Origin: Bacteroidales bacterium
GTDB lineage: Bacteria; Bacteroidota; Bacteroidia; Bacteroidales; GCA-2748055
Direction: 5' to 3'
Length of the DNA: 64,000 nucleotides
Assembly: GCA_021738565.1 (NCBI GenBank)
Contig: JAIPBT010000001.1
Location: forward strand, 1-64,000
Positions 1 to 64,000 of the stretch are shown here, piece by piece (positions within the stretch are counted from its first letter, which is position 1; the number at the start of each line of letters is the position of its first letter). The position numbers and the translations under genes were made by a program. The notes under the pieces are model-generated. The model made no database searches, was not told the DNA's origin, and worked only from the letters and a program-made list of their open reading frames with translations.

Positions 1-140
1 TCTAATGAAACCCTCATGCACCAACGTTCACAACAGGGAATGAAAATAACATGAGGGTTCCATGGCATTAGGATTAAGACATCTGTTTTTTTGAAGATAT
101 AATAGACTGAATATTAATAGTATAACTAAATTATTTTCTG

Positions 141-680
141 ATGAAAACAATTCCCAACGAAATAGAGGGACTGCTCATTATTGAACCTGCCGTTTACGGA
201 GACAGTAGGGGCTATTTTTTTGAAAGCTACAACGAAAAGGACTACAGGGAAGCAGGTATTTCGAACAGGTTTGTGCAGGATAACCAGTCAAGGTCGGTTT
301 ACGGTGTGGTGCGTGGATTGCATATGCAGCAGCAACCCCATGCCCAGTCAAAGCTGGTCCGTGTACTGGAAGGAATCGTTTTTGATGTGGCTGTTGATCT
401 CAGGAAGGGATCCCCTACCTTCGGGAAATGGACAGGTATCGAAATCAGTGCGGAGAATAAATTGCAACTGCTTATTCCTAAAGGATGCTGCCATGGCTTT
501 TCGGTATTGAGCGAGACTGCCACTGTATTCTATAAATGCGATGATTATTACCATCCTGAATCTGAAACGGGGATCAGGTATGATGATCCGGACCTTGGCA
601 TAGACTGGAAACTGCCGGATGGAAAAATCCTGCTGTCTGAAAAAGACAGGAATTTGCCGTTTATAAAAGAGGTGTATTAA
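141..680 (+). CDS. rfbC: dTDP-4-dehydrorhamnose 3,5-epimerase
   Basis: 179 aa ORF with RmlC motifs (RGYFFESYNEKDY, VVRGLHMQ, PKGCCHGFSVLSE, Y-D-DPDLGIDW); directly upstream of rfbD. Confidence 0.95.
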   Translation: MKTIPNEIEGLLIIEPAVYGDSRGYFFESYNEKDYREAGISNRFVQDNQSRSVYGVVRGLHMQQQPHAQSKLVRVLEGIVFDVAVDLRKGSPTFGKWTGIEISAENKLQLLIPKGCCHGFSVLSETATVFYKCDDYYHPESETGIRYDDPDLGIDWKLPDGKILLSEKDRNLPFIKEVY

Positions 681-721
681 CCGGTAAGAATGGAATGTAC
701 TTGATTAATAAACGGAAGAAG

Positions 722-1579
722 ATGAAAAAGATCGTTGTTACAGGAGCAAACGGACAACTGGGATCAGAATTAAGAGAGATCTCAGGGACCTCAGGACACA
801 ATTTTGTTTTCACAGACATTGATACGCTTGACCTGTTGAACCGGAAAGATACAGATGCATTTTTTGCAGAACAGCAACCTGATGTTATCATCAATTGCGC
901 GGCATATACCAACGTCGATAAAGCGGAAGACGACAAGGAAAATGCTGCACTACTGAATGCTGAATTGCCTGCCCGCCTGGCTGAATACAGCAGGAAATCA
1001 AACGGCATGCTGATCCATATTTCTACAGATTACATCTTCTCAGGCAGGCATCACAAACCAATCAGGGAAGACGAAGTGGCTGGTCCGGAAAGTGTCTATG
1101 GAAAGACCAAATTACAGGGAGAGAACAGCATCAAAGATCTCGGAAATGTGATTATTATCAGAACTTCATGGCTGTATTCGTCTTATGGCAATAATTTTGT
1201 AAAATCCATGATCCGTTTGCTTGGTGAAAGAAAAGAGCTGGGAATTGTATTCGACCAGGTTGGTACTCCGACCTATGGAGCGGACCTTGCAGCTGCAATT
1301 ATGAAGATCATTGATGATCCTTCTGCAGGCAATCTCAGCGGAATTTACCATTACTCGAATGAAGGCGTATCTTCCTGGTTCGATTTCGCATACGAGATAA
1401 AAGAAATACTGAATAGCGACACCCTGCTGAATCCCATTGAAACAGCAGAATATCCAAGACCTGCTCCCAGACCGCATTACAGCGTTATGAGCAAGGATAA
1501 GATCAAAAATACTTTCGGCATTGAAATACCGCACTGGAAACAGAGCCTCAAACAATGTATGAAAATTATTAATCCTTAA
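722..1579 (+). CDS. rfbD: dTDP-4-dehydrorhamnose reductase
   Basis: KKIVVTGANGQLGSELRE Rossmann start, YTNVDKAEDD, STDYIFSG, YGKTKLQGE; the ATG at 722 is a better start than the listed 695. Confidence 0.95.
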   Translation: MKKIVVTGANGQLGSELREISGTSGHNFVFTDIDTLDLLNRKDTDAFFAEQQPDVIINCAAYTNVDKAEDDKENAALLNAELPARLAEYSRKSNGMLIHISTDYIFSGRHHKPIREDEVAGPESVYGKTKLQGENSIKDLGNVIIIRTSWLYSSYGNNFVKSMIRLLGERKELGIVFDQVGTPTYGADLAAAIMKIIDDPSAGNLSGIYHYSNEGVSSWFDFAYEIKEILNSDTLLNPIETAEYPRPAPRPHYSVMSKDKIKNTFGIEIPHWKQSLKQCMKIINP

Positions 1580-1593
1580 CACAGGTACGTAAA

Positions 1594-3339
1594 ATGGAAA
1601 ACAAGGAGCTTTTAAATCAGGTACAGGCATCAGCCAGGCAATGGCTAAACAGCAATATTGACGATGTTACCAAAGCATCGATCCGGGAGATGATCGAAAA
1701 CAATGAAAAGGAACTCATCGAAAGCTTCTACAAAATGCTTGAATTCGGAACCGGCGGACTCAGGGGTATCATGGGAGCCGGCACCAACCGGATGAATAAG
1801 TATACCGTGGGTATGGCCACACAGGGTCTTTCCAACTACCTCCTAAAGGAATTCGATCACCTGGATCAGATCAGCGTTGTTATTGCACACGACTGCAGGA
1901 ACAACAGTCCCGAATTCGCCAGGACAACAGCAGATGTATTTTCAGCCAACGGTATCAAAGCCTGGCTTTTTGACGGATTGCGCCCCACTCCGGAACTCAG
2001 TTTCGCCATCCGGGAACTTAATTGTCAAAGCGGCGTGGTGATCACAGCCTCACACAATCCCAAAGAATACAATGGATACAAGGCATATTGGGAGGATGGC
2101 GGACAGGTGATCAATCCGCACGACATAAACATCGTGGCTGAAGTAAAAATGATCGGATCAATCAATGATGTGAAATTCGACGGAGACGAATCATTGATTG
2201 AGATCATAGGTGAAGAGATGGACGAAAAATTCCTGAAAGCTTCCATTGCCACCTCTCTGAACAGGGACCTGATTGAAAAACATTCCGATCTCGCGATGGT
2301 TTATACACCCATCCATGGAACAGGCGTGTACCTGGTCCCTGCAGCCTTAAAGAAATTGGGTTTCAGGAATATATACAATGTTCCCGAACAGGATGTTGTC
2401 AGCGGGGACTTCCCGACAGTCGTATCCCCCAACCCGGAGGAATCCGCTGCACTCAACCTGGCCATGAAGAAAGCTGAAGCAGTGGGTGCCGACCTCGTGA
2501 TGGCAACGGATCCCGATGCCGACAGGGTCGGGATTGCCGTGAGGGATATGAACGGAGAGCTGGTCCTTCTCAATGGAAACCAGACGAATGTCCTGCTTAC
2601 ATACTACCTCCTTACCCAATGGAGTGCAAAGGGGCTGCTGAAGGGAAATGAGTTTATGGCCAAAACAATTGTAACTACCGAACTGGTTGCAGATATCTAC
2701 AGATTTTATGATGTCGAGTATTACGATGTGCTGACGGGATTCAAATTCATCGCCGATAAGATCAGGCAGAATGAAGGGAAACGCACTTTTATCGGTGGCG
2801 GTGAAGAAAGCTATGGTTTCATGATCGGTGATTTTGTGCGGGACAAAGATGCGATTACGGCATGTTCCATGATCGCGGAAGTTGCTGTCTGGGCCAAAGA
2901 ACAAGGAAAAAGCCTGTTTGAATTGCTGCTCGACATCTACCAGGAATATGCCTTTTACAATGAGAGCCTTTTGTCTGTTTACCGGCACGGCAAGGAAGGG
3001 GCAGAAGAAATTTCCGGGATGATGGAAACCTTCAGGTCTTCCCCGCCTGCAAACATCGACAATTCTGAAGTTGTGGAAATCAGGGATTACCTTGAGCAGA
3101 AAATAACAGACCTTGGTAGTGGAGATACAAAACCTACAGACCTGCCGCGTTCAAATGTTCTTCAATTCTTAACAAAGAATGGTACAAAAGTGAGCGTGAG
3201 ACCATCCGGAACTGAGCCCAAGATAAAATTCTATTTCAGTGTAAAGTCCGGTCTGGAAAAGCGGGAAGACTATGAACGGGTGCATAAAAAATTGACCAAC
3301 CGGATTGAATCAATAAAAAAAGAGCTCCGTTTAATTTGA
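1594..3339 (+). CDS. phospho-sugar mutase (phosphoglucomutase/phosphomannomutase family)
   Basis: 581 aa; GTGGLRGIMGAGTNRMN, TASHNPKEYNGYKAY, ATDPDADRVGIA, GGGEESYGF, RPSGTEPKIKFY motifs. Confidence 0.95.
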   Translation: MENKELLNQVQASARQWLNSNIDDVTKASIREMIENNEKELIESFYKMLEFGTGGLRGIMGAGTNRMNKYTVGMATQGLSNYLLKEFDHLDQISVVIAHDCRNNSPEFARTTADVFSANGIKAWLFDGLRPTPELSFAIRELNCQSGVVITASHNPKEYNGYKAYWEDGGQVINPHDINIVAEVKMIGSINDVKFDGDESLIEIIGEEMDEKFLKASIATSLNRDLIEKHSDLAMVYTPIHGTGVYLVPAALKKLGFRNIYNVPEQDVVSGDFPTVVSPNPEESAALNLAMKKAEAVGADLVMATDPDADRVGIAVRDMNGELVLLNGNQTNVLLTYYLLTQWSAKGLLKGNEFMAKTIVTTELVADIYRFYDVEYYDVLTGFKFIADKIRQNEGKRTFIGGGEESYGFMIGDFVRDKDAITACSMIAEVAVWAKEQGKSLFELLLDIYQEYAFYNESLLSVYRHGKEGAEEISGMMETFRSSPPANIDNSEVVEIRDYLEQKITDLGSGDTKPTDLPRSNVLQFLTKNGTKVSVRPSGTEPKIKFYFSVKSGLEKREDYERVHKKLTNRIESIKKELRLI

Positions 3340-3360
3340 ACATCATAAAGTAACTTCATC

Positions 3361-4410
3361 ATGGAACAGATTTTTAACCTGTTGAAATCAGCGCTCGAAC
3401 CTGCCGGTGTAATCATTGCACTGGTGGCTCTTCTTTTAATAAACTCATTGATCTTTAGAAGAATAAAATCAGTTGGCACCAATGGAAATGTAGCAAAGAA
3501 TACCATCACTTTTTTCATAGTGCTCGTCGGAACACTGATATTCATCCTGAGCCTGCCAATAGACCACTCCCTGAAAGGACAGATCATCAGCTTCCTTGCG
3601 ATCATTATCAGTGCAGGTATAGCGCTCAGCTCAACCACTGTGCTCGGTAACCTTATTGCCGGGATCATGAATAATTCGATGAACCGTTTCCGAAACGGAG
3701 ACCTTATTAAGGTCGGAGATTTCCAGGGCAGGGTAACAAAGATCAGTATTTTTCATACGGAGATCCAGCTTGAGGACAGCAATTTTATGACCATTCCGAA
3801 CCTATACATTGCCAATACTCCGGTAAAACTTACACGCAAGACCAATACAGTGATCTCCACAACTGTTTCCCTTGGATATGATGTATCGAGGCTGAAGATT
3901 GAAGAAGCGCTCAAGGAAGCTGCACTTGCTACAGGATTAACCGATCCATATGTATATATAGAAAATCTCGGGGACTTCTTTGTAGTTTATAAGATTCATG
4001 GTTTTCTGAAAGACAGCAATAAATTCTTTTCAACCAGTTCAATGCTGAACGGTAAGGTGATGGATATTCTCCACGAAAGAAAAATTGAGATCGTTTCACC
4101 CACTTTCATGAATCAAAGAGGGGTTGATAAAAAGATTTTCATACCTGCCGGCGTAGCGGAAGAGCAACCGGTCACGCAGGAGGCATCACCTGAGGAAATG
4201 ATTTTCGACGAGGCCATAAAATCTGAAAAAATCGAAAAGAAGAAAGATTTTTTGAAAGAGATGGAAAAAAAGCACGACACTTTAAAAACCCAACTGAAAG
4301 AGGCCAAAGATGAGGAAGAGACGCAGCGGTTAAAAAATCAGATTGAACGACTGGAAGACCTGAAGGTCAAACTCACTGCCAGTATTCAGGAAAAAGAGGA
4401 AGATGACTAG
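3361..4410 (+). CDS. mechanosensitive ion channel (MscS) family protein with C-terminal coiled coil
   Basis: TM segments then SSTTVLGNLIAGIMNNSMNRFRNGDLIKVGDFQGRVTKIS (MscS signature); charged Lys/Glu-rich tail. Confidence 0.85.
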   Translation: MEQIFNLLKSALEPAGVIIALVALLLINSLIFRRIKSVGTNGNVAKNTITFFIVLVGTLIFILSLPIDHSLKGQIISFLAIIISAGIALSSTTVLGNLIAGIMNNSMNRFRNGDLIKVGDFQGRVTKISIFHTEIQLEDSNFMTIPNLYIANTPVKLTRKTNTVISTTVSLGYDVSRLKIEEALKEAALATGLTDPYVYIENLGDFFVVYKIHGFLKDSNKFFSTSSMLNGKVMDILHERKIEIVSPTFMNQRGVDKKIFIPAGVAEEQPVTQEASPEEMIFDEAIKSEKIEKKKDFLKEMEKKHDTLKTQLKEAKDEEETQRLKNQIERLEDLKVKLTASIQEKEEDD

Positions 4411-4463
4411 TAAAATGTCATTTATGTTAATAATATCAATGTAATACATAAATATTCAATTTT

Positions 4464-4880
4464 ATGAACTCCTACAACAAAGAACTTTGGTTTGAGATAA
4501 ACAAAAGAAGGGAATTGATCAATATCACTCCTGCAGTTGAAGAGGCGCTTCAAGAAAGCGGTATTAAGGAGGGACTTTGCCTTGTCAACGCAATGCACAT
4601 CAGTGCATCTGTTTTTATCAATGACGATGAACCGGGACTGCACCATGATTTTGAAGTATGGCTTGAAAAACTGGCACCGGAAAAGCCCTACGATCAATAC
4701 AGGCACAATGGGTATGAGGACAATGCCGATGCACACCTGAAACGAACGATCATGGGAAGAGAGGTAGTTGTAGCTGTTACAGGGGGCAAACTACACTTTG
4801 GACCCTGGGAGCAGATCTTTTACGGAGAATTCGACGGCAAAAGAAGGAAAAGGGTGCTGGTGAAGATCATTGGGGAGTAG
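4464..4880 (+). CDS. YjbQ family (secondary thiamine-phosphate synthase-like) protein
   Basis: 138 aa; [27 protein letters not shown]...[35 protein letters not shown]. Confidence 0.9.
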
Positions 4881-4938
4881 AAGAAATATATATTTAATTA
4901 CCGATTTAAATATATATATATTAAAAGTCAGGAGTCAA

Positions 4939-4978
4939 ATGCCAATGGCCAGGGAATGACAACTATTGGCCACTGGCT
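4939..4978. terminator. bidirectional hairpin between convergent yjbQ-like and RecD-like genes
   Basis: GCCAATGGCCA...TGGCCACTGGC inverted repeat (10/11) at the convergent junction. Confidence 0.45.
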
Positions 4979-6405
4979 TCGACAAACAACTTACTGAAAT
5001 TTACCAGGTACAGCTTCTCCGTTGCCCGTGTGAATGCAGTGTACAGCCATCTCAGGTAATCCAGGGAAAGCATATCTTCAGTAAAATACCCCTGGTCGAG
5101 AAAAACCGATTTCCACTGGCCGCCCTGCGCTTTATGACAGGTAACCGCGTATGCAAATTTCACCTGGAGTGCATTGAAATACCTGTCGTTCATCATATGC
5201 TCAGCCTTTTTCCTGCGATTGGTTAGTTCAGGATAATCTTCAAGGATGTTATTGTAGAGCTTCCGCTGCGTCTCAATGGGCAATGAAGGACCATCCACGT
5301 CAAAAACATCGAGCATGATCCTTGCCTCAAGCTCCAGTCCTCCATAATCGACAAGCGACAGCTCCACATTAGCAAAATTAATGCCGTACATCTCCTCGAA
5401 GCCAATTACACGCTCAATGCGCGCGATGTCGCCATTGGCAATAAAATCGATCCTGTTATCCGGGTCCTTCCAGAAATAGTTGTTCTTTACAACCATCAGA
5501 AGGTCTCCCCTGCTTATCTGTTCTTCCTTCCAGAAAATTTGTCCCCGGATTCCCGCGTTAAAACGATTCGCCCGCTTGTTGGACCTGGTCACAACAATGG
5601 TCTCCTCCTCGCCATACCTGTCGTAACTCCCCCCAAGGATGTCCAGCAGTTCTGCCCCGTCGACCAGTGTAACGTCATTATACCCGTCGAGCTTCAGCGC
5701 CGGGATCTCCGGCGAGCGGGAAGTGATCCCCTTCCGGATAATGGTTGCATTGAAAAGAATGCCGGAATCCAGTTGGTGCCTGACGATATCTGTGAGTGTA
5801 AATTCCCGCACCCTGTAGCCGAAAGATTCCAGCACTTCTTTGTCCAGTGCCGGACTCAATTCCGTATTTACCGGTGGCAACTGGGCTGTATCCCCAATCA
5901 GGATCAGCCTGCATCTCGTTCCTGAGCGAACATATGTAACAAGATCCGTAAGGAGGTTTCCCGATCCAAACTGACTTTCTGAAGCCCCCTGTCCGATCAT
6001 GGAAGCCTCGTCAATTATAAAACATGCATCTTTGTGCATGTTGCGGTCAATCACAAAAACTCCCATCCCGTCACTGCCCGACTTCTGCCTGTATATTTTT
6101 TTGTGTATTGTCCAGGCCGCCATTCCTGTGTAATTAAACATCACTTTTGCAGCCCTGCCGGTTGGAGCAAGCAATACCGACTGAATCTTAAGTTCTTTCA
6201 GCGTCTTAACAATGGAATTGACAATGGTGGTTTTACCGGTTCCTGCATAGCCCCGGATCAGCAATATTTCATCTTCACCCTCGTTTTCAAGGTAAGCACT
6301 GATCTCTCCGATAAGCTTTTCCTGACTTTCGGTAGGCTGAAAGTCAAGATTTGCAAGCAGTTTCGACGATAGAAATTTTTTAAGCATAGAACCAATAAAA
6401 GGCAA
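4963..6405 (-). CDS. ATP-dependent RecD-like DNA helicase (SF1)
   Basis: Walker A IRGYAGTGKTTIV, FIIDEASMI, LIGDTAQLPPV, C-terminal KFAYAVTCHKAQGGQWKSVFLDQ and LYTAFTRATEKLYLV. Confidence 0.92.
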   Translation of the reverse strand: MPFIGSMLKKFLSSKLLANLDFQPTESQEKLIGEISAYLENEGEDEILLIRGYAGTGKTTIVNSIVKTLKELKIQSVLLAPTGRAAKVMFNYTGMAAWTIHKKIYRQKSGSDGMGVFVIDRNMHKDACFIIDEASMIGQGASESQFGSGNLLTDLVTYVRSGTRCRLILIGDTAQLPPVNTELSPALDKEVLESFGYRVREFTLTDIVRHQLDSGILFNATIIRKGITSRSPEIPALKLDGYNDVTLVDGAELLDILGGSYDRYGEEETIVVTRSNKRANRFNAGIRGQIFWKEEQISRGDLLMVVKNNYFWKDPDNRIDFIANGDIARIERVIGFEEMYGINFANVELSLVDYGGLELEARIMLDVFDVDGPSLPIETQRKLYNNILEDYPELTNRRKKAEHMMNDRYFNALQVKFAYAVTCHKAQGGQWKSVFLDQGYFTEDMLSLDYLRWLYTAFTRATEKLYLVNFSKLFVEASGQ

Positions 6406-6468
6406 AATTAAAATTTATAATTTATTTTTTTTGCTAAATTTGTGCGCAAACAAATAATCAAATCCCCC

Positions 6469-7107
6469 ATGAAAAAAGTAATTCAGCCAATATTAATCAT
6501 TTTAATCATTGTTTTAGGTTACCTGGTTGTTGAAAGCATCATGCGCCCCATACGTTTTCAAAGGCTTGTTGAAGAAAGGGAACAGGCTACGATTGAAAAG
6601 CTAAAAGATATCCGCGAGGCGCAAAAGGCATACAAAGATGTTTACAAAAGATATACAGGTAGTTTTGATACGTTGGAGATGTTCCTGAGGAATGATTCTT
6701 TTACAGTTACAAAAGCGATCGGCACCATACCCGAAGAGTGGCTGGAAGAATTGGGACTTGAAAAAGCCAGGGAAAAAGCTATAAAAGAAAAAGTAATCGT
6801 CAGGGAAACTTCCAAAAGGTCGGTCCTTGATTCACTTTTTGGACTGGAATACCCAATCAGTAATATGAAATATGTTCCCTACACCAACAACGAAGTTGCA
6901 TTTGACATAGAATCAAGCGAGGTGCGTACATCTTCCAACCTGATGGTACAGGTGGTTGAGGTGAAAGCCTATTATGACGACCTCCTTGAAGGCCTGAACA
7001 AGCAGTTGGTGGTAAATTACAAAGATGAAAAATCCAGGCTTACCGGATTTCCCGGAATCAAATTCGGATCCCTGGAAGAGGGAGCGCTAACCGGCAACTG
7101 GGAATAG
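6469..7107 (+). CDS. conserved hypothetical protein, N-terminal TM helix
   Basis: ORF with hydrophobic N-terminus; ATG at 6469 preferred because TAnnTTTG-like TAAATTTG lies just upstream of the listed start. Confidence 0.65.
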   Translation: MKKVIQPILIILIIVLGYLVVESIMRPIRFQRLVEEREQATIEKLKDIREAQKAYKDVYKRYTGSFDTLEMFLRNDSFTVTKAIGTIPEEWLEELGLEKAREKAIKEKVIVRETSKRSVLDSLFGLEYPISNMKYVPYTNNEVAFDIESSEVRTSSNLMVQVVEVKAYYDDLLEGLNKQLVVNYKDEKSRLTGFPGIKFGSLEEGALTGNWE

Positions 7108-7124
7108 CGGTCGGCTTAATTCTC

Positions 7125-7955
7125 ATGCAGGTTCAAAGCATCATATCAAAGACAATATCCGAGGAAATACTCCAGAAAGGACACCTGTCCATTCGTTTCA
7201 AAACGGATGGATTTTCCCTATTGCTGGAAGATCAGTCATTCCGGCCTGTAATCCTGAACAACTTCAGTGACGAGACGCAGCTGTCGCTCCAGACCTATGT
7301 CAGGGAATGTGAGAACTGGCTCCAAAGGCACACGCTCATCCCTGAATTTCTCGGAGAGGTTAGCATATTGTCAGACAATGCTGCATCAACACTTGTCCCG
7401 GATGACCTTTTCAGCGAGAGCAGTGTTTATGATTACCTGAAGCCTTTGACGCCTCTTTCAATTGATCAGACACTGGGTGTTGTTCCGGTTCAGGACCGCA
7501 AGGCAAAAATTATTTTTGAAACACCAGGGATTTTGAATGATCTTGCCGGGAAATTCAAGGGAAATTCAAGGATCATACCAGTTACCCTGGCCATGCTTTC
7601 TTTGGCTGACCAGGTACATGCTTCCGATCACCAGCGTGGTTTTGCATTGCTGGAAATGCAACGTAATTTCCTCGCGATCCTTGTAATTAAGAATGACAGG
7701 ATCGTGCTCTGCAACCACATGAACCTGAAAAGTACGGATGAGCTATTTTACCATATACTGAACACCCTTCAGCAGGTCGAATTTGACAGGGAACATGCAC
7801 CCGTTTATTACACCGGTCATTCATATGACACTGTGTTGAAGAGTTTAAAGAAATACATCAGGCGCATGGCCCCCCTCTCCTATCATATTCTTGATATTCA
7901 AAAAAAGTTTGTTGCCGACCATGTGCTTTTAGTGGAATCTTCACATTGCGAATAG
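7125..7955 (+). CDS. DUF3822 family protein
   Basis: 276 aa; sequence character and position immediately upstream of rsmD, typical of Bacteroidetes DUF3822. Confidence 0.8.
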   Translation: MQVQSIISKTISEEILQKGHLSIRFKTDGFSLLLEDQSFRPVILNNFSDETQLSLQTYVRECENWLQRHTLIPEFLGEVSILSDNAASTLVPDDLFSESSVYDYLKPLTPLSIDQTLGVVPVQDRKAKIIFETPGILNDLAGKFKGNSRIIPVTLAMLSLADQVHASDHQRGFALLEMQRNFLAILVIKNDRIVLCNHMNLKSTDELFYHILNTLQQVEFDREHAPVYYTGHSYDTVLKSLKKYIRRMAPLSYHILDIQKKFVADHVLLVESSHCE

Positions 7956-8488
7956 TCAGCGGGAAATATAAAGGAAAAAAGATCCGGCCGCCCTCGAACT
8001 TCAATGCACGGCCTACCACGGATTTTGCAAAGGAAGCGCTGTTCAACATTATTGAGAACAACTTCAATATCGACGAACTTTCAGTGCTGGATCTGTTTTC
8101 AGGCACAGGCAGCATAACCTACGAATTTGCATCAAGGGGCGCCCTGCGGGTATCATCGGTGGAAATGGACCCGGTTCACTTCAGGTTCATCAAAAGCATG
8201 GTGAATACCCTCGATATGTTCCAGGTAAATGTAGTCCGTTCTGATGCCTTAAAAGTCATTAAGAATCCCTGGGAAGAATTTGACATTGTTTTTGCCGATC
8301 CTCCCTATGATATGAAGGATCTTGAGTCCTTACCGGAATTGGTACTTGACAACGAATTGCTGACAAAAGATGGCTGGTTGATCCTGGAGCACCCATCGAA
8401 AATGAATTTCAATCACATTGAGGGTTTGTTCGATCACAGGAGCTATGGAAGTGTGAATTTTAGTTTTTTTAAAAAGCCGGGCACCTGA
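7946..8488 (+). CDS. rsmD: 16S rRNA (guanine966-N2)-methyltransferase RsmD
   Basis: MRIVSGKYKGKKIRPP...RPTTDFAKEALFNI, VLDLFSGTGSITYEFASRG, FADPPYDM; TTG start overlapping the previous gene. Confidence 0.93.
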   Translation: MRIVSGKYKGKKIRPPSNFNARPTTDFAKEALFNIIENNFNIDELSVLDLFSGTGSITYEFASRGALRVSSVEMDPVHFRFIKSMVNTLDMFQVNVVRSDALKVIKNPWEEFDIVFADPPYDMKDLESLPELVLDNELLTKDGWLILEHPSKMNFNHIEGLFDHRSYGSVNFSFFKKPGT

Positions 8489-8610
8489 TGGTCATCTGAT
8501 CCCGAGGAACATGAAATAGGTCAACAACAAACCTACTTGTATTTACTTTCCCGAAGATGTATTATATTTAGCCTTTGTTTCTAAATTATAACCAATTCAA
8601 GAACACCATC

Positions 8611-9870
8611 ATGAGTGACTTAAATCAGCAGGCAAAAAAAAGAACACTACTCGTTCCCCTGATCATTGTCGGGATCATGTTTTTCGTTATCGGTTTTGGA
8701 GTAGGGATCAGCGGCTTTCTTACCCCTGCCCTGAAATCTGCATTCAGCCTCACTACGGCCCAGTCCTACCTGGTTACAGCTGCAATTTTTTCAGCATTCG
8801 TTATTTTCGGAAGGCCATCGGGATGGGTGATCAAAAAACTGGGATACAAAAGTTCTATGGTCATTGCTTTCTTCATCATGGCCATGGGGATGCTCCTTTT
8901 TGTCCCGTCATCAAGATCCGTCAGCTTTCCGCTTTTTCTAGTGGCGCTGTTTGTGGGAGGGATCGGCAACACCCTGTTACAGGCTGCAGTAAATCCCTAT
9001 GTTACCGTAATCGGTCCCAATGAGAGTGCCGCTATGCGAATGAGCCTGATGGGGATCATGAACAAAACCGCATGGTGGATCGCCCCGCTTTTCCTTGGAC
9101 TCTTCATCGATCTCCAGAAAGTGGAATTGAACGATGTGGTCCTGCCTTTCTTTATTGTCACAGGAATTCTTGTTGCACTCGGCATCTTTGCCTGGTTTGC
9201 CCCGCTGCCTGAGGTGTCAGCCGAAGGAGAAAATGATGAGGTAGCAGCGACTTCTGCATATGCTTCAGGAAAAACAAGCATCTTGCAATTCCCGCACCTC
9301 TTGCTGGGTGTATTGGCACTTTTCCTGTATGTTGGTATAGAAACCCTTCCCATGGCATCCATTATTGATTTTGCAAGGGCCTCATTCGGGAACGCCGACA
9401 ACCTTGAAGGGTATTCAAAATTTGTAACCATCGGCCTGGTTGCCGGCTACCTTTTTGGCGTTGCTGCCATTCCCAGGTACATTTCACAAACCAGGGCGCT
9501 GATCAGTTTTGCAGTGCTGGGCATCATTGCAACCATCCTGCTGGTATACCTGTCTCCGCGCTTTGCTTTCTATGCCTTGCTGCTTGCCAGTTTTTCAAAT
9601 TCACTCATGTGGCCGGCAATATGGCCGCTTGCCATCAAGGACCTTGGCAGGTTCACCAAGATTGGTTCTTCCCTGTTGGTGATGGGTATTGTTGGCGGCG
9701 GCGTGATCCCCTATATTTTCGGGGCCATTGTGGACGCCGCGAGGGGAACAGCAGTTGAAGCAACCGTGCAACACTACCAGGCAGGATACTGGGTGATGCT
9801 TCCATGCTACCTGTTCATCCTCTACTTTGCCGTACACGGGAATACCATCAGGGTCGGAGCAAAAAAATAA
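8611..9870 (+). CDS. MFS sugar transporter (FucP-like)
   Basis: 12-TM hydrophobic profile, GFGVGISGFLTPALK..., followed by ROK kinase; ATG at 8611 preferred. Confidence 0.85.
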   Translation: MSDLNQQAKKRTLLVPLIIVGIMFFVIGFGVGISGFLTPALKSAFSLTTAQSYLVTAAIFSAFVIFGRPSGWVIKKLGYKSSMVIAFFIMAMGMLLFVPSSRSVSFPLFLVALFVGGIGNTLLQAAVNPYVTVIGPNESAAMRMSLMGIMNKTAWWIAPLFLGLFIDLQKVELNDVVLPFFIVTGILVALGIFAWFAPLPEVSAEGENDEVAATSAYASGKTSILQFPHLLLGVLALFLYVGIETLPMASIIDFARASFGNADNLEGYSKFVTIGLVAGYLFGVAAIPRYISQTRALISFAVLGIIATILLVYLSPRFAFYALLLASFSNSLMWPAIWPLAIKDLGRFTKIGSSLLVMGIVGGGVIPYIFGAIVDAARGTAVEATVQHYQAGYWVMLPCYLFILYFAVHGNTIRVGAKK

Positions 9871-9904
9871 TGAATTATAAAACTGAATCGCATATATTTC
9901 AACC

Positions 9905-10759
9905 ATGAGTTACATAGGAATCGACATTGGCGGAACAAAAATTTCAGGGATCCGCCTTGAAGGAGAAAAAATAGTGGATCGTGCAAAAGCGGACACAGGA
10001 GCATCAAGGCCGGTACAGGAGATCATGGGGACCCTTTTTGATGTGATCAGGGGGGTGCTGATCGATGATGTAAAGGCCATTGGCATAGGTGTTCCGGGTA
10101 TTTTGGATGTCGAAGAAGGTAAGATCATCAACATCAACAACATCCCGGAATTCAACGGGGTTAATCTCAAGAAGCCAATTGAGAAAGCGTTCGGCATTCC
10201 CGCTTTCATAAACAACGATGCCAACTGTTTTGCACTGAGCGAAGCCTATTTCGGCGCCGGCAAACCATACTCCAACATAATTGGAATTACGCTGGGTACC
10301 GGTGTCGGAGGGGGTATCGTCATCAACCGGCAGATATACTCAGGCAACCTGGGTGCAGCAGGAGAATTTGGTTGTGTCCCTTACAGAGACGGATTGTTCG
10401 AGGAATACGGCGGAAGCAAATTCTTTGAGAAATTCTATGATGCAACGGGCAAAGAATTGTATGACCGTGCTGAAAAAAACGACCGCGTGGCAAAAGAGGC
10501 ATTCTTGGAATACGGGCAGCACATTGCATCCATTATAACCTACATGATGCTAACCATTGCACCGGAAGCGATCATCATCGGAGGCTCGATCACCAACGCT
10601 TACAAATATTTTGAGCCCAGCATCAGGGAAATGCTCGATAATTTTTCTATCCCTGTCATAGCAAAACACGTAAAGATCCTCCCTGCCACATTGTCCGACA
10701 GCGGGGTGCTTGGAGCTGCAGCCCTGGGAATGAGCGAGCACGGGCAGCAAAAAGTATAG
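9905..10759 (+). CDS. ROK family sugar kinase (glucokinase-like)
   Basis: GIDIGGTKISGIRL, GIGVPGILD, NNDANCFALSEAYFGAG, GITLGTGVGGGIV, GAAGEFGCVPY. Confidence 0.92.
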   Translation: MSYIGIDIGGTKISGIRLEGEKIVDRAKADTGASRPVQEIMGTLFDVIRGVLIDDVKAIGIGVPGILDVEEGKIININNIPEFNGVNLKKPIEKAFGIPAFINNDANCFALSEAYFGAGKPYSNIIGITLGTGVGGGIVINRQIYSGNLGAAGEFGCVPYRDGLFEEYGGSKFFEKFYDATGKELYDRAEKNDRVAKEAFLEYGQHIASIITYMMLTIAPEAIIIGGSITNAYKYFEPSIREMLDNFSIPVIAKHVKILPATLSDSGVLGAAALGMSEHGQQKV

Positions 10760-11042
10760 GAGATGCTACCCGTGGGGTTCCGGATAAATGATCCGTCACC
10801 AATGTTTCCTGTTCATCAACTTGTAAACAGCAATCACTTTGTTCCCGGCAGCATGAATGTGTACCTGCACAAAAGCAATGTCATACTGAGAACAGAACCT
10901 TAAACCGGTGCAACACCCGTTCATGATATTGCAATATAATACACTGATATTCAATGAATAAGAAACATGATTAAATCGATCGATCCAACTACGGGGAGGA
11001 AAAAAAATATCTTCAGGATCGAATCATTTTTTATCTGATTTC

Positions 11043-11073
11043 TTTGTTGGTATAAAAAATTCGTCTATTTTTG
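11043..11073 (+). promoter_or_regulatory. Bacteroidetes-type promoter of tRNA-Asp
   Basis: TTTG (11043-11046) - 19 nt - TATTTTTG (11066-11073), matching -33 TTTG / -7 TAnnTTTG exactly. Confidence 0.8.
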
Positions 11074-11127
11074 CGACGCATTTAAACAATGCGGTGTTCT
11101 TTAGCTGCCTTTTAGCAGCAAAAAATT

Positions 11128-11201
11128 GGTCTGGTAGTTCAGTTGGTTAGAATGCCGGCCTGTCACGCCGGAGGTCGCGAGTTCGAGTCTCGTCCAGACC
11201 G
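11128..11201 (+). tRNA. tRNA-Asp (anticodon GTC)
   Basis: GGTCTGG...CCAGACC acceptor stem, CCGGCCTGTCACGCCGG anticodon arm with GTC, GTTCGAGTC T arm; CCA not encoded. Confidence 0.97.
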
Positions 11202-11343
11202 CAAAGAACAAAAACCCTTCAAGCTTTGCTTGAGGGGTTTTCTTTTTTCCGGAAGACGAGTCAAGCAATAGCTTGAATGAGGATTCCGGAAAAAAGAAAA
11301 CCAGGGATTTGCGATAGCAAATTCCGTGGTTTTTGTTCTTTGC
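11201..11343. repeat. 143-bp nested inverted-repeat (cruciform/cloverleaf-like) element
   Basis: Perfect 16-bp outer arms GCAAAGAACAAAAACC/GGTTTTTGTTCTTTGC and perfect 18-bp inner arms GGTTTTCTTTTTTCCGGA/TCCGGAAAAAAGAAAACC, with three small internal hairpins. Confidence 0.85.
11205..11250 (+). terminator. intrinsic terminator downstream of tRNA-Asp
   Basis: AAAACCCttCAAGCtttGCTTGaGGGGTTTT hairpin followed by a CTTTTTT tract. Confidence 0.8.
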
Positions 11344-11412
11344 AAGGTGCCACACCGGCAGGTGAAGAGTCCGCCGAAGGCAATCTCGTCCATATTGGCC
11401 TCACCTCACCCT

Positions 11413-11437
11413 TGGTCCCTCTCCACGTGGAGAGGGA
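11413..11437. repeat. REP-like C-rich palindrome
   Basis: CCCTCTCCACGTGGAGAGGG perfect 20-bp palindrome within CCTCACCCttggt context. Confidence 0.6.
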
Positions 11438-11510
11438 AATGCAACTAAAGTGCCGATTGAAGTTGTAAAAACATAACCAAGCGCCAGCTTGAGTGAGAAG
11501 GACGGAAAAT

Positions 11511-11556
11511 AAATGTCACGTTTTATCCGGTAAAAACGTGACATTTTATATCTTTG
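11511..11556 (+). promoter_or_regulatory. candidate AbiEi operator and promoter
   Basis: AAATGTCACGTTTT (11511-11524) / AAAACGTGACATTT (11533-11546) perfect 14-bp arms just upstream of TATCTTTG (-7-like, 11549-11556). Confidence 0.7.
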
Positions 11557-11574
11557 AAATCAAATACTGTGACA

Positions 11575-12300
11575 ATGAAAGTATCTGATATTGTTAATAA
11601 TAAGATTGATCGTCTTAGACCCGGTTATATTTTCACCTATGAAGATTTTAATGTGCCGGTGGATAAAGTTGAGGCGTTAAAAAAAATATTAAGCAGATTA
11701 GTTGCCTCAGGCAAGATTGTTCGCCTTTCCAAAGGTCAGTTCTATAAACCTGAGAAAAGTGAATTTGGTATATTGCGACCTCCTGAATACCAAATTGTCA
11801 AAGATCTGCTTGAAGACAACAACAAAATTGTTGGGTATATTACAGGAGTAAGTATGTATAATAAGTTTGGATTAACAACCCAGGTTTCCAATACGATTCT
11901 AATAGGAACAAATATTCAACGCAAACCAAGGAAAAGAGGCAAATACTCAATCAGGTTTATAAAGCAAAAGAATACTATCACAAATGAGAATATTGAGAAA
12001 CTACAATTGCTTGATGCGATCCGTTTCATAAAACGTATTCCCGACGCGGATGTATCTCAATCATGTTCCAGGATTATGTCCATTATCCAACAATATTCAA
12101 ATACAGACCAAGAATTATTCGTGAAATATGCATTGAAATATAATCCAGGAACCAGGACCTTATTAGGCGCTATTCTGGACCAGGTAAACGATTCGATTAA
12201 CACAGATACATTATATGATTCCCTAAATCCGGCGACAGAATTTAAAATTGGAATTAAAGATGATTTACTTATCACAAAAGATAAATGGAGGATCGTATGA
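11575..12300 (+). CDS. AbiEi-like antitoxin (DUF6088 family), type IV TA
   Basis: Winged-helix-like N-terminus (GYIFTYEDFNVPVDKVEALKKILSRLVASGKIVRLSKGQFYKP); paired with AbiEii; listed start 11554 lies in the -7 motif so 11575 is preferred. Confidence 0.8.
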   Translation: MKVSDIVNNKIDRLRPGYIFTYEDFNVPVDKVEALKKILSRLVASGKIVRLSKGQFYKPEKSEFGILRPPEYQIVKDLLEDNNKIVGYITGVSMYNKFGLTTQVSNTILIGTNIQRKPRKRGKYSIRFIKQKNTITNENIEKLQLLDAIRFIKRIPDADVSQSCSRIMSIIQQYSNTDQELFVKYALKYNPGTRTLLGAILDQVNDSINTDTLYDSLNPATEFKIGIKDDLLITKDKWRIV

Positions 12301-12668
12301 ATTTACATGAAAATACTGATCAGTTTAAAGAAGCTATTCGTGTGGCAAGCGATCATTTTGACATTCGCGAGGAATTTATTGAAAAAGACTATTGGGTTAC
12401 TTTCATTTTAAAAAAACTTTCTGAATCTGAATTTCGTGATCAGGTAGTGTTTAAAGGAGGAACATCATTATCAAAGGTATATAATTTAATTGATCGCTTT
12501 TCTGAGGATGTTGATCTGGCAATTATAAAGTCACCTGATCAAACTGATACAAATATTAGAAATCTTATACGCAAAGTTGAAAAACATATTACCAAAGGTT
12601 TTACTGAAGTATATGTTAATGGATTAACAAGCAAGAGGACAAAGTTTAATTATTGCAATAACATTTAA
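12297..12668 (+). pseudogene. AbiEii/AbiGii nucleotidyltransferase toxin, C-terminally truncated
   Basis: FIEKDYWVTFILKKLSE...VFKGGTSLSKVYNLIDRFSEDVDLAI (GGTSLSK / SEDVDL nucleotidyltransferase motifs), but ends at about 124 aa, far shorter than typical family members. Confidence 0.75.
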
Positions 12669-12679
12669 CTACTTAATCC

Positions 12680-13009
12680 ATGTATAGAATTTTTATTTCA
12701 GGACCTTACACGAAAGGAGATATTGCTCTTAATGTAAAAAGAGCAATGGACTTAGCAAATGAACTTATAAACTTAGGTTTTGCACCATACTTTCCACATC
12801 TTACTCATTTTCTTCACATGAATAATTGGCAGCCTTACGAAAAATGGCTCGAATTAGATTGTGAATATTTGATTTTATGTGATGGGGTTATAAGGATTCA
12901 GGGTGAATCTGCTGGTGCGGATAATGAAGTTCAATTAGCAAAGAAGAAAAACATTACCGTATTTTTTTCATTGAATGAAGTAGTTGATTTCTTTTCAACG
13001 AAAGATTAG
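12680..13009 (+). CDS. DUF4406 / nucleoside 2-deoxyribosyltransferase-like protein
   Basis: MYRIFISGPYTKGD...NVKRAMDLANELINLGFAPYFPHLTHF...DCEYLILCDGVIRIQGESAGADNEVQLAKKKNI. Confidence 0.8.
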   Translation: MYRIFISGPYTKGDIALNVKRAMDLANELINLGFAPYFPHLTHFLHMNNWQPYEKWLELDCEYLILCDGVIRIQGESAGADNEVQLAKKKNITVFFSLNEVVDFFSTKD

Positions 13010-13620
13010 GGTTCAATACCTAATATAAGCAATGGAACTGGTGGACTATTTCTTCCCTGTCTCATTACATTATATACTTCCCCTTCATAATATGCAACTC
13101 CACTACTCATCTGAGCCTGCATTCTTTTTGTTGGGAGAATTTCAACACCAAGATTAATTTTACCCCCTGAATAAAAAAGCATATGTTTAACAAATAAGTC
13201 AAATGCAACGAATGCATATTTTCCAAATTGGACTTCAACGGCAATTTTACTTTTTACGAAATCAGTCTGATTATAACTATAGATTGGTTCTTTCTCCCCG
13301 TTTTCAATTAAAAACTTTCGCTGTTCCTTTGCAGACATCAACACGCTTTTTTCCATCAATTCTCTTTTCAATGTAATATAGTAGTTATATCGGCTCTCAG
13401 TCCAGCCATTTTTATTGAAAGCATTATTAAACGCTTTGTTAAGTTCTATCGGAGAATATAACTCATTTCCTTTTTTTGTTTTCTCTTTACTAATCTTTGT
13501 TTTAAATATAGAAGCATCAATACCACTTATCACAGATTTTATCTCTTTATATAAGTTATTATAATGTACTATAAGATATTCCTCTCCATTGAGATGAGAG
13601 TACCTTTGTGCAATTTTCAT
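13006..13620 (-). CDS. type II restriction endonuclease, BglII/BstYI family (predicted R^GATCY-type)
   Basis: YSHLNGEEYLIVHY, KTKISKEKTKKGNELYSPIELNKAF, SYNQTDFVKSKIAVEVQFGKYAFVAFDLFVKHM, VEILPTKRMQAQMSSGVAYYEGEVYNVMRQGR: closely resembles BstYI as remembered; D-x(n)-E-x-Q active-site pattern. Confidence 0.9.
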   Translation of the reverse strand: MKIAQRYSHLNGEEYLIVHYNNLYKEIKSVISGIDASIFKTKISKEKTKKGNELYSPIELNKAFNNAFNKNGWTESRYNYYITLKRELMEKSVLMSAKEQRKFLIENGEKEPIYSYNQTDFVKSKIAVEVQFGKYAFVAFDLFVKHMLFYSGGKINLGVEILPTKRMQAQMSSGVAYYEGEVYNVMRQGRNSPPVPLLILGIEP

Positions 13621-13662
13621 TTTTTTTATTTTTTCTGTGGATATTGAATCACTAAATTCTAA

Positions 13663-14595
13663 TCATTTTTGATTCCATTCTGTTGGTATTTGAACAATCT
13701 TATCTTTTGGTGAGGGCTTATGTATTGGCTTATTAATCGGGCGAATTTTTAATTTTCCATCATTCAAATCTTTAATTCGCTTTTCAGCAATCATACAATA
13801 CTCTTTCTCCTTTTCAATTCCAACAGCATTTCTGTCATTTTTAATAGCACCGAGAATTGCAGAACCAACACCAGCAAATGGGTCAAGAACCCAACTGTTT
13901 TCATTTGTTAATGCCAGAACACATCGTTCAACAAGTTCAATTGGAAATTGGCATGGGTGTTCAGTCTTTTCAGGATGATTCGATTTTACATTCGGGATAT
14001 TCCACATGCAACTCTCCCAATCCTGCTCTATAATTTCCCAAATATCACTTGGGTTCTTACCAAGAGGATTACCTGATGGCATTCCTTTATTCGGTCCTTT
14101 AAAGTGCTTTTTTCCCGGGTACTTTGATGGAATCCTTACATTATCAAGATTAAATATATAATCATCTGTTTTACTGAACCACAAAATTGTTTCATATCTT
14201 CCACTAAAACGATTAGAAGCATGTAGGCCATGACCAAAATGCCATATTATCCTGTTACGCAATTTCAAATTATGTTTCTTAAAAATCTGGTAATAAAAAA
14301 TGTCGAGAGGAAAAATTTCACCTTTATCCACATAATTGCCAACCTGCCAACATAGATTCCCTTTGTCTGATAATGTTCGAACAAGTTCACTGATGATATC
14401 TTCTTGTGTTGTAAGATATTTTTCTATACTGGTTTTGGTTTCATAAGACTTTCCGACATTATAAGGTGGTGATGTTAGTATCAAATCGAACTTGTGGTCT
14501 TCATAAGTTTTTAGTACACTCAAACTATCACCGTGATGGATTTTATAGTCAACATTTGGACTTAAATAATCAAATAATGGTTCTTTTGCTTTCAT
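13663..14595 (-). CDS. DNA methyltransferase of the restriction-modification pair (N4-C/N6-A amino-MTase)
   Basis: DLILTSPPYNVGKSYE (motif IV) then DPFAGVGSAILGAIKNDRNAVGIEKE (motif I): beta-class motif order; 42 bp upstream of the endonuclease. Confidence 0.92.
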   Translation of the reverse strand: MKAKEPLFDYLSPNVDYKIHHGDSLSVLKTYEDHKFDLILTSPPYNVGKSYETKTSIEKYLTTQEDIISELVRTLSDKGNLCWQVGNYVDKGEIFPLDIFYYQIFKKHNLKLRNRIIWHFGHGLHASNRFSGRYETILWFSKTDDYIFNLDNVRIPSKYPGKKHFKGPNKGMPSGNPLGKNPSDIWEIIEQDWESCMWNIPNVKSNHPEKTEHPCQFPIELVERCVLALTNENSWVLDPFAGVGSAILGAIKNDRNAVGIEKEKEYCMIAEKRIKDLNDGKLKIRPINKPIHKPSPKDKIVQIPTEWNQK

Positions 14596-14861
14596 AAATA
14601 ATTTATTCAGCCACTAATTTAGTCATTTGTTCTCAGATTAGGTAGTAAAATAGAAAGTAGGATGAATTTTAGATTAGCAATCACGAACTTTCAATGGCGG
14701 CATTTCATAAGCTTATTGAATCATCTAATTGATGATTTGTTATATATCAGAATACCACAGAATAATGTTGAAAACTAATATGAAGATTTTTCACTATTTA
14801 TCCTAAATATACGATATCAGTTGATATTATTACTCTTAAGTATTCAAACCATATCTCATAG

Positions 14862-15869
14862 TTATTCACGTAAAGGCAACATCCAATCTGCGCGCTCCAT
14901 GAACTCAGCCTGGAAATCCTTATGCCACCGGGAGATGGTCGTTTTGCCCGGGCCATCCACATAATGATTTGTTGAATCCACACGTACATATTGTCCACCC
15001 CAACTGGGTTGGGTCGGATCTTCGGGATCGTTTATGCCGCGATTTGCACTCAACAGGTACATGAAGGATGGTGAATCTCCTTCAATAACTCCTGGTCCTC
15101 CCATGGCTTTGGGTGGGTAAATCGCTCCCAGTGGTCCATGGTCTTTAATGATATGCGTTTCGACCCAGGAACGATCATCGGCCCCGAACATGCCCTGGTA
15201 GGTTTTTCTCGACTCGATTATAAACAGCTGAGGAAAATTATCCATGAGCCATTCGTGCGTGGCATCCTGGCAGCCGATTAAAAAGATCCGCAATTTGCTG
15301 ATAAAAACATCCAGCTCGGCCTGGTTTCTTGTTTGCTGCACCTTCCAGATTGCCTGTGCGATTTCGCGCGGACCTCCCCATACACATATGTATATTGCAC
15401 GTGGATCGGGCCGGTCCGCTGCTGCAATAATCGCATCCGAAGCTTCGCTGTCCTTTCCTTCACCAATAATACTGGACCAGGGTTGTTTATCACATCCCCA
15501 TTTTACAGGTAAGTCATGATTATTCCCCAGTCCCTCAAAGGTCACGGAACGTAGATAATCGGCAGTCGGATACTGAGGATCTCTTTTCCTGAGGTTTTCA
15601 TCAACCAGATCGTATTTGTCGAGTGCGGCAAGGATATTATCCTTTTCAGCTATCATACCGAAAGTTCCTGCCGATGCGATCAATCCCTCAACATGAAATT
15701 CATTCGAATAAAGTAAAAAACGTACCATTGACTGTACATCGTCGGGGTCGCTATTAGTAACCGGAAAGGGAGGAAAGTCTGATGAGATGATCACACGGTA
15801 CTGTGCAGATGCAGGGTTGTTTATCAACAGTAATATGATAATAACAAAGATTGATTTTATAACTCTCAT
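14862..15869 (-). CDS. secreted DUF1593 domain protein (nucleoside hydrolase-like fold)
   Basis: Signal peptide; RVIISSDFPPFPVTNSDPDDVQSMVRFLLYSNEFHVEGLIASAGTFG. Confidence 0.85.
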   Translation of the reverse strand: MRVIKSIFVIIILLLINNPASAQYRVIISSDFPPFPVTNSDPDDVQSMVRFLLYSNEFHVEGLIASAGTFGMIAEKDNILAALDKYDLVDENLRKRDPQYPTADYLRSVTFEGLGNNHDLPVKWGCDKQPWSSIIGEGKDSEASDAIIAAADRPDPRAIYICVWGGPREIAQAIWKVQQTRNQAELDVFISKLRIFLIGCQDATHEWLMDNFPQLFIIESRKTYQGMFGADDRSWVETHIIKDHGPLGAIYPPKAMGGPGVIEGDSPSFMYLLSANRGINDPEDPTQPSWGGQYVRVDSTNHYVDGPGKTTISRWHKDFQAEFMERADWMLPLRE

Positions 15870-15886
15870 TATTTCCTTTTATAATT

Positions 15887-17296
15887 TTATTTTTTCACGT
15901 CAAAAATGATTCTCCGATAACTTGTGAGCCTGGGTTCTGCATTATCTGTTACTTCGCATATTACATGAATGGTCTTTCCGGCGGAAGCTGCTGGAACTGC
16001 AACTGTAGCTTTGCCCTTGTTTTCGTCTGCAATGCTGACTTCTCCTTCGTAGGTGCCTGCTTCGGGCAGCATCCACCATTTGAAGGCCAGGTCATCCCCA
16101 TCGGGATCATAGGATTTCGACGCGTCGAGTGTGACTGTTTTACCCGGTTTGGGCTCCATGGAGATGATATCAATACCCTGATCGCCATTGATGGCAATTA
16201 TGGGATTGCGATTCCCCGTACCATCTGCAGCCCAATCCATTCGGGCAGCAAAATTATTGAAGGTGGCAGGATAGAAATATGCTTCATACTTTGAGCAAAT
16301 TTCATTGGCTTTTCCCTTATGATTTGTATACGCGTAAGTAGAACCATCCGGGGTAATGCCCCACTCAAAATATCCTCCCCAGCCAACCTGGCCCGGAACG
16401 GTTGGATTGTTGAGTCCATTGGGCAGGATGTGAAGAAAGGCAGGGGTGTCTCCTTCGACCCCAAATTTGTACTTTGGGTATACGCTGCCCAGGTTCCCGT
16501 GTCCCTGTATATGGGTGGCATACTGCTCCCAGTTCGCTCTGCCGGTTCCGTTCTGGAATTTCCATGCACATTCGTCCCAGAGAAACATGAGATCCTTTTC
16601 AAATTCCCTGCGCATCCACTGATGTGAACTGATCTCAAAGCCTTCGGATCCGTCATACGCCCTGTCCTGGTCGGTAATGGTATAGGTAGGAACTTTATGT
16701 AAGAATGCTTTCAGTTCTTCCTGACTGCGTTCCTGTTTTACCTGCCATATGGCCTGGGCCAGTGTATTGCCTCCACCCCATACTGTGATCCATAACGGAC
16801 GGTCGTCCTCTTCATCGGCCTGCTCGATGATCAGCTTACTCCCTGGTGAATCATTCCCTTCACCAATGAATTTGATCCCTCTTATTGTAGAGCCAAACAT
16901 GGTGCGTTCCCTCAGATATTCGGGACTGGGCCAGTATCCGATATATTGCCGGGATTCATCTTTCAGGAAACCATCCTGACCGGATCGTTTCAGCAGGTTG
17001 GACAGATCTTTCTCATACGCATCAATGGCATCGTGAATCAGATCAATAAAATCTTCCCGGGTTACATCCAGGCTCCACCCTGTCGTGAAAATCAAGCCCT
17101 CAATTTCGAATAAATCGGCATGCACAAGGAGTCGTACCAGTGATTCGCTATCATCTGTTTCCCATGTAGATACATCGGTAAGCACAACCAGTCGTGGTTT
17201 TAAAGACGGGGCCTGGGAAGGGTTCTTCTTTTCAGCCTGAATAGAGGCAGATGTAATTAAGAAGAAAACAAGGATAAATGACAATTTTGTTTTCAT
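15887..17296 (-). CDS. secreted DUF1593 domain protein with C-terminal Ig-like domain
   Basis: Signal peptide; PRLVVLTDVSTWETDDSESLVRLLVHADLFEIEGLIFTTGW; C-terminal LDASKSYDPDGDDLAFKWWMLPEAGTYEG. Confidence 0.88.
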   Translation of the reverse strand: MKTKLSFILVFFLITSASIQAEKKNPSQAPSLKPRLVVLTDVSTWETDDSESLVRLLVHADLFEIEGLIFTTGWSLDVTREDFIDLIHDAIDAYEKDLSNLLKRSGQDGFLKDESRQYIGYWPSPEYLRERTMFGSTIRGIKFIGEGNDSPGSKLIIEQADEEDDRPLWITVWGGGNTLAQAIWQVKQERSQEELKAFLHKVPTYTITDQDRAYDGSEGFEISSHQWMRREFEKDLMFLWDECAWKFQNGTGRANWEQYATHIQGHGNLGSVYPKYKFGVEGDTPAFLHILPNGLNNPTVPGQVGWGGYFEWGITPDGSTYAYTNHKGKANEICSKYEAYFYPATFNNFAARMDWAADGTGNRNPIIAINGDQGIDIISMEPKPGKTVTLDASKSYDPDGDDLAFKWWMLPEAGTYEGEVSIADENKGKATVAVPAASAGKTIHVICEVTDNAEPRLTSYRRIIFDVKK

Positions 17297-17308
17297 AATA
17301 TTGAAGTT

Positions 17309-18283
17309 TTAATTTTCTTTTGAGTTTAATTTTTCCATCACCACGGCAAGCAGGATGACCAATCCCTTTATTACCTGTTGCCAGAAAGGGGATACATTGA
17401 GCAGAACAAGTCCGTTGTTTAGGATTCCAATGATCAAGGCTCCCTGTACAGTTCCCAGAATGGTTCCCTTACCGCCGGAGAGGGATGTGCCACCGATGAC
17501 AACAGCGGCTATTGAGTCAAGTTCGAATCCGGCACCGGCATTTGGCTGGGCAGAATCGAGTCGTGATGTAACGATGATGCCACCGATGGCTGCCAGTCCG
17601 CCGGCAATAGAGTAGACAATCATTTTTATCCGCTTAATATTGATACCTGAAAGGCGTGCAGCCTGTTCATTTCCCCCGATGGCATAGATATGCCTTCCCA
17701 GGGTGGTACGCTTTGTGAGGATAATAGCTGCGACGACTACTATTAAGGAGATCCAAACCGGCATCGGGATGCCCAGGAACCAGCCGGTACCTATAAAGGC
17801 CATGCTGTCTCCAAGTCCGGTAACCGGGAAACCACCTGTCCAGAGCATGGTAAGACCGCGTGCAATGGTAAGCATAGCGAGTGTGGCAACAAAGGGTGGC
17901 ACTTTGAAGCGTGTAATGGTCAATCCATTGAACCACCCGAGGAATGTTCCGACCAGCGTGCCGCCAACCATTGCACCAAGCAGGGTAAATCCAACGTGCA
18001 TATCCAGGTCGGTAAATTCAGTACCGAATTTCAGCATGCTGGCTGCTACGGCTCCTGAAATAGCCAGGATAGAACCTACGGAAAGATCAATGCCGCCTGT
18101 AAGGATCACCAGGGTCATGCCTACCGATATGACCATATTCACGGAGATCTGCCGCATCACGTTCCATGTGTTTTCCATAGTAAGAAAACTGTCCGTCAGG
18201 AAGCTTAATGCAATGCCCATTAACAGCAGGGCCAGTATTGATTGAAATTTTACCAGGTTTTTTCTAATATCTGCTGTGGTCAT
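17309..18283 (-). CDS. sugar ABC transporter permease (RbsC-like)
   Basis: SVGMTLVILTGGIDLSVGSILAISGAV, YAIGGNEQAARLSGINIKRIKM, VVIGGTSLSGGKGTILGT. Confidence 0.93.
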   Translation of the reverse strand: MTTADIRKNLVKFQSILALLLMGIALSFLTDSFLTMENTWNVMRQISVNMVISVGMTLVILTGGIDLSVGSILAISGAVAASMLKFGTEFTDLDMHVGFTLLGAMVGGTLVGTFLGWFNGLTITRFKVPPFVATLAMLTIARGLTMLWTGGFPVTGLGDSMAFIGTGWFLGIPMPVWISLIVVVAAIILTKRTTLGRHIYAIGGNEQAARLSGINIKRIKMIVYSIAGGLAAIGGIIVTSRLDSAQPNAGAGFELDSIAAVVIGGTSLSGGKGTILGTVQGALIIGILNNGLVLLNVSPFWQQVIKGLVILLAVVMEKLNSKEN

Positions 18284-18293
18284 ACGTTTTTAT

Positions 18294-19829
18294 TTATACT
18301 TTTTCGGCAATGGCTGCCTTCATTATCACTTCTTCAGAGGCTTCGTCTCTGGTTAGTTCAGCTGTTAGTTTGGATTCAGAAAGTACAAGGATATTATCCG
18401 CAATGGAAAGTATTTCTGGTAATTCAGAAGATACAAAAATGATCCCCATACCTGCTGCGGCCAGTTCCTTCATCAGTGTGTAGATATCGCCTTTTGCACC
18501 CACATCTATACCCCGGGTGGGCTCATCAAGCAGCAGTATCTTCGGATGGGTGGCCAGCCATTTGGAAATCACGACTTTCTGCTGGTTTCCTCCACTGAGC
18601 TTTTCAACTTCAAGAGAACCGGAGGAGACCTGTGTTTTCAGCCTTTCAATATAATAACGGCTGAGTTCGGTTTCCTTCTTCCTGTTGATGAAACTGAATC
18701 TTGATATCCTTTTAAGACTTGCCAGGCTTGTATTCTTTGCTACATTCATGTTCAGGATCAACCCCTGGAGCTTTCGGTCCTCCGGAACCAGCGCGATGCC
18801 CGCTGAGATAGCATCTTTGATGCTTCGGATGTTGATTTTTTCTCCTTCAACGAAAACCTCTCCGGAAACATAGGTCGGGAATAAACCGAAAATTGCTTCA
18901 AGTACTTCTGTTCGCCCGGCTCCCATAAGTCCGCTGATGCCAAGAATCTCGCCTTTTCTGAGTGAAAAACTTACGTTGTTGACCAGGTAATCCTCCCTGT
19001 TTTCAGGATTCTGCAAACAGAGATTTTCTACCCGTAAAAGTTCCTCGTCTCCAATTTCGACATTGCTCCTTGCATTCTCATCAAGATCACGTCCCACCAT
19101 CATCCTTATCAACTTGTCCTTCGAGGTTTCTTTCATACTCCCGGATGAGATAAATGCGCCATCCCTAAGCACATTATAATTGTCAGCAATCTCGAAAAGC
19201 TCATCCAGTTTATGTGACACGTAGACAATGGCCACTCCCTTATTCTTCAGGTTGTTAATGATCCTGAAAAGCAATTCCACTTCGTGATCGCTGATTGCCG
19301 AAGTAGGTTCGTCCATGATCAGCACCTTGGATTCGAACAACAATGACTTGGCGATCTCAACGAGCTGTTGCTGTCCTACGCGCAGTTGATATACGGGAGT
19401 GGTTGGAGGCACATTCAATTCCAGGCGGGTAAGGAGCCCTTTTGTCTTTTTATTCATTTCAGGATAATCGAGCAGTCCCAACCTGTTGGTTAATTCATGA
19501 CCAAGGAAAATATTTTCAGTGATGGTAAGATGCGGAACAAGATTCAACTCCTGGTGAATAATGTTTACACCGCTTTTCTTCGCTTCTCCCGGACTTTTGA
19601 ATTGAATTTGTAATCCATCCAGCATCACCTCTCCTTCATATTCGGAATGGATTCCTGAAATAATCTTCATCAGCGTTGATTTACCGGCTCCATTCTCCCC
19701 GATAATGGCATTCACTTTTCCTTCATAGATCTTCATTTCGACATTTTTCAGGGCATACACTCCCGAAAAGTCTTTAGAGACATTCCTTGCCTCCAGAAGA
19801 GGCTGTTCTATGTTATTTGAAGCTGCCAT
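18294..19829 (-). CDS. sugar ABC transporter ATP-binding protein (RbsA-like, two ABC domains)
   Basis: Walker A GENGAGKSTLMKIISG, LRVGQQQLVEIAKSLL, LIMDEPTSAI, second LSGGNQQKVVISKWLA...LLLDEPTRGIDVGAK. Confidence 0.95.
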   Translation of the reverse strand: MAASNNIEQPLLEARNVSKDFSGVYALKNVEMKIYEGKVNAIIGENGAGKSTLMKIISGIHSEYEGEVMLDGLQIQFKSPGEAKKSGVNIIHQELNLVPHLTITENIFLGHELTNRLGLLDYPEMNKKTKGLLTRLELNVPPTTPVYQLRVGQQQLVEIAKSLLFESKVLIMDEPTSAISDHEVELLFRIINNLKNKGVAIVYVSHKLDELFEIADNYNVLRDGAFISSGSMKETSKDKLIRMMVGRDLDENARSNVEIGDEELLRVENLCLQNPENREDYLVNNVSFSLRKGEILGISGLMGAGRTEVLEAIFGLFPTYVSGEVFVEGEKINIRSIKDAISAGIALVPEDRKLQGLILNMNVAKNTSLASLKRISRFSFINRKKETELSRYYIERLKTQVSSGSLEVEKLSGGNQQKVVISKWLATHPKILLLDEPTRGIDVGAKGDIYTLMKELAAAGMGIIFVSSELPEILSIADNILVLSESKLTAELTRDEASEEVIMKAAIAEKV

Positions 19830-20448
19830 TCATTAAATTTACTTTTACCGGAATAATGCGTAAGGAACCCATGTTTATCTGATTCTCTTTTATTTCAGCG
19901 GCTCCAGCAAATTCGATCGTTTTTCCGGGTTCCGCAATATTCAGCAAACGGGGTATTACCTTCTCCTTAATGAGTTTGTTGATTTCTACCGAGGTGTTGT
20001 TGAAGTCGGTCATATTCACGAAATCGTTAATGTTCACCTTACCGGAACCATCCCTCACCGCATTGCCAAAAATGTATTCGGTGGCAAGTTGCAGGGTGAT
20101 ATTTTCATCTACAGTTACAACAATAAATTCTTCTTCAATGGATTCTACTCTCCCCACCCCTTTCATGAAAAAATATCCAGTACTGGAAATCCCGAGTTTG
20201 TGTCCAAATCGTGTAAAAACCTCTTCGGGATTATCTTCCAGGATCCTGTACAGCTCGGTTATGTCCGGGGCCTCGTTGATGGCTTGCGGCAAGCTATTTT
20301 CCCAGAAATCGGAAGCAAAATCAGATGCATTGAACGCAACGGATGATGCCCTGGAATTGTATTCCTGCAGATTTTCAATATCCAGGGATAAATAGATGAG
20401 CAGCAATACTGCCACTGCGATCAGGATATATTTAAGGATCTTATTCAT
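19813..20448 (-). CDS. DUF2291 family protein (ABC sugar uptake accessory)
   Basis: N-terminal TM; position between RbsA-like and RbsB-like genes; F-N-A-x-x-(F/Y)-x-x-x-F-W motif FNASDFASDFWENSLPQAI. Confidence 0.8.
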   Translation of the reverse strand: MNKILKYILIAVAVLLLIYLSLDIENLQEYNSRASSVAFNASDFASDFWENSLPQAINEAPDITELYRILEDNPEEVFTRFGHKLGISSTGYFFMKGVGRVESIEEEFIVVTVDENITLQLATEYIFGNAVRDGSGKVNINDFVNMTDFNNTSVEINKLIKEKVIPRLLNIAEPGKTIEFAGAAEIKENQINMGSLRIIPVKVNLMNGSFK

Positions 20449-20454
20449 GTGGAT

Positions 20455-21396
20455 CTAGTTTTCAGGAAGAAATTTTGAAACATTACCGGGCGTTACCAGG
20501 ATGACTTCCACCGGGGTCTTGTTCGTAAAATTTCGTTCTCCTTTTATATATGCATCAGCCAGTTCTGCTGACTTACGAGCCATGACAACAGGGAATTGCA
20601 TAACCGTAGCTGATATCTTGCCATCTGCGATGGAGCGAATTGCATCACTGGACCCGTCAAAGCCAAATACTTTAATCTCATCTTGTTTCCCTGCTGCAAG
20701 AATTGCCTGGTAGGCTCCCAGCGCCATGGCATCGTTGCCGCAGAAAACAGCATCTATATCCTGCTGAGCCTGCATGGTGCTTTCCATTACTTCCATGGCC
20801 TTGTTGCGATCGAAGTCGGCACTTTGCTGTGCAACCATTTTCAAATCAGGAAATTCATCCACTACACTGTGGAAACCGTTTGAACGATTCCAGGTGTTGT
20901 TATCACCTACCAATCCAAGGATCTCCACATAATTCCCCTGTTTATTCATTTGCCTGACAAAGTATTGTCCCAGTTTTACGCACCCTGTGAAATTATCTGA
21001 AAGCAACTGGGTAACTGCCGCATCCCTTGAATTGATCTCCCGGTCCATGCAAAAAGTGGGTATTCCGGCTTCTTTTGCCCGCTTTACATTCAATACGGAA
21101 CCATCGGCATCGGTAGGGTTGAATAATATGGCTGCATATCCCATTGAAATGATGTTATCAAAATGCTCTGCTTCCCTGGCCGAATTATTCTGTGAATCGA
21201 ATATAAGGGCTTTGTAACCCAGTTCCCTGGCTCTTTCAGCAGCAGATTCAGCCAGTACTACAAACCACGGATTATTGAGTGTTGACACTACCACTGCAAT
21301 CTTATCGGATTGAACGGATACTTTTTTATTCCCGCATCCCGAGACAAACAGGATGAATATAAAAAACAGGATTGGGATGTATTTAGAGGCTTTCAT
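20455..21396 (-). CDS. sugar ABC transporter substrate-binding protein (RbsB-like lipoprotein)
   Basis: Lipobox [63 protein letters not shown]. Confidence 0.93.
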
Positions 21397-21403
21397 TTTT
21401 GTG

Positions 21404-22354
21404 TCATTTTAGTAAGCTTAATGCTGTTTTACTGAGTCCCCGGCCTGATATCCCATAATGATCAAAAATCTCAACCTGGGAACCGGTTTTAGTATCCTCA
21501 TCAGCAATGCCGATTATTTTAAAGGGCAGATGAATTCCTGCTGTCATTAATGCTGATGCACAGGCTTCGCCCAACCCTCCATGCACACTGTGCTCCTCTA
21601 CACTAATCAGCGCCCTACAACTTTTTGCCTGTGCAATTAAAGTCGTTTTATCAAGCGGTTTTATGGTGTGCATACTCACCACGCCTGCACTGATTCCAAT
21701 ATCTGCAAGTATCTTTGAAGCTTCATATGCCGGAGCTACCGTTTCGCCTGTTGCAATAAAGGATACATCACTACCTGTGGATATCACCGAAGCTTTACCA
21801 AATTCAAATTCCATTTCAGGTCGCGGCAGAAGCGGCATCGGTTTTTTACCGAATCGAATAAATACAGGCTTCTTTGCCACTGATGCCTGCAATATAGCCT
21901 GTTCCGTTTCATAGGCATCGGCCGGGATCACCACAGTCAAATTATTAATAGCTCGCAATGCAGCCAGGTCATGCAGGGAATGGTGGGTAGACCCGAGTGC
22001 CCCATAGCTGACGCCCGAACTGATTCCGACAAGAACAACCGGGTAATCCGAATATGCCACATCGTTTTTGATCTGCTCCAGTGCTCTTGCAGTTAAAAAA
22101 CTCCCCGGTGAAACAGCAAACACCTTCTTTCCCGTTGAAGCGAGTCCGGCTGAGACACCCACCATATTTTGTTCGGCAATACCTACTTCTACTATCTGAT
22201 CCGGGAACCTTTCAGCAAAGGGACCCAGTTTCCCGGATCCCCTGGAGTCACTTGTTACTACCAGAATGTCTTTGTCTTTTTCTGCAATCTTCATCAGCGC
22301 TTCTGAAAAGACATCAAGATTGGCTCTTTCTATTTGGATATCCGTCATTGTCAT
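21404..22354 (-). CDS. transketolase C-terminal subunit (split transketolase)
   Basis: [61 protein letters not shown]. Confidence 0.92.
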
Positions 22355-23205
22355 ACCCGAAGTGCCTCCATTTTCTTCTTTAGTTCTCCCAAAGCCAGTT
22401 TGTATTGTTCATCGGATGGCACTCCGTGGTGCCATTTCTTCTCATCTTCCATAAAACTTATACCTTTTCCTTTAACTGAACTGGCAATGATAAGACTTGG
22501 TTTTCCTTTCTTACGAGGGATTGTTTTGAATACTTTTCGCAGTTTAGATATATCATGTCCATTTACTTCAGTAACCTCCCATCCAAACGCCCTGAATTTC
22601 TCATTGATAGGATAGGGACTGCAAACCTCCCTGTTCCTGCCTGTAATTTGGAGTGTATTGTGATCGAGGATCGCATGAAGATTGTCCAGTCTGTAATGTG
22701 CAGCCATCATTGCTGCTTCCCAGTTGGATCCTTCGGCAAGCTCACCATCTCCCAGCAATGTAAATACACGGTATGTCCTGCCATCCATCTTCCCTGCCAG
22801 GGCTATGCCGGCGCTGATGGATAATCCGTGACCCAGCGCCCCGGTATTAAATTCAATGCCATTTATTTTACGCGTTGGATGACCCACGTAGTCGGAACCA
22901 TACCGGCATAAAGTATTCAGGTCATCCTCCGGAAAGAATCCCATATCGGCAAGCACTACATACAGCGCTTCAACCGAATGTCCCTTGCTTTGAATATACC
23001 TGTCACGGTTCCTGCTTGTAAATGTATCAGGAGATACATTGAGTACATCGTTATATAAAACATTAAGAATATCCGTGCAGGAAAGGCTTCCACCTGTATG
23101 CCCCGCATTAGCCTGTTTAATGTAGCGTAGCAGGTTCATCCTGTACTGTACAGATTTTATCTCTAATTCCCTGTCTGTATAGGCTTTCATTCTATTCTTA
23201 TTCAT
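22351..23205 (-). CDS. transketolase N-terminal subunit (split transketolase)
   Basis: GHTGGSLSCTDILNVLY, KGHSVEALYVVLADMG, TGALGHGLSISAGIAL, LLGDGELAEGSNWEA. Confidence 0.93.
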   Translation of the reverse strand: MNKNRMKAYTDRELEIKSVQYRMNLLRYIKQANAGHTGGSLSCTDILNVLYNDVLNVSPDTFTSRNRDRYIQSKGHSVEALYVVLADMGFFPEDDLNTLCRYGSDYVGHPTRKINGIEFNTGALGHGLSISAGIALAGKMDGRTYRVFTLLGDGELAEGSNWEAAMMAAHYRLDNLHAILDHNTLQITGRNREVCSPYPINEKFRAFGWEVTEVNGHDISKLRKVFKTIPRKKGKPSLIIASSVKGKGISFMEDEKKWHHGVPSDEQYKLALGELKKKMEALRV

Positions 23206-24613
23206 GTATGTACATTCCCCAGCCCAGGTAATTCCCGATTGCTTCCTTCAGGATTTCAGCAACATGACCCCGTACCATTGCAACATGGTGCTCGAATCCG
23301 CTCCTGCACATGAAGTCCATCAATTCCTGGAGGTTAGGCACTTCGCAAACTGCTATTCCTCCATCCATGTCGTATGGATCATCCGTGATCATTCCTTCAC
23401 CCAGATAGGATTTAATCCTGCCACTTGTGTCATCTGTGGATATTCTGAAATAGGTCATCTCACCGGGTGCAACTTTACCTTTTACTGCTCCAAATGTATC
23501 TTCCTGACCCAGTACCGTTCCCAGGATATCAAGACTTCCAATTTCAATCTCATTTTCGAAAAATGATTTCGGATAATTGCTACAATGTGTACAGACCACC
23601 TTATTGCGGTCTTCTCCAAAATTATTATTCCAGTCGAGCAAAGCAGAAGGTTTCTGTGCGGCCAGGGCAAGGGCATACATGCCGATTGATCCAACAACAT
23701 CAACTTCACAGGCCGACGGCATCAGTTTTTCACCCATCATGCTCATGGTGACACAGGCTGCACAGCCGTAATTCTTTTCCAAAGATTCCCAGCACTGGAT
23801 TGCTGAGATATCTATATCATTTTCCTCGATCCAGTTCTCAACGGCCAGTCCAAAACGTGCCTGCCTGCTTATCTGTCCTTTATGAAGAATGTTACAGGTC
23901 CCATAATTCTGAATGGCTTCAACCTGTGCTTTCACCTCAGCGGAGTTCTCATCTAATTTCTCGGCGGCGGCGAATATTTCAGACATGTCAACAGGTACAA
24001 CGGTTATTTCATGTTGCTGAAGGATCTTTTCGCTGAAACGCATGGTCTGGAAACCGATCGGGCGAGCTCCGATAGAACCCACACGTATTCCTTTCATACC
24101 TTTAACCACCCGGCATATTCCTGAAAATTTCAGGAGGTCGGCTGTGAACTCCTCGCTGTCAAGGCTGTAGGTGTGGTAAGTAGTATTTGTAAATTTTATT
24201 CCGTACTGGTAGAGGTTATTGCAAACCGATAACTTTCCACAGAAGGCATCTCTCCTGTTTTTAACATCCACTTTGCTGTTATCGTCATCGCATGCCTGAA
24301 CCAATACCGGGACATTCAAACCCGATAGTTTGATCGTATTCACAACGCCGAGTTCATCTCCAAAATTGGGCAGTACTACGAGTATTCCGTCAATATTATC
24401 TGCATGCTGTTTGAAATAATTTGCACATTTAACAGCATCATCGTATCCTTCTATATTTCCGGTTGGGGTCTCGCTTTCCGGAAGGATTACAGTACCAAAA
24501 CCCATGATTTTCAGTTTGTCCAGTACCTTTTTACGGGCTTCGACCGCTAACCTGGCATTAAAAATGTTCCGGGTAGCTATAATTATGCCGAATGATGTGT
24601 TCATATTTTTCAT
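23198..24613 (-). CDS. L-fucose/L-arabinose isomerase family protein
   Basis: GILVVLPNFGDELGVVNTIKLSGLNVPVLVQACDDDN...DAFCGKLSVCNNLYQYGIKFT...AIQCWESLEKNYGCAACVTMSMMGEKLMPSACEVDVVG. Confidence 0.88.
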   Translation of the reverse strand: MKNMNTSFGIIIATRNIFNARLAVEARKKVLDKLKIMGFGTVILPESETPTGNIEGYDDAVKCANYFKQHADNIDGILVVLPNFGDELGVVNTIKLSGLNVPVLVQACDDDNSKVDVKNRRDAFCGKLSVCNNLYQYGIKFTNTTYHTYSLDSEEFTADLLKFSGICRVVKGMKGIRVGSIGARPIGFQTMRFSEKILQQHEITVVPVDMSEIFAAAEKLDENSAEVKAQVEAIQNYGTCNILHKGQISRQARFGLAVENWIEENDIDISAIQCWESLEKNYGCAACVTMSMMGEKLMPSACEVDVVGSIGMYALALAAQKPSALLDWNNNFGEDRNKVVCTHCSNYPKSFFENEIEIGSLDILGTVLGQEDTFGAVKGKVAPGEMTYFRISTDDTSGRIKSYLGEGMITDDPYDMDGGIAVCEVPNLQELMDFMCRSGFEHHVAMVRGHVAEILKEAIGNYLGWGMYIHE

Positions 24614-24625
24614 TGCATGTTTTAT

Positions 24626-26164
24626 TTATTCATTGATAGGCGTCAACCTCAATCCAGTATATGACTGTTCCGGTTGATAGTCAAATGGTCCCGGAGGCAC
24701 GCTATGGGAGGATACTATATTCATATTCCATGTATCAATCACATCCATTTTATAATTTTTTTCACCAGGCAGTTCGAGACGGATCCTATTTCCTTTATTA
24801 GCAACATAGGCAAGGTAATATTCTCCTGGTTTGGAGAAGATATAAACAGTATTGTTGCGGTCTTCAGGATCCTCAGGTGTAATTATTTCCGGAACCATTT
24901 CAGTTACCGGAGCTTCCTCCATAATCGATTTAAAATACCCGATCCGCGCTACACTTTCCCCAACCAGGTATCCTCCTTTTGCCCACCAGCGCACTTCCGT
25001 GGAATCGTCGGAGGTGTTCTTATATGTATCGCCATGCGTAGGATATCCCCCGCTCAAACCGGCCATCCAGAAATAACTGGCCATTTCTTCCCCGCTAAGG
25101 TTTCCCCAGCCGCTCGGGACATCTCCCTCATAGCGCATTTCATCGAATAATAAGGGTTTATTATATCGTTCTCTCCACCGAATGGCATTGTAAAACTGGG
25201 AAGTCTGGGTACAGGTATGAGTTATCCATGGACGTGTATGATCGTAAAAATGATCTTCGGAACCATACCAGTTATGGATTCCCCTGAATCGCTGGTAGGG
25301 ATCTTCTTTTTGCAGGGTTGTACCAATTCCTTCCCAATCGGTTCTCTCCTTAAATCCCGGTATATCCCATTCGTTGGCGAGCGACCACCATACGTTACGG
25401 TAAGCTGATATCCGGGCAATCATATAGCGGACATACTTCAGGTTCATTTCATCACCCATGCTGCTGTAACCCCATTTATCATAGGGATGGAAAAGAATTA
25501 CATCTGCCTGGATGCCCATCTTAAGCAACTGCTGTATCCGCTTGTCAAAATTACGGAAGAACTCGAAGTCTGGCTGTGTCAGGTCATTATCTTCTCCTTC
25601 CCTTTTGAATGGATATAGCCATGGTTCGGTTTCATTCCCGTATCGATAGTTTTTTGGGAATACGCACATACGGATCTTATTAAAAGGACTTTCTTCAAGC
25701 GTTTCAAGTGTTTTTTCCTGGATGTGCTGCGCTACGCTTGTCCATTGGTAAGCGGTTGTGCCGACGGAATAAAATGGAGTTCCATCAGCATACTCAAGAT
25801 AAAAAGTATTTACAATGCGCAACGGACCGTGATTGTCCGGACCCGGCTCACTGCAGACAAGCTTACCTGATTTGCCATCCAGCTCTTCTGAATTGCTCCG
25901 GGTTACATAAGTCCATTTCCCTATGCTGTCGGGAGAGAACCTGATTTTGTATATGCCATCACCGTCATAAAAGCCTGGCATTTCAATTGTGTGATCACCG
26001 ATAGTAAAGGCGGCAGATAGATCAATGTCCATGTAGGGGTTTCCTTCAGCAGGACCTTCCATGACAATTTCGTAAACATCCCATTTTTCAGTCTTGTCCA
26101 GGGTATTCGAACAGGAAATCGGGACCAAAAGAAAACAAAAAAGAAGGTAAATTGAAATTTTCAT
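24626..26164 (-). CDS. secreted DUF5060-containing glycoside hydrolase (DUF4038-like catalytic region)
   Basis: Lipoprotein signal; N-terminal KWDVYEIVMEGPAEGNPYMDIDLSAAFTIGD; YFYSVGTTAYQW, NVWWSLANEWD, KPLLFDEMRYEGDVPSGWG. Confidence 0.82.
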   Translation of the reverse strand: MKISIYLLFCFLLVPISCSNTLDKTEKWDVYEIVMEGPAEGNPYMDIDLSAAFTIGDHTIEMPGFYDGDGIYKIRFSPDSIGKWTYVTRSNSEELDGKSGKLVCSEPGPDNHGPLRIVNTFYLEYADGTPFYSVGTTAYQWTSVAQHIQEKTLETLEESPFNKIRMCVFPKNYRYGNETEPWLYPFKREGEDNDLTQPDFEFFRNFDKRIQQLLKMGIQADVILFHPYDKWGYSSMGDEMNLKYVRYMIARISAYRNVWWSLANEWDIPGFKERTDWEGIGTTLQKEDPYQRFRGIHNWYGSEDHFYDHTRPWITHTCTQTSQFYNAIRWRERYNKPLLFDEMRYEGDVPSGWGNLSGEEMASYFWMAGLSGGYPTHGDTYKNTSDDSTEVRWWAKGGYLVGESVARIGYFKSIMEEAPVTEMVPEIITPEDPEDRNNTVYIFSKPGEYYLAYVANKGNRIRLELPGEKNYKMDVIDTWNMNIVSSHSVPPGPFDYQPEQSYTGLRLTPINE

Positions 26165-26212
26165 CGTTGTATGGTTTAAATTATTATACTTTTTGCAGTT
26201 CTATATCGCTAT

Positions 26213-27715
26213 TCATTGAATTTTTAACCTTGTCCTGGCCACCGCGAATTTCCATCCTTTATATAATTCGTCCCTCTTTTCATCGCTCATTTGCGGAATA
26301 AAGATTCTATTCGCTTTTCTCAGGGATGCTATTTCCTGTAGATCTTTCCAGAATCCGACTGCCAGTCCTGCCAGGAATGCTGCACCCAGCGCTGAGATTT
26401 CCTCGATATTTGCCCTGTTCACTTTACTTTTTATCATATCTGCCTGGAATTGCATAAGAAAATCATTCCTGGTAGGTCCACCATCTACCCTGAGATCTGT
26501 TAACTGCACCATGTCACTTGAACCCATAAGATCCACGAGGTCTTTTACCTGGTACGCGATACTTTCAAGAGCAGCTCGTACAACATGGGCTTTTAAAGAA
26601 TCCCTGGACAAGCCAATTATGGCAGCTCGGGCATCATTGTCCCAGTAAGGCGCCCCCAATCCCACAAAGGCCGGTACCAGGTAAACACCATCTGTGTCAT
26701 CAACAGCACATGCAATCGCTTCGGTTTCCGAGGCATTATTTATCAATTGAAGATCATTGACCAACCAGTTGATGGTGTCGCCTGTAAAATGAATGTTCCC
26801 CTCGAAGACATAATCTATCTTCTTACCCTTGCTAAAACCTATTGAGGTTACCAGTCCTTCAGGCGGATCAACAGGCAGGTTTCCGATGTTCATCATTACG
26901 GAAGATCCGGTACCGTAGGTAACTTTAGCAATTCCAGGAGAGTAACATTGCTGACCGAATAGTGCACCATGCGAATCACCTATCAGTCCGGAAATGGGAA
27001 GGGATGTGCCATCTAACAGTTCCGGGTTGGTATAACCAAAGATCTCATCGCTGTACTTTACCTCGGGGAACATAGAAATCTTTAATTCGCACAATTCCAC
27101 AAGCTCCATGTCCCACTCAAGTTTATGAATATTGAAAAGCATAGTACGGCAGGCATTGGAATAATCGGTGGCATGGACCTTACCTCCCGTGAGTTTCCAC
27201 AGCAACCAGGAATCCATTGTTCCCAGCAGGATCTCCTTGTTTTCTGCTTTTTGTTTCAGCCCTTCAATATTCGTCATCATCCACTGCAGTTTGCTGGCAG
27301 AAAAATAGGGATCAATCAGTAATCCTGTTTTTTCTTTGATCTTTTGTGTCCAGTCTTTTCCTTTCAGATCATTGCAGAATTTAGCTCCGCGCTGGCATTG
27401 CCAGACTGCTGCTTTGCATACCGGCTCATTTGTATTTTTGTCCCAAATGATGGCTGTTTCTCTCTGATTGGTAATGGCCAGAGATGCAATATTGGAAACC
27501 TGTATTCCGGTCTCTGAAACTACCTGTCCCATTCCTTTTACCGTATTATCATAGATTTCCAGACCGTCATGCTCCACAAAACCATTTTGTGGGTAGTACT
27601 GTCTGTGAGGCAATGATGACCTGTGAATAAGTTCGGCCTTTTTATTGAACAGCATCACCTTTGTGGCAGAAGTACTCTGATCAATTGCAAGTATGTACTT
27701 TTTCCTTGTTTCCAT
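26213..27715 (-). CDS. FGGY family carbohydrate kinase (glycerol kinase-like)
   Basis: YILAIDQSTSATKVMLFNKKAEL, ITNQRETAIIWDK, YGTGSSVMMNIG, VDGGPTRNDFLMQFQAD, ALGAAFLAGLAVGFW. Confidence 0.92.
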   Translation of the reverse strand: METRKKYILAIDQSTSATKVMLFNKKAELIHRSSLPHRQYYPQNGFVEHDGLEIYDNTVKGMGQVVSETGIQVSNIASLAITNQRETAIIWDKNTNEPVCKAAVWQCQRGAKFCNDLKGKDWTQKIKEKTGLLIDPYFSASKLQWMMTNIEGLKQKAENKEILLGTMDSWLLWKLTGGKVHATDYSNACRTMLFNIHKLEWDMELVELCELKISMFPEVKYSDEIFGYTNPELLDGTSLPISGLIGDSHGALFGQQCYSPGIAKVTYGTGSSVMMNIGNLPVDPPEGLVTSIGFSKGKKIDYVFEGNIHFTGDTINWLVNDLQLINNASETEAIACAVDDTDGVYLVPAFVGLGAPYWDNDARAAIIGLSRDSLKAHVVRAALESIAYQVKDLVDLMGSSDMVQLTDLRVDGGPTRNDFLMQFQADMIKSKVNRANIEEISALGAAFLAGLAVGFWKDLQEIASLRKANRIFIPQMSDEKRDELYKGWKFAVARTRLKIQ

Positions 27716-27748
27716 GTAATTGAGTTATAGATGACCCGTATTACATTA

Positions 27749-28519
27749 TTAATCAGTTTTAGTCAGCATGACTTCCACCTCGTTTTCCTTGAAAAGTTCC
27801 AGGTGCCTGGGATCGATTTTCTCATCAGTTATGATATAATCGATCAGTGAAAGTGCTCCAAGGCTAGCCAGGGAATTCTTTCCAATTTTGGTAGAATCTG
27901 CAACCAGGTATGTTAAATCAGCAGCATCAATCATTGCCTTCTTCACTGTTATATCACTAATACTCGGATAGGTTAATCCCGATCTTAAAGATATTCCGGC
28001 TGTGGCAAGAAATAGCTTATCTACATGGAGACCCTCAAAGAAATCAGCAGCCTTTTGACCTGTAAGGGAGAGTGTCGGGGGTTTAAATTCACCTCCGGTT
28101 ACGATCACATCTATTCCAGAATCTGCACCCAGTAAAAGTGCAATATTCAGCGCATTTGTAATGACTGTAAGTCCTTTTTTTCCTTTAAGGTTCTTTGCAA
28201 TCTCTGAAGTCGTTGATCCGGAGTCAAGGATAATGGTATCACCACTTTCAACCAGCGCAGCTGCTCTAAGCCCAATGGCGACCTTTTTATCCATATTGTC
28301 AGTGTTCAGCGGAATAAAGGACTGTAAATTCTCCTGGAGATTTTTCAGATAAGCACCGCCGTGTTCACGGAAGATGAGACCTTTCTTTTCCAGTTTTTCA
28401 AGGTCCTGCCGAATGGTTACTTCCGTAACCTTGAATATACGTGCCAGATCTATCACTTTGGCAGATCCATCCTCTTTTAAAAGATCGATGATTTTCTGGC
28501 GTCTGACATGTGCTAGCAT
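27749..28519 (-). CDS. DeoR/GlpR family transcriptional regulator
   Basis: MLAHVRRQKIIDLLKEDGSAKVIDLARIFKVTEVTIRQDLEKLEKKGLIFREHGGA. Confidence 0.93.
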   Translation of the reverse strand: MLAHVRRQKIIDLLKEDGSAKVIDLARIFKVTEVTIRQDLEKLEKKGLIFREHGGAYLKNLQENLQSFIPLNTDNMDKKVAIGLRAAALVESGDTIILDSGSTTSEIAKNLKGKKGLTVITNALNIALLLGADSGIDVIVTGGEFKPPTLSLTGQKAADFFEGLHVDKLFLATAGISLRSGLTYPSISDITVKKAMIDAADLTYLVADSTKIGKNSLASLGALSLIDYIITDEKIDPRHLELFKENEVEVMLTKTD

Positions 28520-28548
28520 ACCATATCAAAAATATTACACAAATAAAC

Positions 28549-28566
28549 GTAAATATTCGTAAATAA
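28549..28566. promoter_or_regulatory. candidate DeoR-regulator operator (direct repeat)
   Basis: CGTAAATAttCGTAAATA, 10-bp phased direct repeat 30 bp upstream of the deoR-like start. Confidence 0.4.
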
Positions 28567-28604
28567 ACAAAGTATTTAGAAAGGAAATTGCTTTTCCTCA
28601 AGAA

Positions 28605-28814
28605 TCAAAACACATCCTTGCGTGCCTCAATGTACCTGGCCATAACACTCCCGGTAAAGGAATGTACTGTTTGTAACCCCAGAAAAGGAAGGCCGATAAG
28701 ACAGGAAAAGATCGACTCAAAGCTGTATCCTTTCTGCTTCAACGGATTAAGATATTTGCAAACGGCTGAAAATGAAAAACACTTCAAAGAAGTTAAAATA
28801 TATTCCGGTTCCAA
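28605..28814 (-). pseudogene. transposase N-terminal remnant (IS4-like)
   Basis: LNPLKQKGYSFESIFSCLIGLPFLGLQTVHSFTGSVMARYIEARKDVF resembles the N-terminal region of IS4-type transposases, which continues ...KDTxYRF; truncated. Confidence 0.6.
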
Positions 28815-28875
28815 CCACCTGGGGGGGGTAAAAACCGTTTTTTAATTCTGCTATCTTATTTATATCTTTACTCAT

Positions 28876-28960
28876 GCAGCATGATTGTTGTGTTTGTTTG
28901 ACATAGTTAATATGCTTAAATTCTGTATATTAACAAAACAATCGTGCTGCTTTTTTCTTC
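28876..28960. repeat. long imperfect inverted repeat with nested perfect stem
   Basis: GCAGCATGATTGTTGTGTT / AACAAAACAATCGTGCTGC (17/19) enclosing GTTAATAT/ATATTAAC, then TTTTTT. Confidence 0.7.
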
Positions 28961-29024
28961 TATAAATTGTAAGTCTTCAACATTTATGAGAACTGCGAAA
29001 CTTTAGTAATAAATACTTTGAAAG

Positions 29025-29516
29025 ATGTCTGATTTCAAGCCTAATAAAAACGAGTTTGTTGATTTGGTATATACCATTCGAAAAAAAAGAGTGATGCTCG
29101 ATCAGGATCTTGCAAAAATGTTTGGTGTTGAAACCAGGGTGCTCAATCAACAGGTAAAAAGAAATATCGATAAATTCCCAGCATCATATATGTTTCAGCT
29201 TACCGCTGAGGAATTTAAAGATTTGAAATATAACATGAGATCACAATCTGTGATCTCAAGTTGGGGAGGCAGAAGATATGCTCCATATGCGTTTACGGAT
29301 AGGGGTGTTTTGATGCTTGCCAATGTTTTACCTTCTAAAAAAGCCGCAAAACTAAGTCTTCATATTGTGGACACATTTGTTGAGATAAAAAATATCCTTG
29401 CTGAAAATCAGCTCTTAAAAACCAAAATAGATAAATTGGAAAAAGAAGCTGCTAAGAAAAACAAAGTTATACAGACTTTTTATGCTATTTTACTGGAACT
29501 CAACAAAAAAACATAG
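29025..29516 (+). CDS. ORF6N domain DNA-binding protein
   Basis: RKKRVMLDQDLAKMFGVETRVLNQQVKRNIDKFPASYMFQLTAEEF...MRSQSVISSWGGRRYAPYAFTDRGVLMLANVL. Confidence 0.9.
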   Translation: MSDFKPNKNEFVDLVYTIRKKRVMLDQDLAKMFGVETRVLNQQVKRNIDKFPASYMFQLTAEEFKDLKYNMRSQSVISSWGGRRYAPYAFTDRGVLMLANVLPSKKAAKLSLHIVDTFVEIKNILAENQLLKTKIDKLEKEAAKKNKVIQTFYAILLELNKKT

Positions 29517-29523
29517 GGATCAA

Positions 29524-29556
29524 AATCTTGAGATCACAAATTGTGATTTCAAGATT
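29524..29556. repeat. 33-bp near-perfect palindrome downstream of ORF6N gene
   Basis: AATCTTGAGATCACAA a TTGTGATTTCAAGATT (15/16). Confidence 0.85.
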
Positions 29557-29575
29557 ATTCTAAATTCTATATTAC

Positions 29576-30409
29576 ATGAAGTATGAAAACAGAATAGTAG
29601 CATTTATCGATATACTTGGATTTTCAAGTATTATAAAAAATACTATGGATCACTCAAATTCATCCAGCAACGAAAATCCGCCTATTTCAGTTGTTGAACT
29701 TTTTAAGGTATTCAGCAGAATAAGATATTTAATGGGAGTAAGTGAGCCAAGTGATGATGTTCCATTATCAAGGAAAGTATCCCAGTTTTCTGATTCTATA
29801 TTTATTTCCTTTAATCCTGATGATGAACCCAGGGAATTCAACTATTTATTGGGTGAGCTTCTCTATCTACATATTGAATTGGCAAAGCACAATATTTTAA
29901 TCAGGGGAGGTATTTCGTACGGACCTTTAGTACATACCGATGATATTATATTTGGCCCTGCTTTGGTTCAGGCTTATCAACTGGAGAGTAGAGCCGCCAA
30001 CAGCCCACGAATCATTCTACCCCAAAGTGTTTATGAAAAGGATTCTGAATTCAACAATTTATTTCTAAATAAGGAGAGTGAATTCCAATTAGAAGAGCTT
30101 TTAGATTTAGATGAAGATGATTTCTATTATTTGGATTATTTCAAGAAATGTCAGAATGATAAACTTGGAGTCTTCACTACCGAAAATGAATATATAGAGC
30201 ATCTCATATGCTTGAGAGATATTATAACCAAGGGATTAAAAATGAGGGACCCAGGTATTTTTAGCAAATATGGTTGGATGAAAAGCAAATGGAACGCTAC
30301 TATTTCATATTATAAGCAATCTTCTAATCTAGATCAGCTTAAAAATTCTGGAAAAGCTGATTTATATAAATACTTCAACTCCGTAGAACTAATAAGTGAT
30401 TCAATGTGA
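29576..30409 (+). CDS. divergent class III nucleotide cyclase-like protein, function unknown
   Basis: IVAFIDILGFSSII (metal Asp), VSQFSDSIFIS, ILIRGGISYGPLVHTDDIIFGPALVQAYQLESRAANSPRIIL follow the class III cyclase layout. Confidence 0.6.
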   Translation: MKYENRIVAFIDILGFSSIIKNTMDHSNSSSNENPPISVVELFKVFSRIRYLMGVSEPSDDVPLSRKVSQFSDSIFISFNPDDEPREFNYLLGELLYLHIELAKHNILIRGGISYGPLVHTDDIIFGPALVQAYQLESRAANSPRIILPQSVYEKDSEFNNLFLNKESEFQLEELLDLDEDDFYYLDYFKKCQNDKLGVFTTENEYIEHLICLRDIITKGLKMRDPGIFSKYGWMKSKWNATISYYKQSSNLDQLKNSGKADLYKYFNSVELISDSM

Positions 30410-30471
30410 CCCAACATCCATATAATAACCACCGATGAAAAACATTTTGCATATTCCACCTTCACCAGCCC

Positions 30472-32367
30472 CTATCCCTCAAACTTCAATACCAGGTTTT
30501 CCTGCATCCTTATTTCATAACTCTGCTCCTGCGGGGATAGCTCCAGTGCTTCAACCGTATTCTTGAATGCCCAGCCATCCTCCCCCATCCAGTCAATGAT
30601 ATTCAGAATTTTCAATGTGGCGTAGGAACCGTTCATCAACATATCTTCCAGGATATTCATCCCTTTCCCGCGGTTTCCTGTCCGGATCAGTGTCCATGCT
30701 GCCAGGGCCCTCACCTCATGGGAGGCATCATCCATTGCTTTCATTGCAGCAACCTCATCATTCAGCAGGAAGCAGCCCGTCATCGCCCAGTAGCGTACGC
30801 CGCTGTCTTCATCATCCAGCATCGATCTGAGCCGGTCGAGATTGCCCGCATCCTGCTCCATAGCAAGGTCAGCAGCATCCAGCAAGCCTGGCAGGTCATA
30901 CAATTCAGGATCACGGACCATTTCAAATATGGTCATGTTGTTATCTCCGGCCCGCTTTAACATTTCACTTTCAGGGAGCAGACCCGAATCATGGATCTCA
31001 AGCTGCCAGGATCGCAATGCCCTGAGCATGGAATTTATCCTGTCCGTATACTGCGGATCGTTGATGAGGTTTCTTGTGTTGTCCCAGTCCTCATTCAGTG
31101 AATAAAATTCCTCGGTATATAATTTGGGATAAAAATATTTGGAGATATCCGCCGGTGCATTCCCGCTTTTTGCGGCTTCTTCCCAGGCCCCGGTTGCTTT
31201 CATCAGCCAGAGATACCTCAAGTGCTGCATCCATGGTACGTATGGCATATAGTTGCGTATGTAAACAAATTCCTTGTCATACACGGCCCTTGCATTCTCA
31301 TTCCGTTCATCCATCCTTCCCCTGAAAGCAAAATGGTAATCCTTTTCATCATCTTTGTTCTTTCCTAAAAAGACATCCCCCTGCATATATTCCGGGACCT
31401 CTGCTCCCGCCAGGCTCAGCCATGTTTTGGGCATATCCACAAAACTGACGATCCGGTCGACAACACTTCCCGGTTCACTTTCAGGATACCATGCCTTGTA
31501 CTTTTCAGGAATACGGACGATCAAAGGTGTGTGGATCCCGCTGGCAAACAAATACCGCTTGCTTCTGGGCAGGACACCACCATGATCGGAACAGTATACA
31601 ACAATTGTATTTTCGGCCAGACCAAGTTCTTCCAGCTTTGCCAGCATCTCCCCTATCTGTGTATCCATCCGTTTAACAGCGTCGTGGTACTTGGCATAAT
31701 TTTTCCTGATGTCGGGCAGGTCGGGATGGTATGCACGAAGATCTGTCATAGCAGGATCATGTATGGTATTTTCCACATCACCCTGCGCCCTGCTTTCATG
31801 GGACTCGTTGAAATTGATGATCTTGAAAAATGGCTGGTTTTCCTTGATGGCTTCCCAGTCGACGATGGGCTGTCCATTCTCATTCCTGTCCATTGAATCC
31901 CAGCAGTCCCTGTCTGGCCTGCCACCGATGTTGTAATCTGTTTTATAGCCGTTGCTGACATAATATCCAGCCTGCTTCAGATGGTCAGGATAATATTTTA
32001 TTGAATCATGTGGAATAGGATTCCTGCTCCGCATCGGATGCGTGCCCATCGACAGGGCATACATCCCTGTGATCCAGGTGCTGCGCTGCGGGGCACATAC
32101 CGGCGCGTTGGCATAACAGTGTGTATAACGGAACCCCTCTTCTGAAAGCGCATCGATATTGGGAGTCTCAGCATATTCGTTCCCGTAGCAACCCACCCAG
32201 TCGATGTTGTTGTCTTCGCTTGTCAGCCAGAGGATATTGGGGGGAGCAAGCTCTTCCGATGCACAGGAAGTAATAAGTATCAATGCAATAAAAGTCAAAT
32301 AAATATGAATTACTGTTCGTTTCATGTTTTTAAATATTATCTGTTTTGATTTCAAATAAGGTGACAA
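30472..32367 (-). CDS. sulfatase (heparan N-sulfatase-like) with C-terminal HEAT-like region
   Basis: PNILWLTSEDNNIDWVGCYGN, CAPQRSTWITG (C-x-P-x-R), YCSDHGGVLPRSKRYLF; C-terminal alpha-helical repeats. Confidence 0.92.
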   Translation of the reverse strand: MSPYLKSKQIIFKNMKRTVIHIYLTFIALILITSCASEELAPPNILWLTSEDNNIDWVGCYGNEYAETPNIDALSEEGFRYTHCYANAPVCAPQRSTWITGMYALSMGTHPMRSRNPIPHDSIKYYPDHLKQAGYYVSNGYKTDYNIGGRPDRDCWDSMDRNENGQPIVDWEAIKENQPFFKIINFNESHESRAQGDVENTIHDPAMTDLRAYHPDLPDIRKNYAKYHDAVKRMDTQIGEMLAKLEELGLAENTIVVYCSDHGGVLPRSKRYLFASGIHTPLIVRIPEKYKAWYPESEPGSVVDRIVSFVDMPKTWLSLAGAEVPEYMQGDVFLGKNKDDEKDYHFAFRGRMDERNENARAVYDKEFVYIRNYMPYVPWMQHLRYLWLMKATGAWEEAAKSGNAPADISKYFYPKLYTEEFYSLNEDWDNTRNLINDPQYTDRINSMLRALRSWQLEIHDSGLLPESEMLKRAGDNNMTIFEMVRDPELYDLPGLLDAADLAMEQDAGNLDRLRSMLDDEDSGVRYWAMTGCFLLNDEVAAMKAMDDASHEVRALAAWTLIRTGNRGKGMNILEDMLMNGSYATLKILNIIDWMGEDGWAFKNTVEALELSPQEQSYEIRMQENLVLKFEG

Positions 32368-32558
32368 GTTTACAATTCAGTAATAAAAGTAGAGAAGTAT
32401 AATTACACAAAAAAATTAAAGCACTTTAAAATCATAATTGCAGGATAAGAGATACTTCCCAGGCAATGCTCCATAAAATAAAGTATATTATTTGTTTAAT
32501 CATCTTTCTTATTAAATTGCGAAACAGATAAATAGTGTCAGTAAGATAACATACCATC

Positions 32559-33428
32559 ATGAAGAAATACCTTATCATACTTGTTTTGTTCGCTCTGGCA
32601 ATGCCAGGTAATTCACAGGAAAAAACCATCAATGTGCTGGTAATCGGCGCACATCCCGATGATTGCGACGGGGATGCCGGTGGCACGGCCATTTTGTTCG
32701 CAGAGATGGGGCACCGGGTGAAATTCCTCTCCCTCACCAATGGAGATGCGGGTCATTATGCCATGGGCGGAGGACAGCTGGCAAAGAGGAGAACAGCTGA
32801 GGCTGCAGAAGCCGGAAGAAGGTTCGGTATCGAATACAAAGTTATGGACAACCACGACGGTGAACTGATGCCGACGCTGGAAAACAGGCTTGATGTGATC
32901 CGGGAGATACGCAGGTGGAACACCGATGTGGTCATCACTCACCGGCCAAATGATTACCATCCTGACCACCGGTATACCAGCATTCTTGTTCAGGATGCGG
33001 CATTCATGGTGACCGTTCCCAACATTGCCCCCAATGTTCCGGCCCTGAAAAGGAATCCTGTATTTCTCTACTCGGAGGACAGGTTCCAGACTCCGGTTCC
33101 GTTCCGTCCCGACATTGCCGTGGTCATTGATGATGTGTACGACCAGAAGATCTATGCCATGGCGGCCCATGCATCACAATATTTTGAATGGCTCCCATGG
33201 CTCAGGGGAAACCTGGAGAAGGTACCGGAAACAGAAGAAGAAAGATTGAAGCTGCTGGCCGGACAACGTACTTATACACCGGATGAAGAAACACGGGAAT
33301 GCCTGAGGAAATGGTACGGCAATGAAGCGGATGATGCTATGCATGCCGAGGCATTTGAAATATGTGAATACGGGAGACAACCCGGCGACGATGAGATCCG
33401 AAAGTTGTTCCCTATGCTCGAAAAATAA
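32559..33428 (+). CDS. PIG-L family deacetylase
   Basis: NVLVIGAHPDDCDGDAGGTAILFAEMGHRVKFLSLTNGDAG, VITHRPNDYHPDHRYTSILVQDA. Confidence 0.95.
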   Translation: MKKYLIILVLFALAMPGNSQEKTINVLVIGAHPDDCDGDAGGTAILFAEMGHRVKFLSLTNGDAGHYAMGGGQLAKRRTAEAAEAGRRFGIEYKVMDNHDGELMPTLENRLDVIREIRRWNTDVVITHRPNDYHPDHRYTSILVQDAAFMVTVPNIAPNVPALKRNPVFLYSEDRFQTPVPFRPDIAVVIDDVYDQKIYAMAAHASQYFEWLPWLRGNLEKVPETEEERLKLLAGQRTYTPDEETRECLRKWYGNEADDAMHAEAFEICEYGRQPGDDEIRKLFPMLEK

Positions 33429-33466
33429 TTCATTGGATGCAGATATAAAAAAGGAGAAATGACGTT

Positions 33467-34813
33467 ATGATTAATAACAGATTCAGAACATTCACCCGGC
33501 TCTTAATTGCTTTTTTGCTTGTGATCAGTGTATCATGCAACAGAAATAATGGACAGACTGAAATACTCAAATGGAAAGATGGCAAAAGTGCCTGTATCAC
33601 TCTTACCTTTGACGACGGAACACAGAACCACTACGAGATTGCCATTCCCTACATGAACAAACTGAACATCCAGGGCACATTTTTTATCAATACCCTGAAT
33701 GTCGGGGGATCCGATCATTATCCAACCTTTGTGGGAAGACCCGTTATGGATATCCTTGAAGAATCAGGCAGGATCCCAACAAACAGAACCAACCTGCTCG
33801 AACGGACATCCATGATCAGGTACCTGATGGAAATAAAGGATGTACCGGAACTCGATGGTTATGACATGTATTCCATTGGTCATGGTATCGAGCATGGAAA
33901 TTTCGATGAAGTGATCGCCAAAGTTGATAATATATGCAGGGTTTTGCGAAATTCAGGTAAAAAATACATTGTTGAAAATGAGGGGAATAAAAAAACTGAG
34001 GGGGAATACGACTGGAATGACCTCCGGGGATTTGCAGCTGACGGGCATGAATTTGCATCACATACGATATCGCATCCCTATTTGTCGGTACTGGACGAAA
34101 AAAATGCATTGTACGAACTGGAAAAATGTCAGGAAGACATTGGAAAGAACCTTGGATTTAAACATACCCTGACCGTGGAATGCCCTTATGGAATTCATGA
34201 CAAAAGGATCATGAAACTTACAGAACCTGTTTTTCCATTCTCAAGGAACCAGGTACCCGAGGAATACATCACAGGCATCATGCGGTCAGGAACCCTGTTG
34301 CCCGGGGAGGCTTCCAATGAATACATTCAATGGCAGCGTGGTCCGCTATCCGACACTCCGTATCCATTGATGCGCTCATGGATCGAAACCACCCGGACAA
34401 ACAGTGCCTGGCTGGTTCTGGTATTTCACGGTATAGAAGGAATTGGGTGGGAAGCCCTTCCGGCTGAAACCATCAGAGACTATTTCAATCTGATCAAGGA
34501 AAATGAGAACGAATTGTGGATAGCAACATACCAGGATGCTTATAAATATGTCAGGGCAAGGATGAATACGGTTATAACTACAAAATCCAATAACAAAGTT
34601 ATTCATGTCAATATTGACAATGAACTTGACCCTAAGGTCTATGATGTTCCCCTGTCAGTCAGGACTGTTGTACCTAATGACTGGGTAAAAGCAGAGATAC
34701 GAACAGGAGAACAAACAACCGTTGTAAGTTCTTCCAAAAAAAACAACCAGCTTTTTGTTGAATATGAAATATTACCGGGTTTACAATCCGTTGATTTACA
34801 TAAGGCAAACTGA
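33467..34813 (+). CDS. polysaccharide deacetylase family protein
   Basis: KSACITLTFDDGTQNHYEIAIPYMNKLNIQGTFFINT; HEFASHTISHPYLS. Confidence 0.9.
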   Translation: MINNRFRTFTRLLIAFLLVISVSCNRNNGQTEILKWKDGKSACITLTFDDGTQNHYEIAIPYMNKLNIQGTFFINTLNVGGSDHYPTFVGRPVMDILEESGRIPTNRTNLLERTSMIRYLMEIKDVPELDGYDMYSIGHGIEHGNFDEVIAKVDNICRVLRNSGKKYIVENEGNKKTEGEYDWNDLRGFAADGHEFASHTISHPYLSVLDEKNALYELEKCQEDIGKNLGFKHTLTVECPYGIHDKRIMKLTEPVFPFSRNQVPEEYITGIMRSGTLLPGEASNEYIQWQRGPLSDTPYPLMRSWIETTRTNSAWLVLVFHGIEGIGWEALPAETIRDYFNLIKENENELWIATYQDAYKYVRARMNTVITTKSNNKVIHVNIDNELDPKVYDVPLSVRTVVPNDWVKAEIRTGEQTTVVSSSKKNNQLFVEYEILPGLQSVDLHKAN

Positions 34814-34839
34814 GCGGCAGGATACATGCTGTTAAATGG

Positions 34840-36216
34840 TCAGACTGTTTCAGCCGGATTATCGGCCTTAAGCGCCAGCACGAACAGCGCGACGGAAAGA
34901 ACTACACACAAAAGTCCCGCCATTGCATAATTTCCAGTGTACTTAATGGAAAGGCTGAAAAAATAGGGCCCCAATGCAGAACCGATTACCGTCCAGCTTA
35001 GCGAATACCCCGATATGGCCCCCAGGTGCTTCAATCCGTAAAAACGGGGCCACGTAACACCGATCAAAACTGCATAGAGCCCCCATACAATACCGTTGCC
35101 GGCAATTAAAAGGTAATAGGCAAATGAACTACCGGCAAAAATAACCAGGGCGACGGATGAAACCAGCATTCCGGCAACAAACAGCATCAATATGTATTTC
35201 AACCTTATAAAATCGCTCAAATAGCTGAAAATGAACTGCAACGAAACAGCAACCAGAGAGGTGGGTAAAAAGATACCAAGGGCAATGCTTTCATCCATGC
35301 CGCCTGTATCGAAGATAGAGACCACGTGAAAGGTAATGCCGGTTACAAATAGCGCAGCAAGTGACAGAGATAGTGTAAATACCCAGAAGGGAAGCGTTTT
35401 ACGGGCTTGTTTGAGCGTAAAGTCCTTTTCGGGCAGACTGGGAGGGCGCTTTCTCCTCTTTTTTCCGGAACGCATCCTGCCATCAGGCTTCAGACCGCAA
35501 CTTTCAGGGTTGTCCCTGAATATGATCAGCACAAAAATTGTAAAAAGCAAACCTGTTAAAATTGCAAGGGCCACCCAGGCTCCTTTCCATTCCAGTTGTT
35601 CTATGATCCGGCTCAAAACCTGTGGCGCCAGTGAAAATCCAAATGCCGTAAATATGCCCAATACTGCATTGGCCATCCCCCTGCGCTTGTCAAACCATTT
35701 CATGACCATGTTGCGCGAAACCATGGTAAGCATCCCCTGTCCGAAAAAACGGATGCCCCAGAAACCGAATGACAACAAAATAAAAGTAGCCACAACAGGA
35801 GATATCCAGCTAAGTTGCTGAAATAGTTCAGCCAATATATCAACTCTTGTAAGATAAAGAAGCATTCCCCCGAGAAGCACACCCGCAATAAAAGCCATGC
35901 GCCTTGCACCTATTTTATCATACAGCTTTCCTGCCCTTGTGATCATCAAACCGGAAAAAACGGTCCCGACCAGGTAAGCCAGGCTCAGGTTGTCGCGGTC
36001 AACATTAAGATCCAGCAACAGGTCCTCCGTAAATGCAGATACCCCTACCGTCTGCCCGGGCACACTCATCAGCATCCCGATGGTGCCTGCCACAAGTATC
36101 ACCCATCCATAAAAGAATGGCATCCTTGCCGGTGCAAATGGTGTGTTGCTATGGTTTTTCATAGCATTGTGACATTCTTGTCTCCTTTGTATAACTTCTA
36201 ACCGCAAAGACAGCAA
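34840..36216 (-). CDS. MFS transporter (OFA-like)
   Basis: 12-TM profile; FYGWVILVAGTIGMLMSVPGQTVGVSAFTEDLL, ARRMAFIAG. Confidence 0.88.
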   Translation of the reverse strand: MLSLRLEVIQRRQECHNAMKNHSNTPFAPARMPFFYGWVILVAGTIGMLMSVPGQTVGVSAFTEDLLLDLNVDRDNLSLAYLVGTVFSGLMITRAGKLYDKIGARRMAFIAGVLLGGMLLYLTRVDILAELFQQLSWISPVVATFILLSFGFWGIRFFGQGMLTMVSRNMVMKWFDKRRGMANAVLGIFTAFGFSLAPQVLSRIIEQLEWKGAWVALAILTGLLFTIFVLIIFRDNPESCGLKPDGRMRSGKKRRKRPPSLPEKDFTLKQARKTLPFWVFTLSLSLAALFVTGITFHVVSIFDTGGMDESIALGIFLPTSLVAVSLQFIFSYLSDFIRLKYILMLFVAGMLVSSVALVIFAGSSFAYYLLIAGNGIVWGLYAVLIGVTWPRFYGLKHLGAISGYSLSWTVIGSALGPYFFSLSIKYTGNYAMAGLLCVVLSVALFVLALKADNPAETV

Positions 36217-36353
36217 AAGTAATAAAATTATCCTCCCCCGATTGATATAATAATGCTTACATTCTGTTTATATTTGTCTGAATAAACATTGCCCTTCTAA
36301 AACCGTTATACATGCATGATACGGAATTTATTCCAAATTATGCATCTGTTTAA

Positions 36354-37262
36354 GTGCTTTCTGAATTTATGAATACACCAATAAAACATCTGATCATTTA
36401 CACAGCCATTGCATTCCTGCTGCCGGCCATGAGCCTTTTCGCGCAGGAGGCTGAATATTATTACTCAAGTGACCTTGGGATCACTGAGAATGGAAAAAAT
36501 GCCGTCTATAAACGTGAGGTTTTTCACAGGTGTTCAAATGTCAGAAAAGTTTTCACCTATAAAATGACAGACAAAGGATGGATCCAGGAAAAGAAGGAGA
36601 AGGTCAGACTGGTCAATGATACGCTCATGATAATAAAGCGACCGGGGGAGAAACTCTTCCGTGAAAAGGTGACGCGAACCTTTTATGAAACAGAATACAA
36701 CAGGTATCTGTTTACCGATCACCTGAAAGGGAAGGTTATTCTTGAAGGTACGGCCACAAATCTGGTCCCCCTGCACCTGCAGGATACGGTTGTTTCCTAT
36801 TACAAGACAGGCACATTGAAATCAATTGCTGTATACGATGGGAACAGTCTGGTTACTAACCAAAACTGGCTGCGCAACGGCAGCAGGTACTATGATGACC
36901 TCCATTATTTTGTCGATAAGATACCTGAATACAGTTACGGGCAGGCCAACTTCCGGGCATACATCCTGAAAGGCATCCGGGATTCCGGTATCGATCTTAA
37001 CCAGATAAGGGACAAGGTAGTCATTGGATGGGTAGTGATGGAGAACGGGGAACTGGAAGGTTTTCATACCATAAGAGGTGTTTACAAACCCCTGAACAAC
37101 ACCCTGATAAAACTCATCAGGGAGATGCCGGGAGATTGGGTTGCGGCCTCCCTGAACGGAAAAAAGGTAAGATACTATATGACCCTGCCTTTCAATTTTA
37201 TAGACCGGACCGAAAACTTTGAATCGCTTGAATTGAGTACCGGCTGGGTTGTCTGGGATTAA
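36354..37262 (+). CDS. secreted protein with TonB C-terminal-like domain
   Basis: Signal peptide; VVIGWVVMENGELEGFHTIRGVYKPLNNTLIKLIREMPGDWVAASLNGKKVRYYMTLPFNF resembles a TonB C-terminal domain. Confidence 0.7.
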   Translation: MLSEFMNTPIKHLIIYTAIAFLLPAMSLFAQEAEYYYSSDLGITENGKNAVYKREVFHRCSNVRKVFTYKMTDKGWIQEKKEKVRLVNDTLMIIKRPGEKLFREKVTRTFYETEYNRYLFTDHLKGKVILEGTATNLVPLHLQDTVVSYYKTGTLKSIAVYDGNSLVTNQNWLRNGSRYYDDLHYFVDKIPEYSYGQANFRAYILKGIRDSGIDLNQIRDKVVIGWVVMENGELEGFHTIRGVYKPLNNTLIKLIREMPGDWVAASLNGKKVRYYMTLPFNFIDRTENFESLELSTGWVVWD

Positions 37263-38746
37263 AAATCCCAAACAGGATGTGATATACGGGATGTCCTGAT
37301 CAGTGCATCCATCCTTCGCTCCACCTCGGGATATTCCTTTACTACATTATTTGTCTCACCCGGATCTTCTGCAAGATTATACAGTTCTATGACGGAATTG
37401 GGATCCTCAAAAACATTATAACGAACCGCTTTCCAGTCGCCTTCACGCAATGCCACGCGACCACCCTTTTCATGAAATTCCCAGTACAACCTGGAATGCT
37501 CAGGCTGGTAACCTTTTCCGGTCAGAGATGGCACCATGGATATCCCGTCGATTCCCTCCGGAGCTTTACCACCAGCCAGTTCGGCAAATGTGGGAAACAT
37601 ATCCCAGAATGCCGAAACATGGTCACACATGGTATCTGCAGTTACCGTTCCGGGCCACCATGCAATGGTTGGTACACGGATCCCTCCTTCATACAGGTCA
37701 CGCTTATAACCACGGAAAGGACCGTTGGAATCAAAGAATTCGGGATCGGCACCGCCTTCCAGGTGCGTACCATTGTCCGATGTGAAAATGACCAGGGTAT
37801 TTTCAGTAATGCCATATTCCCTGACCCTGTCAAGCACGTCTCCTACTGCCATATCAAGCCGCGCAACCATGGCTGCAAATGCTGCATGGGGATTATCCTG
37901 TGATCCATAGGGGCCTTTCCTGTACCTGGGTCCGTCATCAACTCCTTTCCACGGTGTCTCAGGATACTTTCCCATATATGATCTGAATATGGAATCATCA
38001 GGCACAATCAATTCTGCATGGGGAATGGTATACGGCAAATAAAGAAAGAAAGAAGTATCCTTGTTTACTTCCAGGAACTGCATGGCCCTCTGGTGTATAA
38101 GGTCAAAACTATACTGCTCCTCACCACCGTCAGCATTGCCTTCCAGTACCACCTTCCTGTCGTTGTGCCACAAAAACTCCGGGTAATAATTGTGTGCCAG
38201 CATCTGGCTGTTGTAGCCAAACCACTCGTCAAAACCGCGTTTGTCCGGGGAACCCTCGGAACCAGGATATCCCATTCCCCATTTCCCAAATGCCCCTGTT
38301 ACATACCCCTGATCCTTGAGCATCTCGCTCATCATTGGAATGGTGTCATCGACAGGATAACCTCCGCCATTCATACCTTTGTTGCCGCGAATGGGAGCAT
38401 GCCCCGTATGAAGTCCGGTAAACAAAGAAGCACGTGAGGGTGCACAGACAGTGGAACCGGAATAGTGCTGGGTAAATACCATTCCCTCTGCAGCCATTTG
38501 ATCGATGCGGGGAGTCTGAAATTTCTCCTGTCCGAAACAGCTAAGATCGCCATATCCCAGGTCATCTGCCAGTATATAGATAATGTTCGGACGCAGGACC
38601 TCCTTCTCATCTGATCCGTATTTCTGGTTACACGATGATAACAGCAGGGCAAGTAAAATAACGGGGAGGCAATACTTTTTCATAATTTCAATATTTTGGA
38701 TTATTTGTCGAATGTATTCATTGCCAAACAGCATTAACGGGTACAC
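37259..38746 (-). CDS. arylsulfatase
   Basis: RPNIIYILADDLGYGDLSCFGQEKFQTPRIDQMAAEG, CAPSRASLFTG (C-x-P-x-R), FTSDNGTHLEGG. Confidence 0.95.
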   Translation of the reverse strand: MYPLMLFGNEYIRQIIQNIEIMKKYCLPVILLALLLSSCNQKYGSDEKEVLRPNIIYILADDLGYGDLSCFGQEKFQTPRIDQMAAEGMVFTQHYSGSTVCAPSRASLFTGLHTGHAPIRGNKGMNGGGYPVDDTIPMMSEMLKDQGYVTGAFGKWGMGYPGSEGSPDKRGFDEWFGYNSQMLAHNYYPEFLWHNDRKVVLEGNADGGEEQYSFDLIHQRAMQFLEVNKDTSFFLYLPYTIPHAELIVPDDSIFRSYMGKYPETPWKGVDDGPRYRKGPYGSQDNPHAAFAAMVARLDMAVGDVLDRVREYGITENTLVIFTSDNGTHLEGGADPEFFDSNGPFRGYKRDLYEGGIRVPTIAWWPGTVTADTMCDHVSAFWDMFPTFAELAGGKAPEGIDGISMVPSLTGKGYQPEHSRLYWEFHEKGGRVALREGDWKAVRYNVFEDPNSVIELYNLAEDPGETNNVVKEYPEVERRMDALIRTSRISHPVWDF

Positions 38747-38783
38747 TTAATTATGGATGACTTCATATTATGACAGCGGTTTT

Positions 38784-40154
38784 CTAATCAATCTGTTCCC
38801 TGATCCTTTCGATCTGCTTCTGCTTATTAACTTCACGCAGACTCCTGGCGGTATCGGTAAAATACTGGTGTCCGCTGATGAATTTTATCTGCAACTTGTT
38901 CCAGTCATTGAGTGCCCCGATTTTATTCTGCTCCTTCAGCTCTTTGTAAAGGGTATTTGAAACCGGGATCATATCGCTTCGTCCCAAATAATCGAGGTCG
39001 GCATCGCAAATGATCTTTTCCAGAAGGTTTTTCGGATCTGGAGGCATTTTTGTGGCCATGATCACGTTATTGATCCTTTCGATCTGTTCATCGGAATACC
39101 CGTAATCAGGAAGGTATTGATTTGCCATCTGGGTCCCGTGGTATTCATGCTCATCGTAGGCTATCGTGTGTCCGGCATCATGGAACAATCCTGCAGTTTT
39201 TAGGATCAGGATTTCCTCATCCTCCAGTCCTTCTGCCCATCCGATAAGCTCCACTTCAGTAACCACGTCAACCGTATGTTTCACGTTGTGATAGTAAAGA
39301 TATGGCGGCAGTTCCTTTTCCAACTTGTCAAGTATGATCTCCTGCAGGTCCGTAAACTGGATGAGTTTGAATTTTGTTTCGAAGTTGTCGTTGGGAACTG
39401 CCCCTTCCCCGTTCTCGGAAAATTCCGGTCTGATCCCAACCACTTCAAACATTTCAAGATCGCCCTTGTATTTAACGGGAAGCTTTCCAAAATATTCACA
39501 TACAAAGAACTCCTTAACCAGCTCATACGTCATCACGGAAATAAGTGTTTTCCCACTTTCTCCAACACCCTGCACGCGGTGGGCAATATTAACTGTATCC
39601 CCCTTGATATCATAGGTGATTTTCTTCTTTCCGGAAATATTTGCAGTAACAGGCCCGGTATGAATGCCCAGGCTCATATTCCATATCTTGGACCCCCCGG
39701 ATTCGGAACGTTTTTTAAGGTAAGCCTGCATTTCCAGTGCAGCCATCACCACTTCAATCGGGTTTGTAATGTTCTTCTCAGGGATGCCACCGGCAGCCAT
39801 GTAGGTATCGCCGATGGTCTTAATTTTGTGTATCTTATATTTCTTAAGGATATGATTGAACTCCAGCAGCACCTCATCAAGCTGATCCATCAAGGCTTCG
39901 GAGTCCATCCCGTCTGTCAGTTTATAGAACCCTTCAATATTGGCAAACAAAACCGTCGCCATTTTGAACTTCTTCACCCTGCTTTCCTCTTCTGCAACTG
40001 CCGCCTTTCCCCCGGGACGCTGTTTCAATTCTTCATTTTGCTGCGTCAGTTCCTCAATCGCAGATTGAAGTTTTTCATTCTGGTTGATCAGCTCCTGGTT
40101 CTGCTTTACGAGCTTCTGTATCCTTCTTAACAATTCATCCTTTTGCTGACTCAT
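38784..40154 (-). CDS. coiled coil - class III adenylate/guanylate cyclase-like - HD phosphohydrolase fusion
   Basis: ATVLFANIEGFYKLTDGM...KTIGDTYMAAGGIP (cyclase), YYHNVKHTVDVV...LFHDAGHTIAYDEHEYHG...ICDADLDYLG (HD). Confidence 0.88.
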   Translation of the reverse strand: MSQQKDELLRRIQKLVKQNQELINQNEKLQSAIEELTQQNEELKQRPGGKAAVAEEESRVKKFKMATVLFANIEGFYKLTDGMDSEALMDQLDEVLLEFNHILKKYKIHKIKTIGDTYMAAGGIPEKNITNPIEVVMAALEMQAYLKKRSESGGSKIWNMSLGIHTGPVTANISGKKKITYDIKGDTVNIAHRVQGVGESGKTLISVMTYELVKEFFVCEYFGKLPVKYKGDLEMFEVVGIRPEFSENGEGAVPNDNFETKFKLIQFTDLQEIILDKLEKELPPYLYYHNVKHTVDVVTEVELIGWAEGLEDEEILILKTAGLFHDAGHTIAYDEHEYHGTQMANQYLPDYGYSDEQIERINNVIMATKMPPDPKNLLEKIICDADLDYLGRSDMIPVSNTLYKELKEQNKIGALNDWNKLQIKFISGHQYFTDTARSLREVNKQKQIERIREQID

Positions 40155-40441
40155 ACTCTATTTCCTTTCCTCATTTGATTGATGATTTCCATAGCATGGA
40201 CAATAAAATTAAGAAAAAAATATTCAATGGTTGCCTGTATGAACTGAAAATAAACAGGACAATCCACTTTACGGGCATTTGCGATCGCTGGCAAATAAGA
40301 ACCTTTTGTTTTGAAAGGTTTCAGATGCAATGCTATGTTTCAGTTGCTTTCAGTATAAAATTGTATTTTTGCCCTGGCACTTGTTCGCGAACCAACCGGT
40401 CGGCAAAGTGTTAACACACCAGTAAAAACAGAATTAAACAC

Positions 40442-41464
40442 ATGAAGCGAATCATCCCTGTCAGTTTCTTTCTGGTCATATTCATTAGCAATGTTTATGC
40501 ACAATCCGGCAAGAACTTCACCGCAATGTTCTACAACGTAGAAAACCTTTTTGACACCATCGACCATCCCGATTTTGCGGATGAGGAATTCACTCCATCC
40601 GGGTCCAAAGAATGGGATTCTGCAAGGTACGGGAAGAAACTGAAGGATATCGCAATGGTCATAAAGTCAACACCGGGCGGCGATATTCCGGCAATCATGG
40701 GTTTTTCAGAGATTGAAAACGAATGGGTCCTGGAAGATCTGATCAGGATTCTGGATGATACTGATAACCTTTATCCCATTGTTATTGAAGGAGAAGATCC
40801 CCGCGGTATAGATTGCGGAATCATATACAACGGTGATGTGTTCAAATACCATTCGCAAGCACTTATACCGGTGGAAGACCAGTCTGGCGGTGGATACAAA
40901 CTCAGGGGGATCCTGTATGTAAAAGGAACAGGACCCGACGGCAAAACACTGCATTTGTTTGTGAATCACTGGAAATCCCGCCGGGGTGGTGTTGCAGAAA
41001 CAGAATATCTGAGAGAATCTACTGCTGTGGCCCTGCGCAATTTCATTGATCAGCTGAAGGAAATTGAAGATGACCCCCGTATCATAATCATGGGAGACCT
41101 GAATGATGAGCCTACCAACAACAGTATTTACAGTGTTCTGAATGCCGGCAACAAGCGAAAGAACATTGCAGAAAATGACCTTTATAACCTTTTTTACGAC
41201 ATTCATAACCTGGATCTCGGGGGGAGTTACAATTACCGGGGCACATGGCAGATGTACGACCATATCATCATCTCCTATTCACTGCTGAACAGGGATGACC
41301 TGCTTTCAACAACATTCGACGGGGGTAAGATACTCAAGGAAAAATGGATGCTTTACCATGATGAACGCAACAGGGTGTATGTTCCAAACAGAACCTACGG
41401 CGGCAACAATTATTATGGAGGGATCAGCGATCATTTTCCTATTTTCGTAATTTTTTCATACTAA
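40442..41464 (+). CDS. endonuclease/exonuclease/phosphatase family protein
   Basis: FTAMFYNVENLFDTIDHPDFADEEFTPSGSKEWDSARYGKKLKDIA; IIIMGDLNDEPTNNSIY; SDHFPIFVIF. Confidence 0.93.
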   Translation: MKRIIPVSFFLVIFISNVYAQSGKNFTAMFYNVENLFDTIDHPDFADEEFTPSGSKEWDSARYGKKLKDIAMVIKSTPGGDIPAIMGFSEIENEWVLEDLIRILDDTDNLYPIVIEGEDPRGIDCGIIYNGDVFKYHSQALIPVEDQSGGGYKLRGILYVKGTGPDGKTLHLFVNHWKSRRGGVAETEYLRESTAVALRNFIDQLKEIEDDPRIIIMGDLNDEPTNNSIYSVLNAGNKRKNIAENDLYNLFYDIHNLDLGGSYNYRGTWQMYDHIIISYSLLNRDDLLSTTFDGGKILKEKWMLYHDERNRVYVPNRTYGGNNYYGGISDHFPIFVIFSY

Positions 41465-41466
41465 GG

Positions 41467-43482
41467 ATGGATTTCAAGCTCACTTCCGAATACAAACCCA
41501 CAGGCGACCAGCCTGAGGCGATCAGGCAGATCGTTGAAGGATTTCAAATCGGCGAACAGTTTCAGACGCTGCTGGGAGTGACAGGATCCGGGAAGACCTT
41601 TACCGTGGCAAATGCACTGCAGGAGTTGAACCGCCCCACCCTGGTACTGAGTCACAACAAAACCCTTGCAGCCCAGCTATACAGTGAATTTAAGCAATTC
41701 TTTCCCGATAATGCTGTTGAGTATTTTGTTTCCTATTACGACTACTACCAGCCGGAAGCCTATATGCCCGTTACCGATACGTATATCGAGAAGGATCTCT
41801 CCATCAATGAGGAGATTGAAAAACTGAGACTCAGCACCACATCCTCCCTGTTGTCCGGAAGAAATGATGTCATCGTGGTTTCGTCTGTGTCCTGCCTTTA
41901 TGGAATCGGGAATCCAGAGGATTTCCACCAGACCAAGATCAACATTAAAAAGGGGGAGACCATTTCGAGGAATGTTTTTTTGAGAAAACTCGTTGACAGC
42001 CTCTATTCCAGGAACGAAGTTGAATTCAAACCAGGTACATTCCGCGTAAGAGGCGATACAGTGGATGTCCACCTGGCTTACAGGGATGTCGGCATAAGGT
42101 TTGAATTCTGGGGCGATGAGGTGGAATCGGTAAAATCGATCCATCCCATCGACAGCAGGATATTGGAAGAGCACGGGGATGTTACCATCTTTCCAGCCAA
42201 CATTTTTATCACAACACCATCGAGGATCAGGGAAGCGATCAGCCATATCCAGGATGACATGGTTAAGCAGACTAAATTTTTCAGGGGGGAAAACAGGCTG
42301 ATTGAAGCACAGCGCATCGAGGAGCGTGTCACCTATGATCTTGAGATGATCAGGGAGCTCGGCTATTGTCCCGGGATAGAAAATTATTCCAGGTATTTTG
42401 ACGGCAGGGCTTCAGGTACCCGCCCATTCTGCCTGCTTGATTATTTTCCGGATGATTTCATCACCGTTATCGATGAGAGTCATGTTACAATTCCCCAGAT
42501 CCACGCCATGTACGGGGGCGACAATGCCAGGAAGAAAAACCTCGTCGAATACGGATTCAGGCTGCCTGCGGCAGTCGACAACCGGCCATTGAAATTCTCT
42601 GAATTCGAGGAACTTATCGGTCGAACACTATTTGTGTCGGCAACTCCGGCAGATTTTGAGCTTGAAAAATGCGGCGGGGTGTTTGTAGAGCAGGTCATCC
42701 GTCCAACCGGTCTCCTGGATCCTGTGATTGAGATCAGGCCCAGCCTCAACCAGATAGACCACCTGATCGGTGAGATCAACAAGCGCGTAAGCAACAAGGA
42801 GAAGGTGCTTGTAACCACGCTGACAAAAAGGATGGCTGAGGAACTTTCAGCCTACCTGGAGAAACTCGACATCAAAACCGCTTATATTCACTCGGATATT
42901 CATACGCTCGACCGGGTGGAGATCCTGGACGGGCTGCGAAGGGGAAAATTTGATGTGCTCGTGGGAGTAAACCTGCTGCGAGAAGGGCTTGATCTTCCAG
43001 AAGTATCGCTGGTTGCGATCCTTGATGCCGATAAAGAGGGGTTTCTGCGCTCCGAGCGCTCCCTCACACAGACAGCAGGGCGTGCTGCAAGAAATCTCAA
43101 CGGCAAAGTGATCATGTACGCGGACAACATCACCAATTCAATGCAGAAGACCATCGATGAGACCAACAGGAGGAGGGAAAAACAATTGAAGTACAACGAG
43201 GAGAATCATATCACACCTGCCCAGATTGTTAAAACCAGTTTTTCACTTTTCGATCAGAACAAGGAACTGCTTTCTGGAAGAGGGATCTATGCAGACCAGG
43301 CCAAGACGGACATTGCAGCGGACCCTGTTGTAAAGTACATGAGTCCTGAAGCACTCGAAAAGGCCATTGAGAATACAAAGAAAAAGATGGAAAAAGCTGC
43401 ACAGGAGCTGGATTTCATCACGGCAGCGAAATACAGGGATGAGATGTTCGGACTTAAAGAAAAGCTTAAGACATTTGATTAG
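41467..43482 (+). CDS. uvrB: excinuclease ABC subunit B
   Basis: FKLTSEYKPTGDQPEAI, LLGVTGSGKTFTVAN, YFVSYYDYYQPEAYMP, TAGRAARNLNGKVIMYAD. Confidence 0.98.
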   Translation: MDFKLTSEYKPTGDQPEAIRQIVEGFQIGEQFQTLLGVTGSGKTFTVANALQELNRPTLVLSHNKTLAAQLYSEFKQFFPDNAVEYFVSYYDYYQPEAYMPVTDTYIEKDLSINEEIEKLRLSTTSSLLSGRNDVIVVSSVSCLYGIGNPEDFHQTKINIKKGETISRNVFLRKLVDSLYSRNEVEFKPGTFRVRGDTVDVHLAYRDVGIRFEFWGDEVESVKSIHPIDSRILEEHGDVTIFPANIFITTPSRIREAISHIQDDMVKQTKFFRGENRLIEAQRIEERVTYDLEMIRELGYCPGIENYSRYFDGRASGTRPFCLLDYFPDDFITVIDESHVTIPQIHAMYGGDNARKKNLVEYGFRLPAAVDNRPLKFSEFEELIGRTLFVSATPADFELEKCGGVFVEQVIRPTGLLDPVIEIRPSLNQIDHLIGEINKRVSNKEKVLVTTLTKRMAEELSAYLEKLDIKTAYIHSDIHTLDRVEILDGLRRGKFDVLVGVNLLREGLDLPEVSLVAILDADKEGFLRSERSLTQTAGRAARNLNGKVIMYADNITNSMQKTIDETNRRREKQLKYNEENHITPAQIVKTSFSLFDQNKELLSGRGIYADQAKTDIAADPVVKYMSPEALEKAIENTKKKMEKAAQELDFITAAKYRDEMFGLKEKLKTFD

Positions 43483-43501
43483 TAAATCGTTCCCGTAAAG
43501 G

Positions 43502-43540
43502 GTTCTCGCGGAATCTACCAGCGGTGGATTTTGCGAGAAA
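43502..43540 (+). other. GU-rich RNA hairpin after uvrB
   Basis: GTTCTCGCGGAATCTACC agc GGTGGATTTTGCGAGAAAC: complementary arms with G-U tolerant mismatches. Confidence 0.5.
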
Positions 43541-43544
43541 CAAA

Positions 43545-43588
43545 ACCAAAAAAAAACAAAGCTGCCGATTACCAACCGGCAGCTTTGA
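43545..43588 (-). terminator. intrinsic terminator of rpoD (minus strand)
   Basis: CAAAGCTGCCG/CGGCAGCTTTG perfect 11-bp stem (43557-43587); minus-strand T-rich tract follows. Confidence 0.85.
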
Positions 43589-43612
43589 ATCAATTCATGT
43601 TAAAAAACGTTG

Positions 43613-44473
43613 CTACCCCAGGTAACTCTTCAGCAATTTGCTTCTTGAAGTATGCCTCAGTCGTCTGATCGCCTTCTCCTTGATCTGGCGCACCCTTTCA
43701 CGGGTCAATCCAAAACGTTCACCGATTTCTTCAAGTGTCATTTCCTGACATGCAATTCCAAAGAAGAGTTTAATGATATCCCTCTCTCTTTCAGTGAGCG
43801 TTGCAAGTGCCCGCTCAACTTCACGTGCGAGTGATTCATTAATGAGGGTATTGTCAGCATTGGGTGAATCATTGTTCACCAATACATCCAAAAGACTGTT
43901 GTCCTCACCATCAACGAAAGGAGCGTCTACAGAAACATGACGGCCTGATACCCGCAGTGTATCTGAGACTTTTTCCTTTGGCAGTTCCAATGCTTCAGCC
44001 AGTTCTTCCGGCGTTGGTGTACGCTCGAATTGCTGTTCAAACTTCGAGAACGCTTTGTTGATCTTGTTAAGTGAACCGACCTGGTTCAGAGGTAAACGTA
44101 CGATCCTCGATTGTTCGGCAAGTGCCTGAAGAATTGATTGACGGATCCACCAAACGGCGTAAGAGATGAATTTGAACCCCCTGGTTTCGTCAAATTTTTC
44201 TGCAGCCTTTATCAAACCAAGATTCCCCTCATTGATAAGGTCGGGCAAACTAAGCCCCTGGTTTTGATATTGTTTGGCAACAGAAACGACGAAACGGAGG
44301 TTTGCCCGGGTAAGCTTTTCCAGCGCCAGGCGGTCACCCTTTTTGATCCGTTGTGCCAATTCCACTTCTTCCTCGACAGTGATCAGTTCCTCCTTACCAA
44401 TCTCCTGTAAATACTTATCCAATGATGCACTTTCACGATTGGTAATGGATTTAGTGATCTTTAACTGTCTCAT
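43613..44473 (-). CDS. rpoD: primary RNA polymerase sigma factor
   Basis: [94 protein letters not shown]. Confidence 0.96.
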
Positions 44474-44554
44474 ATTCCTTCTCTATTTTAAAAATTGAAA
44501 ATAAAAACCCTGCAAATTTATTACCTTATTTATTCACAGTCAATATAAATAACA

Positions 44555-44597
44555 AAAAAATGAAGAAGACCCTGAGTAGGGCCCTCTTCATTTAAAC
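44555..44597 (-). terminator. intrinsic terminator of degP/htrA-like gene
   Basis: minus strand AAATGAAGAGGGCCC...AGGGTCTTCTTCATTTTTTTG hairpin plus T tract. Confidence 0.7.
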
Positions 44598-44623
44598 GTT
44601 TATCGCTGATAAATGTTGCAAAA

Positions 44624-46063
44624 TCACATGCCAAAAGCATAATATGATTTTGAACCGTCCCTATACACCCCTTCAATAATAACTCCTCCTTCAAAATTGC
44701 GGAGTACGTTGGTAATATCACTGACACTGTCAACGGGCTGTTTGTTTACCGCTGTCACAATAAATCCTTTTTTAATACCGATTTTCATGAATTTTCCCGG
44801 ACCCAGGCTGGTCACCCTGATTCCGTGTTCTATCCCAAGACGTCTTTTTTCACTGTTGGTAATGGTTTCAAACCTTGCGCCAAGAATTTCAAGTACCCGA
44901 TTGGTCTTGACGATATCGGTATTCCCTTCCACATTGCGCAGTACCACATCGTATTGTTTCAGATCACCTTTACGCTTCAGGATTACTTTAACCTTATCAT
45001 TGGGCCTGTACTTGCTTACCTGTTCCTGAAGCTCCGATGCACTGTTCACCTTAATGTCGTTTATAGAAAGGATCACATCACCGGATTTTATCCCGGATTC
45101 TTTTGCGGCGCCCCCCTCAGTGAGATCGGCCACGTAAACACCTTCCGTATTCTCAAGTCCCTCCTCCGCTGCAAGTTCAGAGGTTACATTTGTAATTTGA
45201 ACGCCAAGAATGGCCCGCTGCACCTCTCCATATTCCATAAGGTCACTCACTACTTTACGGACGATGCTTACCGGAATTGCAAATGAGTAACCGGTATAGT
45301 TTCCGGTTCTTGATGCTATCGCTGTATTGATACCTACAAGCTGTCCGCGTGTATTTACAAGTGCCCCGCCACTGTTTCCGGGATTCACAGCTGCATCGGT
45401 CTGGATAAAGGATTCGATGGATAATTCATCCCTCATGATATTGATGTTCCGCGCCTTTGCACTTACGATACCCGCCGTAACAGTGGAAGTAAGGTTATAC
45501 GGGTTCCCGACTGCCAGCACCCATTCGCCAAGCTGAAGGTCATCGGAACTGCCATACTGAAGGGTCGGTAATCCTTTTTCGTCAATTTTTATCAATGCCA
45601 GATCGGTAAAGGGATCCGTTCCTATAAGTTCTGCCTTATAATCCCTGCGGTCGTTCATGGTAATCATTATCTCATCGGAGCCCTCAATCACATGGTTGTT
45701 GGTGACAATATAGCCGTCATCACTGATAATCACTCCTGATCCAAATCCCATAACAGGCCGCCTGTATTCCTCGGGGTTAATCCCGAAGAACCATTCATAC
45801 AAAGGATTGATCTGCGCTTCCATCATAGCAGTTGTCTTTACATGAACTACAGCATGCACCGAGGCCTCGGCAGCAGGGGTGAAATCCATGGTAAACCTGC
45901 TTTCCGCTGATGGAAGTGAGATTTGTCTTACTGATGGTTGCGATTCCACACGGACAATCTCCGGTTCGGGCTGAAAAAATTTCGCATAGATAAAAACTGC
46001 AGCAAGCGCGGTAATTAAGGCGATGCTAAAAAATCCAATAATTGTTTTTGCTTTCATGTTCAT
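44624..46063 (-). CDS. DegP/HtrA-family (Do) serine endopeptidase
   Basis: GSGVIISDDGYIVTNNHVIEGSDEI, DAAVNPGNSGGALVNTRGQLVGIN, PDZ domains. Confidence 0.95.
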   Translation of the reverse strand: MNMKAKTIIGFFSIALITALAAVFIYAKFFQPEPEIVRVESQPSVRQISLPSAESRFTMDFTPAAEASVHAVVHVKTTAMMEAQINPLYEWFFGINPEEYRRPVMGFGSGVIISDDGYIVTNNHVIEGSDEIMITMNDRRDYKAELIGTDPFTDLALIKIDEKGLPTLQYGSSDDLQLGEWVLAVGNPYNLTSTVTAGIVSAKARNINIMRDELSIESFIQTDAAVNPGNSGGALVNTRGQLVGINTAIASRTGNYTGYSFAIPVSIVRKVVSDLMEYGEVQRAILGVQITNVTSELAAEEGLENTEGVYVADLTEGGAAKESGIKSGDVILSINDIKVNSASELQEQVSKYRPNDKVKVILKRKGDLKQYDVVLRNVEGNTDIVKTNRVLEILGARFETITNSEKRRLGIEHGIRVTSLGPGKFMKIGIKKGFIVTAVNKQPVDSVSDITNVLRNFEGGVIIEGVYRDGSKSYYAFGM

Positions 46064-46198
46064 ATATTTAATTCTGTCGGCTCTTTATGACAATCAAATT
46101 TAATGCCTTCTTTCAATTGTTTCACCCTCTTAACAAATCAGAAGACAAAATTATTGTAATTTTATGGCTCATTTAACCTTTTTTAACGCAACAGACGC

Positions 46199-46990
46199 TT
46201 GAAACTTAACTTTTCGAAATACCACGGAACAGGAAATGACTTCATTATGGTTGATTCCCGAAAGAATGTCATGCCCGACCGGTCTGTAAATACAATTGCT
46301 GTCATGTGCGACCGCCATTTTGGCATTGGTGCAGACGGTCTCATTTACCTCGAACCATCAGATGCGTATGACTTCAGGATGCGTTACTACAACTCGGATG
46401 GACATCCCGGAACCATGTGCGGAAACGGAGGCAGGTGCATCGCGGCATTTGCAAAAAAAAGCGGCTGGATTAATAGCAGTTGCACATTCGAGGCTGCTGA
46501 CGGCATACACAGGGCTGAAATCCTTGAAGACAACAGGGTAAAACTGGGGCTGAATGATGTTCGGGGCATTGAAAATACCGCTGAAGGATATCTCCTTGAT
46601 ACCGGCTCCCCGCACCTTGTCATCTTTGTTGATGATACAGACATCCTGGATGTATTTATGCTGGGTCGTCAATACAGGCAGGATCCGAAATACAGCAATG
46701 GCGTGAATGTCAATTTTGTTGATTTCAACAACCCGGGAATTAAAGTGAGAACATACGAGAGGGGTGTGGAAAATGAGACCCTGAGCTGCGGAACAGGAGT
46801 CACAGCAGCCGCCATTGCCGCTTCCCTTCATAAGGACCAGCTTCGTTCACCTGTTCTCGTCAAAACACGGGGTGGCGACCTTGAAGTTGAATTCACGCAT
46901 CACAGCAAGGAGGGACGATTTTCCGGCATCAGTCTGACAGGGCCTGTCACGGAAGTTTTTGAAGGCATTCTTAACAGCGATAACAGGTAA
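46199..46990 (+). CDS. dapF: diaminopimelate epimerase (TTG start)
   Basis: FSKYHGTGNDFIMVD, HPGTMCGNGGRCIAAFA, ENETLSCGTGVTAAAIA. Confidence 0.97.
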   Translation: MKLNFSKYHGTGNDFIMVDSRKNVMPDRSVNTIAVMCDRHFGIGADGLIYLEPSDAYDFRMRYYNSDGHPGTMCGNGGRCIAAFAKKSGWINSSCTFEAADGIHRAEILEDNRVKLGLNDVRGIENTAEGYLLDTGSPHLVIFVDDTDILDVFMLGRQYRQDPKYSNGVNVNFVDFNNPGIKVRTYERGVENETLSCGTGVTAAAIAASLHKDQLRSPVLVKTRGGDLEVEFTHHSKEGRFSGISLTGPVTEVFEGILNSDNR

Positions 46991-47019
46991 TATTCATAAC
47001 AATAAAATTTCAATTCAGG

Positions 47020-48093
47020 ATGAAAAAATCATTGATTCTTCTGACCATTTGCTTCCCGCTGATCAGCCTCTACGGCCAGGACCCCCGGGGCCTTGCTGAC
47101 GAGATACACAAACTGAGGGAATACAACCAGCACCTGGAACACCGGCTGGATGTGATCGAAAAGAATATCGACGACCTGCTTTGGTATGAAAAAGTGGGGG
47201 ATGTTGCACATATCGATAAAGTGTACATGACCGGTCCGCCATTGTGGAAAGAGCAGAATCCCAATGCACAGGGTGCAGGCAATCCTGTTAAATTCTGGTC
47301 GTATGTTTTCATCCCCAGGGATACAGATCATGCAAAGTCGTATCCCCTGATCGTATTTCCACACGGCGGGGTGCATTCAGATTTCAATACCTATTACACA
47401 CACATTGTCAGGGAACTGATCGCACAGGGGTACATTATCGTTGCCGCAGAATACAGGGGCAGCACAGGATATGGCGGCGCTCATTACAGGAAGATCGATT
47501 ACGGCGGACTTGAAATTGAGGATGTTGATGCCAGCCGGGAGTATATGGTTACAAATTGTGATTTCGTTGATAAAAACAGGGTTGGTATCATTGGATGGAG
47601 CCACGGCGGACTGATCGCACTGCACAACATCTTTGAACATCCCGGCAACTATAAAGTAGCCTATGCAGGTGTTCCTGTAAGTGACCTCATCGCAAGGATG
47701 GGCTACAAAACTCAGTCGTACCGGGACCTTTACGAGGCAGATTACCACATCGGCGAATCAGCCTACGATAATGTTGAAGAATACAGAAGGAGATCACCCG
47801 CATGGAATGCCCACAAACTTAAAACTCCCTTGCTGATCCATACCAATACCAACGATGCTGACGTAAATGTGCTTGAAGTGGAACACCTGATCAAATCACT
47901 GAAGGCAGAAGACAAGGAGTTTGAATACAAAATCTTTGAGGAAATACCGGGAGGACATTCATTCAACAGAATGGATACCAAAATTGCCCGCGAAATCCGG
48001 ATGGAGATCTACCGGTTCCTCGAGGATTACCTGGATCCTCCCAATAAATTCAGGAACCTGGAAGAACTGGAAAAGGCCGCGTATAAATTCTAG
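47020..48093 (+). CDS. alpha/beta hydrolase (prolyl oligopeptidase-like), secreted
   Basis: Signal peptide; LIVFPHGGVHSDF, YRGSTGYGGAHYRKIDYGGLEIEDVDAS, VGIIGWSHGGLIAL (GxSxG), GGHSFNRMD. Confidence 0.93.
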   Translation: MKKSLILLTICFPLISLYGQDPRGLADEIHKLREYNQHLEHRLDVIEKNIDDLLWYEKVGDVAHIDKVYMTGPPLWKEQNPNAQGAGNPVKFWSYVFIPRDTDHAKSYPLIVFPHGGVHSDFNTYYTHIVRELIAQGYIIVAAEYRGSTGYGGAHYRKIDYGGLEIEDVDASREYMVTNCDFVDKNRVGIIGWSHGGLIALHNIFEHPGNYKVAYAGVPVSDLIARMGYKTQSYRDLYEADYHIGESAYDNVEEYRRRSPAWNAHKLKTPLLIHTNTNDADVNVLEVEHLIKSLKAEDKEFEYKIFEEIPGGHSFNRMDTKIAREIRMEIYRFLEDYLDPPNKFRNLEELEKAAYKF

Positions 48094-48572
48094 GCATTTC
48101 TCTCCTGCAGGCGTTCGGCAAATGCAAGGATCCTGTCAAAGTCAATTTCGGGCATAACCTCAAGTCGCTCTTTCTTGCGGGTCATGATCTTTTGCATCAG
48201 ATTCATTTTCTTGAAGTTTAGCTCACCCCCGAAATAACTCTTGGCCAGTGCATGACCCAGTAGTTTGTCAGGAAAAACTTCCTTCAGGAGCTCGTCTTCA
48301 TTCTCTCCAGGATCAACACAGCATATGAACAAGCCAACCTCAACTTTAAGCAGTTCCTTTAGGTTCGTCTCACAGAAGCTGCGCACTGCCCGCTGGATCA
48401 TACCTTCATGGATCGATCCTCCAATGATTACTGTTCTGTACTTTGAAAAATTGATTTTCCTGCGCCGGGAAATGCGGTAAAGATCCACACCCGGTCCGAG
48501 ATCACCTTTGAGCCTGCTGACACATTGTTCTGTACAGCCAAGTGTTGATGAATATGCTATCAATGTACCCAT
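48090..48572 (-). CDS. flavodoxin domain protein (HemG-like)
   Basis: MGTLIAYSSTLGCTEQCVSRLKGDLG, TVIIGGSIHEGMIQRAVRSFCE, HALAKSYFGGELNFKKMN. Confidence 0.85.
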   Translation of the reverse strand: MGTLIAYSSTLGCTEQCVSRLKGDLGPGVDLYRISRRRKINFSKYRTVIIGGSIHEGMIQRAVRSFCETNLKELLKVEVGLFICCVDPGENEDELLKEVFPDKLLGHALAKSYFGGELNFKKMNLMQKIMTRKKERLEVMPEIDFDRILAFAERLQERNA

Positions 48573-48843
48573 TCAATGCATTTGCTTGAGCTTCAAATAT
48601 AGAATTATCTCCCCAGCTTACATAATTTTTACAGGGAAAGTCTGCCAAAGCATCCCTGTTTTTATATTGCTCCTCCCTTGCTCCATCAGAGAATCTGTCA
48701 TTCACCCCTTGTTTTCTTATAGCAGCTTCCCGGATTACAATATTCATCAATACCATGCGTTAATAAAATCCCGGCACGCGGGTATTGATGTTAAATATTT
48801 TTTCATAATTTTACATGAACATTATGTATTAATACTTTGAGCT

Positions 48844-49164
48844 ATGGCACGTAACCACGAAGAACCTCCAAGAAAATTTTCCATTATGAATGAAGGCGCA
48901 AAGAGAAAACGTGCACAAAAGAAATATACACTTCCCGTGATCGGCCATTTTGCCGACAGAAGTATTGAGTTCAAGAACATCATTGAAGCAGAGCAGGTAA
49001 CAGGCATTAATTATACCCTGATCTTTGAAGCCTGCATAGGCAAGATCTACAAAGCCCACGATGTACACTGGGAATATAAAAAAGGAAACCACTACATTAA
49101 ATACAAAGCCTTCTATATCAACGCCCAGGAAACCTATACAAGGAAGACCGGGTTTAACGGGTAA
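48844..49164 (+). CDS. small protein with NUMOD-like DNA-binding motif
   Basis: SIEFKNIIEAEQVTGINYTLIFEACIGKIYKAHDVHWEYKKGNHYIKYKAF resembles a NUMOD helix-turn-helix module. Confidence 0.5.
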   Translation: MARNHEEPPRKFSIMNEGAKRKRAQKKYTLPVIGHFADRSIEFKNIIEAEQVTGINYTLIFEACIGKIYKAHDVHWEYKKGNHYIKYKAFYINAQETYTRKTGFNG

Positions 49165-49918
49165 CCAGGGGCCAGGGGCCCGCCTTCGCTGAAGCTACGG
49201 CGGAGACAGTGAGACGGTGAGTCAGTGAGTCAGTGAGTCAGTCAGAGACAGTGAGACAGTGCGGTAATGAGCGGTCCCTCGGCAGGATCGGGAACCGGCG
49301 GGTTGGGGTGTGAGGTGGGAAGATCGAGCTTGTCGAGATCGGTTCCTGACAATAAAGACCGGTTCCTGAGCGAAGAGGTGAGCTCCGCCGAACCTCGAGG
49401 AAGGACCCGGGGCAATAATTCCGATCTTTTCCTCTCTGTATAAATGTGGTAACCGTTTAGGAATTACGAACCGATTCGCCGCGGCGAAGAGCTCATGAAC
49501 CCGACAATCAGTCGGGAGAATAATTACGAATATCGAATTACGAATTAGTTAGCCAACCAGTTAACCAGCAACAAGCACCAAGTAACAAAATCAGTTCGTC
49601 AGTGAGACAGTATATGATCAACGGAATTGGCTGGATAGTATTTAAAATACCGCATCACCGCATCACTGCATCACCGCAACACAATTAAGGCCAGGGGCCA
49701 GAGCGAATTTCGAATGTAGAAGTAATGTTTCAATTGTGAATTGCTGCTTTGATAAGCCACTTCATCATTCTACATTCCTTGTTCGATATTCGATATTCCT
49801 TCGGCTTGTACCTCGGCAGGCTCGGTACTGCGCTCAGGAACCGGGTTATTTATTAGATTAAATAAGCGTAATATATTAGACCAGCGCTATATAAATAGCG
49901 AATTAAATATATATATTT
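49165..49918. repeat. intergenic composite repeat desert 1
   Basis: GTGAGTCA tandem units, CGAATATCGAATTACGAATT, AACCAGCAACAAG, TGATCAACGGAATTGGCTGGATAGTATT, GCATCACCGCATCAC modules; no supported ORF. Confidence 0.8.
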
Positions 49919-51895
49919 CTATCTTCCATATGTAACACCCGGCCAGGCATCTGTTCTGAACGGACCGGCAGGAAGTCCTCCCGTGTTGTAAACATTGGCA
50001 TCATCGGGATTATCTGCCCATGCATACCTCACTGCTACGGGATTGGGAACTTTTTTGTTATGAAGGATGATCTTATTCCCCTCTTTTGTTCCTTTGGCCC
50101 AGTAAAATTCTTTGTCAGGACCCGCAATGGCAAATCCTTTAACATAGCCATACTTGTCCCTGATAAAAAGTTCACTTCCCATGGGGTCCATTTCAACGAT
50201 GGCTTTGTCTCCTTCTATAGTGAGTTCCTTAAATGCAGGACCAGAATATACCACATCTTTACCATAGGTATCATGAAGGGCAGCGAGGGCAAGGCGTTTT
50301 CCAACATCCTGCTTGTTCCTCGGATGAATATCATCCGCCTCTCCAATGTCGATTGTAACGGCCATTCCAGTTTTGGGGAGATCAAGAGCCATGGCCTGTG
50401 CTTCCCTCAACTCCGCCCAGGCACTTTCCACAGGTTCATCCTTTTCCTGCATAAAGTTGGCCAGTTGAACAAAATAGAAACCCATTTCAGGATTGTTCCA
50501 GTGATTTCTCCAGTCCTTAATAAGGTTTGGGAAACGTGTCCTGTATTTATAGGCCCTGGAAGCATTGGATTCACCCTGGTACCAGATTGCTCCCGTTACT
50601 GAAAAATTCAGCAGCGGATGGATCATTCCGTTGAATAAAAGTGTTGGCCTGGAGTTGGGCGATTGCTGCGATTCAATGACAATGTTGAAATCCACTGAAG
50701 AGACCCTGTATTTCCAGGTACCCGCAAGAGCAACATCTCCCTCCACGGTTTTGGCGACCATATTGCGGCCTGCACCGTGAAAACCACCGCCACCCCGGTA
50801 ATCCTCAACCCTTACAACAAGTGTATTCTCACCGGACTCGAGTATGTCAGAAGAGACACTGTAAACCCTTTCATCATTGTATGCTTCGTGCATGGACCCA
50901 ACCTTTGTCCCATTGACCCAGGTAATGTCGCTGTCATCAATCGGTCCGAGGTTAAGCACGATATCATTGGATGCCTGCTTCTCACTAAGTGTAAATGTAC
51001 GCCTGTACCATACCACACCGTCCACCCCGTTCAATCCCTTTCCTTCCCAGAGACCGGGAACCTCCATCTCATTCCATTCAGAAAGGTCAAGGCCGGGGTC
51101 TGCCCAAACAGGAACGTCATTGATCATCCCCTTCTTGAGTTCCCCGATGGATGCAATCAGTTCCTGCTTCATCTTCTCCTGCTTTTCAGCCAGCTCTTCC
51201 GGACTGACAACCTCAATGGTCTCAACCTGGGCCTTCATTTCGGGATCATTCTGAGAGATCTCCCTGCTCATCCAGGTTTCAACATTGGTGCCTCCCCAGT
51301 TGGAACTGATCAGACCGATGGGCACCCCGGTTTCTTTGTGAATTTTTCTACCAAAGAAATATCCCACAGCAGAGAATGTTTTAACCGACTGGGGTGAACA
51401 CTCTTTCCACTCCCCGGACGGCAGGTCGTTTACCGGAAGGAATTGCAGGTTTCGCGGTACAGTGAAAAGGCGAATGCCGGGAAAATCCGCATTAGCAATC
51501 TCTTCTTCTACATTGTCTGAATTCACTACCTGCCATTCCATGTTAGACTGCCCCGAACACACCCATACATCCCCAAGCAGGATGTTGTCAAGTGTGAATG
51601 TATTCTTGCCTCTGATGACCATTTCGAAAGGACCTCCTGCATTCATAGGTGGAAGTATTACCATCCAGTTACCGTCCGCATCAGCCCTGGTGATCTTTTT
51701 CTGCCCGTTAAAAGTTACCGTAACCTTCTCTTTTGCATCGGCCCATCCCCATATCCTGACATCCTGGTCCCGCTGCAATACCATATTGCTCCCGAGAACC
51801 CTGGGCAGACGAACTTCCGCAAAGGTGTTAACATTTATAAAAAGCAGACCTGTTGCGATCAAAACAAGGCCGGTTAGTAAGTTTTTTGTTTTCAT
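49919..51895 (-). CDS. sialate O-acetylesterase (SGNH-type)
   Basis: RLPRVLGSNMVLQRDQDVRIWGWA, VWVCSGQSNMEW, GAIWYQGESNASRAYKY. Confidence 0.95.
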   Translation of the reverse strand: MKTKNLLTGLVLIATGLLFINVNTFAEVRLPRVLGSNMVLQRDQDVRIWGWADAKEKVTVTFNGQKKITRADADGNWMVILPPMNAGGPFEMVIRGKNTFTLDNILLGDVWVCSGQSNMEWQVVNSDNVEEEIANADFPGIRLFTVPRNLQFLPVNDLPSGEWKECSPQSVKTFSAVGYFFGRKIHKETGVPIGLISSNWGGTNVETWMSREISQNDPEMKAQVETIEVVSPEELAEKQEKMKQELIASIGELKKGMINDVPVWADPGLDLSEWNEMEVPGLWEGKGLNGVDGVVWYRRTFTLSEKQASNDIVLNLGPIDDSDITWVNGTKVGSMHEAYNDERVYSVSSDILESGENTLVVRVEDYRGGGGFHGAGRNMVAKTVEGDVALAGTWKYRVSSVDFNIVIESQQSPNSRPTLLFNGMIHPLLNFSVTGAIWYQGESNASRAYKYRTRFPNLIKDWRNHWNNPEMGFYFVQLANFMQEKDEPVESAWAELREAQAMALDLPKTGMAVTIDIGEADDIHPRNKQDVGKRLALAALHDTYGKDVVYSGPAFKELTIEGDKAIVEMDPMGSELFIRDKYGYVKGFAIAGPDKEFYWAKGTKEGNKIILHNKKVPNPVAVRYAWADNPDDANVYNTGGLPAGPFRTDAWPGVTYGR

Positions 51896-52000
51896 GAGTT
51901 TGACATTTGGGTATGATTCAATGTTCTAAATTAATAATTCTTATTTAATTTTAACCGGATAATATGGCGAGTTTTCTATCAGACACTAATTTAAACAAGC

Positions 52001-52816
52001 ATGGGAAAATTTACTGGAAGGGTCGTTTTTATAACCGGTTCAAGCAAAGGGATCGGTAAGATGACGGCCATTGAAATGCTAAAGCAGGGTGCAAGGGTTG
52101 TTATCAACGGAAGAAATGAATCCGTTCTTAACGGAACTACGGAAGAACTGAATGTTTTTAGAGGGGAGGTCATGAAGTTTGCCGGTGATGTTTCAGATGC
52201 ATCAACCTTTGGGAAGGCGCTTGATGCCATCAAAGGCAGGTTCGGGAGACTCGACATTCTTATACTGAATGCCGGGCTCAGCGCTTTCGGAGCCGTTGAA
52301 AGGACAAGCGACGAAGCGCTAATGAATGTTATGAAGGTCAATACTTTCGGCCCTTTCACAGGTGCACGGCTGGCCATCCCCCTCATCAGGGAGTCAAAAG
52401 GAAGCATCGTACTTATCTCTTCCCTGGCCGGATTGCACGGGGTCCCCCATTCATCTGTGTACAGCATGAGTAAGATGGCGCTTACCGCGCTTGCTCAATC
52501 ACTTAAAGCAGAACTTGCCGGAGAAGGCATCCACATCGGGATCATATATATAGGATTTACAAAAAATGATGCTGCCAAGACAACTGTAGGTCCGGATGGT
52601 AAGCTCCGGCCCCTCCAGGAAAGACCAGGATGGGTCCAGCAATCACCGGAAAAAGTTGCAAAATCAATCCTGAAACACATACGCCGAAGGCGGTTTGCAA
52701 CCACACTTTCATCCCTGGGAATGCTCATGGCTTTTTTAACCAGGTATTTTCCCCGCTTGTCCCGGCTCATTATGAGAGGAATGCGACGCTCAGCCGCTAA
52801 ATTAACGGTTGATTAG
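52001..52816 (+). CDS. SDR family oxidoreductase
   Basis: GRVVFITGSSKGIGKMTAIEML; VLISSLAGLHGVPHSSVYSMSKMALTAL (S-Y-K). Confidence 0.93.
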   Translation: MGKFTGRVVFITGSSKGIGKMTAIEMLKQGARVVINGRNESVLNGTTEELNVFRGEVMKFAGDVSDASTFGKALDAIKGRFGRLDILILNAGLSAFGAVERTSDEALMNVMKVNTFGPFTGARLAIPLIRESKGSIVLISSLAGLHGVPHSSVYSMSKMALTALAQSLKAELAGEGIHIGIIYIGFTKNDAAKTTVGPDGKLRPLQERPGWVQQSPEKVAKSILKHIRRRRFATTLSSLGMLMAFLTRYFPRLSRLIMRGMRRSAAKLTVD

Positions 52817-52858
52817 AAAAAAAACAACATCCTGACGTTCGCACAGTGAACTCCAGTA

Positions 52859-52896
52859 ACCAGCAATCCCGACATTCGCTATCGCTCGTCGGGACT
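52859..52896. repeat. 38-bp exact repeat, copy 1 (hairpin-containing)
   Basis: ACCAGCAATCCCGACATTCGCTATCGCTCGTCGGGACT, identical at 54051-54088; CCCGAC/GTCGGG arms. Confidence 0.9.
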
Positions 52897-53134
52897 GCGG
52901 TGCACAGAGTCAGCATCATTCCGGCTACGGCACCTGCTTTCCAAGTGTTCTCCTTCCCCCGGACCTGACTTTTCCCCCGGACCTGATTCTTCCCCCAACC
53001 CCGGCCCTTCCCCCGAGGTGGGAAGGGAGGGGTTCTTAAGAGAAATTATGCTTCGTATGATTTTTCCTTTGCCGGGCACATTTACAAAAAAATTGTACGC
53101 GATGGCGCAAAGCGGACTTATGTATGAATTCAGA

Positions 53135-53218
53135 ATGTATTACGGGGCAGACAAATCTATTAAAAAGAGAGCGTCTAAGTTACGGAAGAAGATGGCATCG
53201 TCAGAGAAAATCAAAATC
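53135..53218 (+). pseudogene. possible DUF559-type endonuclease N-terminal remnant
   Basis: MYYGADKSIKKRASKLRKKMASSEKIKI resembles the N-terminus of DUF559 proteins (YYGA...A-x-x-LRKNMTxxEK); no catalytic part follows. Confidence 0.45.
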
Positions 53219-53288
53219 TCTTCGGCAAAGCCTGACCAATTTAAGCATGTGGCACGAACATTTTTCCCTTCACCCCTTCTCTTTGTCT

Positions 53289-53460
53289 CCCCTTCACCCA
53301 CTGGGGGAAGGGCCAGGGTTGGGGGTGACCGATAGCCAGAAGCCAGAAGCCAGGTTTGGGGGTTTTCCCCCTTCACCCACCGGGGGAAGAGCCAAGATTG
53401 GGGTTTGCCCCCCTTCACCCACCGGGGGAAGGGCCGGGGTTGGGGGTGATCGATAGCCAG
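53289..53460. repeat. C/G-rich REP-like repeat cluster, three copies
   Basis: CCCTTCACCCACYGGGGGAAGRGCC at 53289, 53367 and 53408, with GGTTGGGGGTGAYCGATAGCCAGAAGCCAG after copies 1 and 3. Confidence 0.85.
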
Positions 53461-53546
53461 AAGCCAGGGGCCAAAAGCCAGGAGAACCGCATACCACATA
53501 CCGCATCTTTTCAAATTCAAATATATTTCACTATATTTGTATAGGC

Positions 53547-53783
53547 ATGCCAACTGTCTTTATTATAAAGGGTTACAGGTTCTTCTTTTTTAGCAATGAA
53601 AATCAGGAACCGATACATATACATGTGGAAAAAGCAGACAATTATGCAAAATTCTGGATTGACCCTGTTTTTGTATCTGCTAATTATGGTTTTAATAGCA
53701 AACAGCTGAAAGAAATAAGTCGTTATATTGAGGGACGCACAGATCTGATAAGACAAAAATGGAATGAGCACTTTAACCAATGA
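53547..53783 (+). CDS. DUF4160 domain protein
   Basis: MPTVFIIKGYRFFFFSNENQEPIHIHVEKADNYAKFWIDPVFVSANYGFNSKQLKEI. Confidence 0.92.
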   Translation: MPTVFIIKGYRFFFFSNENQEPIHIHVEKADNYAKFWIDPVFVSANYGFNSKQLKEISRYIEGRTDLIRQKWNEHFNQ

Positions 53784-54012
53784 ACATATATCACCCTTTG
53801 CCACAAAGGTTTGGTTTACGGAAGATATGATGTACGTCATGCTAACTGACGGAAGGGAAATTGGTGTACCTATTCTCTGGTTTCCAAAACTACGCAAAGC
53901 GACCGGTTCACAGTTAAAGAACTTCCGCCTTATCGGGAATGGAATTGGCATTCACTGGGAAGATCTGGACGAGGATATTTCCGTTGCCGGATTATTAACA
54001 GGCAGGTCCTGA
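53764..54012 (+). CDS. DUF2442 domain protein
   Basis: VWFTEDMMYVMLTDGREIGVPILWFPKLRKATGSQLKNFRLIGNGIGIHWEDLDEDISVAGLL. Confidence 0.92.
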   Translation: MSTLTNEHISPFATKVWFTEDMMYVMLTDGREIGVPILWFPKLRKATGSQLKNFRLIGNGIGIHWEDLDEDISVAGLLTGRS

Positions 54013-54050
54013 AACAACCCTTCGGAAAGCTCAGGAGAACCAACCAACTC

Positions 54051-54088
54051 ACCAGCAATCCCGACATTCGCTATCGCTCGTCGGGACT
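54051..54088. repeat. 38-bp exact repeat, copy 2
   Basis: Identical to 52859-52896. Confidence 0.9.
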
Positions 54089-54097
54089 AACCAAACC

Positions 54098-54395
54098 GGT
54101 TCGACAGTGAGACGGTTCGACAGTGAGACGGTTCGACAGTTCGACAGTAAATGATCAACGGAATTGGCTGGATAGTATTAAAGATACTGCATCACCGCAT
54201 CACCGCAACACAATAAGGCAAACCAGTAACCAGCAACCAGCAACAAAATCAGTTCGACGGTTCGATAGTTCGACAGTAAATGATCAACAGAATCAGCTAA
54301 ATAGCATCTGATATACCGCAACACCGCAACACTGCATCACCGCATCACCGCAACACAATTAAGGCAAACCAGTAACCAGCAACCAGCAACAAGTA
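54098..54395 (+). repeat. two tandem copies of the ~145-bp composite module (desert 2)
   Basis: 54098-54247 and 54250-54395 share TTCGACAGTAAATGATCAAC[G/A]GAAT...GCATCACCGCATCACCGCAACACAAT[T]AAGGCAAACCAGTAACCAGCAACCAGCAACAA; third diverged copy at about 49562-49699. Confidence 0.88.
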
Positions 54396-54453
54396 ACATC
54401 CCTCGAAGTCGCTCGATAAAGTCGTCTTACGAACCGACTAAAAAGAGGTTCCA

Positions 54454-55914
54454 CTACGCATTATATGTACTCGATGCAGTCTCTCCCCCCCTTCCTGTCC
54501 AGTTCGTATGGAAGAATTCTCCCCTTGGTTTGTCAATCCGCTCATAGGTATGGGCCCCGAAGTAATCCCGCTGCGCCTGAAGCATATTTGCAGGCAAACG
54601 CTCATTCCGGTAGCCATCGAAATAGCTCAATGCAGAGGAGAATGCCGGAACCGGTATGCCGTTTTCAATTGCCACGGCACAAACCTTGCGCCATCCCTCC
54701 TGTGATGCTTCAACCTTTTGCTTGAAAAATTCACTGAGCAGCAAATTGGGCAATTCATTGTTCTCATCGAATGCTGCCTTAATATCCCCAAGGAATGCTG
54801 AACGAATGATACAACCGCCCCTCCACATGAGCGCTATCTCACCATAATTCAGTGACCAGTTGTACTCTTTTGCCGCTTCTTTCAGCAATACAAATCCCTG
54901 GGCATAGGATACGATCTTGGAAGCATACAACGCCTGACGAATGTATTCAATGAACTGCTTTTTATCACCACTGAAACTGACTTCAGGTCCTGACAGTACC
55001 CTGGAGGCTTCAACCCTCTCTTCCTTTTGTGCAGAAAGACAGCGGGCAAAAACCGCTTCACCGATCAGCGTCAGAGGAATGCCCAGGTCCAGCGCTGAAA
55101 TGCCGGTCCATTTTCCGGTACCTTTCTGTCCGGCAGTATCCAGTATCTTTTCAATCAATGGTTCCCCATCCTCATCCCTGAAAGCAAGGATATCCCTGGT
55201 GATCTCGATAAGGTACGAATCCAGCTCTCCCTTATTCCATTCCCTGAACACATCGTGCATCTCATCAGCAGATAATCCCAGCAGGTTTTTCATAAGGAAA
55301 TAGGCTTCACTGATCAATTGCATATCACCATATTCGATTCCGTTGTGCACCATCTTTACAAAATGTCCGGCCCCGTCACTTCCAACCCAGTCGCAACAAG
55401 GCGTTCCATCTTCTACTTTGGCAGCGATCGACTGGAATATCGGTTTGACATGCTTCCATGCCCCAGGTGATCCTCCGGGCATGATCGACGGACCAAGCAG
55501 CGCCCCTTCTTCACCCCCGGAAACACCCGTCCCGATATAAAGCATCCCCTTGCTCTCCACATACTTCGTCCTTCGTATGGTATCGGGATAGTGAGAATTT
55601 CCGCCGTCAATGATAATATCTCCCCTCTCAAGGTGAGGTAAAACCTTCTCTATGAAATCATCAACAGGTTTGCCGGCTTTTACAAGAAGCATCACCTTCC
55701 GGGGACGCTCCAGGGAATTTACAAAATCCTCAATGGATTGGGCTCCTATGAAGGCTTTTCCCTTGCCCCTTCCTTTGATGAACTTATCGACTTTTTCAAC
55801 GGTACGGTTGTAGACCGAAACGGTGTACCCATGGCGCTCCATGTTCAATACAAGATTTTCACCCATAACTGCCAAACCAATTAGGCCGATATCTGCTTTT
55901 TCTTTCATGATCAA
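54454..55914 (-). CDS. gnd: 6-phosphogluconate dehydrogenase (decarboxylating)
   Basis: [80 protein letters not shown]. Confidence 0.97.
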
Positions 55915-55947
55915 ATTTTATTTAATGGTATGTATGTGTAAAATATT

Positions 55948-57108
55948 TCAATAGCAACTGTCACCAAGGACATTGAATCCCAATGTTTCAAACAGATCCC
56001 GGTATTTACCGTCATCACTAAAGAGCTTAATGTTATAGGCTCCCGGTTCCCTTCTAACAGGGTAAGATCCCCTGAGTCCCTCGAAGGCGCCCGGCTGTGC
56101 CATGAACCGGTCATGATCTGCTAAAATATTATAAGTCCTGCCATAAGCAGTATACAACATTTCCGTTTCATTGCCCTCTGATCCATCAAGGTATATATCC
56201 GGATCCCGGGGAGCAGGGATACCCGAAGGTTCCCAGCTGTCCAATCCAAGTTGAAAGAAGCTGTTGACCGATCTGACAGACATCCTGGTGCCGTTTGCCT
56301 TGCCATCCACCGAGTATCCTGCAATATGGGGGGTCGCCAGCGTCAAACGCTTCAACAATTCCTGGTCAACATCCGGTTCGTTGACATACACATCCAACAG
56401 GGCCCCTGAGATATGTTCAGAAGCCAGCGATGCCTTCAGTGCATTTTCATCCACTACCTCTCCCCTGCTCGTATTTATGAAAAAGGAGCCTCTCTTCATC
56501 CTGTTAAAAAACTTCCTGTCTGCCATTCCCAGTGTCTTATCCGCTCCTGAATCAGAGAGGGGAACATGCAACGTTACAATATCGGATCCATCCAGCAGGT
56601 CATTCAGGGAAGTAAATTGCTCCGCACCCTCCCTACGCTCCCGCGGGGGATCACAAAGCAGTACTTTCATCCCAAGAGCCCTGGCAGCTGATTCTACCTT
56701 CATTCCCACATTTCCAACTCCTGCGACCCCCAGGACCATATCCTTCGGTTCAAATCCGTTTGAGTGGGCCAGGTGCAGCAATGCTGAAACGATATACTGT
56801 TCAACAGAAGACGAATTACATCCCGGAGCACTGGTCCATGTAATCCCTGCCCTGCTGCAATAATCTGCATCGATATGGTCATGACCGATGGTTGCAGTGG
56901 CAATGAATTTGACAGATGTCCCCTTGAGCAGCGATTCGTTACACCGTGTCCGGGTGCGGATGATCATTGCATCGGCATCTAAAAGGTCTTCCCTTACAAT
57001 GCGTTTACCAGGAATATACTCCACATCAGCAACCGTTTCCAGGGCACCCTCAACAAAAGGAATTTTATCGTCAATAACTATTTTCACACTATTTCTCGAA
57101 TATATCAC
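55948..57108 (-). CDS. pdxB: 4-phosphoerythronate dehydrogenase
   Basis: IVIDDKIPFVEGALE, ATATIGHDHIDADYCSRAGI, VLGVAGVGNVGMKVESAARALGMKVLLCDPPR, DVYVNEPDVDQELL. Confidence 0.93.
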   Translation of the reverse strand: MIYSRNSVKIVIDDKIPFVEGALETVADVEYIPGKRIVREDLLDADAMIIRTRTRCNESLLKGTSVKFIATATIGHDHIDADYCSRAGITWTSAPGCNSSSVEQYIVSALLHLAHSNGFEPKDMVLGVAGVGNVGMKVESAARALGMKVLLCDPPRERREGAEQFTSLNDLLDGSDIVTLHVPLSDSGADKTLGMADRKFFNRMKRGSFFINTSRGEVVDENALKASLASEHISGALLDVYVNEPDVDQELLKRLTLATPHIAGYSVDGKANGTRMSVRSVNSFFQLGLDSWEPSGIPAPRDPDIYLDGSEGNETEMLYTAYGRTYNILADHDRFMAQPGAFEGLRGSYPVRREPGAYNIKLFSDDGKYRDLFETLGFNVLGDSCY

Positions 57109-58363
57109 CGGCAGACCACAATCCTGTTGCCGGATTGGATATAAAAAATATTTCTTCCCCTCCCGGCAAGATGTTCCATCCGTCTTTCAATGAATGCGGA
57201 TCGTATTTTTTCATCATCGGGGCGAGGTTCCCAAACTGGTAATTCACCGACTCAATTTCCTGCCGGGTAAGAGCTCCCGGACAGTAGGTCACAGTGAACC
57301 TCTCCTCTGTTGATCCATGGATTAAGTGAGCTGCGGCACTGAGGTTGTTCCTGAGTTCTTCATTCCCCTCCGTATTTTCCAGGATCTCGGGAGTTGTTTT
57401 GTAACCGTATTTCCTGATCAGCGCATCGATCTCCCTGTCTTCACCGAATTCCTTCAATCCCGGAGCAAGCACGATCAGTTCACCTCCGTCGGCAACAGCC
57501 ATCCTGGTCCTGTAAATACTTTTATTTCCCAGCCAGGTGCTTTTGTACTCTTCCGGATCCAGGTAAACAACAACTTTTTTCAGTGGCTCATCCAGCATTT
57601 CAAAATTCACCTTTTGGGAGAGTGATGCTGCTTTTTCAAAGCACTCCATATCATCGCCGATATACAGTCCTCTCGGTACAAGACTCCCTTCTTCATCCCT
57701 TCCGATCACGGTGAGTACATACAGGACCGGTAATTCGGAAGCAAATTCCCTTTCTGCATAATTCAGCACTTTCCTGACTGGTGTATCGATTCTCCCCATG
57801 ATACGCTCCATCCCGTAAGCAGCTCCGAGAAAATGACTTTTATTGATACCATCGGGGCCTCCTGCACCAATGAAAATGTTCTTATTGTAATTTGCCATGC
57901 CGATCACTTCATGGGGAACCACTTGTCCGACAGACAGTATAAGGTCATGTCCGCCCTCCACAAGCAGTCTGTTGACCTGTGCCGGCCATGAATAAGCAAC
58001 CTTTCCTTCGGAAACCTCTGCTACATATTCGCCGGGGACCTCTCCCAGGTTCACTACATCCTTCCTCCAGTTATGCACCCTGAAAAGCGACCGGGGTATG
58101 TCGCCATACATTTTTTTTAACTCCTTTTCACTCATTGGGGCATGGGTTCCCAATGCAGGAAGTATGTCCGTCATATTTTCCCCGTAATAATCCCGGGCCA
58201 TCCCGGTAATGGGACCGGCCATGCTGTGCGCCCTTGAATAATCCGGGGGGACAGCAATGACTTTTTTCCTGCTGCCTGCGAGATCGAGGGCTTCGTACAA
58301 CCCGGCCCTGATTTCGCCTGGTGTAAGTTTCAACGAGGATCCTCCTTTTTCAAAATAGATCAT
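57089..58363 (-). CDS. LarA-like (DUF2088) hydroxyacid racemase/epimerase family protein
   Basis: VPPDYSRAHSMAGP, LPALGTHAPMSEKELKKMYGD, VGQVVPHEVIGMANYNKNIFIGAGGPDGINKSHFLGA match LarA-family layout. Confidence 0.88.
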   Translation of the reverse strand: MIYFEKGGSSLKLTPGEIRAGLYEALDLAGSRKKVIAVPPDYSRAHSMAGPITGMARDYYGENMTDILPALGTHAPMSEKELKKMYGDIPRSLFRVHNWRKDVVNLGEVPGEYVAEVSEGKVAYSWPAQVNRLLVEGGHDLILSVGQVVPHEVIGMANYNKNIFIGAGGPDGINKSHFLGAAYGMERIMGRIDTPVRKVLNYAEREFASELPVLYVLTVIGRDEEGSLVPRGLYIGDDMECFEKAASLSQKVNFEMLDEPLKKVVVYLDPEEYKSTWLGNKSIYRTRMAVADGGELIVLAPGLKEFGEDREIDALIRKYGYKTTPEILENTEGNEELRNNLSAAAHLIHGSTEERFTVTYCPGALTRQEIESVNYQFGNLAPMMKKYDPHSLKDGWNILPGGEEIFFISNPATGLWSAGDIFEK

Positions 58364-58384
58364 AACTTCAAAGTTATAATTTGT

Positions 58385-59272
58385 TTAAATTACATTCCAT
58401 GATGGTCTTTCAGGCAGGTATCCGTCAAACTCATCGAGCAGTTCTTTCTCATAGGCACCTGCAAATTTGCCGTTGAAAAACTTAGCAAGACCTTCATTGA
58501 GCAGCCGGTCCCAGGAATCTTCCTCGTGACCGGGATTGATCGGGAAAAACAGCACGTTATTGGCTTTTGCTGCTTTGTAATCTCCCGGGGCATCACCGAT
58601 CATAAGGATCTTGTCAACCGGATATTTACCACTGGCAGCAAGGGTGAGATGTTCGGTTTTGGTTCCATATTCCTGACCGCAAATCACACGAACAAAGCCA
58701 TCAATATTATTTTCTTCCCATTCCCGTTCCAGAGCTTCCACCGGTGTTTGTGAAACAACCAGTGCATCTGCCTTCTCATTCATTTTCACGAGTGATTCCC
58801 TCACACCCGGGAAGGGAGGCATGCCATAAACCATATCTTTAATGTCCCTGTTTACCTGCAGTGACCATTCAAGTGCAAGATCAATGTCCGGGTGATTCGC
58901 TGTTTTTGCATATGATTCAAGCGCCGGATTCCCCAGCCTTGATTCCTTTTTTGTCCACTCAATCAAGGCCGACATATCGGGAAGCTCCATATTCCTGGCG
59001 TACACCTCCGGACGCTGAGAAAGCAGCCGGAAAGTCTCAAGCGCTGCAAGGAAACGGTTGACTCCCCTTGTCTTGGAATACAAATTGGCAAATTCCCATG
59101 TTTCACGAGCATACTTTGATATCTGTTGAAGCCCGTAATATTTTATGAAATTCGGACAAAAACATTCCTTTTGCTTGATTTCCATTGTATCAAAGGCACA
59201 ACCGTCCGAGTCAATCCCAATGAAAAATTCTTTTGTAGGCTGAAGGCTTTTTAACTGCTCCTGTAGATTCAT
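58385..59272 (-). CDS. HAD family hydrolase
   Basis: FFIGIDSDGCAFDTMEIKQ (DxD), ALVVSQTPVEALEREW, DKILMIGDAPGDYKAAKANN. Confidence 0.85.
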   Translation of the reverse strand: MNLQEQLKSLQPTKEFFIGIDSDGCAFDTMEIKQKECFCPNFIKYYGLQQISKYARETWEFANLYSKTRGVNRFLAALETFRLLSQRPEVYARNMELPDMSALIEWTKKESRLGNPALESYAKTANHPDIDLALEWSLQVNRDIKDMVYGMPPFPGVRESLVKMNEKADALVVSQTPVEALEREWEENNIDGFVRVICGQEYGTKTEHLTLAASGKYPVDKILMIGDAPGDYKAAKANNVLFFPINPGHEEDSWDRLLNEGLAKFFNGKFAGAYEKELLDEFDGYLPERPSWNVI

Positions 59273-59336
59273 GATTTAATTGATTTATTTAATTTGTATT
59301 GAAGTCAATTGATTTGTGACTGTACCTGGCTCACTT

Positions 59337-60614
59337 TCAACCAGCTTCAAGTTCATAACTTGGTAGTTTCTTCTCAGCAAAAACAGGTTTCAGTTTTGCA
59401 AAACGCTGTCTGCCGTTTACTACCGGAACACTTACCCAGTCCTCGCCTATCAACGGCCTTGCATACCGCAAAAATTCATCCGTAACATCCACCCTGTTCC
59501 CTGAGATCCATTTTTCAGGAAATGAGCGTTCTGACAATGCCACTTTTTCAAGGGGAACTTTGTCATAATTTACATTATAGATAAGGCCCGGCTCCCGCAA
59601 TATGGTTGCCATCCAACCGTTCCCGTCGTGCATGGCAATATCTACAGCCTTCTGTCCGACCCGGTAGGCTTCATCCAGGTCAACTGTAGAAGCATAGATC
59701 GCCGTATCCCGCTGATCCGTCCCCATCACCTGGCCCCTGGCCTTTCCCCTTGCCTTTAATCCTGAATTGTTCAGGTAATTTACAACAACCTGGAAAACCG
59801 ACTGCTGGCTGCTTCCGAACGATGTATGCCCGAATGAATCCTTTACTTCACCCAGTGCTCCTGCATCAAACCCTTCGCTAACTACAACGATACACCTGCC
59901 ATCGCTCTTCAGCTGATCATTCACCTTATCTGCCATCTCTTCCATGCCCACGCCTGATTCAGCCATATAGATCTGCAGTGGCATGCGGCGATCAGGATCA
60001 GCCAGCCTTGCCGCTGCAGGAATATATCCGATCTTCCTTCCCATTGCCTGTAAAACAAGAACGGGATCAGCGGGAGATGATCCCCGGTTTTCTTCATCTG
60101 CATTCTGAACAATGTGCGACCAGTATTTGGCCACGCTTCCATATCCCGGAGTGTGGTCGATCAGCTTGAATTCACTGTCTCCCACATCGTTATCAATAGT
60201 TTTTGGAACTCCCACCGCCACCAGGTCAAGTCCGTTTTCGTGCGCCAGTTCACTTACACGGAATGCTGTATGCTGTGAATCATTGCCGCCTATATAGAAA
60301 AAATAGCCCACATCATGTGCCCTGAAAACTTCCAGTATCCTGGCCATGTCCTTCTCCTGGTGATCTTTTAGCTTGTAACGGCATGTCCCTACCGATCCTG
60401 CTGCGGGAGTGGTTCTCAGAAGAGCGATCTCCCCGGGATCCTGGTCAGAGAGGTTCAGCAATTCTTCTTTCAATACACCCTCAATCCCATGCCATCCGCC
60501 GTAAATGGTTCCAAAAGTCTCCGGAAACATCCTGCAGGTCTCGACAATTCCTCGAAGTGAAGAATTTATTACCGGAGAAGGACCCCCGGATTGTGCTACA
60601 ATTACGTTTTTCAT
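59337..60614 (-). CDS. 6-phosphofructokinase family protein (PPi-type-like)
   Basis: VIVAQSGGPSPVINSSLRGIV, YFFYIGGNDSQHTAFR, VGVPKTIDNDVGDSEF, MGRKIGYIPAAARLA. Confidence 0.9.
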   Translation of the reverse strand: MKNVIVAQSGGPSPVINSSLRGIVETCRMFPETFGTIYGGWHGIEGVLKEELLNLSDQDPGEIALLRTTPAAGSVGTCRYKLKDHQEKDMARILEVFRAHDVGYFFYIGGNDSQHTAFRVSELAHENGLDLVAVGVPKTIDNDVGDSEFKLIDHTPGYGSVAKYWSHIVQNADEENRGSSPADPVLVLQAMGRKIGYIPAAARLADPDRRMPLQIYMAESGVGMEEMADKVNDQLKSDGRCIVVVSEGFDAGALGEVKDSFGHTSFGSSQQSVFQVVVNYLNNSGLKARGKARGQVMGTDQRDTAIYASTVDLDEAYRVGQKAVDIAMHDGNGWMATILREPGLIYNVNYDKVPLEKVALSERSFPEKWISGNRVDVTDEFLRYARPLIGEDWVSVPVVNGRQRFAKLKPVFAEKKLPSYELEAG

Positions 60615-60719
60615 GGTATGAATTATAATTTGCTAATTATTAATTATTGTTGAGACACAAAATCTTGTGTCTCAACTTTCTGATTCATATAGCACTTTTA
60701 GATTCATAATTCTCAACCA

Positions 60720-61565
60720 TCAAACCCCGCCATAGGCACTGTATCCCCCATCCACCGGAATGCATATTCCGGTAATGAAATGACTCATATCCGATAAAAG
60801 AAACAGGGTTGTTCCGGTAATGTCTCCCGGTTCACCGAATGTTCCCATGGGAGTACTGGAAATGATCTTTCGCCCCCTTTCGGTCAGTTCCCCGGTTGTT
60901 TCGTCAACCAGTAGAAAACGGTTTTGATTCGTCAGGAAAAATCCCGGCGCGATTGCATTCACCCTTACTCCCACCTTTGCAAAATGCACTGCCAGCCATT
61001 CCGTAAAATTATTGATAGATGCCTTGGCTGCTGAATATGCAGGTATCTTCGTAAGTGGTTTGAATGCATTCATGGATGAGATATTGAGGATCACCCCCTT
61101 TTGCCGCTTTACCATTTGCCTGGAAAATACCATTGTAGGAAGCAATGTGCCTGTAAAATTCAGATCAAAGACCTGTTTAAACCCTTCCATTTCAAGTCCA
61201 AAAAACCCACTGTCGAGATTTTCAAGGTCCTCCTCTGTCAGTTCCTCCAGTTTCGTAGTCGCCTTGGGGGAGTTGCCCCCTGCACCGTTGATAAGGAAAT
61301 CAATATTCCCGATTTCCTGTTGAATGGTTTTTTCTACTTCTTCCAGCGATCGCCTGTCAAGAACATCGGCCTTCAAACCAAATGATTGCATGCCGGTCTC
61401 CCTGGTAACTGCATCTGCCACAGATACCGCAGCTTCCTCATTGATATCAATTATCACCGTAATCAAACCGGTACCGGCCAGTCCGTTTGCAAGAGATGAC
61501 CCAATCACACCACCTCCGCCGGTTATTACACATACTTTTTCTTTCAGATCTTTCAGGTTATTCAT
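60720..61565 (-). CDS. SDR family oxidoreductase, D-mannonate oxidoreductase-like (UxuB/YjmF type)
   Basis: VCVITGGGGVIGSSLANGLAG, INGAGGNSPKATT, NRFLLVDETTGELTERGRKIISSTPMGTFGEPGDI, GICIPVDGGYSAYGGV. Confidence 0.87.
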   Translation of the reverse strand: MNNLKDLKEKVCVITGGGGVIGSSLANGLAGTGLITVIIDINEEAAVSVADAVTRETGMQSFGLKADVLDRRSLEEVEKTIQQEIGNIDFLINGAGGNSPKATTKLEELTEEDLENLDSGFFGLEMEGFKQVFDLNFTGTLLPTMVFSRQMVKRQKGVILNISSMNAFKPLTKIPAYSAAKASINNFTEWLAVHFAKVGVRVNAIAPGFFLTNQNRFLLVDETTGELTERGRKIISSTPMGTFGEPGDITGTTLFLLSDMSHFITGICIPVDGGYSAYGGV

Positions 61566-62625
61566 AATATGTATTGAATTTTAAGTAATGATCAATGTTC
61601 TCTTTTGTAAGAATATCAATGGGCAATAAAACTTCCCCGGGTATCTCTTTCCTGAGTACAACCAGGCGGTACAAATGCCTTAATCCCATATATGCCTGCT
61701 CCTCCGGACTTTGAGAAATCAAAAAATCAATGTATTCGCGTTTGAGGTAGTCAATGCTTTCAGGAAGCAGGTCATAACCAGTCAGCCGAATATTCATCGC
61801 TCCCCGTTCTGCCAGGTAACGCCCAACCAGGTGTACCCTTGAATTGGTGACGAAAATCCCTGCAACATTCAACACATTCATTTTCCTTGTGATCTCCCTT
61901 TTAACCCGCTCATATTCTCCGCCGTTGATATTCAATGTAACCAGGTTGTCAACCCGGTCGCTGTGTGCTTCGAAATAAGACCTGAATCCACGTTCGCGCT
62001 TTATGATATGCTGGTAGTTGTCCTTGCGCAATGACAAATTCACAATCAATACATCTTTCCCCTTTGGCATCCCATAGCTCAACAATTTACCGCCCAGGTA
62101 ACCACTCTGAAAGGCATCCTGACCAATAAATCCATCTATTGCGATCTCTTCGATCCTCGAATTGAAAAGAATGCATGGCACACCTGCATCCCGAACACGC
62201 CGAATGAACATCACAGATGCATCACTGAAAACAGGTGCGAAAAGGATTCCATCATAATCGGCAGGTTGAACAGATGCCGCCTTCTTCTCAAAATCCCCTG
62301 CCTGGTGTTGATCAAACCTGAGATAATCCACATGCATATCAAAATGATGCAATTCATCCAGTGCACGCTGCACTCCAATTTCCGGCAATTTCCAGAATGC
62401 GTGTGCGGACACGACTTCAGGCATGCATACAAGGATCCGGTATGATTTTCCCATCGCCAATGCTCCGGCAATTATATCCGGTTGATAATCATACTCTTCA
62501 ATAATTTCCTGAACCTTCTTTCTTGTGGATTCCGATACACCGCTGCGGTTATGAACCACCCTGTCTACGGTCCCGGGTGATACATTGGCCATTTTTGCAA
62601 TATCCTTGATCCTGATCCTTGTCAA
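61558..62625 (-). CDS. LacI family transcriptional regulator
   Basis: RIRIKDIAKMANVSPGTVDRVVHNRSGVSESTRKKVQEIIEEYDYQPD. Confidence 0.95.
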   Translation of the reverse strand: MTRIRIKDIAKMANVSPGTVDRVVHNRSGVSESTRKKVQEIIEEYDYQPDIIAGALAMGKSYRILVCMPEVVSAHAFWKLPEIGVQRALDELHHFDMHVDYLRFDQHQAGDFEKKAASVQPADYDGILFAPVFSDASVMFIRRVRDAGVPCILFNSRIEEIAIDGFIGQDAFQSGYLGGKLLSYGMPKGKDVLIVNLSLRKDNYQHIIKRERGFRSYFEAHSDRVDNLVTLNINGGEYERVKREITRKMNVLNVAGIFVTNSRVHLVGRYLAERGAMNIRLTGYDLLPESIDYLKREYIDFLISQSPEEQAYMGLRHLYRLVVLRKEIPGEVLLPIDILTKENIDHYLKFNTYYE

Positions 62626-62731
62626 AATATAACTTTAATTACTTGTTTATTTGTATGTTATAATAATTTTAAATGATACATTCAATTCAAAAGTAATAAA
62701 AAAATTTTTGATATTAATGGATAATATACTA

Positions 62732-62753
62732 TTTTCGTGTACGTACACGAAAA
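62732..62753. promoter_or_regulatory. LacI-family operator candidate
   Basis: TTTTCGTGTACGTACACGAAAA, perfect 22-bp palindrome between divergent lacI-like and uxaE-like genes. Confidence 0.85.
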
Positions 62754-62764
62754 AAATCATTAAT

Positions 62765-64000
62765 ATGTTACAATTGAACAAATACTCTTTTGGGATCGGC
62801 GACAGGTTCACCATGCAGGGAAAAGCACAACTGAACGCCATAATCGGGATCAACAAGGCAGGAATACCTGTGGCTCCCGTGTGGAACAAATCAAACCGTG
62901 AACACCAGATCGTTAACACCGGTCCGGCTGATACATGGAAGGAAGCTGCTGAATCTGTCAGCGCCCTCGGTTACGAAGGTCCCTGGTTTGTAGATGCAGA
63001 CCATATCAACAACAGCAATGTCGACCCGTATGTTGCACATTCCAATTTCTTTACAATTGATGTTGCCGATTTTATAGGCGCCCAAGCCGACCAGGAGGAG
63101 CTGGAGCAAATGACCCTGGCTATGGAACCGTTCACCGGGGAACTCCGGATCCCGGGTATCGAAAAACCTTTCGTAATAACCGGTGACATGATTTATGATT
63201 CTGTTAAAAAATTTTACAGGGCAATCAAGGAAGCATCTTCAATATACAACAGAATAAGGACCCTAAGGAAATCGGATGACTTCGTGCCTGAGATCTCCAT
63301 GGATGAGGTTGAAACGGCACAATCACCTGTTGAACTCTTCTTTATATTGTATATGATCCATCATCTTAAAATTCCTGCCCAGACCATTGCTCCAAAATTT
63401 ACAGGCAGGTTCAATAAGGGTGTGGATTACCAGGGGGACATCCGCTCCTTCAGGAAGGAATTTGAAGAGGACCTGATGGTCATCGATCATGCCGTGAGGC
63501 TTTTCGGCCTTCCGGGGAACCTGAAACTAAGTGTGCATTCAGGAAGCGATAAGTTTTCGATCTACCCGGTTATCAGCGAATTGATACACAAACACGACCG
63601 GGGCATACATGTTAAGACTGCCGGAACAACCTGGCTTGAGGAGGTGATCGGACTTGCCATGGCCGGTGGAGAAGCACTGGAAATGGCAAAAAGAATCTAT
63701 TCATTGGCCTACGGGAGAATGGATGAACTCTGTGCACCTTATGCCGCGGTAATCGATATCAAAAAATCTGAGCTTCCTGATCCGGAGGTTGTGTCGAATT
63801 GGAACAGTGCCCGGTTTTCAAATACACTCCGCCATATTCCCGGTCACCGGGATTATGACCCCATGTTCAGGCAATTGATACACGTGGGATATAAAGTTGC
63901 AGCGGAGCTGGGAGATCACTATATTGCAATGATTGAGAAACACAACAAAATCGTTGGGGAACAGGTAAAGGTGAATATCCTGGAGCGGCACCTGAAAAGA
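62765..64000 (+). CDS. uxaE: tagaturonate epimerase family protein (UxaE-like), partial, runs off window end
   Basis: Manual translation from ATG 62765 stays open to 64000 (MLQLNKYSFGIGDRFTMQGKAQLNAI...PVWNKSNREHQIV...WFVDADHI...KLSVHSGSDKFSIYPVI...HVKTAGTTWLEEVIGLA); absent from the ORF track because no stop is in the window. Confidence 0.88.
   Translation, partial: MLQLNKYSFGIGDRFTMQGKAQLNAIIGINKAGIPVAPVWNKSNREHQIVNTGPADTWKEAAESVSALGYEGPWFVDADHINNSNVDPYVAHSNFFTIDVADFIGAQADQEELEQMTLAMEPFTGELRIPGIEKPFVITGDMIYDSVKKFYRAIKEASSIYNRIRTLRKSDDFVPEISMDEVETAQSPVELFFILYMIHHLKIPAQTIAPKFTGRFNKGVDYQGDIRSFRKEFEEDLMVIDHAVRLFGLPGNLKLSVHSGSDKFSIYPVISELIHKHDRGIHVKTAGTTWLEEVIGLAMAGGEALEMAKRIYSLAYGRMDELCAPYAAVIDIKKSELPDPEVVSNWNSARFSNTLRHIPGHRDYDPMFRQLIHVGYKVAAELGDHYIAMIEKHNKIVGEQVKVNILERHLKR

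Follow-up and report, generated by a model that had tools for sequence, protein, structure and literature searches.

The control protein C.Kpn2I of a restriction-modification system binds inside its own coding region, where it acts as an elongation roadblock and stalls RNA polymerase (PMC6237814). BstA, a KilA-N-like prophage abortive-infection protein of demonstrated defence activity, has a cognate DNA element, aba, which overlaps its gene, measures 63 bp, lies at the gene start and is flanked by direct CCCGCC repeats (PMC8585504). In mycobacteriophage cluster A, the phage repressor is reported to stop elongation at scattered asymmetric stoperators, and immunity specificities diverge (PMC9283540, PMC6550527). 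Members of the KilA-N/Bro-N/ORF6N superfamily are predicted to bind DNA through a helix-turn-helix (Iyer et al. 2002, as cited in PMC8585504). These DNA-binding families are widespread in phages and bacteria, and they are little understood. In the open-access PMC literature, we found neither an earlier report of the in-gene palindromes described here nor a self-encoded target or specificity code for KilA-N, Bro-N or ORF6N proteins. Rickettsia palindromic elements are dispersed palindromic repeats scattered through unrelated genes. Here, starting from one Bacteroidales locus, we present comparative evidence that ORF6N proteins and their relatives most likely each bind their own gene, across the sampled bacterial phyla and phages.

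The ORF6N locus and its two palindromes

The window, that is, the whole stretch of DNA analysed, comprises 64,000 nt of a Bacteroidales genome (contig JAIPBT010000001.1). On its forward strand, positions 29025-29516 encode a 163-aa ORF6N-domain protein (Pfam PF10543, E=4e-33; 114 bits against a gathering cut-off of 27.8), which is also matched by the PADLOC candidate defence family PDC-S05 (E=2e-49) and by the PHROG anti-repressor family phrog_4792 (E=9e-24). In the AF2 model of the protein, helices were placed at residues 26-33 and 37-46 (pLDDT >90), and confidence was lowest (about 53) at residues 71-80, the loop encoded by the in-gene palindrome. A Foldseek search of the PDB with this model returned nothing significant (best E=0.13), and no solved structures related by sequence to the protein were found. 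Based on the model and on covariation, the predicted DNA-recognition helix, T37-N47 (TRVLNQQVKRN), is encoded at 29133-29165 on the forward strand. It contains the putative specificity residues R38 (29136-29138), V39 (29139-29141), Q42 (29148-29150) and Q43 (29151-29153), which were assigned by covariation.

The first-pass annotation had reported a palindrome in this coding sequence, and the palindrome is real. It occupies 29232-29262 of the forward strand (AACATGAGATCACAA-T-CTGTGATCTCAAGTT; 15 + 1 + 15 nt), covering codons N70-S79 and the first base of codon 80, and has its centre at 29247, where codon 75 begins. The arms originally given for the core, TGAGATCACA/TGTGATCTCA, are exact. The near-perfect echo that had been noticed after the stop was also confirmed at 29524-29556 on the forward strand (AATCTTGAGATCACAA-A-TTGTGATTTCAAGATT), with 16-nt arms and one mismatched pair. 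This echo lies in the 59-nt gap that follows the ORF6N gene. It starts 8 nt past the stop codon, leaves 20 nt to the ATG of the downstream gene, and shares 88% identity over 25 nt with the in-gene palindrome. When 3 mismatches were allowed, the 3.98-Mb genome contained these 2 sites in all, the chance expectation for a 26-nt pattern with at most 3 mismatches being 0.00 per window. We considered that the echo might be a remnant of a second ORF6N gene, and an informal look around it noticed no ORF6N-like sequence beyond the palindrome itself.

The next gene (29576-30409, forward strand, starting 20 nt past the echo) encodes a 277-aa protein assigned to phrog_23933 (E=2e-35) and has no Pfam match. 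Its homologues occur in only 4 of 119 genomes of the order, so it is not a conserved partner, and it is probably outside the ORF6N system. The echo was therefore not adopted as an operator of this rare gene, although it may still regulate it within the window's genome. In another genome (locus L321), a phrog_23933 homologue lies close to a Bro-N-like gene whose coding sequence contains a palindrome. The ORFs listed for 20-40 kb of the window showed no restriction-modification genes.

Conservation of the palindrome and its covariation with the recognition helix

To the window gene we compared a sample drawn from Bacteroidota genomes, plasmids, genomes of many other phyla and viral contigs, comprising 234 unique ORF6N genes; as the loci were gathered by protein similarity, sampling was uneven and relatedness was controlled in part. 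Palindromes were scored in the loop flanked by F-x-FQL and AFTEQG against a null of synonymous codon resampling. A score of at least 7 was found in 89% of the 234 genes versus 2.4% in the null, and a score of at least 9 in 76% versus 0.3%; 15 of the 234 genes scored below 6. Scores of at least 9 were found in 2.65% of 754 unrelated ORFs, with antisense ORF6N frames and a Bro-N gene among the highest scorers. Homologues thus do not vary freely at the synonymous sites of the palindrome, and the DNA-level function that had been proposed for it is supported. The consensus consists of a TTGA-NN-T-NN-CAA half-site around one free base, and the median distance between the palindrome centre and the first Met codon of the ORF is 214 nt. 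Arm positions 4, 5 and 8 are variable in the alignment with pairing retained; for example, position 4 is 96% paired, mostly as A-T (92), G-C (50) or C-G (48). Furthermore, the palindrome was found in two reading frames. In 199 genes it encodes RSQ-x-V/A/G-TS, and in 17 genes it is shifted by one base and encodes other peptides (e.g., LVTNCDR); what is preserved is therefore not the peptide. The exact GGTCRC-arm pattern was near-exclusive to ORF6N genes and their edges: a scan of 148 genomes yielded 17 sites, nearly all inside or beside ORF6N genes, and zero control matches.

KilA-N, Bro-N and DinD-like genes, picked with HMMs, had been chosen as negative controls, pRha being too rare in Bacteroidota to serve as a comparison family. 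KilA-N and Bro-N could not be used as such, as both were positive for in-gene palindromes: scores of at least 9 were reached by 85.5% of 69 KilA-N genes (null 2.0%) and 47.5% of 59 Bro-N genes (null 0.7%), and also by 52% of 71 DinD-like genes (null 3.5%). The phenomenon is much larger than first noted.

We calculated the mutual information of arm bases with protein columns, excluding the palindrome-encoded residues. The signal for arm positions 4-5 peaked at residues 43, 44 and 47 in L010 numbering (R38, V39 and Q42 of the window protein), with a weaker signal at residue 48. In the AF2 model, the peak residues belong to helix 2 of the predicted helix-turn-helix (37-46 in the window protein), and this recognition helix is encoded about 100 nt upstream of the palindrome whose arm bases it predicts. 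At residue 47, Q goes with TCA (90 of 95), E with TCG (47 of 56), K with TTC (25 of 26), and R with TGC or TnC. At residue 43, K goes with G in both halves (103 of 103), while R goes with A or G in any mix. Trained on 90 genes, the code was correct for 96 of 100 held-out genes, the majority baseline being 52. When the nearest relative with a changed residue 47 was taken, the half-site differed in 180 of 182 comparisons, versus 9 of 182 for distance-matched relatives with the same residue 47; relatedness was handled by these held-out and nearest-relative tests rather than by a full phylogenetic model, and block exchange of helix and palindrome, which does occur, may make independent changes look more numerous than they are. 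For the window protein, R38 and Q42 predict GATCA-type sites. The half-sites of the in-gene palindrome are GATCA and those of the echo GATCA and AATCA, all in the predicted class. KilA-N (N to T, 34 of 34; D to G, 12 of 12) and DinD-like proteins (R to G, 25 of 25; E to C, 16 of 17) have codes that map to their own predicted recognition helices. These comparisons support an allele-specific, DNA-level match between each protein and a putative site in its own gene. Of the functions that the first-pass annotation had listed, self-binding is thus the one with strong support, since palindrome bases covary with residues of the recognition helix.

E. coli K-12 dinD (NC_000913.3 3817760-3818584, locus L584) carries the in-gene palindrome TGACCATTTCGAGGAGATCCTCGATATGGTCA, with GACCATTTCGAGGAGATCCTCGATATGGTC as the predicted DinD site. 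With a 540-nt dinD query, 4,645 E. coli genomes matched and 1,885 covered at least 80% of the query; many other E. coli genomes matched only from nt 247 onward. Five full-length alternative alleles are about 55-70% identical to K-12 over the first ~240 nt and 90-100% identical over the remainder, and the divergent ~240 nt spans both helix and palindrome. The palindrome of the common alternative allele is only half-matching. Coevolution of helix and palindrome could thus partly reflect their exchange as a block, as in this gene. Among the further dinD loci (L585-L591), one (L591) has a dinD gene whose annotation marks it as incomplete and which lies next to a transposase gene of the ISVsa5 family.

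Possible roles of the palindrome

We consider it probable that the ORF6N protein binds its own in-gene palindrome of ~31 bp and that this binding limits expression of the gene through an elongation roadblock. The protein would be a sequence-specific DNA binder, probably a homodimer, whose predicted site lies within the codons for a flexible loop in its DNA-binding domain, and R38, V39, Q42 and Q43 of the recognition helix would read the inner half-site (GATCA-CAA). Physical binding is suggested by the maintenance of the palindrome across phyla, frames and families and by its coevolution with the helix. Less certainly, protein bound about 210 nt past the start codon would block elongating RNA polymerase, so the gene would be self-limiting. 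By analogy with C.Kpn2I, such autorepression is the most likely consequence of binding. As the operator would be part of the gene, the mobile gene would bring its control loop along, whichever promoter it came to lie behind.

In some loci, flanking palindromes may serve as additional sites. Beside ORF6N genes the palindrome is strongly enriched: next to these genes but outside ORF6N ORFs, 51 consensus palindromes were counted in 829 kb, versus 1 in a shuffled control. These echoes lie mostly within about 200 bp of the ORF6N genes, many of them in the promoter region. Upstream echoes matched the class of their own gene slightly above chance (12 of 27 vs 8.1 expected, P=0.039), and downstream echoes matched the class of the neighbouring gene at chance level (7 of 18 vs 5.6). 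At one locus (L172, 2228-3025), the in-gene palindrome is degraded, but palindromes of its own class flank the gene on both sides, as though the site had been relocated outside it. An isolated class-TCG palindrome was seen in a 3-kb locus in which no ORF6N gene was detected (L100, 1508). On a Treponema plasmid, the ORF6N gene shares an operon with genes for the methyltransferase and the specificity subunit of a type I restriction-modification system (L114, 1477-2373), and a 4.1-kb Segatella copri plasmid (L118) has only two annotated genes, for ORF6N and a replication initiation protein.

In Flavobacterium, the ORF6N gene has a single syntenic position, following a CapK-like gene, and the in-gene palindrome differs among species together with the helix. 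At 24 of these loci (e.g., L246, L254, L256 and L260), an array of mixed-class, near-perfect palindromes, 1-6 in number, lies downstream of the gene. The classes in the arrays are independent of that of the gene, with own-class palindromes amounting to 9 of 53 versus 9.1 expected; self-exclusion was rejected, as the own class was neither depleted nor enriched. The chance-level class match of downstream echoes and Flavobacterium arrays is unexplained by plain autorepression. The ORF6N genes with low-scoring in-gene palindromes and the half-matching dinD allele also speak against the preferred reading. It is possible, but to our mind rather unlikely, that ORF6N, KilA-N and Bro-N proteins act instead against foreign replicating DNA and that the cognate palindrome restrains the protein on the DNA of its own gene. 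Palindromes of foreign classes would then give immunity to other alleles, which would explain the several non-self classes in the arrays better than autorepression does. BstA with its cognate aba (PMC8585504), the match of ORF6N to PDC-S05, and the own-class copies on both flanks of the degraded palindrome of L172 are consistent with this alternative. Nevertheless, aba is located at the start of its gene and needs terminal direct repeats, rather than being a palindrome in domain codons. For ORF6N, a role in defence is a database candidate only, and the Flavobacterium locus occupies a chromosomal position common to many species and is not an evident prophage. In a wider version that we entertain tentatively, KilA-N, Bro-N, ORF6N and DinD would form a self-recognition system, in which the palindrome tag of a gene is code-matched to the helix of its product and the protein acts only on, or spares only, own-allele DNA. 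Arrays of foreign tags would record or confer compatibility, and negative frequency-dependent selection would diversify helix and tag.

It appears improbable that the palindrome is mainly a recombination seam, whose exchange swaps loop and helix cassettes or deletes gene halves with the protein as a bystander. Several structures do fit such exchange. Tandem in-frame palindromes occur in ORF6N genes, the 5' part of E. coli dinD has been swapped between alleles, and some Flavobacterium array palindromes are hybrids, with a left arm of one class and a right arm of another, which suggests that array deletions ran through palindrome cores. At locus L104 (1497-1866), a truncated ORF6N gene stops just past its palindrome and is followed by three other-class palindromes at 34-bp spacing and then by a full ORF6N gene. 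However, a seam would leave the helix-palindrome code across phyla, frames and families unexplained, and no consensus palindrome was found at the Flavobacterium syntenic place in species without ORF6N there. The cassette-exchange or recombination role raised in the first-pass annotation therefore stands in part, as evolutionary history. The homing role raised alongside it is not supported, because no nuclease domain was found and ORF6N-free Flavobacterium alleles lack a consensus palindrome.

An mRNA hairpin acting as an attenuator or processing site is very improbable. A stem is possible in the transcript, but among mismatches at positions 1-11 of frame-0 genes, G.T (25) was rarer than A.C (60; other, 100). 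Moreover, the position-7 mismatches follow protein residue 43, as they arise because R there tolerates A or G, and echoes occur outside the CDS both upstream and downstream. The use of two frames, together with arm covariation that shows no G-U tolerance, argues for recognition of the palindrome as double-stranded DNA. A by-product of the RSQxVTS peptide, chance or neutral quasi-palindrome correction can be practically dismissed, since, conserved as that peptide is in the family consensus, the synonymous null falls far short of the observed frequency, other-frame genes use different peptides and the palindrome coevolves with a helix encoded about 100 nt away.

Self-binding, the preferred reading, has several implications. 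Covariation gives predicted binding sites for ORF6N, KilA-N and DinD-like proteins and a usable recognition code. The loop motifs RSQxVTS, NPDFxPVEFDGF and DHFxDVxKMV may be conserved largely because their DNA is a binding site. The functions of E. coli DinD and of the candidate defence family PDC-S05 become directly testable, and the sampled genes offer something rare, a large natural collection of cases in which protein and DNA coevolve within one gene.

Comparison with known systems

The 2 sites in the window's genome are at the ORF6N locus, unlike Rickettsia palindromic elements. Similarly, ORF6N sites are palindromic and occur almost only at their own gene, unlike the cluster A stoperators, which are reported to be asymmetric and to lie at many places in the phage genome; the likeness lies in a repressor that halts elongation, as proposed here for ORF6N, and in diverging specificities. 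As with BstA and aba, the ORF6N gene overlaps a class-specific DNA element with a cognate code, but the element is a mid-gene palindrome, and defence was demonstrated for BstA, whereas ORF6N is a database candidate. The closest parallel to the proposed roadblock is C.Kpn2I, as the predicted ORF6N site also lies inside its own coding region (29232-29262 in the CDS 29025-29516). C.Kpn2I is a restriction-modification control protein of another family, whereas the window protein belongs to ORF6N, and the putative ORF6N site differs in lying in the codons of the DNA-binding domain, in being near-universal in the superfamily and in having a readable recognition code.

Follow-up and report, generated by a model that had tools for sequence, protein, structure and literature searches.

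A composite intergenic repeat of octamer and heptamer arrays around a 40-bp core in a Bacteroidales genome

The question raised by this locus is what kind of element the tandem module at positions 54,098 to 54,395 represents, and how it has come to occupy more than one site. The window analysed here is the whole stretch of 64,000 nucleotides (positions 1-64000 of contig C50, one of the 83 contigs that make up a genome of 3.98 Mb). The initial annotation described two tandem copies and one distant copy of a "~145-bp module" sharing an ordered series of anchors and tracts, and all three (the distant one with its core at 49610-49649) do carry that series in that order. The length fits one measure and not the other: the right-hand heptamer blocks of the tandem copies are 146 bp apart, whereas their cores are offset by 129 bp.

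The centre of the repeat unit is a 40-bp core that begins with GTAAATGATCAACGGA and is free of insertions and deletions in nearly all copies (2 of 21 aligned core sequences need a gap or an offset). Octamers flank it on the left in one of two forms: (GTTCGACR)n, which follows the linker AACAAAATCA, or (GTGAGACR)n. On its right, a (CYGCAWCA)n array continues in register from the core and is followed by the tail CAATTAAGGCC and heptamer arrays. The full series thus reads AACCAGY heptamers, linker AACAAAATCA, GTTCGACR or GTGAGACR octamers, core, CYGCAWCA octamers, the tail CAATTAAGGC(C) and heptamers again, where the AACCAGY arrays are head-to-tail repeats of a degenerate 7-nt unit with period 7. 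A reading of the modules around 27 loci gives the same cyclic order throughout, with varying array copy numbers and with copy ends that fall at different modules. Moreover, 25 columns of the core are invariant among 21 distinct copies, and unit variants are confined to few positions.

Within the window, all modules lie on the forward strand; unless a profile score or Tandem Repeats Finder (TRF) is named, their positions were read from the sequence or from word positions. The distant copy begins with a degenerate AACCAGY-like heptamer stretch that ends in the linker AACAAAATCA (49556-49593), followed by a left array of two octamers, GTTCGTCA and GTGAGACA (49594-49609), a core of subtype A (49610-49649; 79.1 bits, E 6.5e-22), a right array of four CYGCAWCA units (49650-49681), and the tail CAATTAAGGCC with the first AGGGGCC heptamers (49682-49702). 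A free-standing array of the octamer GTGAGACA is found by TRF in the same desert (49203-49261). The first tandem copy is preceded by an alternative left linker, AACCAAACCG (54089-54098), which is also found before other GTGAGACR/GTTCGACR arrays. Its left array consists of six units in which GTTCGACA and GTGAGACG alternate (54099-54146; TRF period 16, 100% matches). The core of subtype A (54147-54186; 76.8 bits), three right octamers (54187-54210), the tail CAATAAGGCA (54211-54220) and the heptamers AACCAGT AACCAGC AACCAGC (54221-54241) complete it. The linker AACAAAATCA at 54242-54251 joins it to the second copy, which has three left octamers (GTTCGACG, GTTCGATA and GTTCGACA; 54252-54275), a core of subtype B (54276-54315; 72.3 bits), five right octamers (54316-54355), the tail CAATTAAGGCA (54356-54366) and the heptamer array AACCAGT AACCAGC AACCAGC AACAA (54367-54392). 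The tract numbers vary as the annotation had it: 6, 3 and 2 octamers on the left and 3, 5 and 4 on the right in the first, second and distant copies, respectively. The two neighbouring cores (54147-54186 and 54276-54315) belong to different subtypes and differ at 11 of 44 positions, which means that the pair did not arise by recent local duplication.

Some other repeated sequences accompany the modules. Tandem repeats with units of 42 and 18 bp are present at 53348-53447 and 52953-52996; the 42-bp unit contains CTTCACCCACCGGGGGAAG, and similar sequence is seen again near L012, L018 and L022. A palindrome-bearing insert (in the forms CTCTGGCAGCCGTAGCCT.. and TTTTAGTAGCCGTAGCCT..) is situated in the right octamer array, in the same phase, in several copies (L021, L025, L018 and L004; G000 C82:4770, C69:19730, C77:62680 and C18:450) and looks as if inherited together with the module. 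Another shared sequence, GGATTTCATCTATTGAACAACTT..GTAACAGT, precedes two copies in their left flanks (L014 and L027) and represents a further dispersed module.

How widely is the repeat dispersed? The annotation proposed a search with a profile built from the copies. Such a profile, made solely from the sequences of 21 distinct cores and applied at a threshold of E < 1e-4, finds not just the three copies but 46 matches in the window's own assembly of ~4 Mb, 44 of which can be aligned over the core region. BLAST with both tandem copies returns 73 matching pieces in the genome, and other genome copies match down to E 1e-69, which speaks against recurrence by chance. The copies are intergenic and lie on more than 20 contigs next to different genes. 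Ten of the 46 lie no more than 1 kb from the end of a contig, against an expectation of about two, and this excess suggests that the true copy number is probably higher than 46. The claim of a dispersed, modular family is accordingly borne out. Most arrays in the genome have period 8: 448 kb contain 32 of these and 15 with period 7, while shuffled sequence has 0. The 44 aligned copies share a non-repetitive 40-bp core, which simple heptamer arrays of the known class do not have.

Outside this genome the core has not been found. Among 27 other genomes of the same family, three of them congeneric, the profile gives nothing at E < 0.01 (one 16-bit match, E 0.03, is at noise level). In a sample of ~295 genomes of the same order the sole match is at chance level, lies in G170 and is an unrelated, apparently coding sequence. 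An exact IUPAC pattern, which diverged copies would escape, is absent from GTDB r220 (~85,000 species genomes) and from IMG/VR, collections from which this genome's own records may have been withheld. Phage records contain no match, and plasmid records contain one of 42 bp, in Rhizobium, that covers the heptamer part only. Within the searches made, the composite family is restricted to one species.

The orthologous spacer in relatives is informative in this context. In three congeners, the genes for a short-chain dehydrogenase and 6-phosphogluconate dehydrogenase are ~50-250 bp apart and without the repeat. The corresponding spacer in the window, the second desert, is occupied by 1.6 kb of repeats and by a DUF4160/DUF2442 gene pair, which is positioned between repeats at 53547-54012. 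In G008, a fourth relative, the spacer on the downstream side of this 6-phosphogluconate dehydrogenase gene contains an octamer array built from a different word, AATGCGAC (L205:14788-14829). At two further loci the gene order differs in the relatives, so no empty site could be aligned.

The composition of the arrays provides information about how they change. In left arrays, 41% of unit pairs at a distance of two units are identical, compared with 26% when units are shuffled within each array (a value of 41% is reached in 0 of 3000 shuffles), and left arrays are far more alike internally than the genome-wide pool of units. The excess identity at this distance is the hallmark of slippage in steps of two units (16 bp), in keeping with the "internally slipping" character ascribed to the element. 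The same test gives no slippage signal in right arrays, which have 1-5 units. Other observations concern reassortment. In tests based on hand-set patterns and 44 phylogenetically non-independent copies, such that the p-values are indicative, core subtypes A and B are independent of the left array type (p = 1) and of the first right unit (p = 0.72); the linker AACAAAATCA precedes 15 of 18 GTTCGACR arrays versus 2 of 19 GTGAGACR arrays (p = 1e-5); and, at tandem loci, the first copy is of the GTGAGACR type in 6 of 8 cases while later copies are of the GTTCGACR type in 9 of 9 (p = 0.002). One identical core occurs both beside GTTCGGCG and beside GTGAGACA, and near-identical neighbouring cores are seen at only 3 of 8 multi-copy loci. 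The independence of core and arrays could in part stem from recurrent replacement of arrays rather than exchange. Finally, two sites (C71:85184 and C35:3572, G000) share a fold-back derivative, in which TGGCCCTCCAYCGTCTCACC marks the same junction between a truncated core and an octamer array in inverted orientation.

The explanation that we favor, with a probability of roughly 0.55, is a composite intergenic repeat with no dedicated enzyme, in which slippage accounts for growth and ectopic recombination or template switching at the arrays accounts for spread. The statistics given above demonstrate slippage for array length, while the reassortment, the variable ends and the missing marks of transposition suggest spread through recombination or template switching. 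Polymerase slippage would lengthen as well as shorten the arrays, which in turn would serve as short homologies. Using these, modules would be copied to new sites via ectopic recombination, gene conversion or template switching during replication. Copying of one module onto another would take place in the same way, head to tail where heptamers meet the linker, and spread of this kind would not require a dedicated enzyme. In this reading the elements probably have no cellular function and are tolerated chiefly owing to their intergenic position. Against this explanation, a fixed order over several modules would also fit the mobilisation of a discrete unit, and so would the junction shared by the two fold-back derivatives; the lack of a slippage signal in the right arrays is a further point against it.

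An alternative is a non-autonomous mobile element made up of core and arrays. An enzyme whose gene lies elsewhere, such as a single-strand transposase or a recombinase, would recognise this element and copy or move it whole, and the arrays would slip afterwards. In addition to the constant order and the shared junction, the presence of 46 copies in one species, with none standing out in congeners, is in favor of this possibility. The search for marks of mobility gave a different picture. The module has variable termini and 0 inverted pairs, i.e., no inverted terminal repeats, and flank comparison gives no signal of target-site duplication, as shared flanks between copies average 3.3 nt compared with 3.0 nt in mismatched pairs (a test made with no empty site at base resolution). 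Regarding enzymes, the genome encodes no reverse transcriptase. Its only Y1 transposase gene, of the IS200 type (L110:1472-1912), is broken by an in-frame TAG and has hairpin ends unrelated to the repeat. Hence, the remark that no obvious transposase accompanies the family is upheld as far as Y1 transposases and reverse transcriptases are concerned, while the idea of trans-mobilisation by a Y1-type protein loses its candidate. We consider a mobile element a doubtful explanation, albeit the strongest competitor of the one we favor.

It is improbable, in our analysis, that the arrays are bound by a DNA- or RNA-binding protein with a role in regulation, termination or chromosome organisation. Such a functional element would account for a core of constant length with 25 invariant columns and for unit variants limited to few positions. 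It would be harder to reconcile with the absence of conservation in congeners and with gene orientation around the copies, which is not uniform and departs from background at most weakly (as judged from crude gene calls, spurious matches included). Nor does the module contain a promoter- or terminator-like site. A structured RNA gene was considered and rejected, since the 21 distinct copies give no consensus fold and there is no Rfam family; a suspected GTAT/ATAC hairpin in the core is broken in several copies and was likewise discarded. That the repeat is an artefact of chance low-complexity sequence, contamination or misassembly is very unlikely indeed. The clustering of copies at contig ends might suggest it, but this is expected because repeats break assembly. 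Furthermore, more than 20 contigs carry copies, each time next to different genes; completeness of the bin is 98.5% and its contamination 0.6%; and shuffled sequences are without arrays of period 7 or 8.

How does the family relate to known repeats? The name "short tandemly repeated repetitive (heptanucleotide) sequences" refers to those of heterocystous cyanobacteria. Arrays of GGGGAYT are known in Nostoc and arrays of GGGAATC in Xanthomonas; polymerase slippage has been cited for these, with the contact length of the polymerase as a possible reason for the 7-nt unit (PMC4692102). Like the repeat in the window, the cyanobacterial and Xanthomonas heptamers are intergenic, have a degenerate 7-nt unit, and occur many times per genome in variable copy number. 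The window's repeat differs in that it consists mostly of octamers, with several arrays in fixed order around a unique 40-bp core, and is dispersed as a composite. Direct repeats of TAACTGA are found in Beggiatoaceae, cyanobacteria and five Bacteroidetes; in Beggiatoaceae they are located just before start codons, and a protein-binding role has been proposed (PMC4679880). For two of the TAACTGA-bearing Bacteroidetes, the corresponding spacers in close relatives are shorter and show no obvious repeats; the repeat-bearing spacers contain further heptamers as well (PMC4679880). These are likewise heptamer arrays between genes, Bacteroidetes included. However, TAACTGA is one word across phyla, whereas the window's repeat has species-private words and a unique core, and TAACTGA is missing from the array word list of its genome.

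Similarities to other classes are more limited. REP/REPIN elements and MITEs are also short, non-coding, dispersed and intergenic, with dozens of copies. Unlike them, the module has no palindromic unit of the REP/REPIN type, no inverted terminal repeats and no cognate transposase. Flank comparison gave no signal of target-site duplication. A CRISPR array has identical repeats of 21-47 nt, unique spacers and adjoining cas genes; it was rejected, as the repeat units here are 7-8 nt and without spacers. In the open-access literature we found no composite of such design in Bacteroidales, and the family has no match in Rfam, in phage records or, by exact pattern, in GTDB r220 and IMG/VR. The suggestion that the element is undescribed therefore stands for the sequence family but not for its kind, as intergenic heptamer arrays have been published, including from Bacteroidetes (PMC4679880). 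What is new about the family is its sequence and, as a variant, its design, whereas its kind is known already; the heptamer arrays of cyanobacteria, Beggiatoaceae and Xanthomonas come closest.

Relatives were sampled as stretches of 46-400 kb each, and in these small, partial samples the short-period arrays are mostly of period 7 or 8. G002 has 20 arrays of period 7 and 0 of period 8, G005 has eight of period 7, G006 and G008 have mainly period 8, and G003, G004, G007 and G001 have few or none; the counts for G009 are runs of N. No array word is common to the window's genome and the sampled relatives, nor to any of the relatives among themselves. G005, of the same family but another genus, carries a composite of the same design (L196:9-414 and L237:1-1077; contigs C73, C92, C104 and C4), which was not found in its congener G010. 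Here too, a unique core is flanked by heptamer arrays, a different one on each side, and the unit is repeated in tandem at several sites. In contrast to the window's repeat, it has heptamers only, mostly forms long tandem blocks and is wholly unrelated in sequence. We tentatively raise the possibility of a general process, at work in some members of this Bacteroidales family, that makes species-private intergenic arrays of words of strictly 7 or 8 nt and assembles them around unique cores into spreading composites; the architecture would then have arisen independently, from unrelated sequence, in at least two genera.

To our knowledge, there is no agreed cause for the overrepresented heptamer arrays of bacteria. 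Within this one bacterial family, some species have heptamer arrays, some octamer arrays, some both and some few of either, and the words are private in each case; a family-wide comparison could test why the period is 7-8 nt and what drives the rapid turnover. A word of caution is that repeat DNA of this kind breaks assemblies and can resemble a regulatory element. The composite illustrates how simple arrays can give rise to a dispersed repeat with no enzyme apparent, and the similar repeats of some relatives, with their private words, provide a natural experiment on the origin and spread of repeats.
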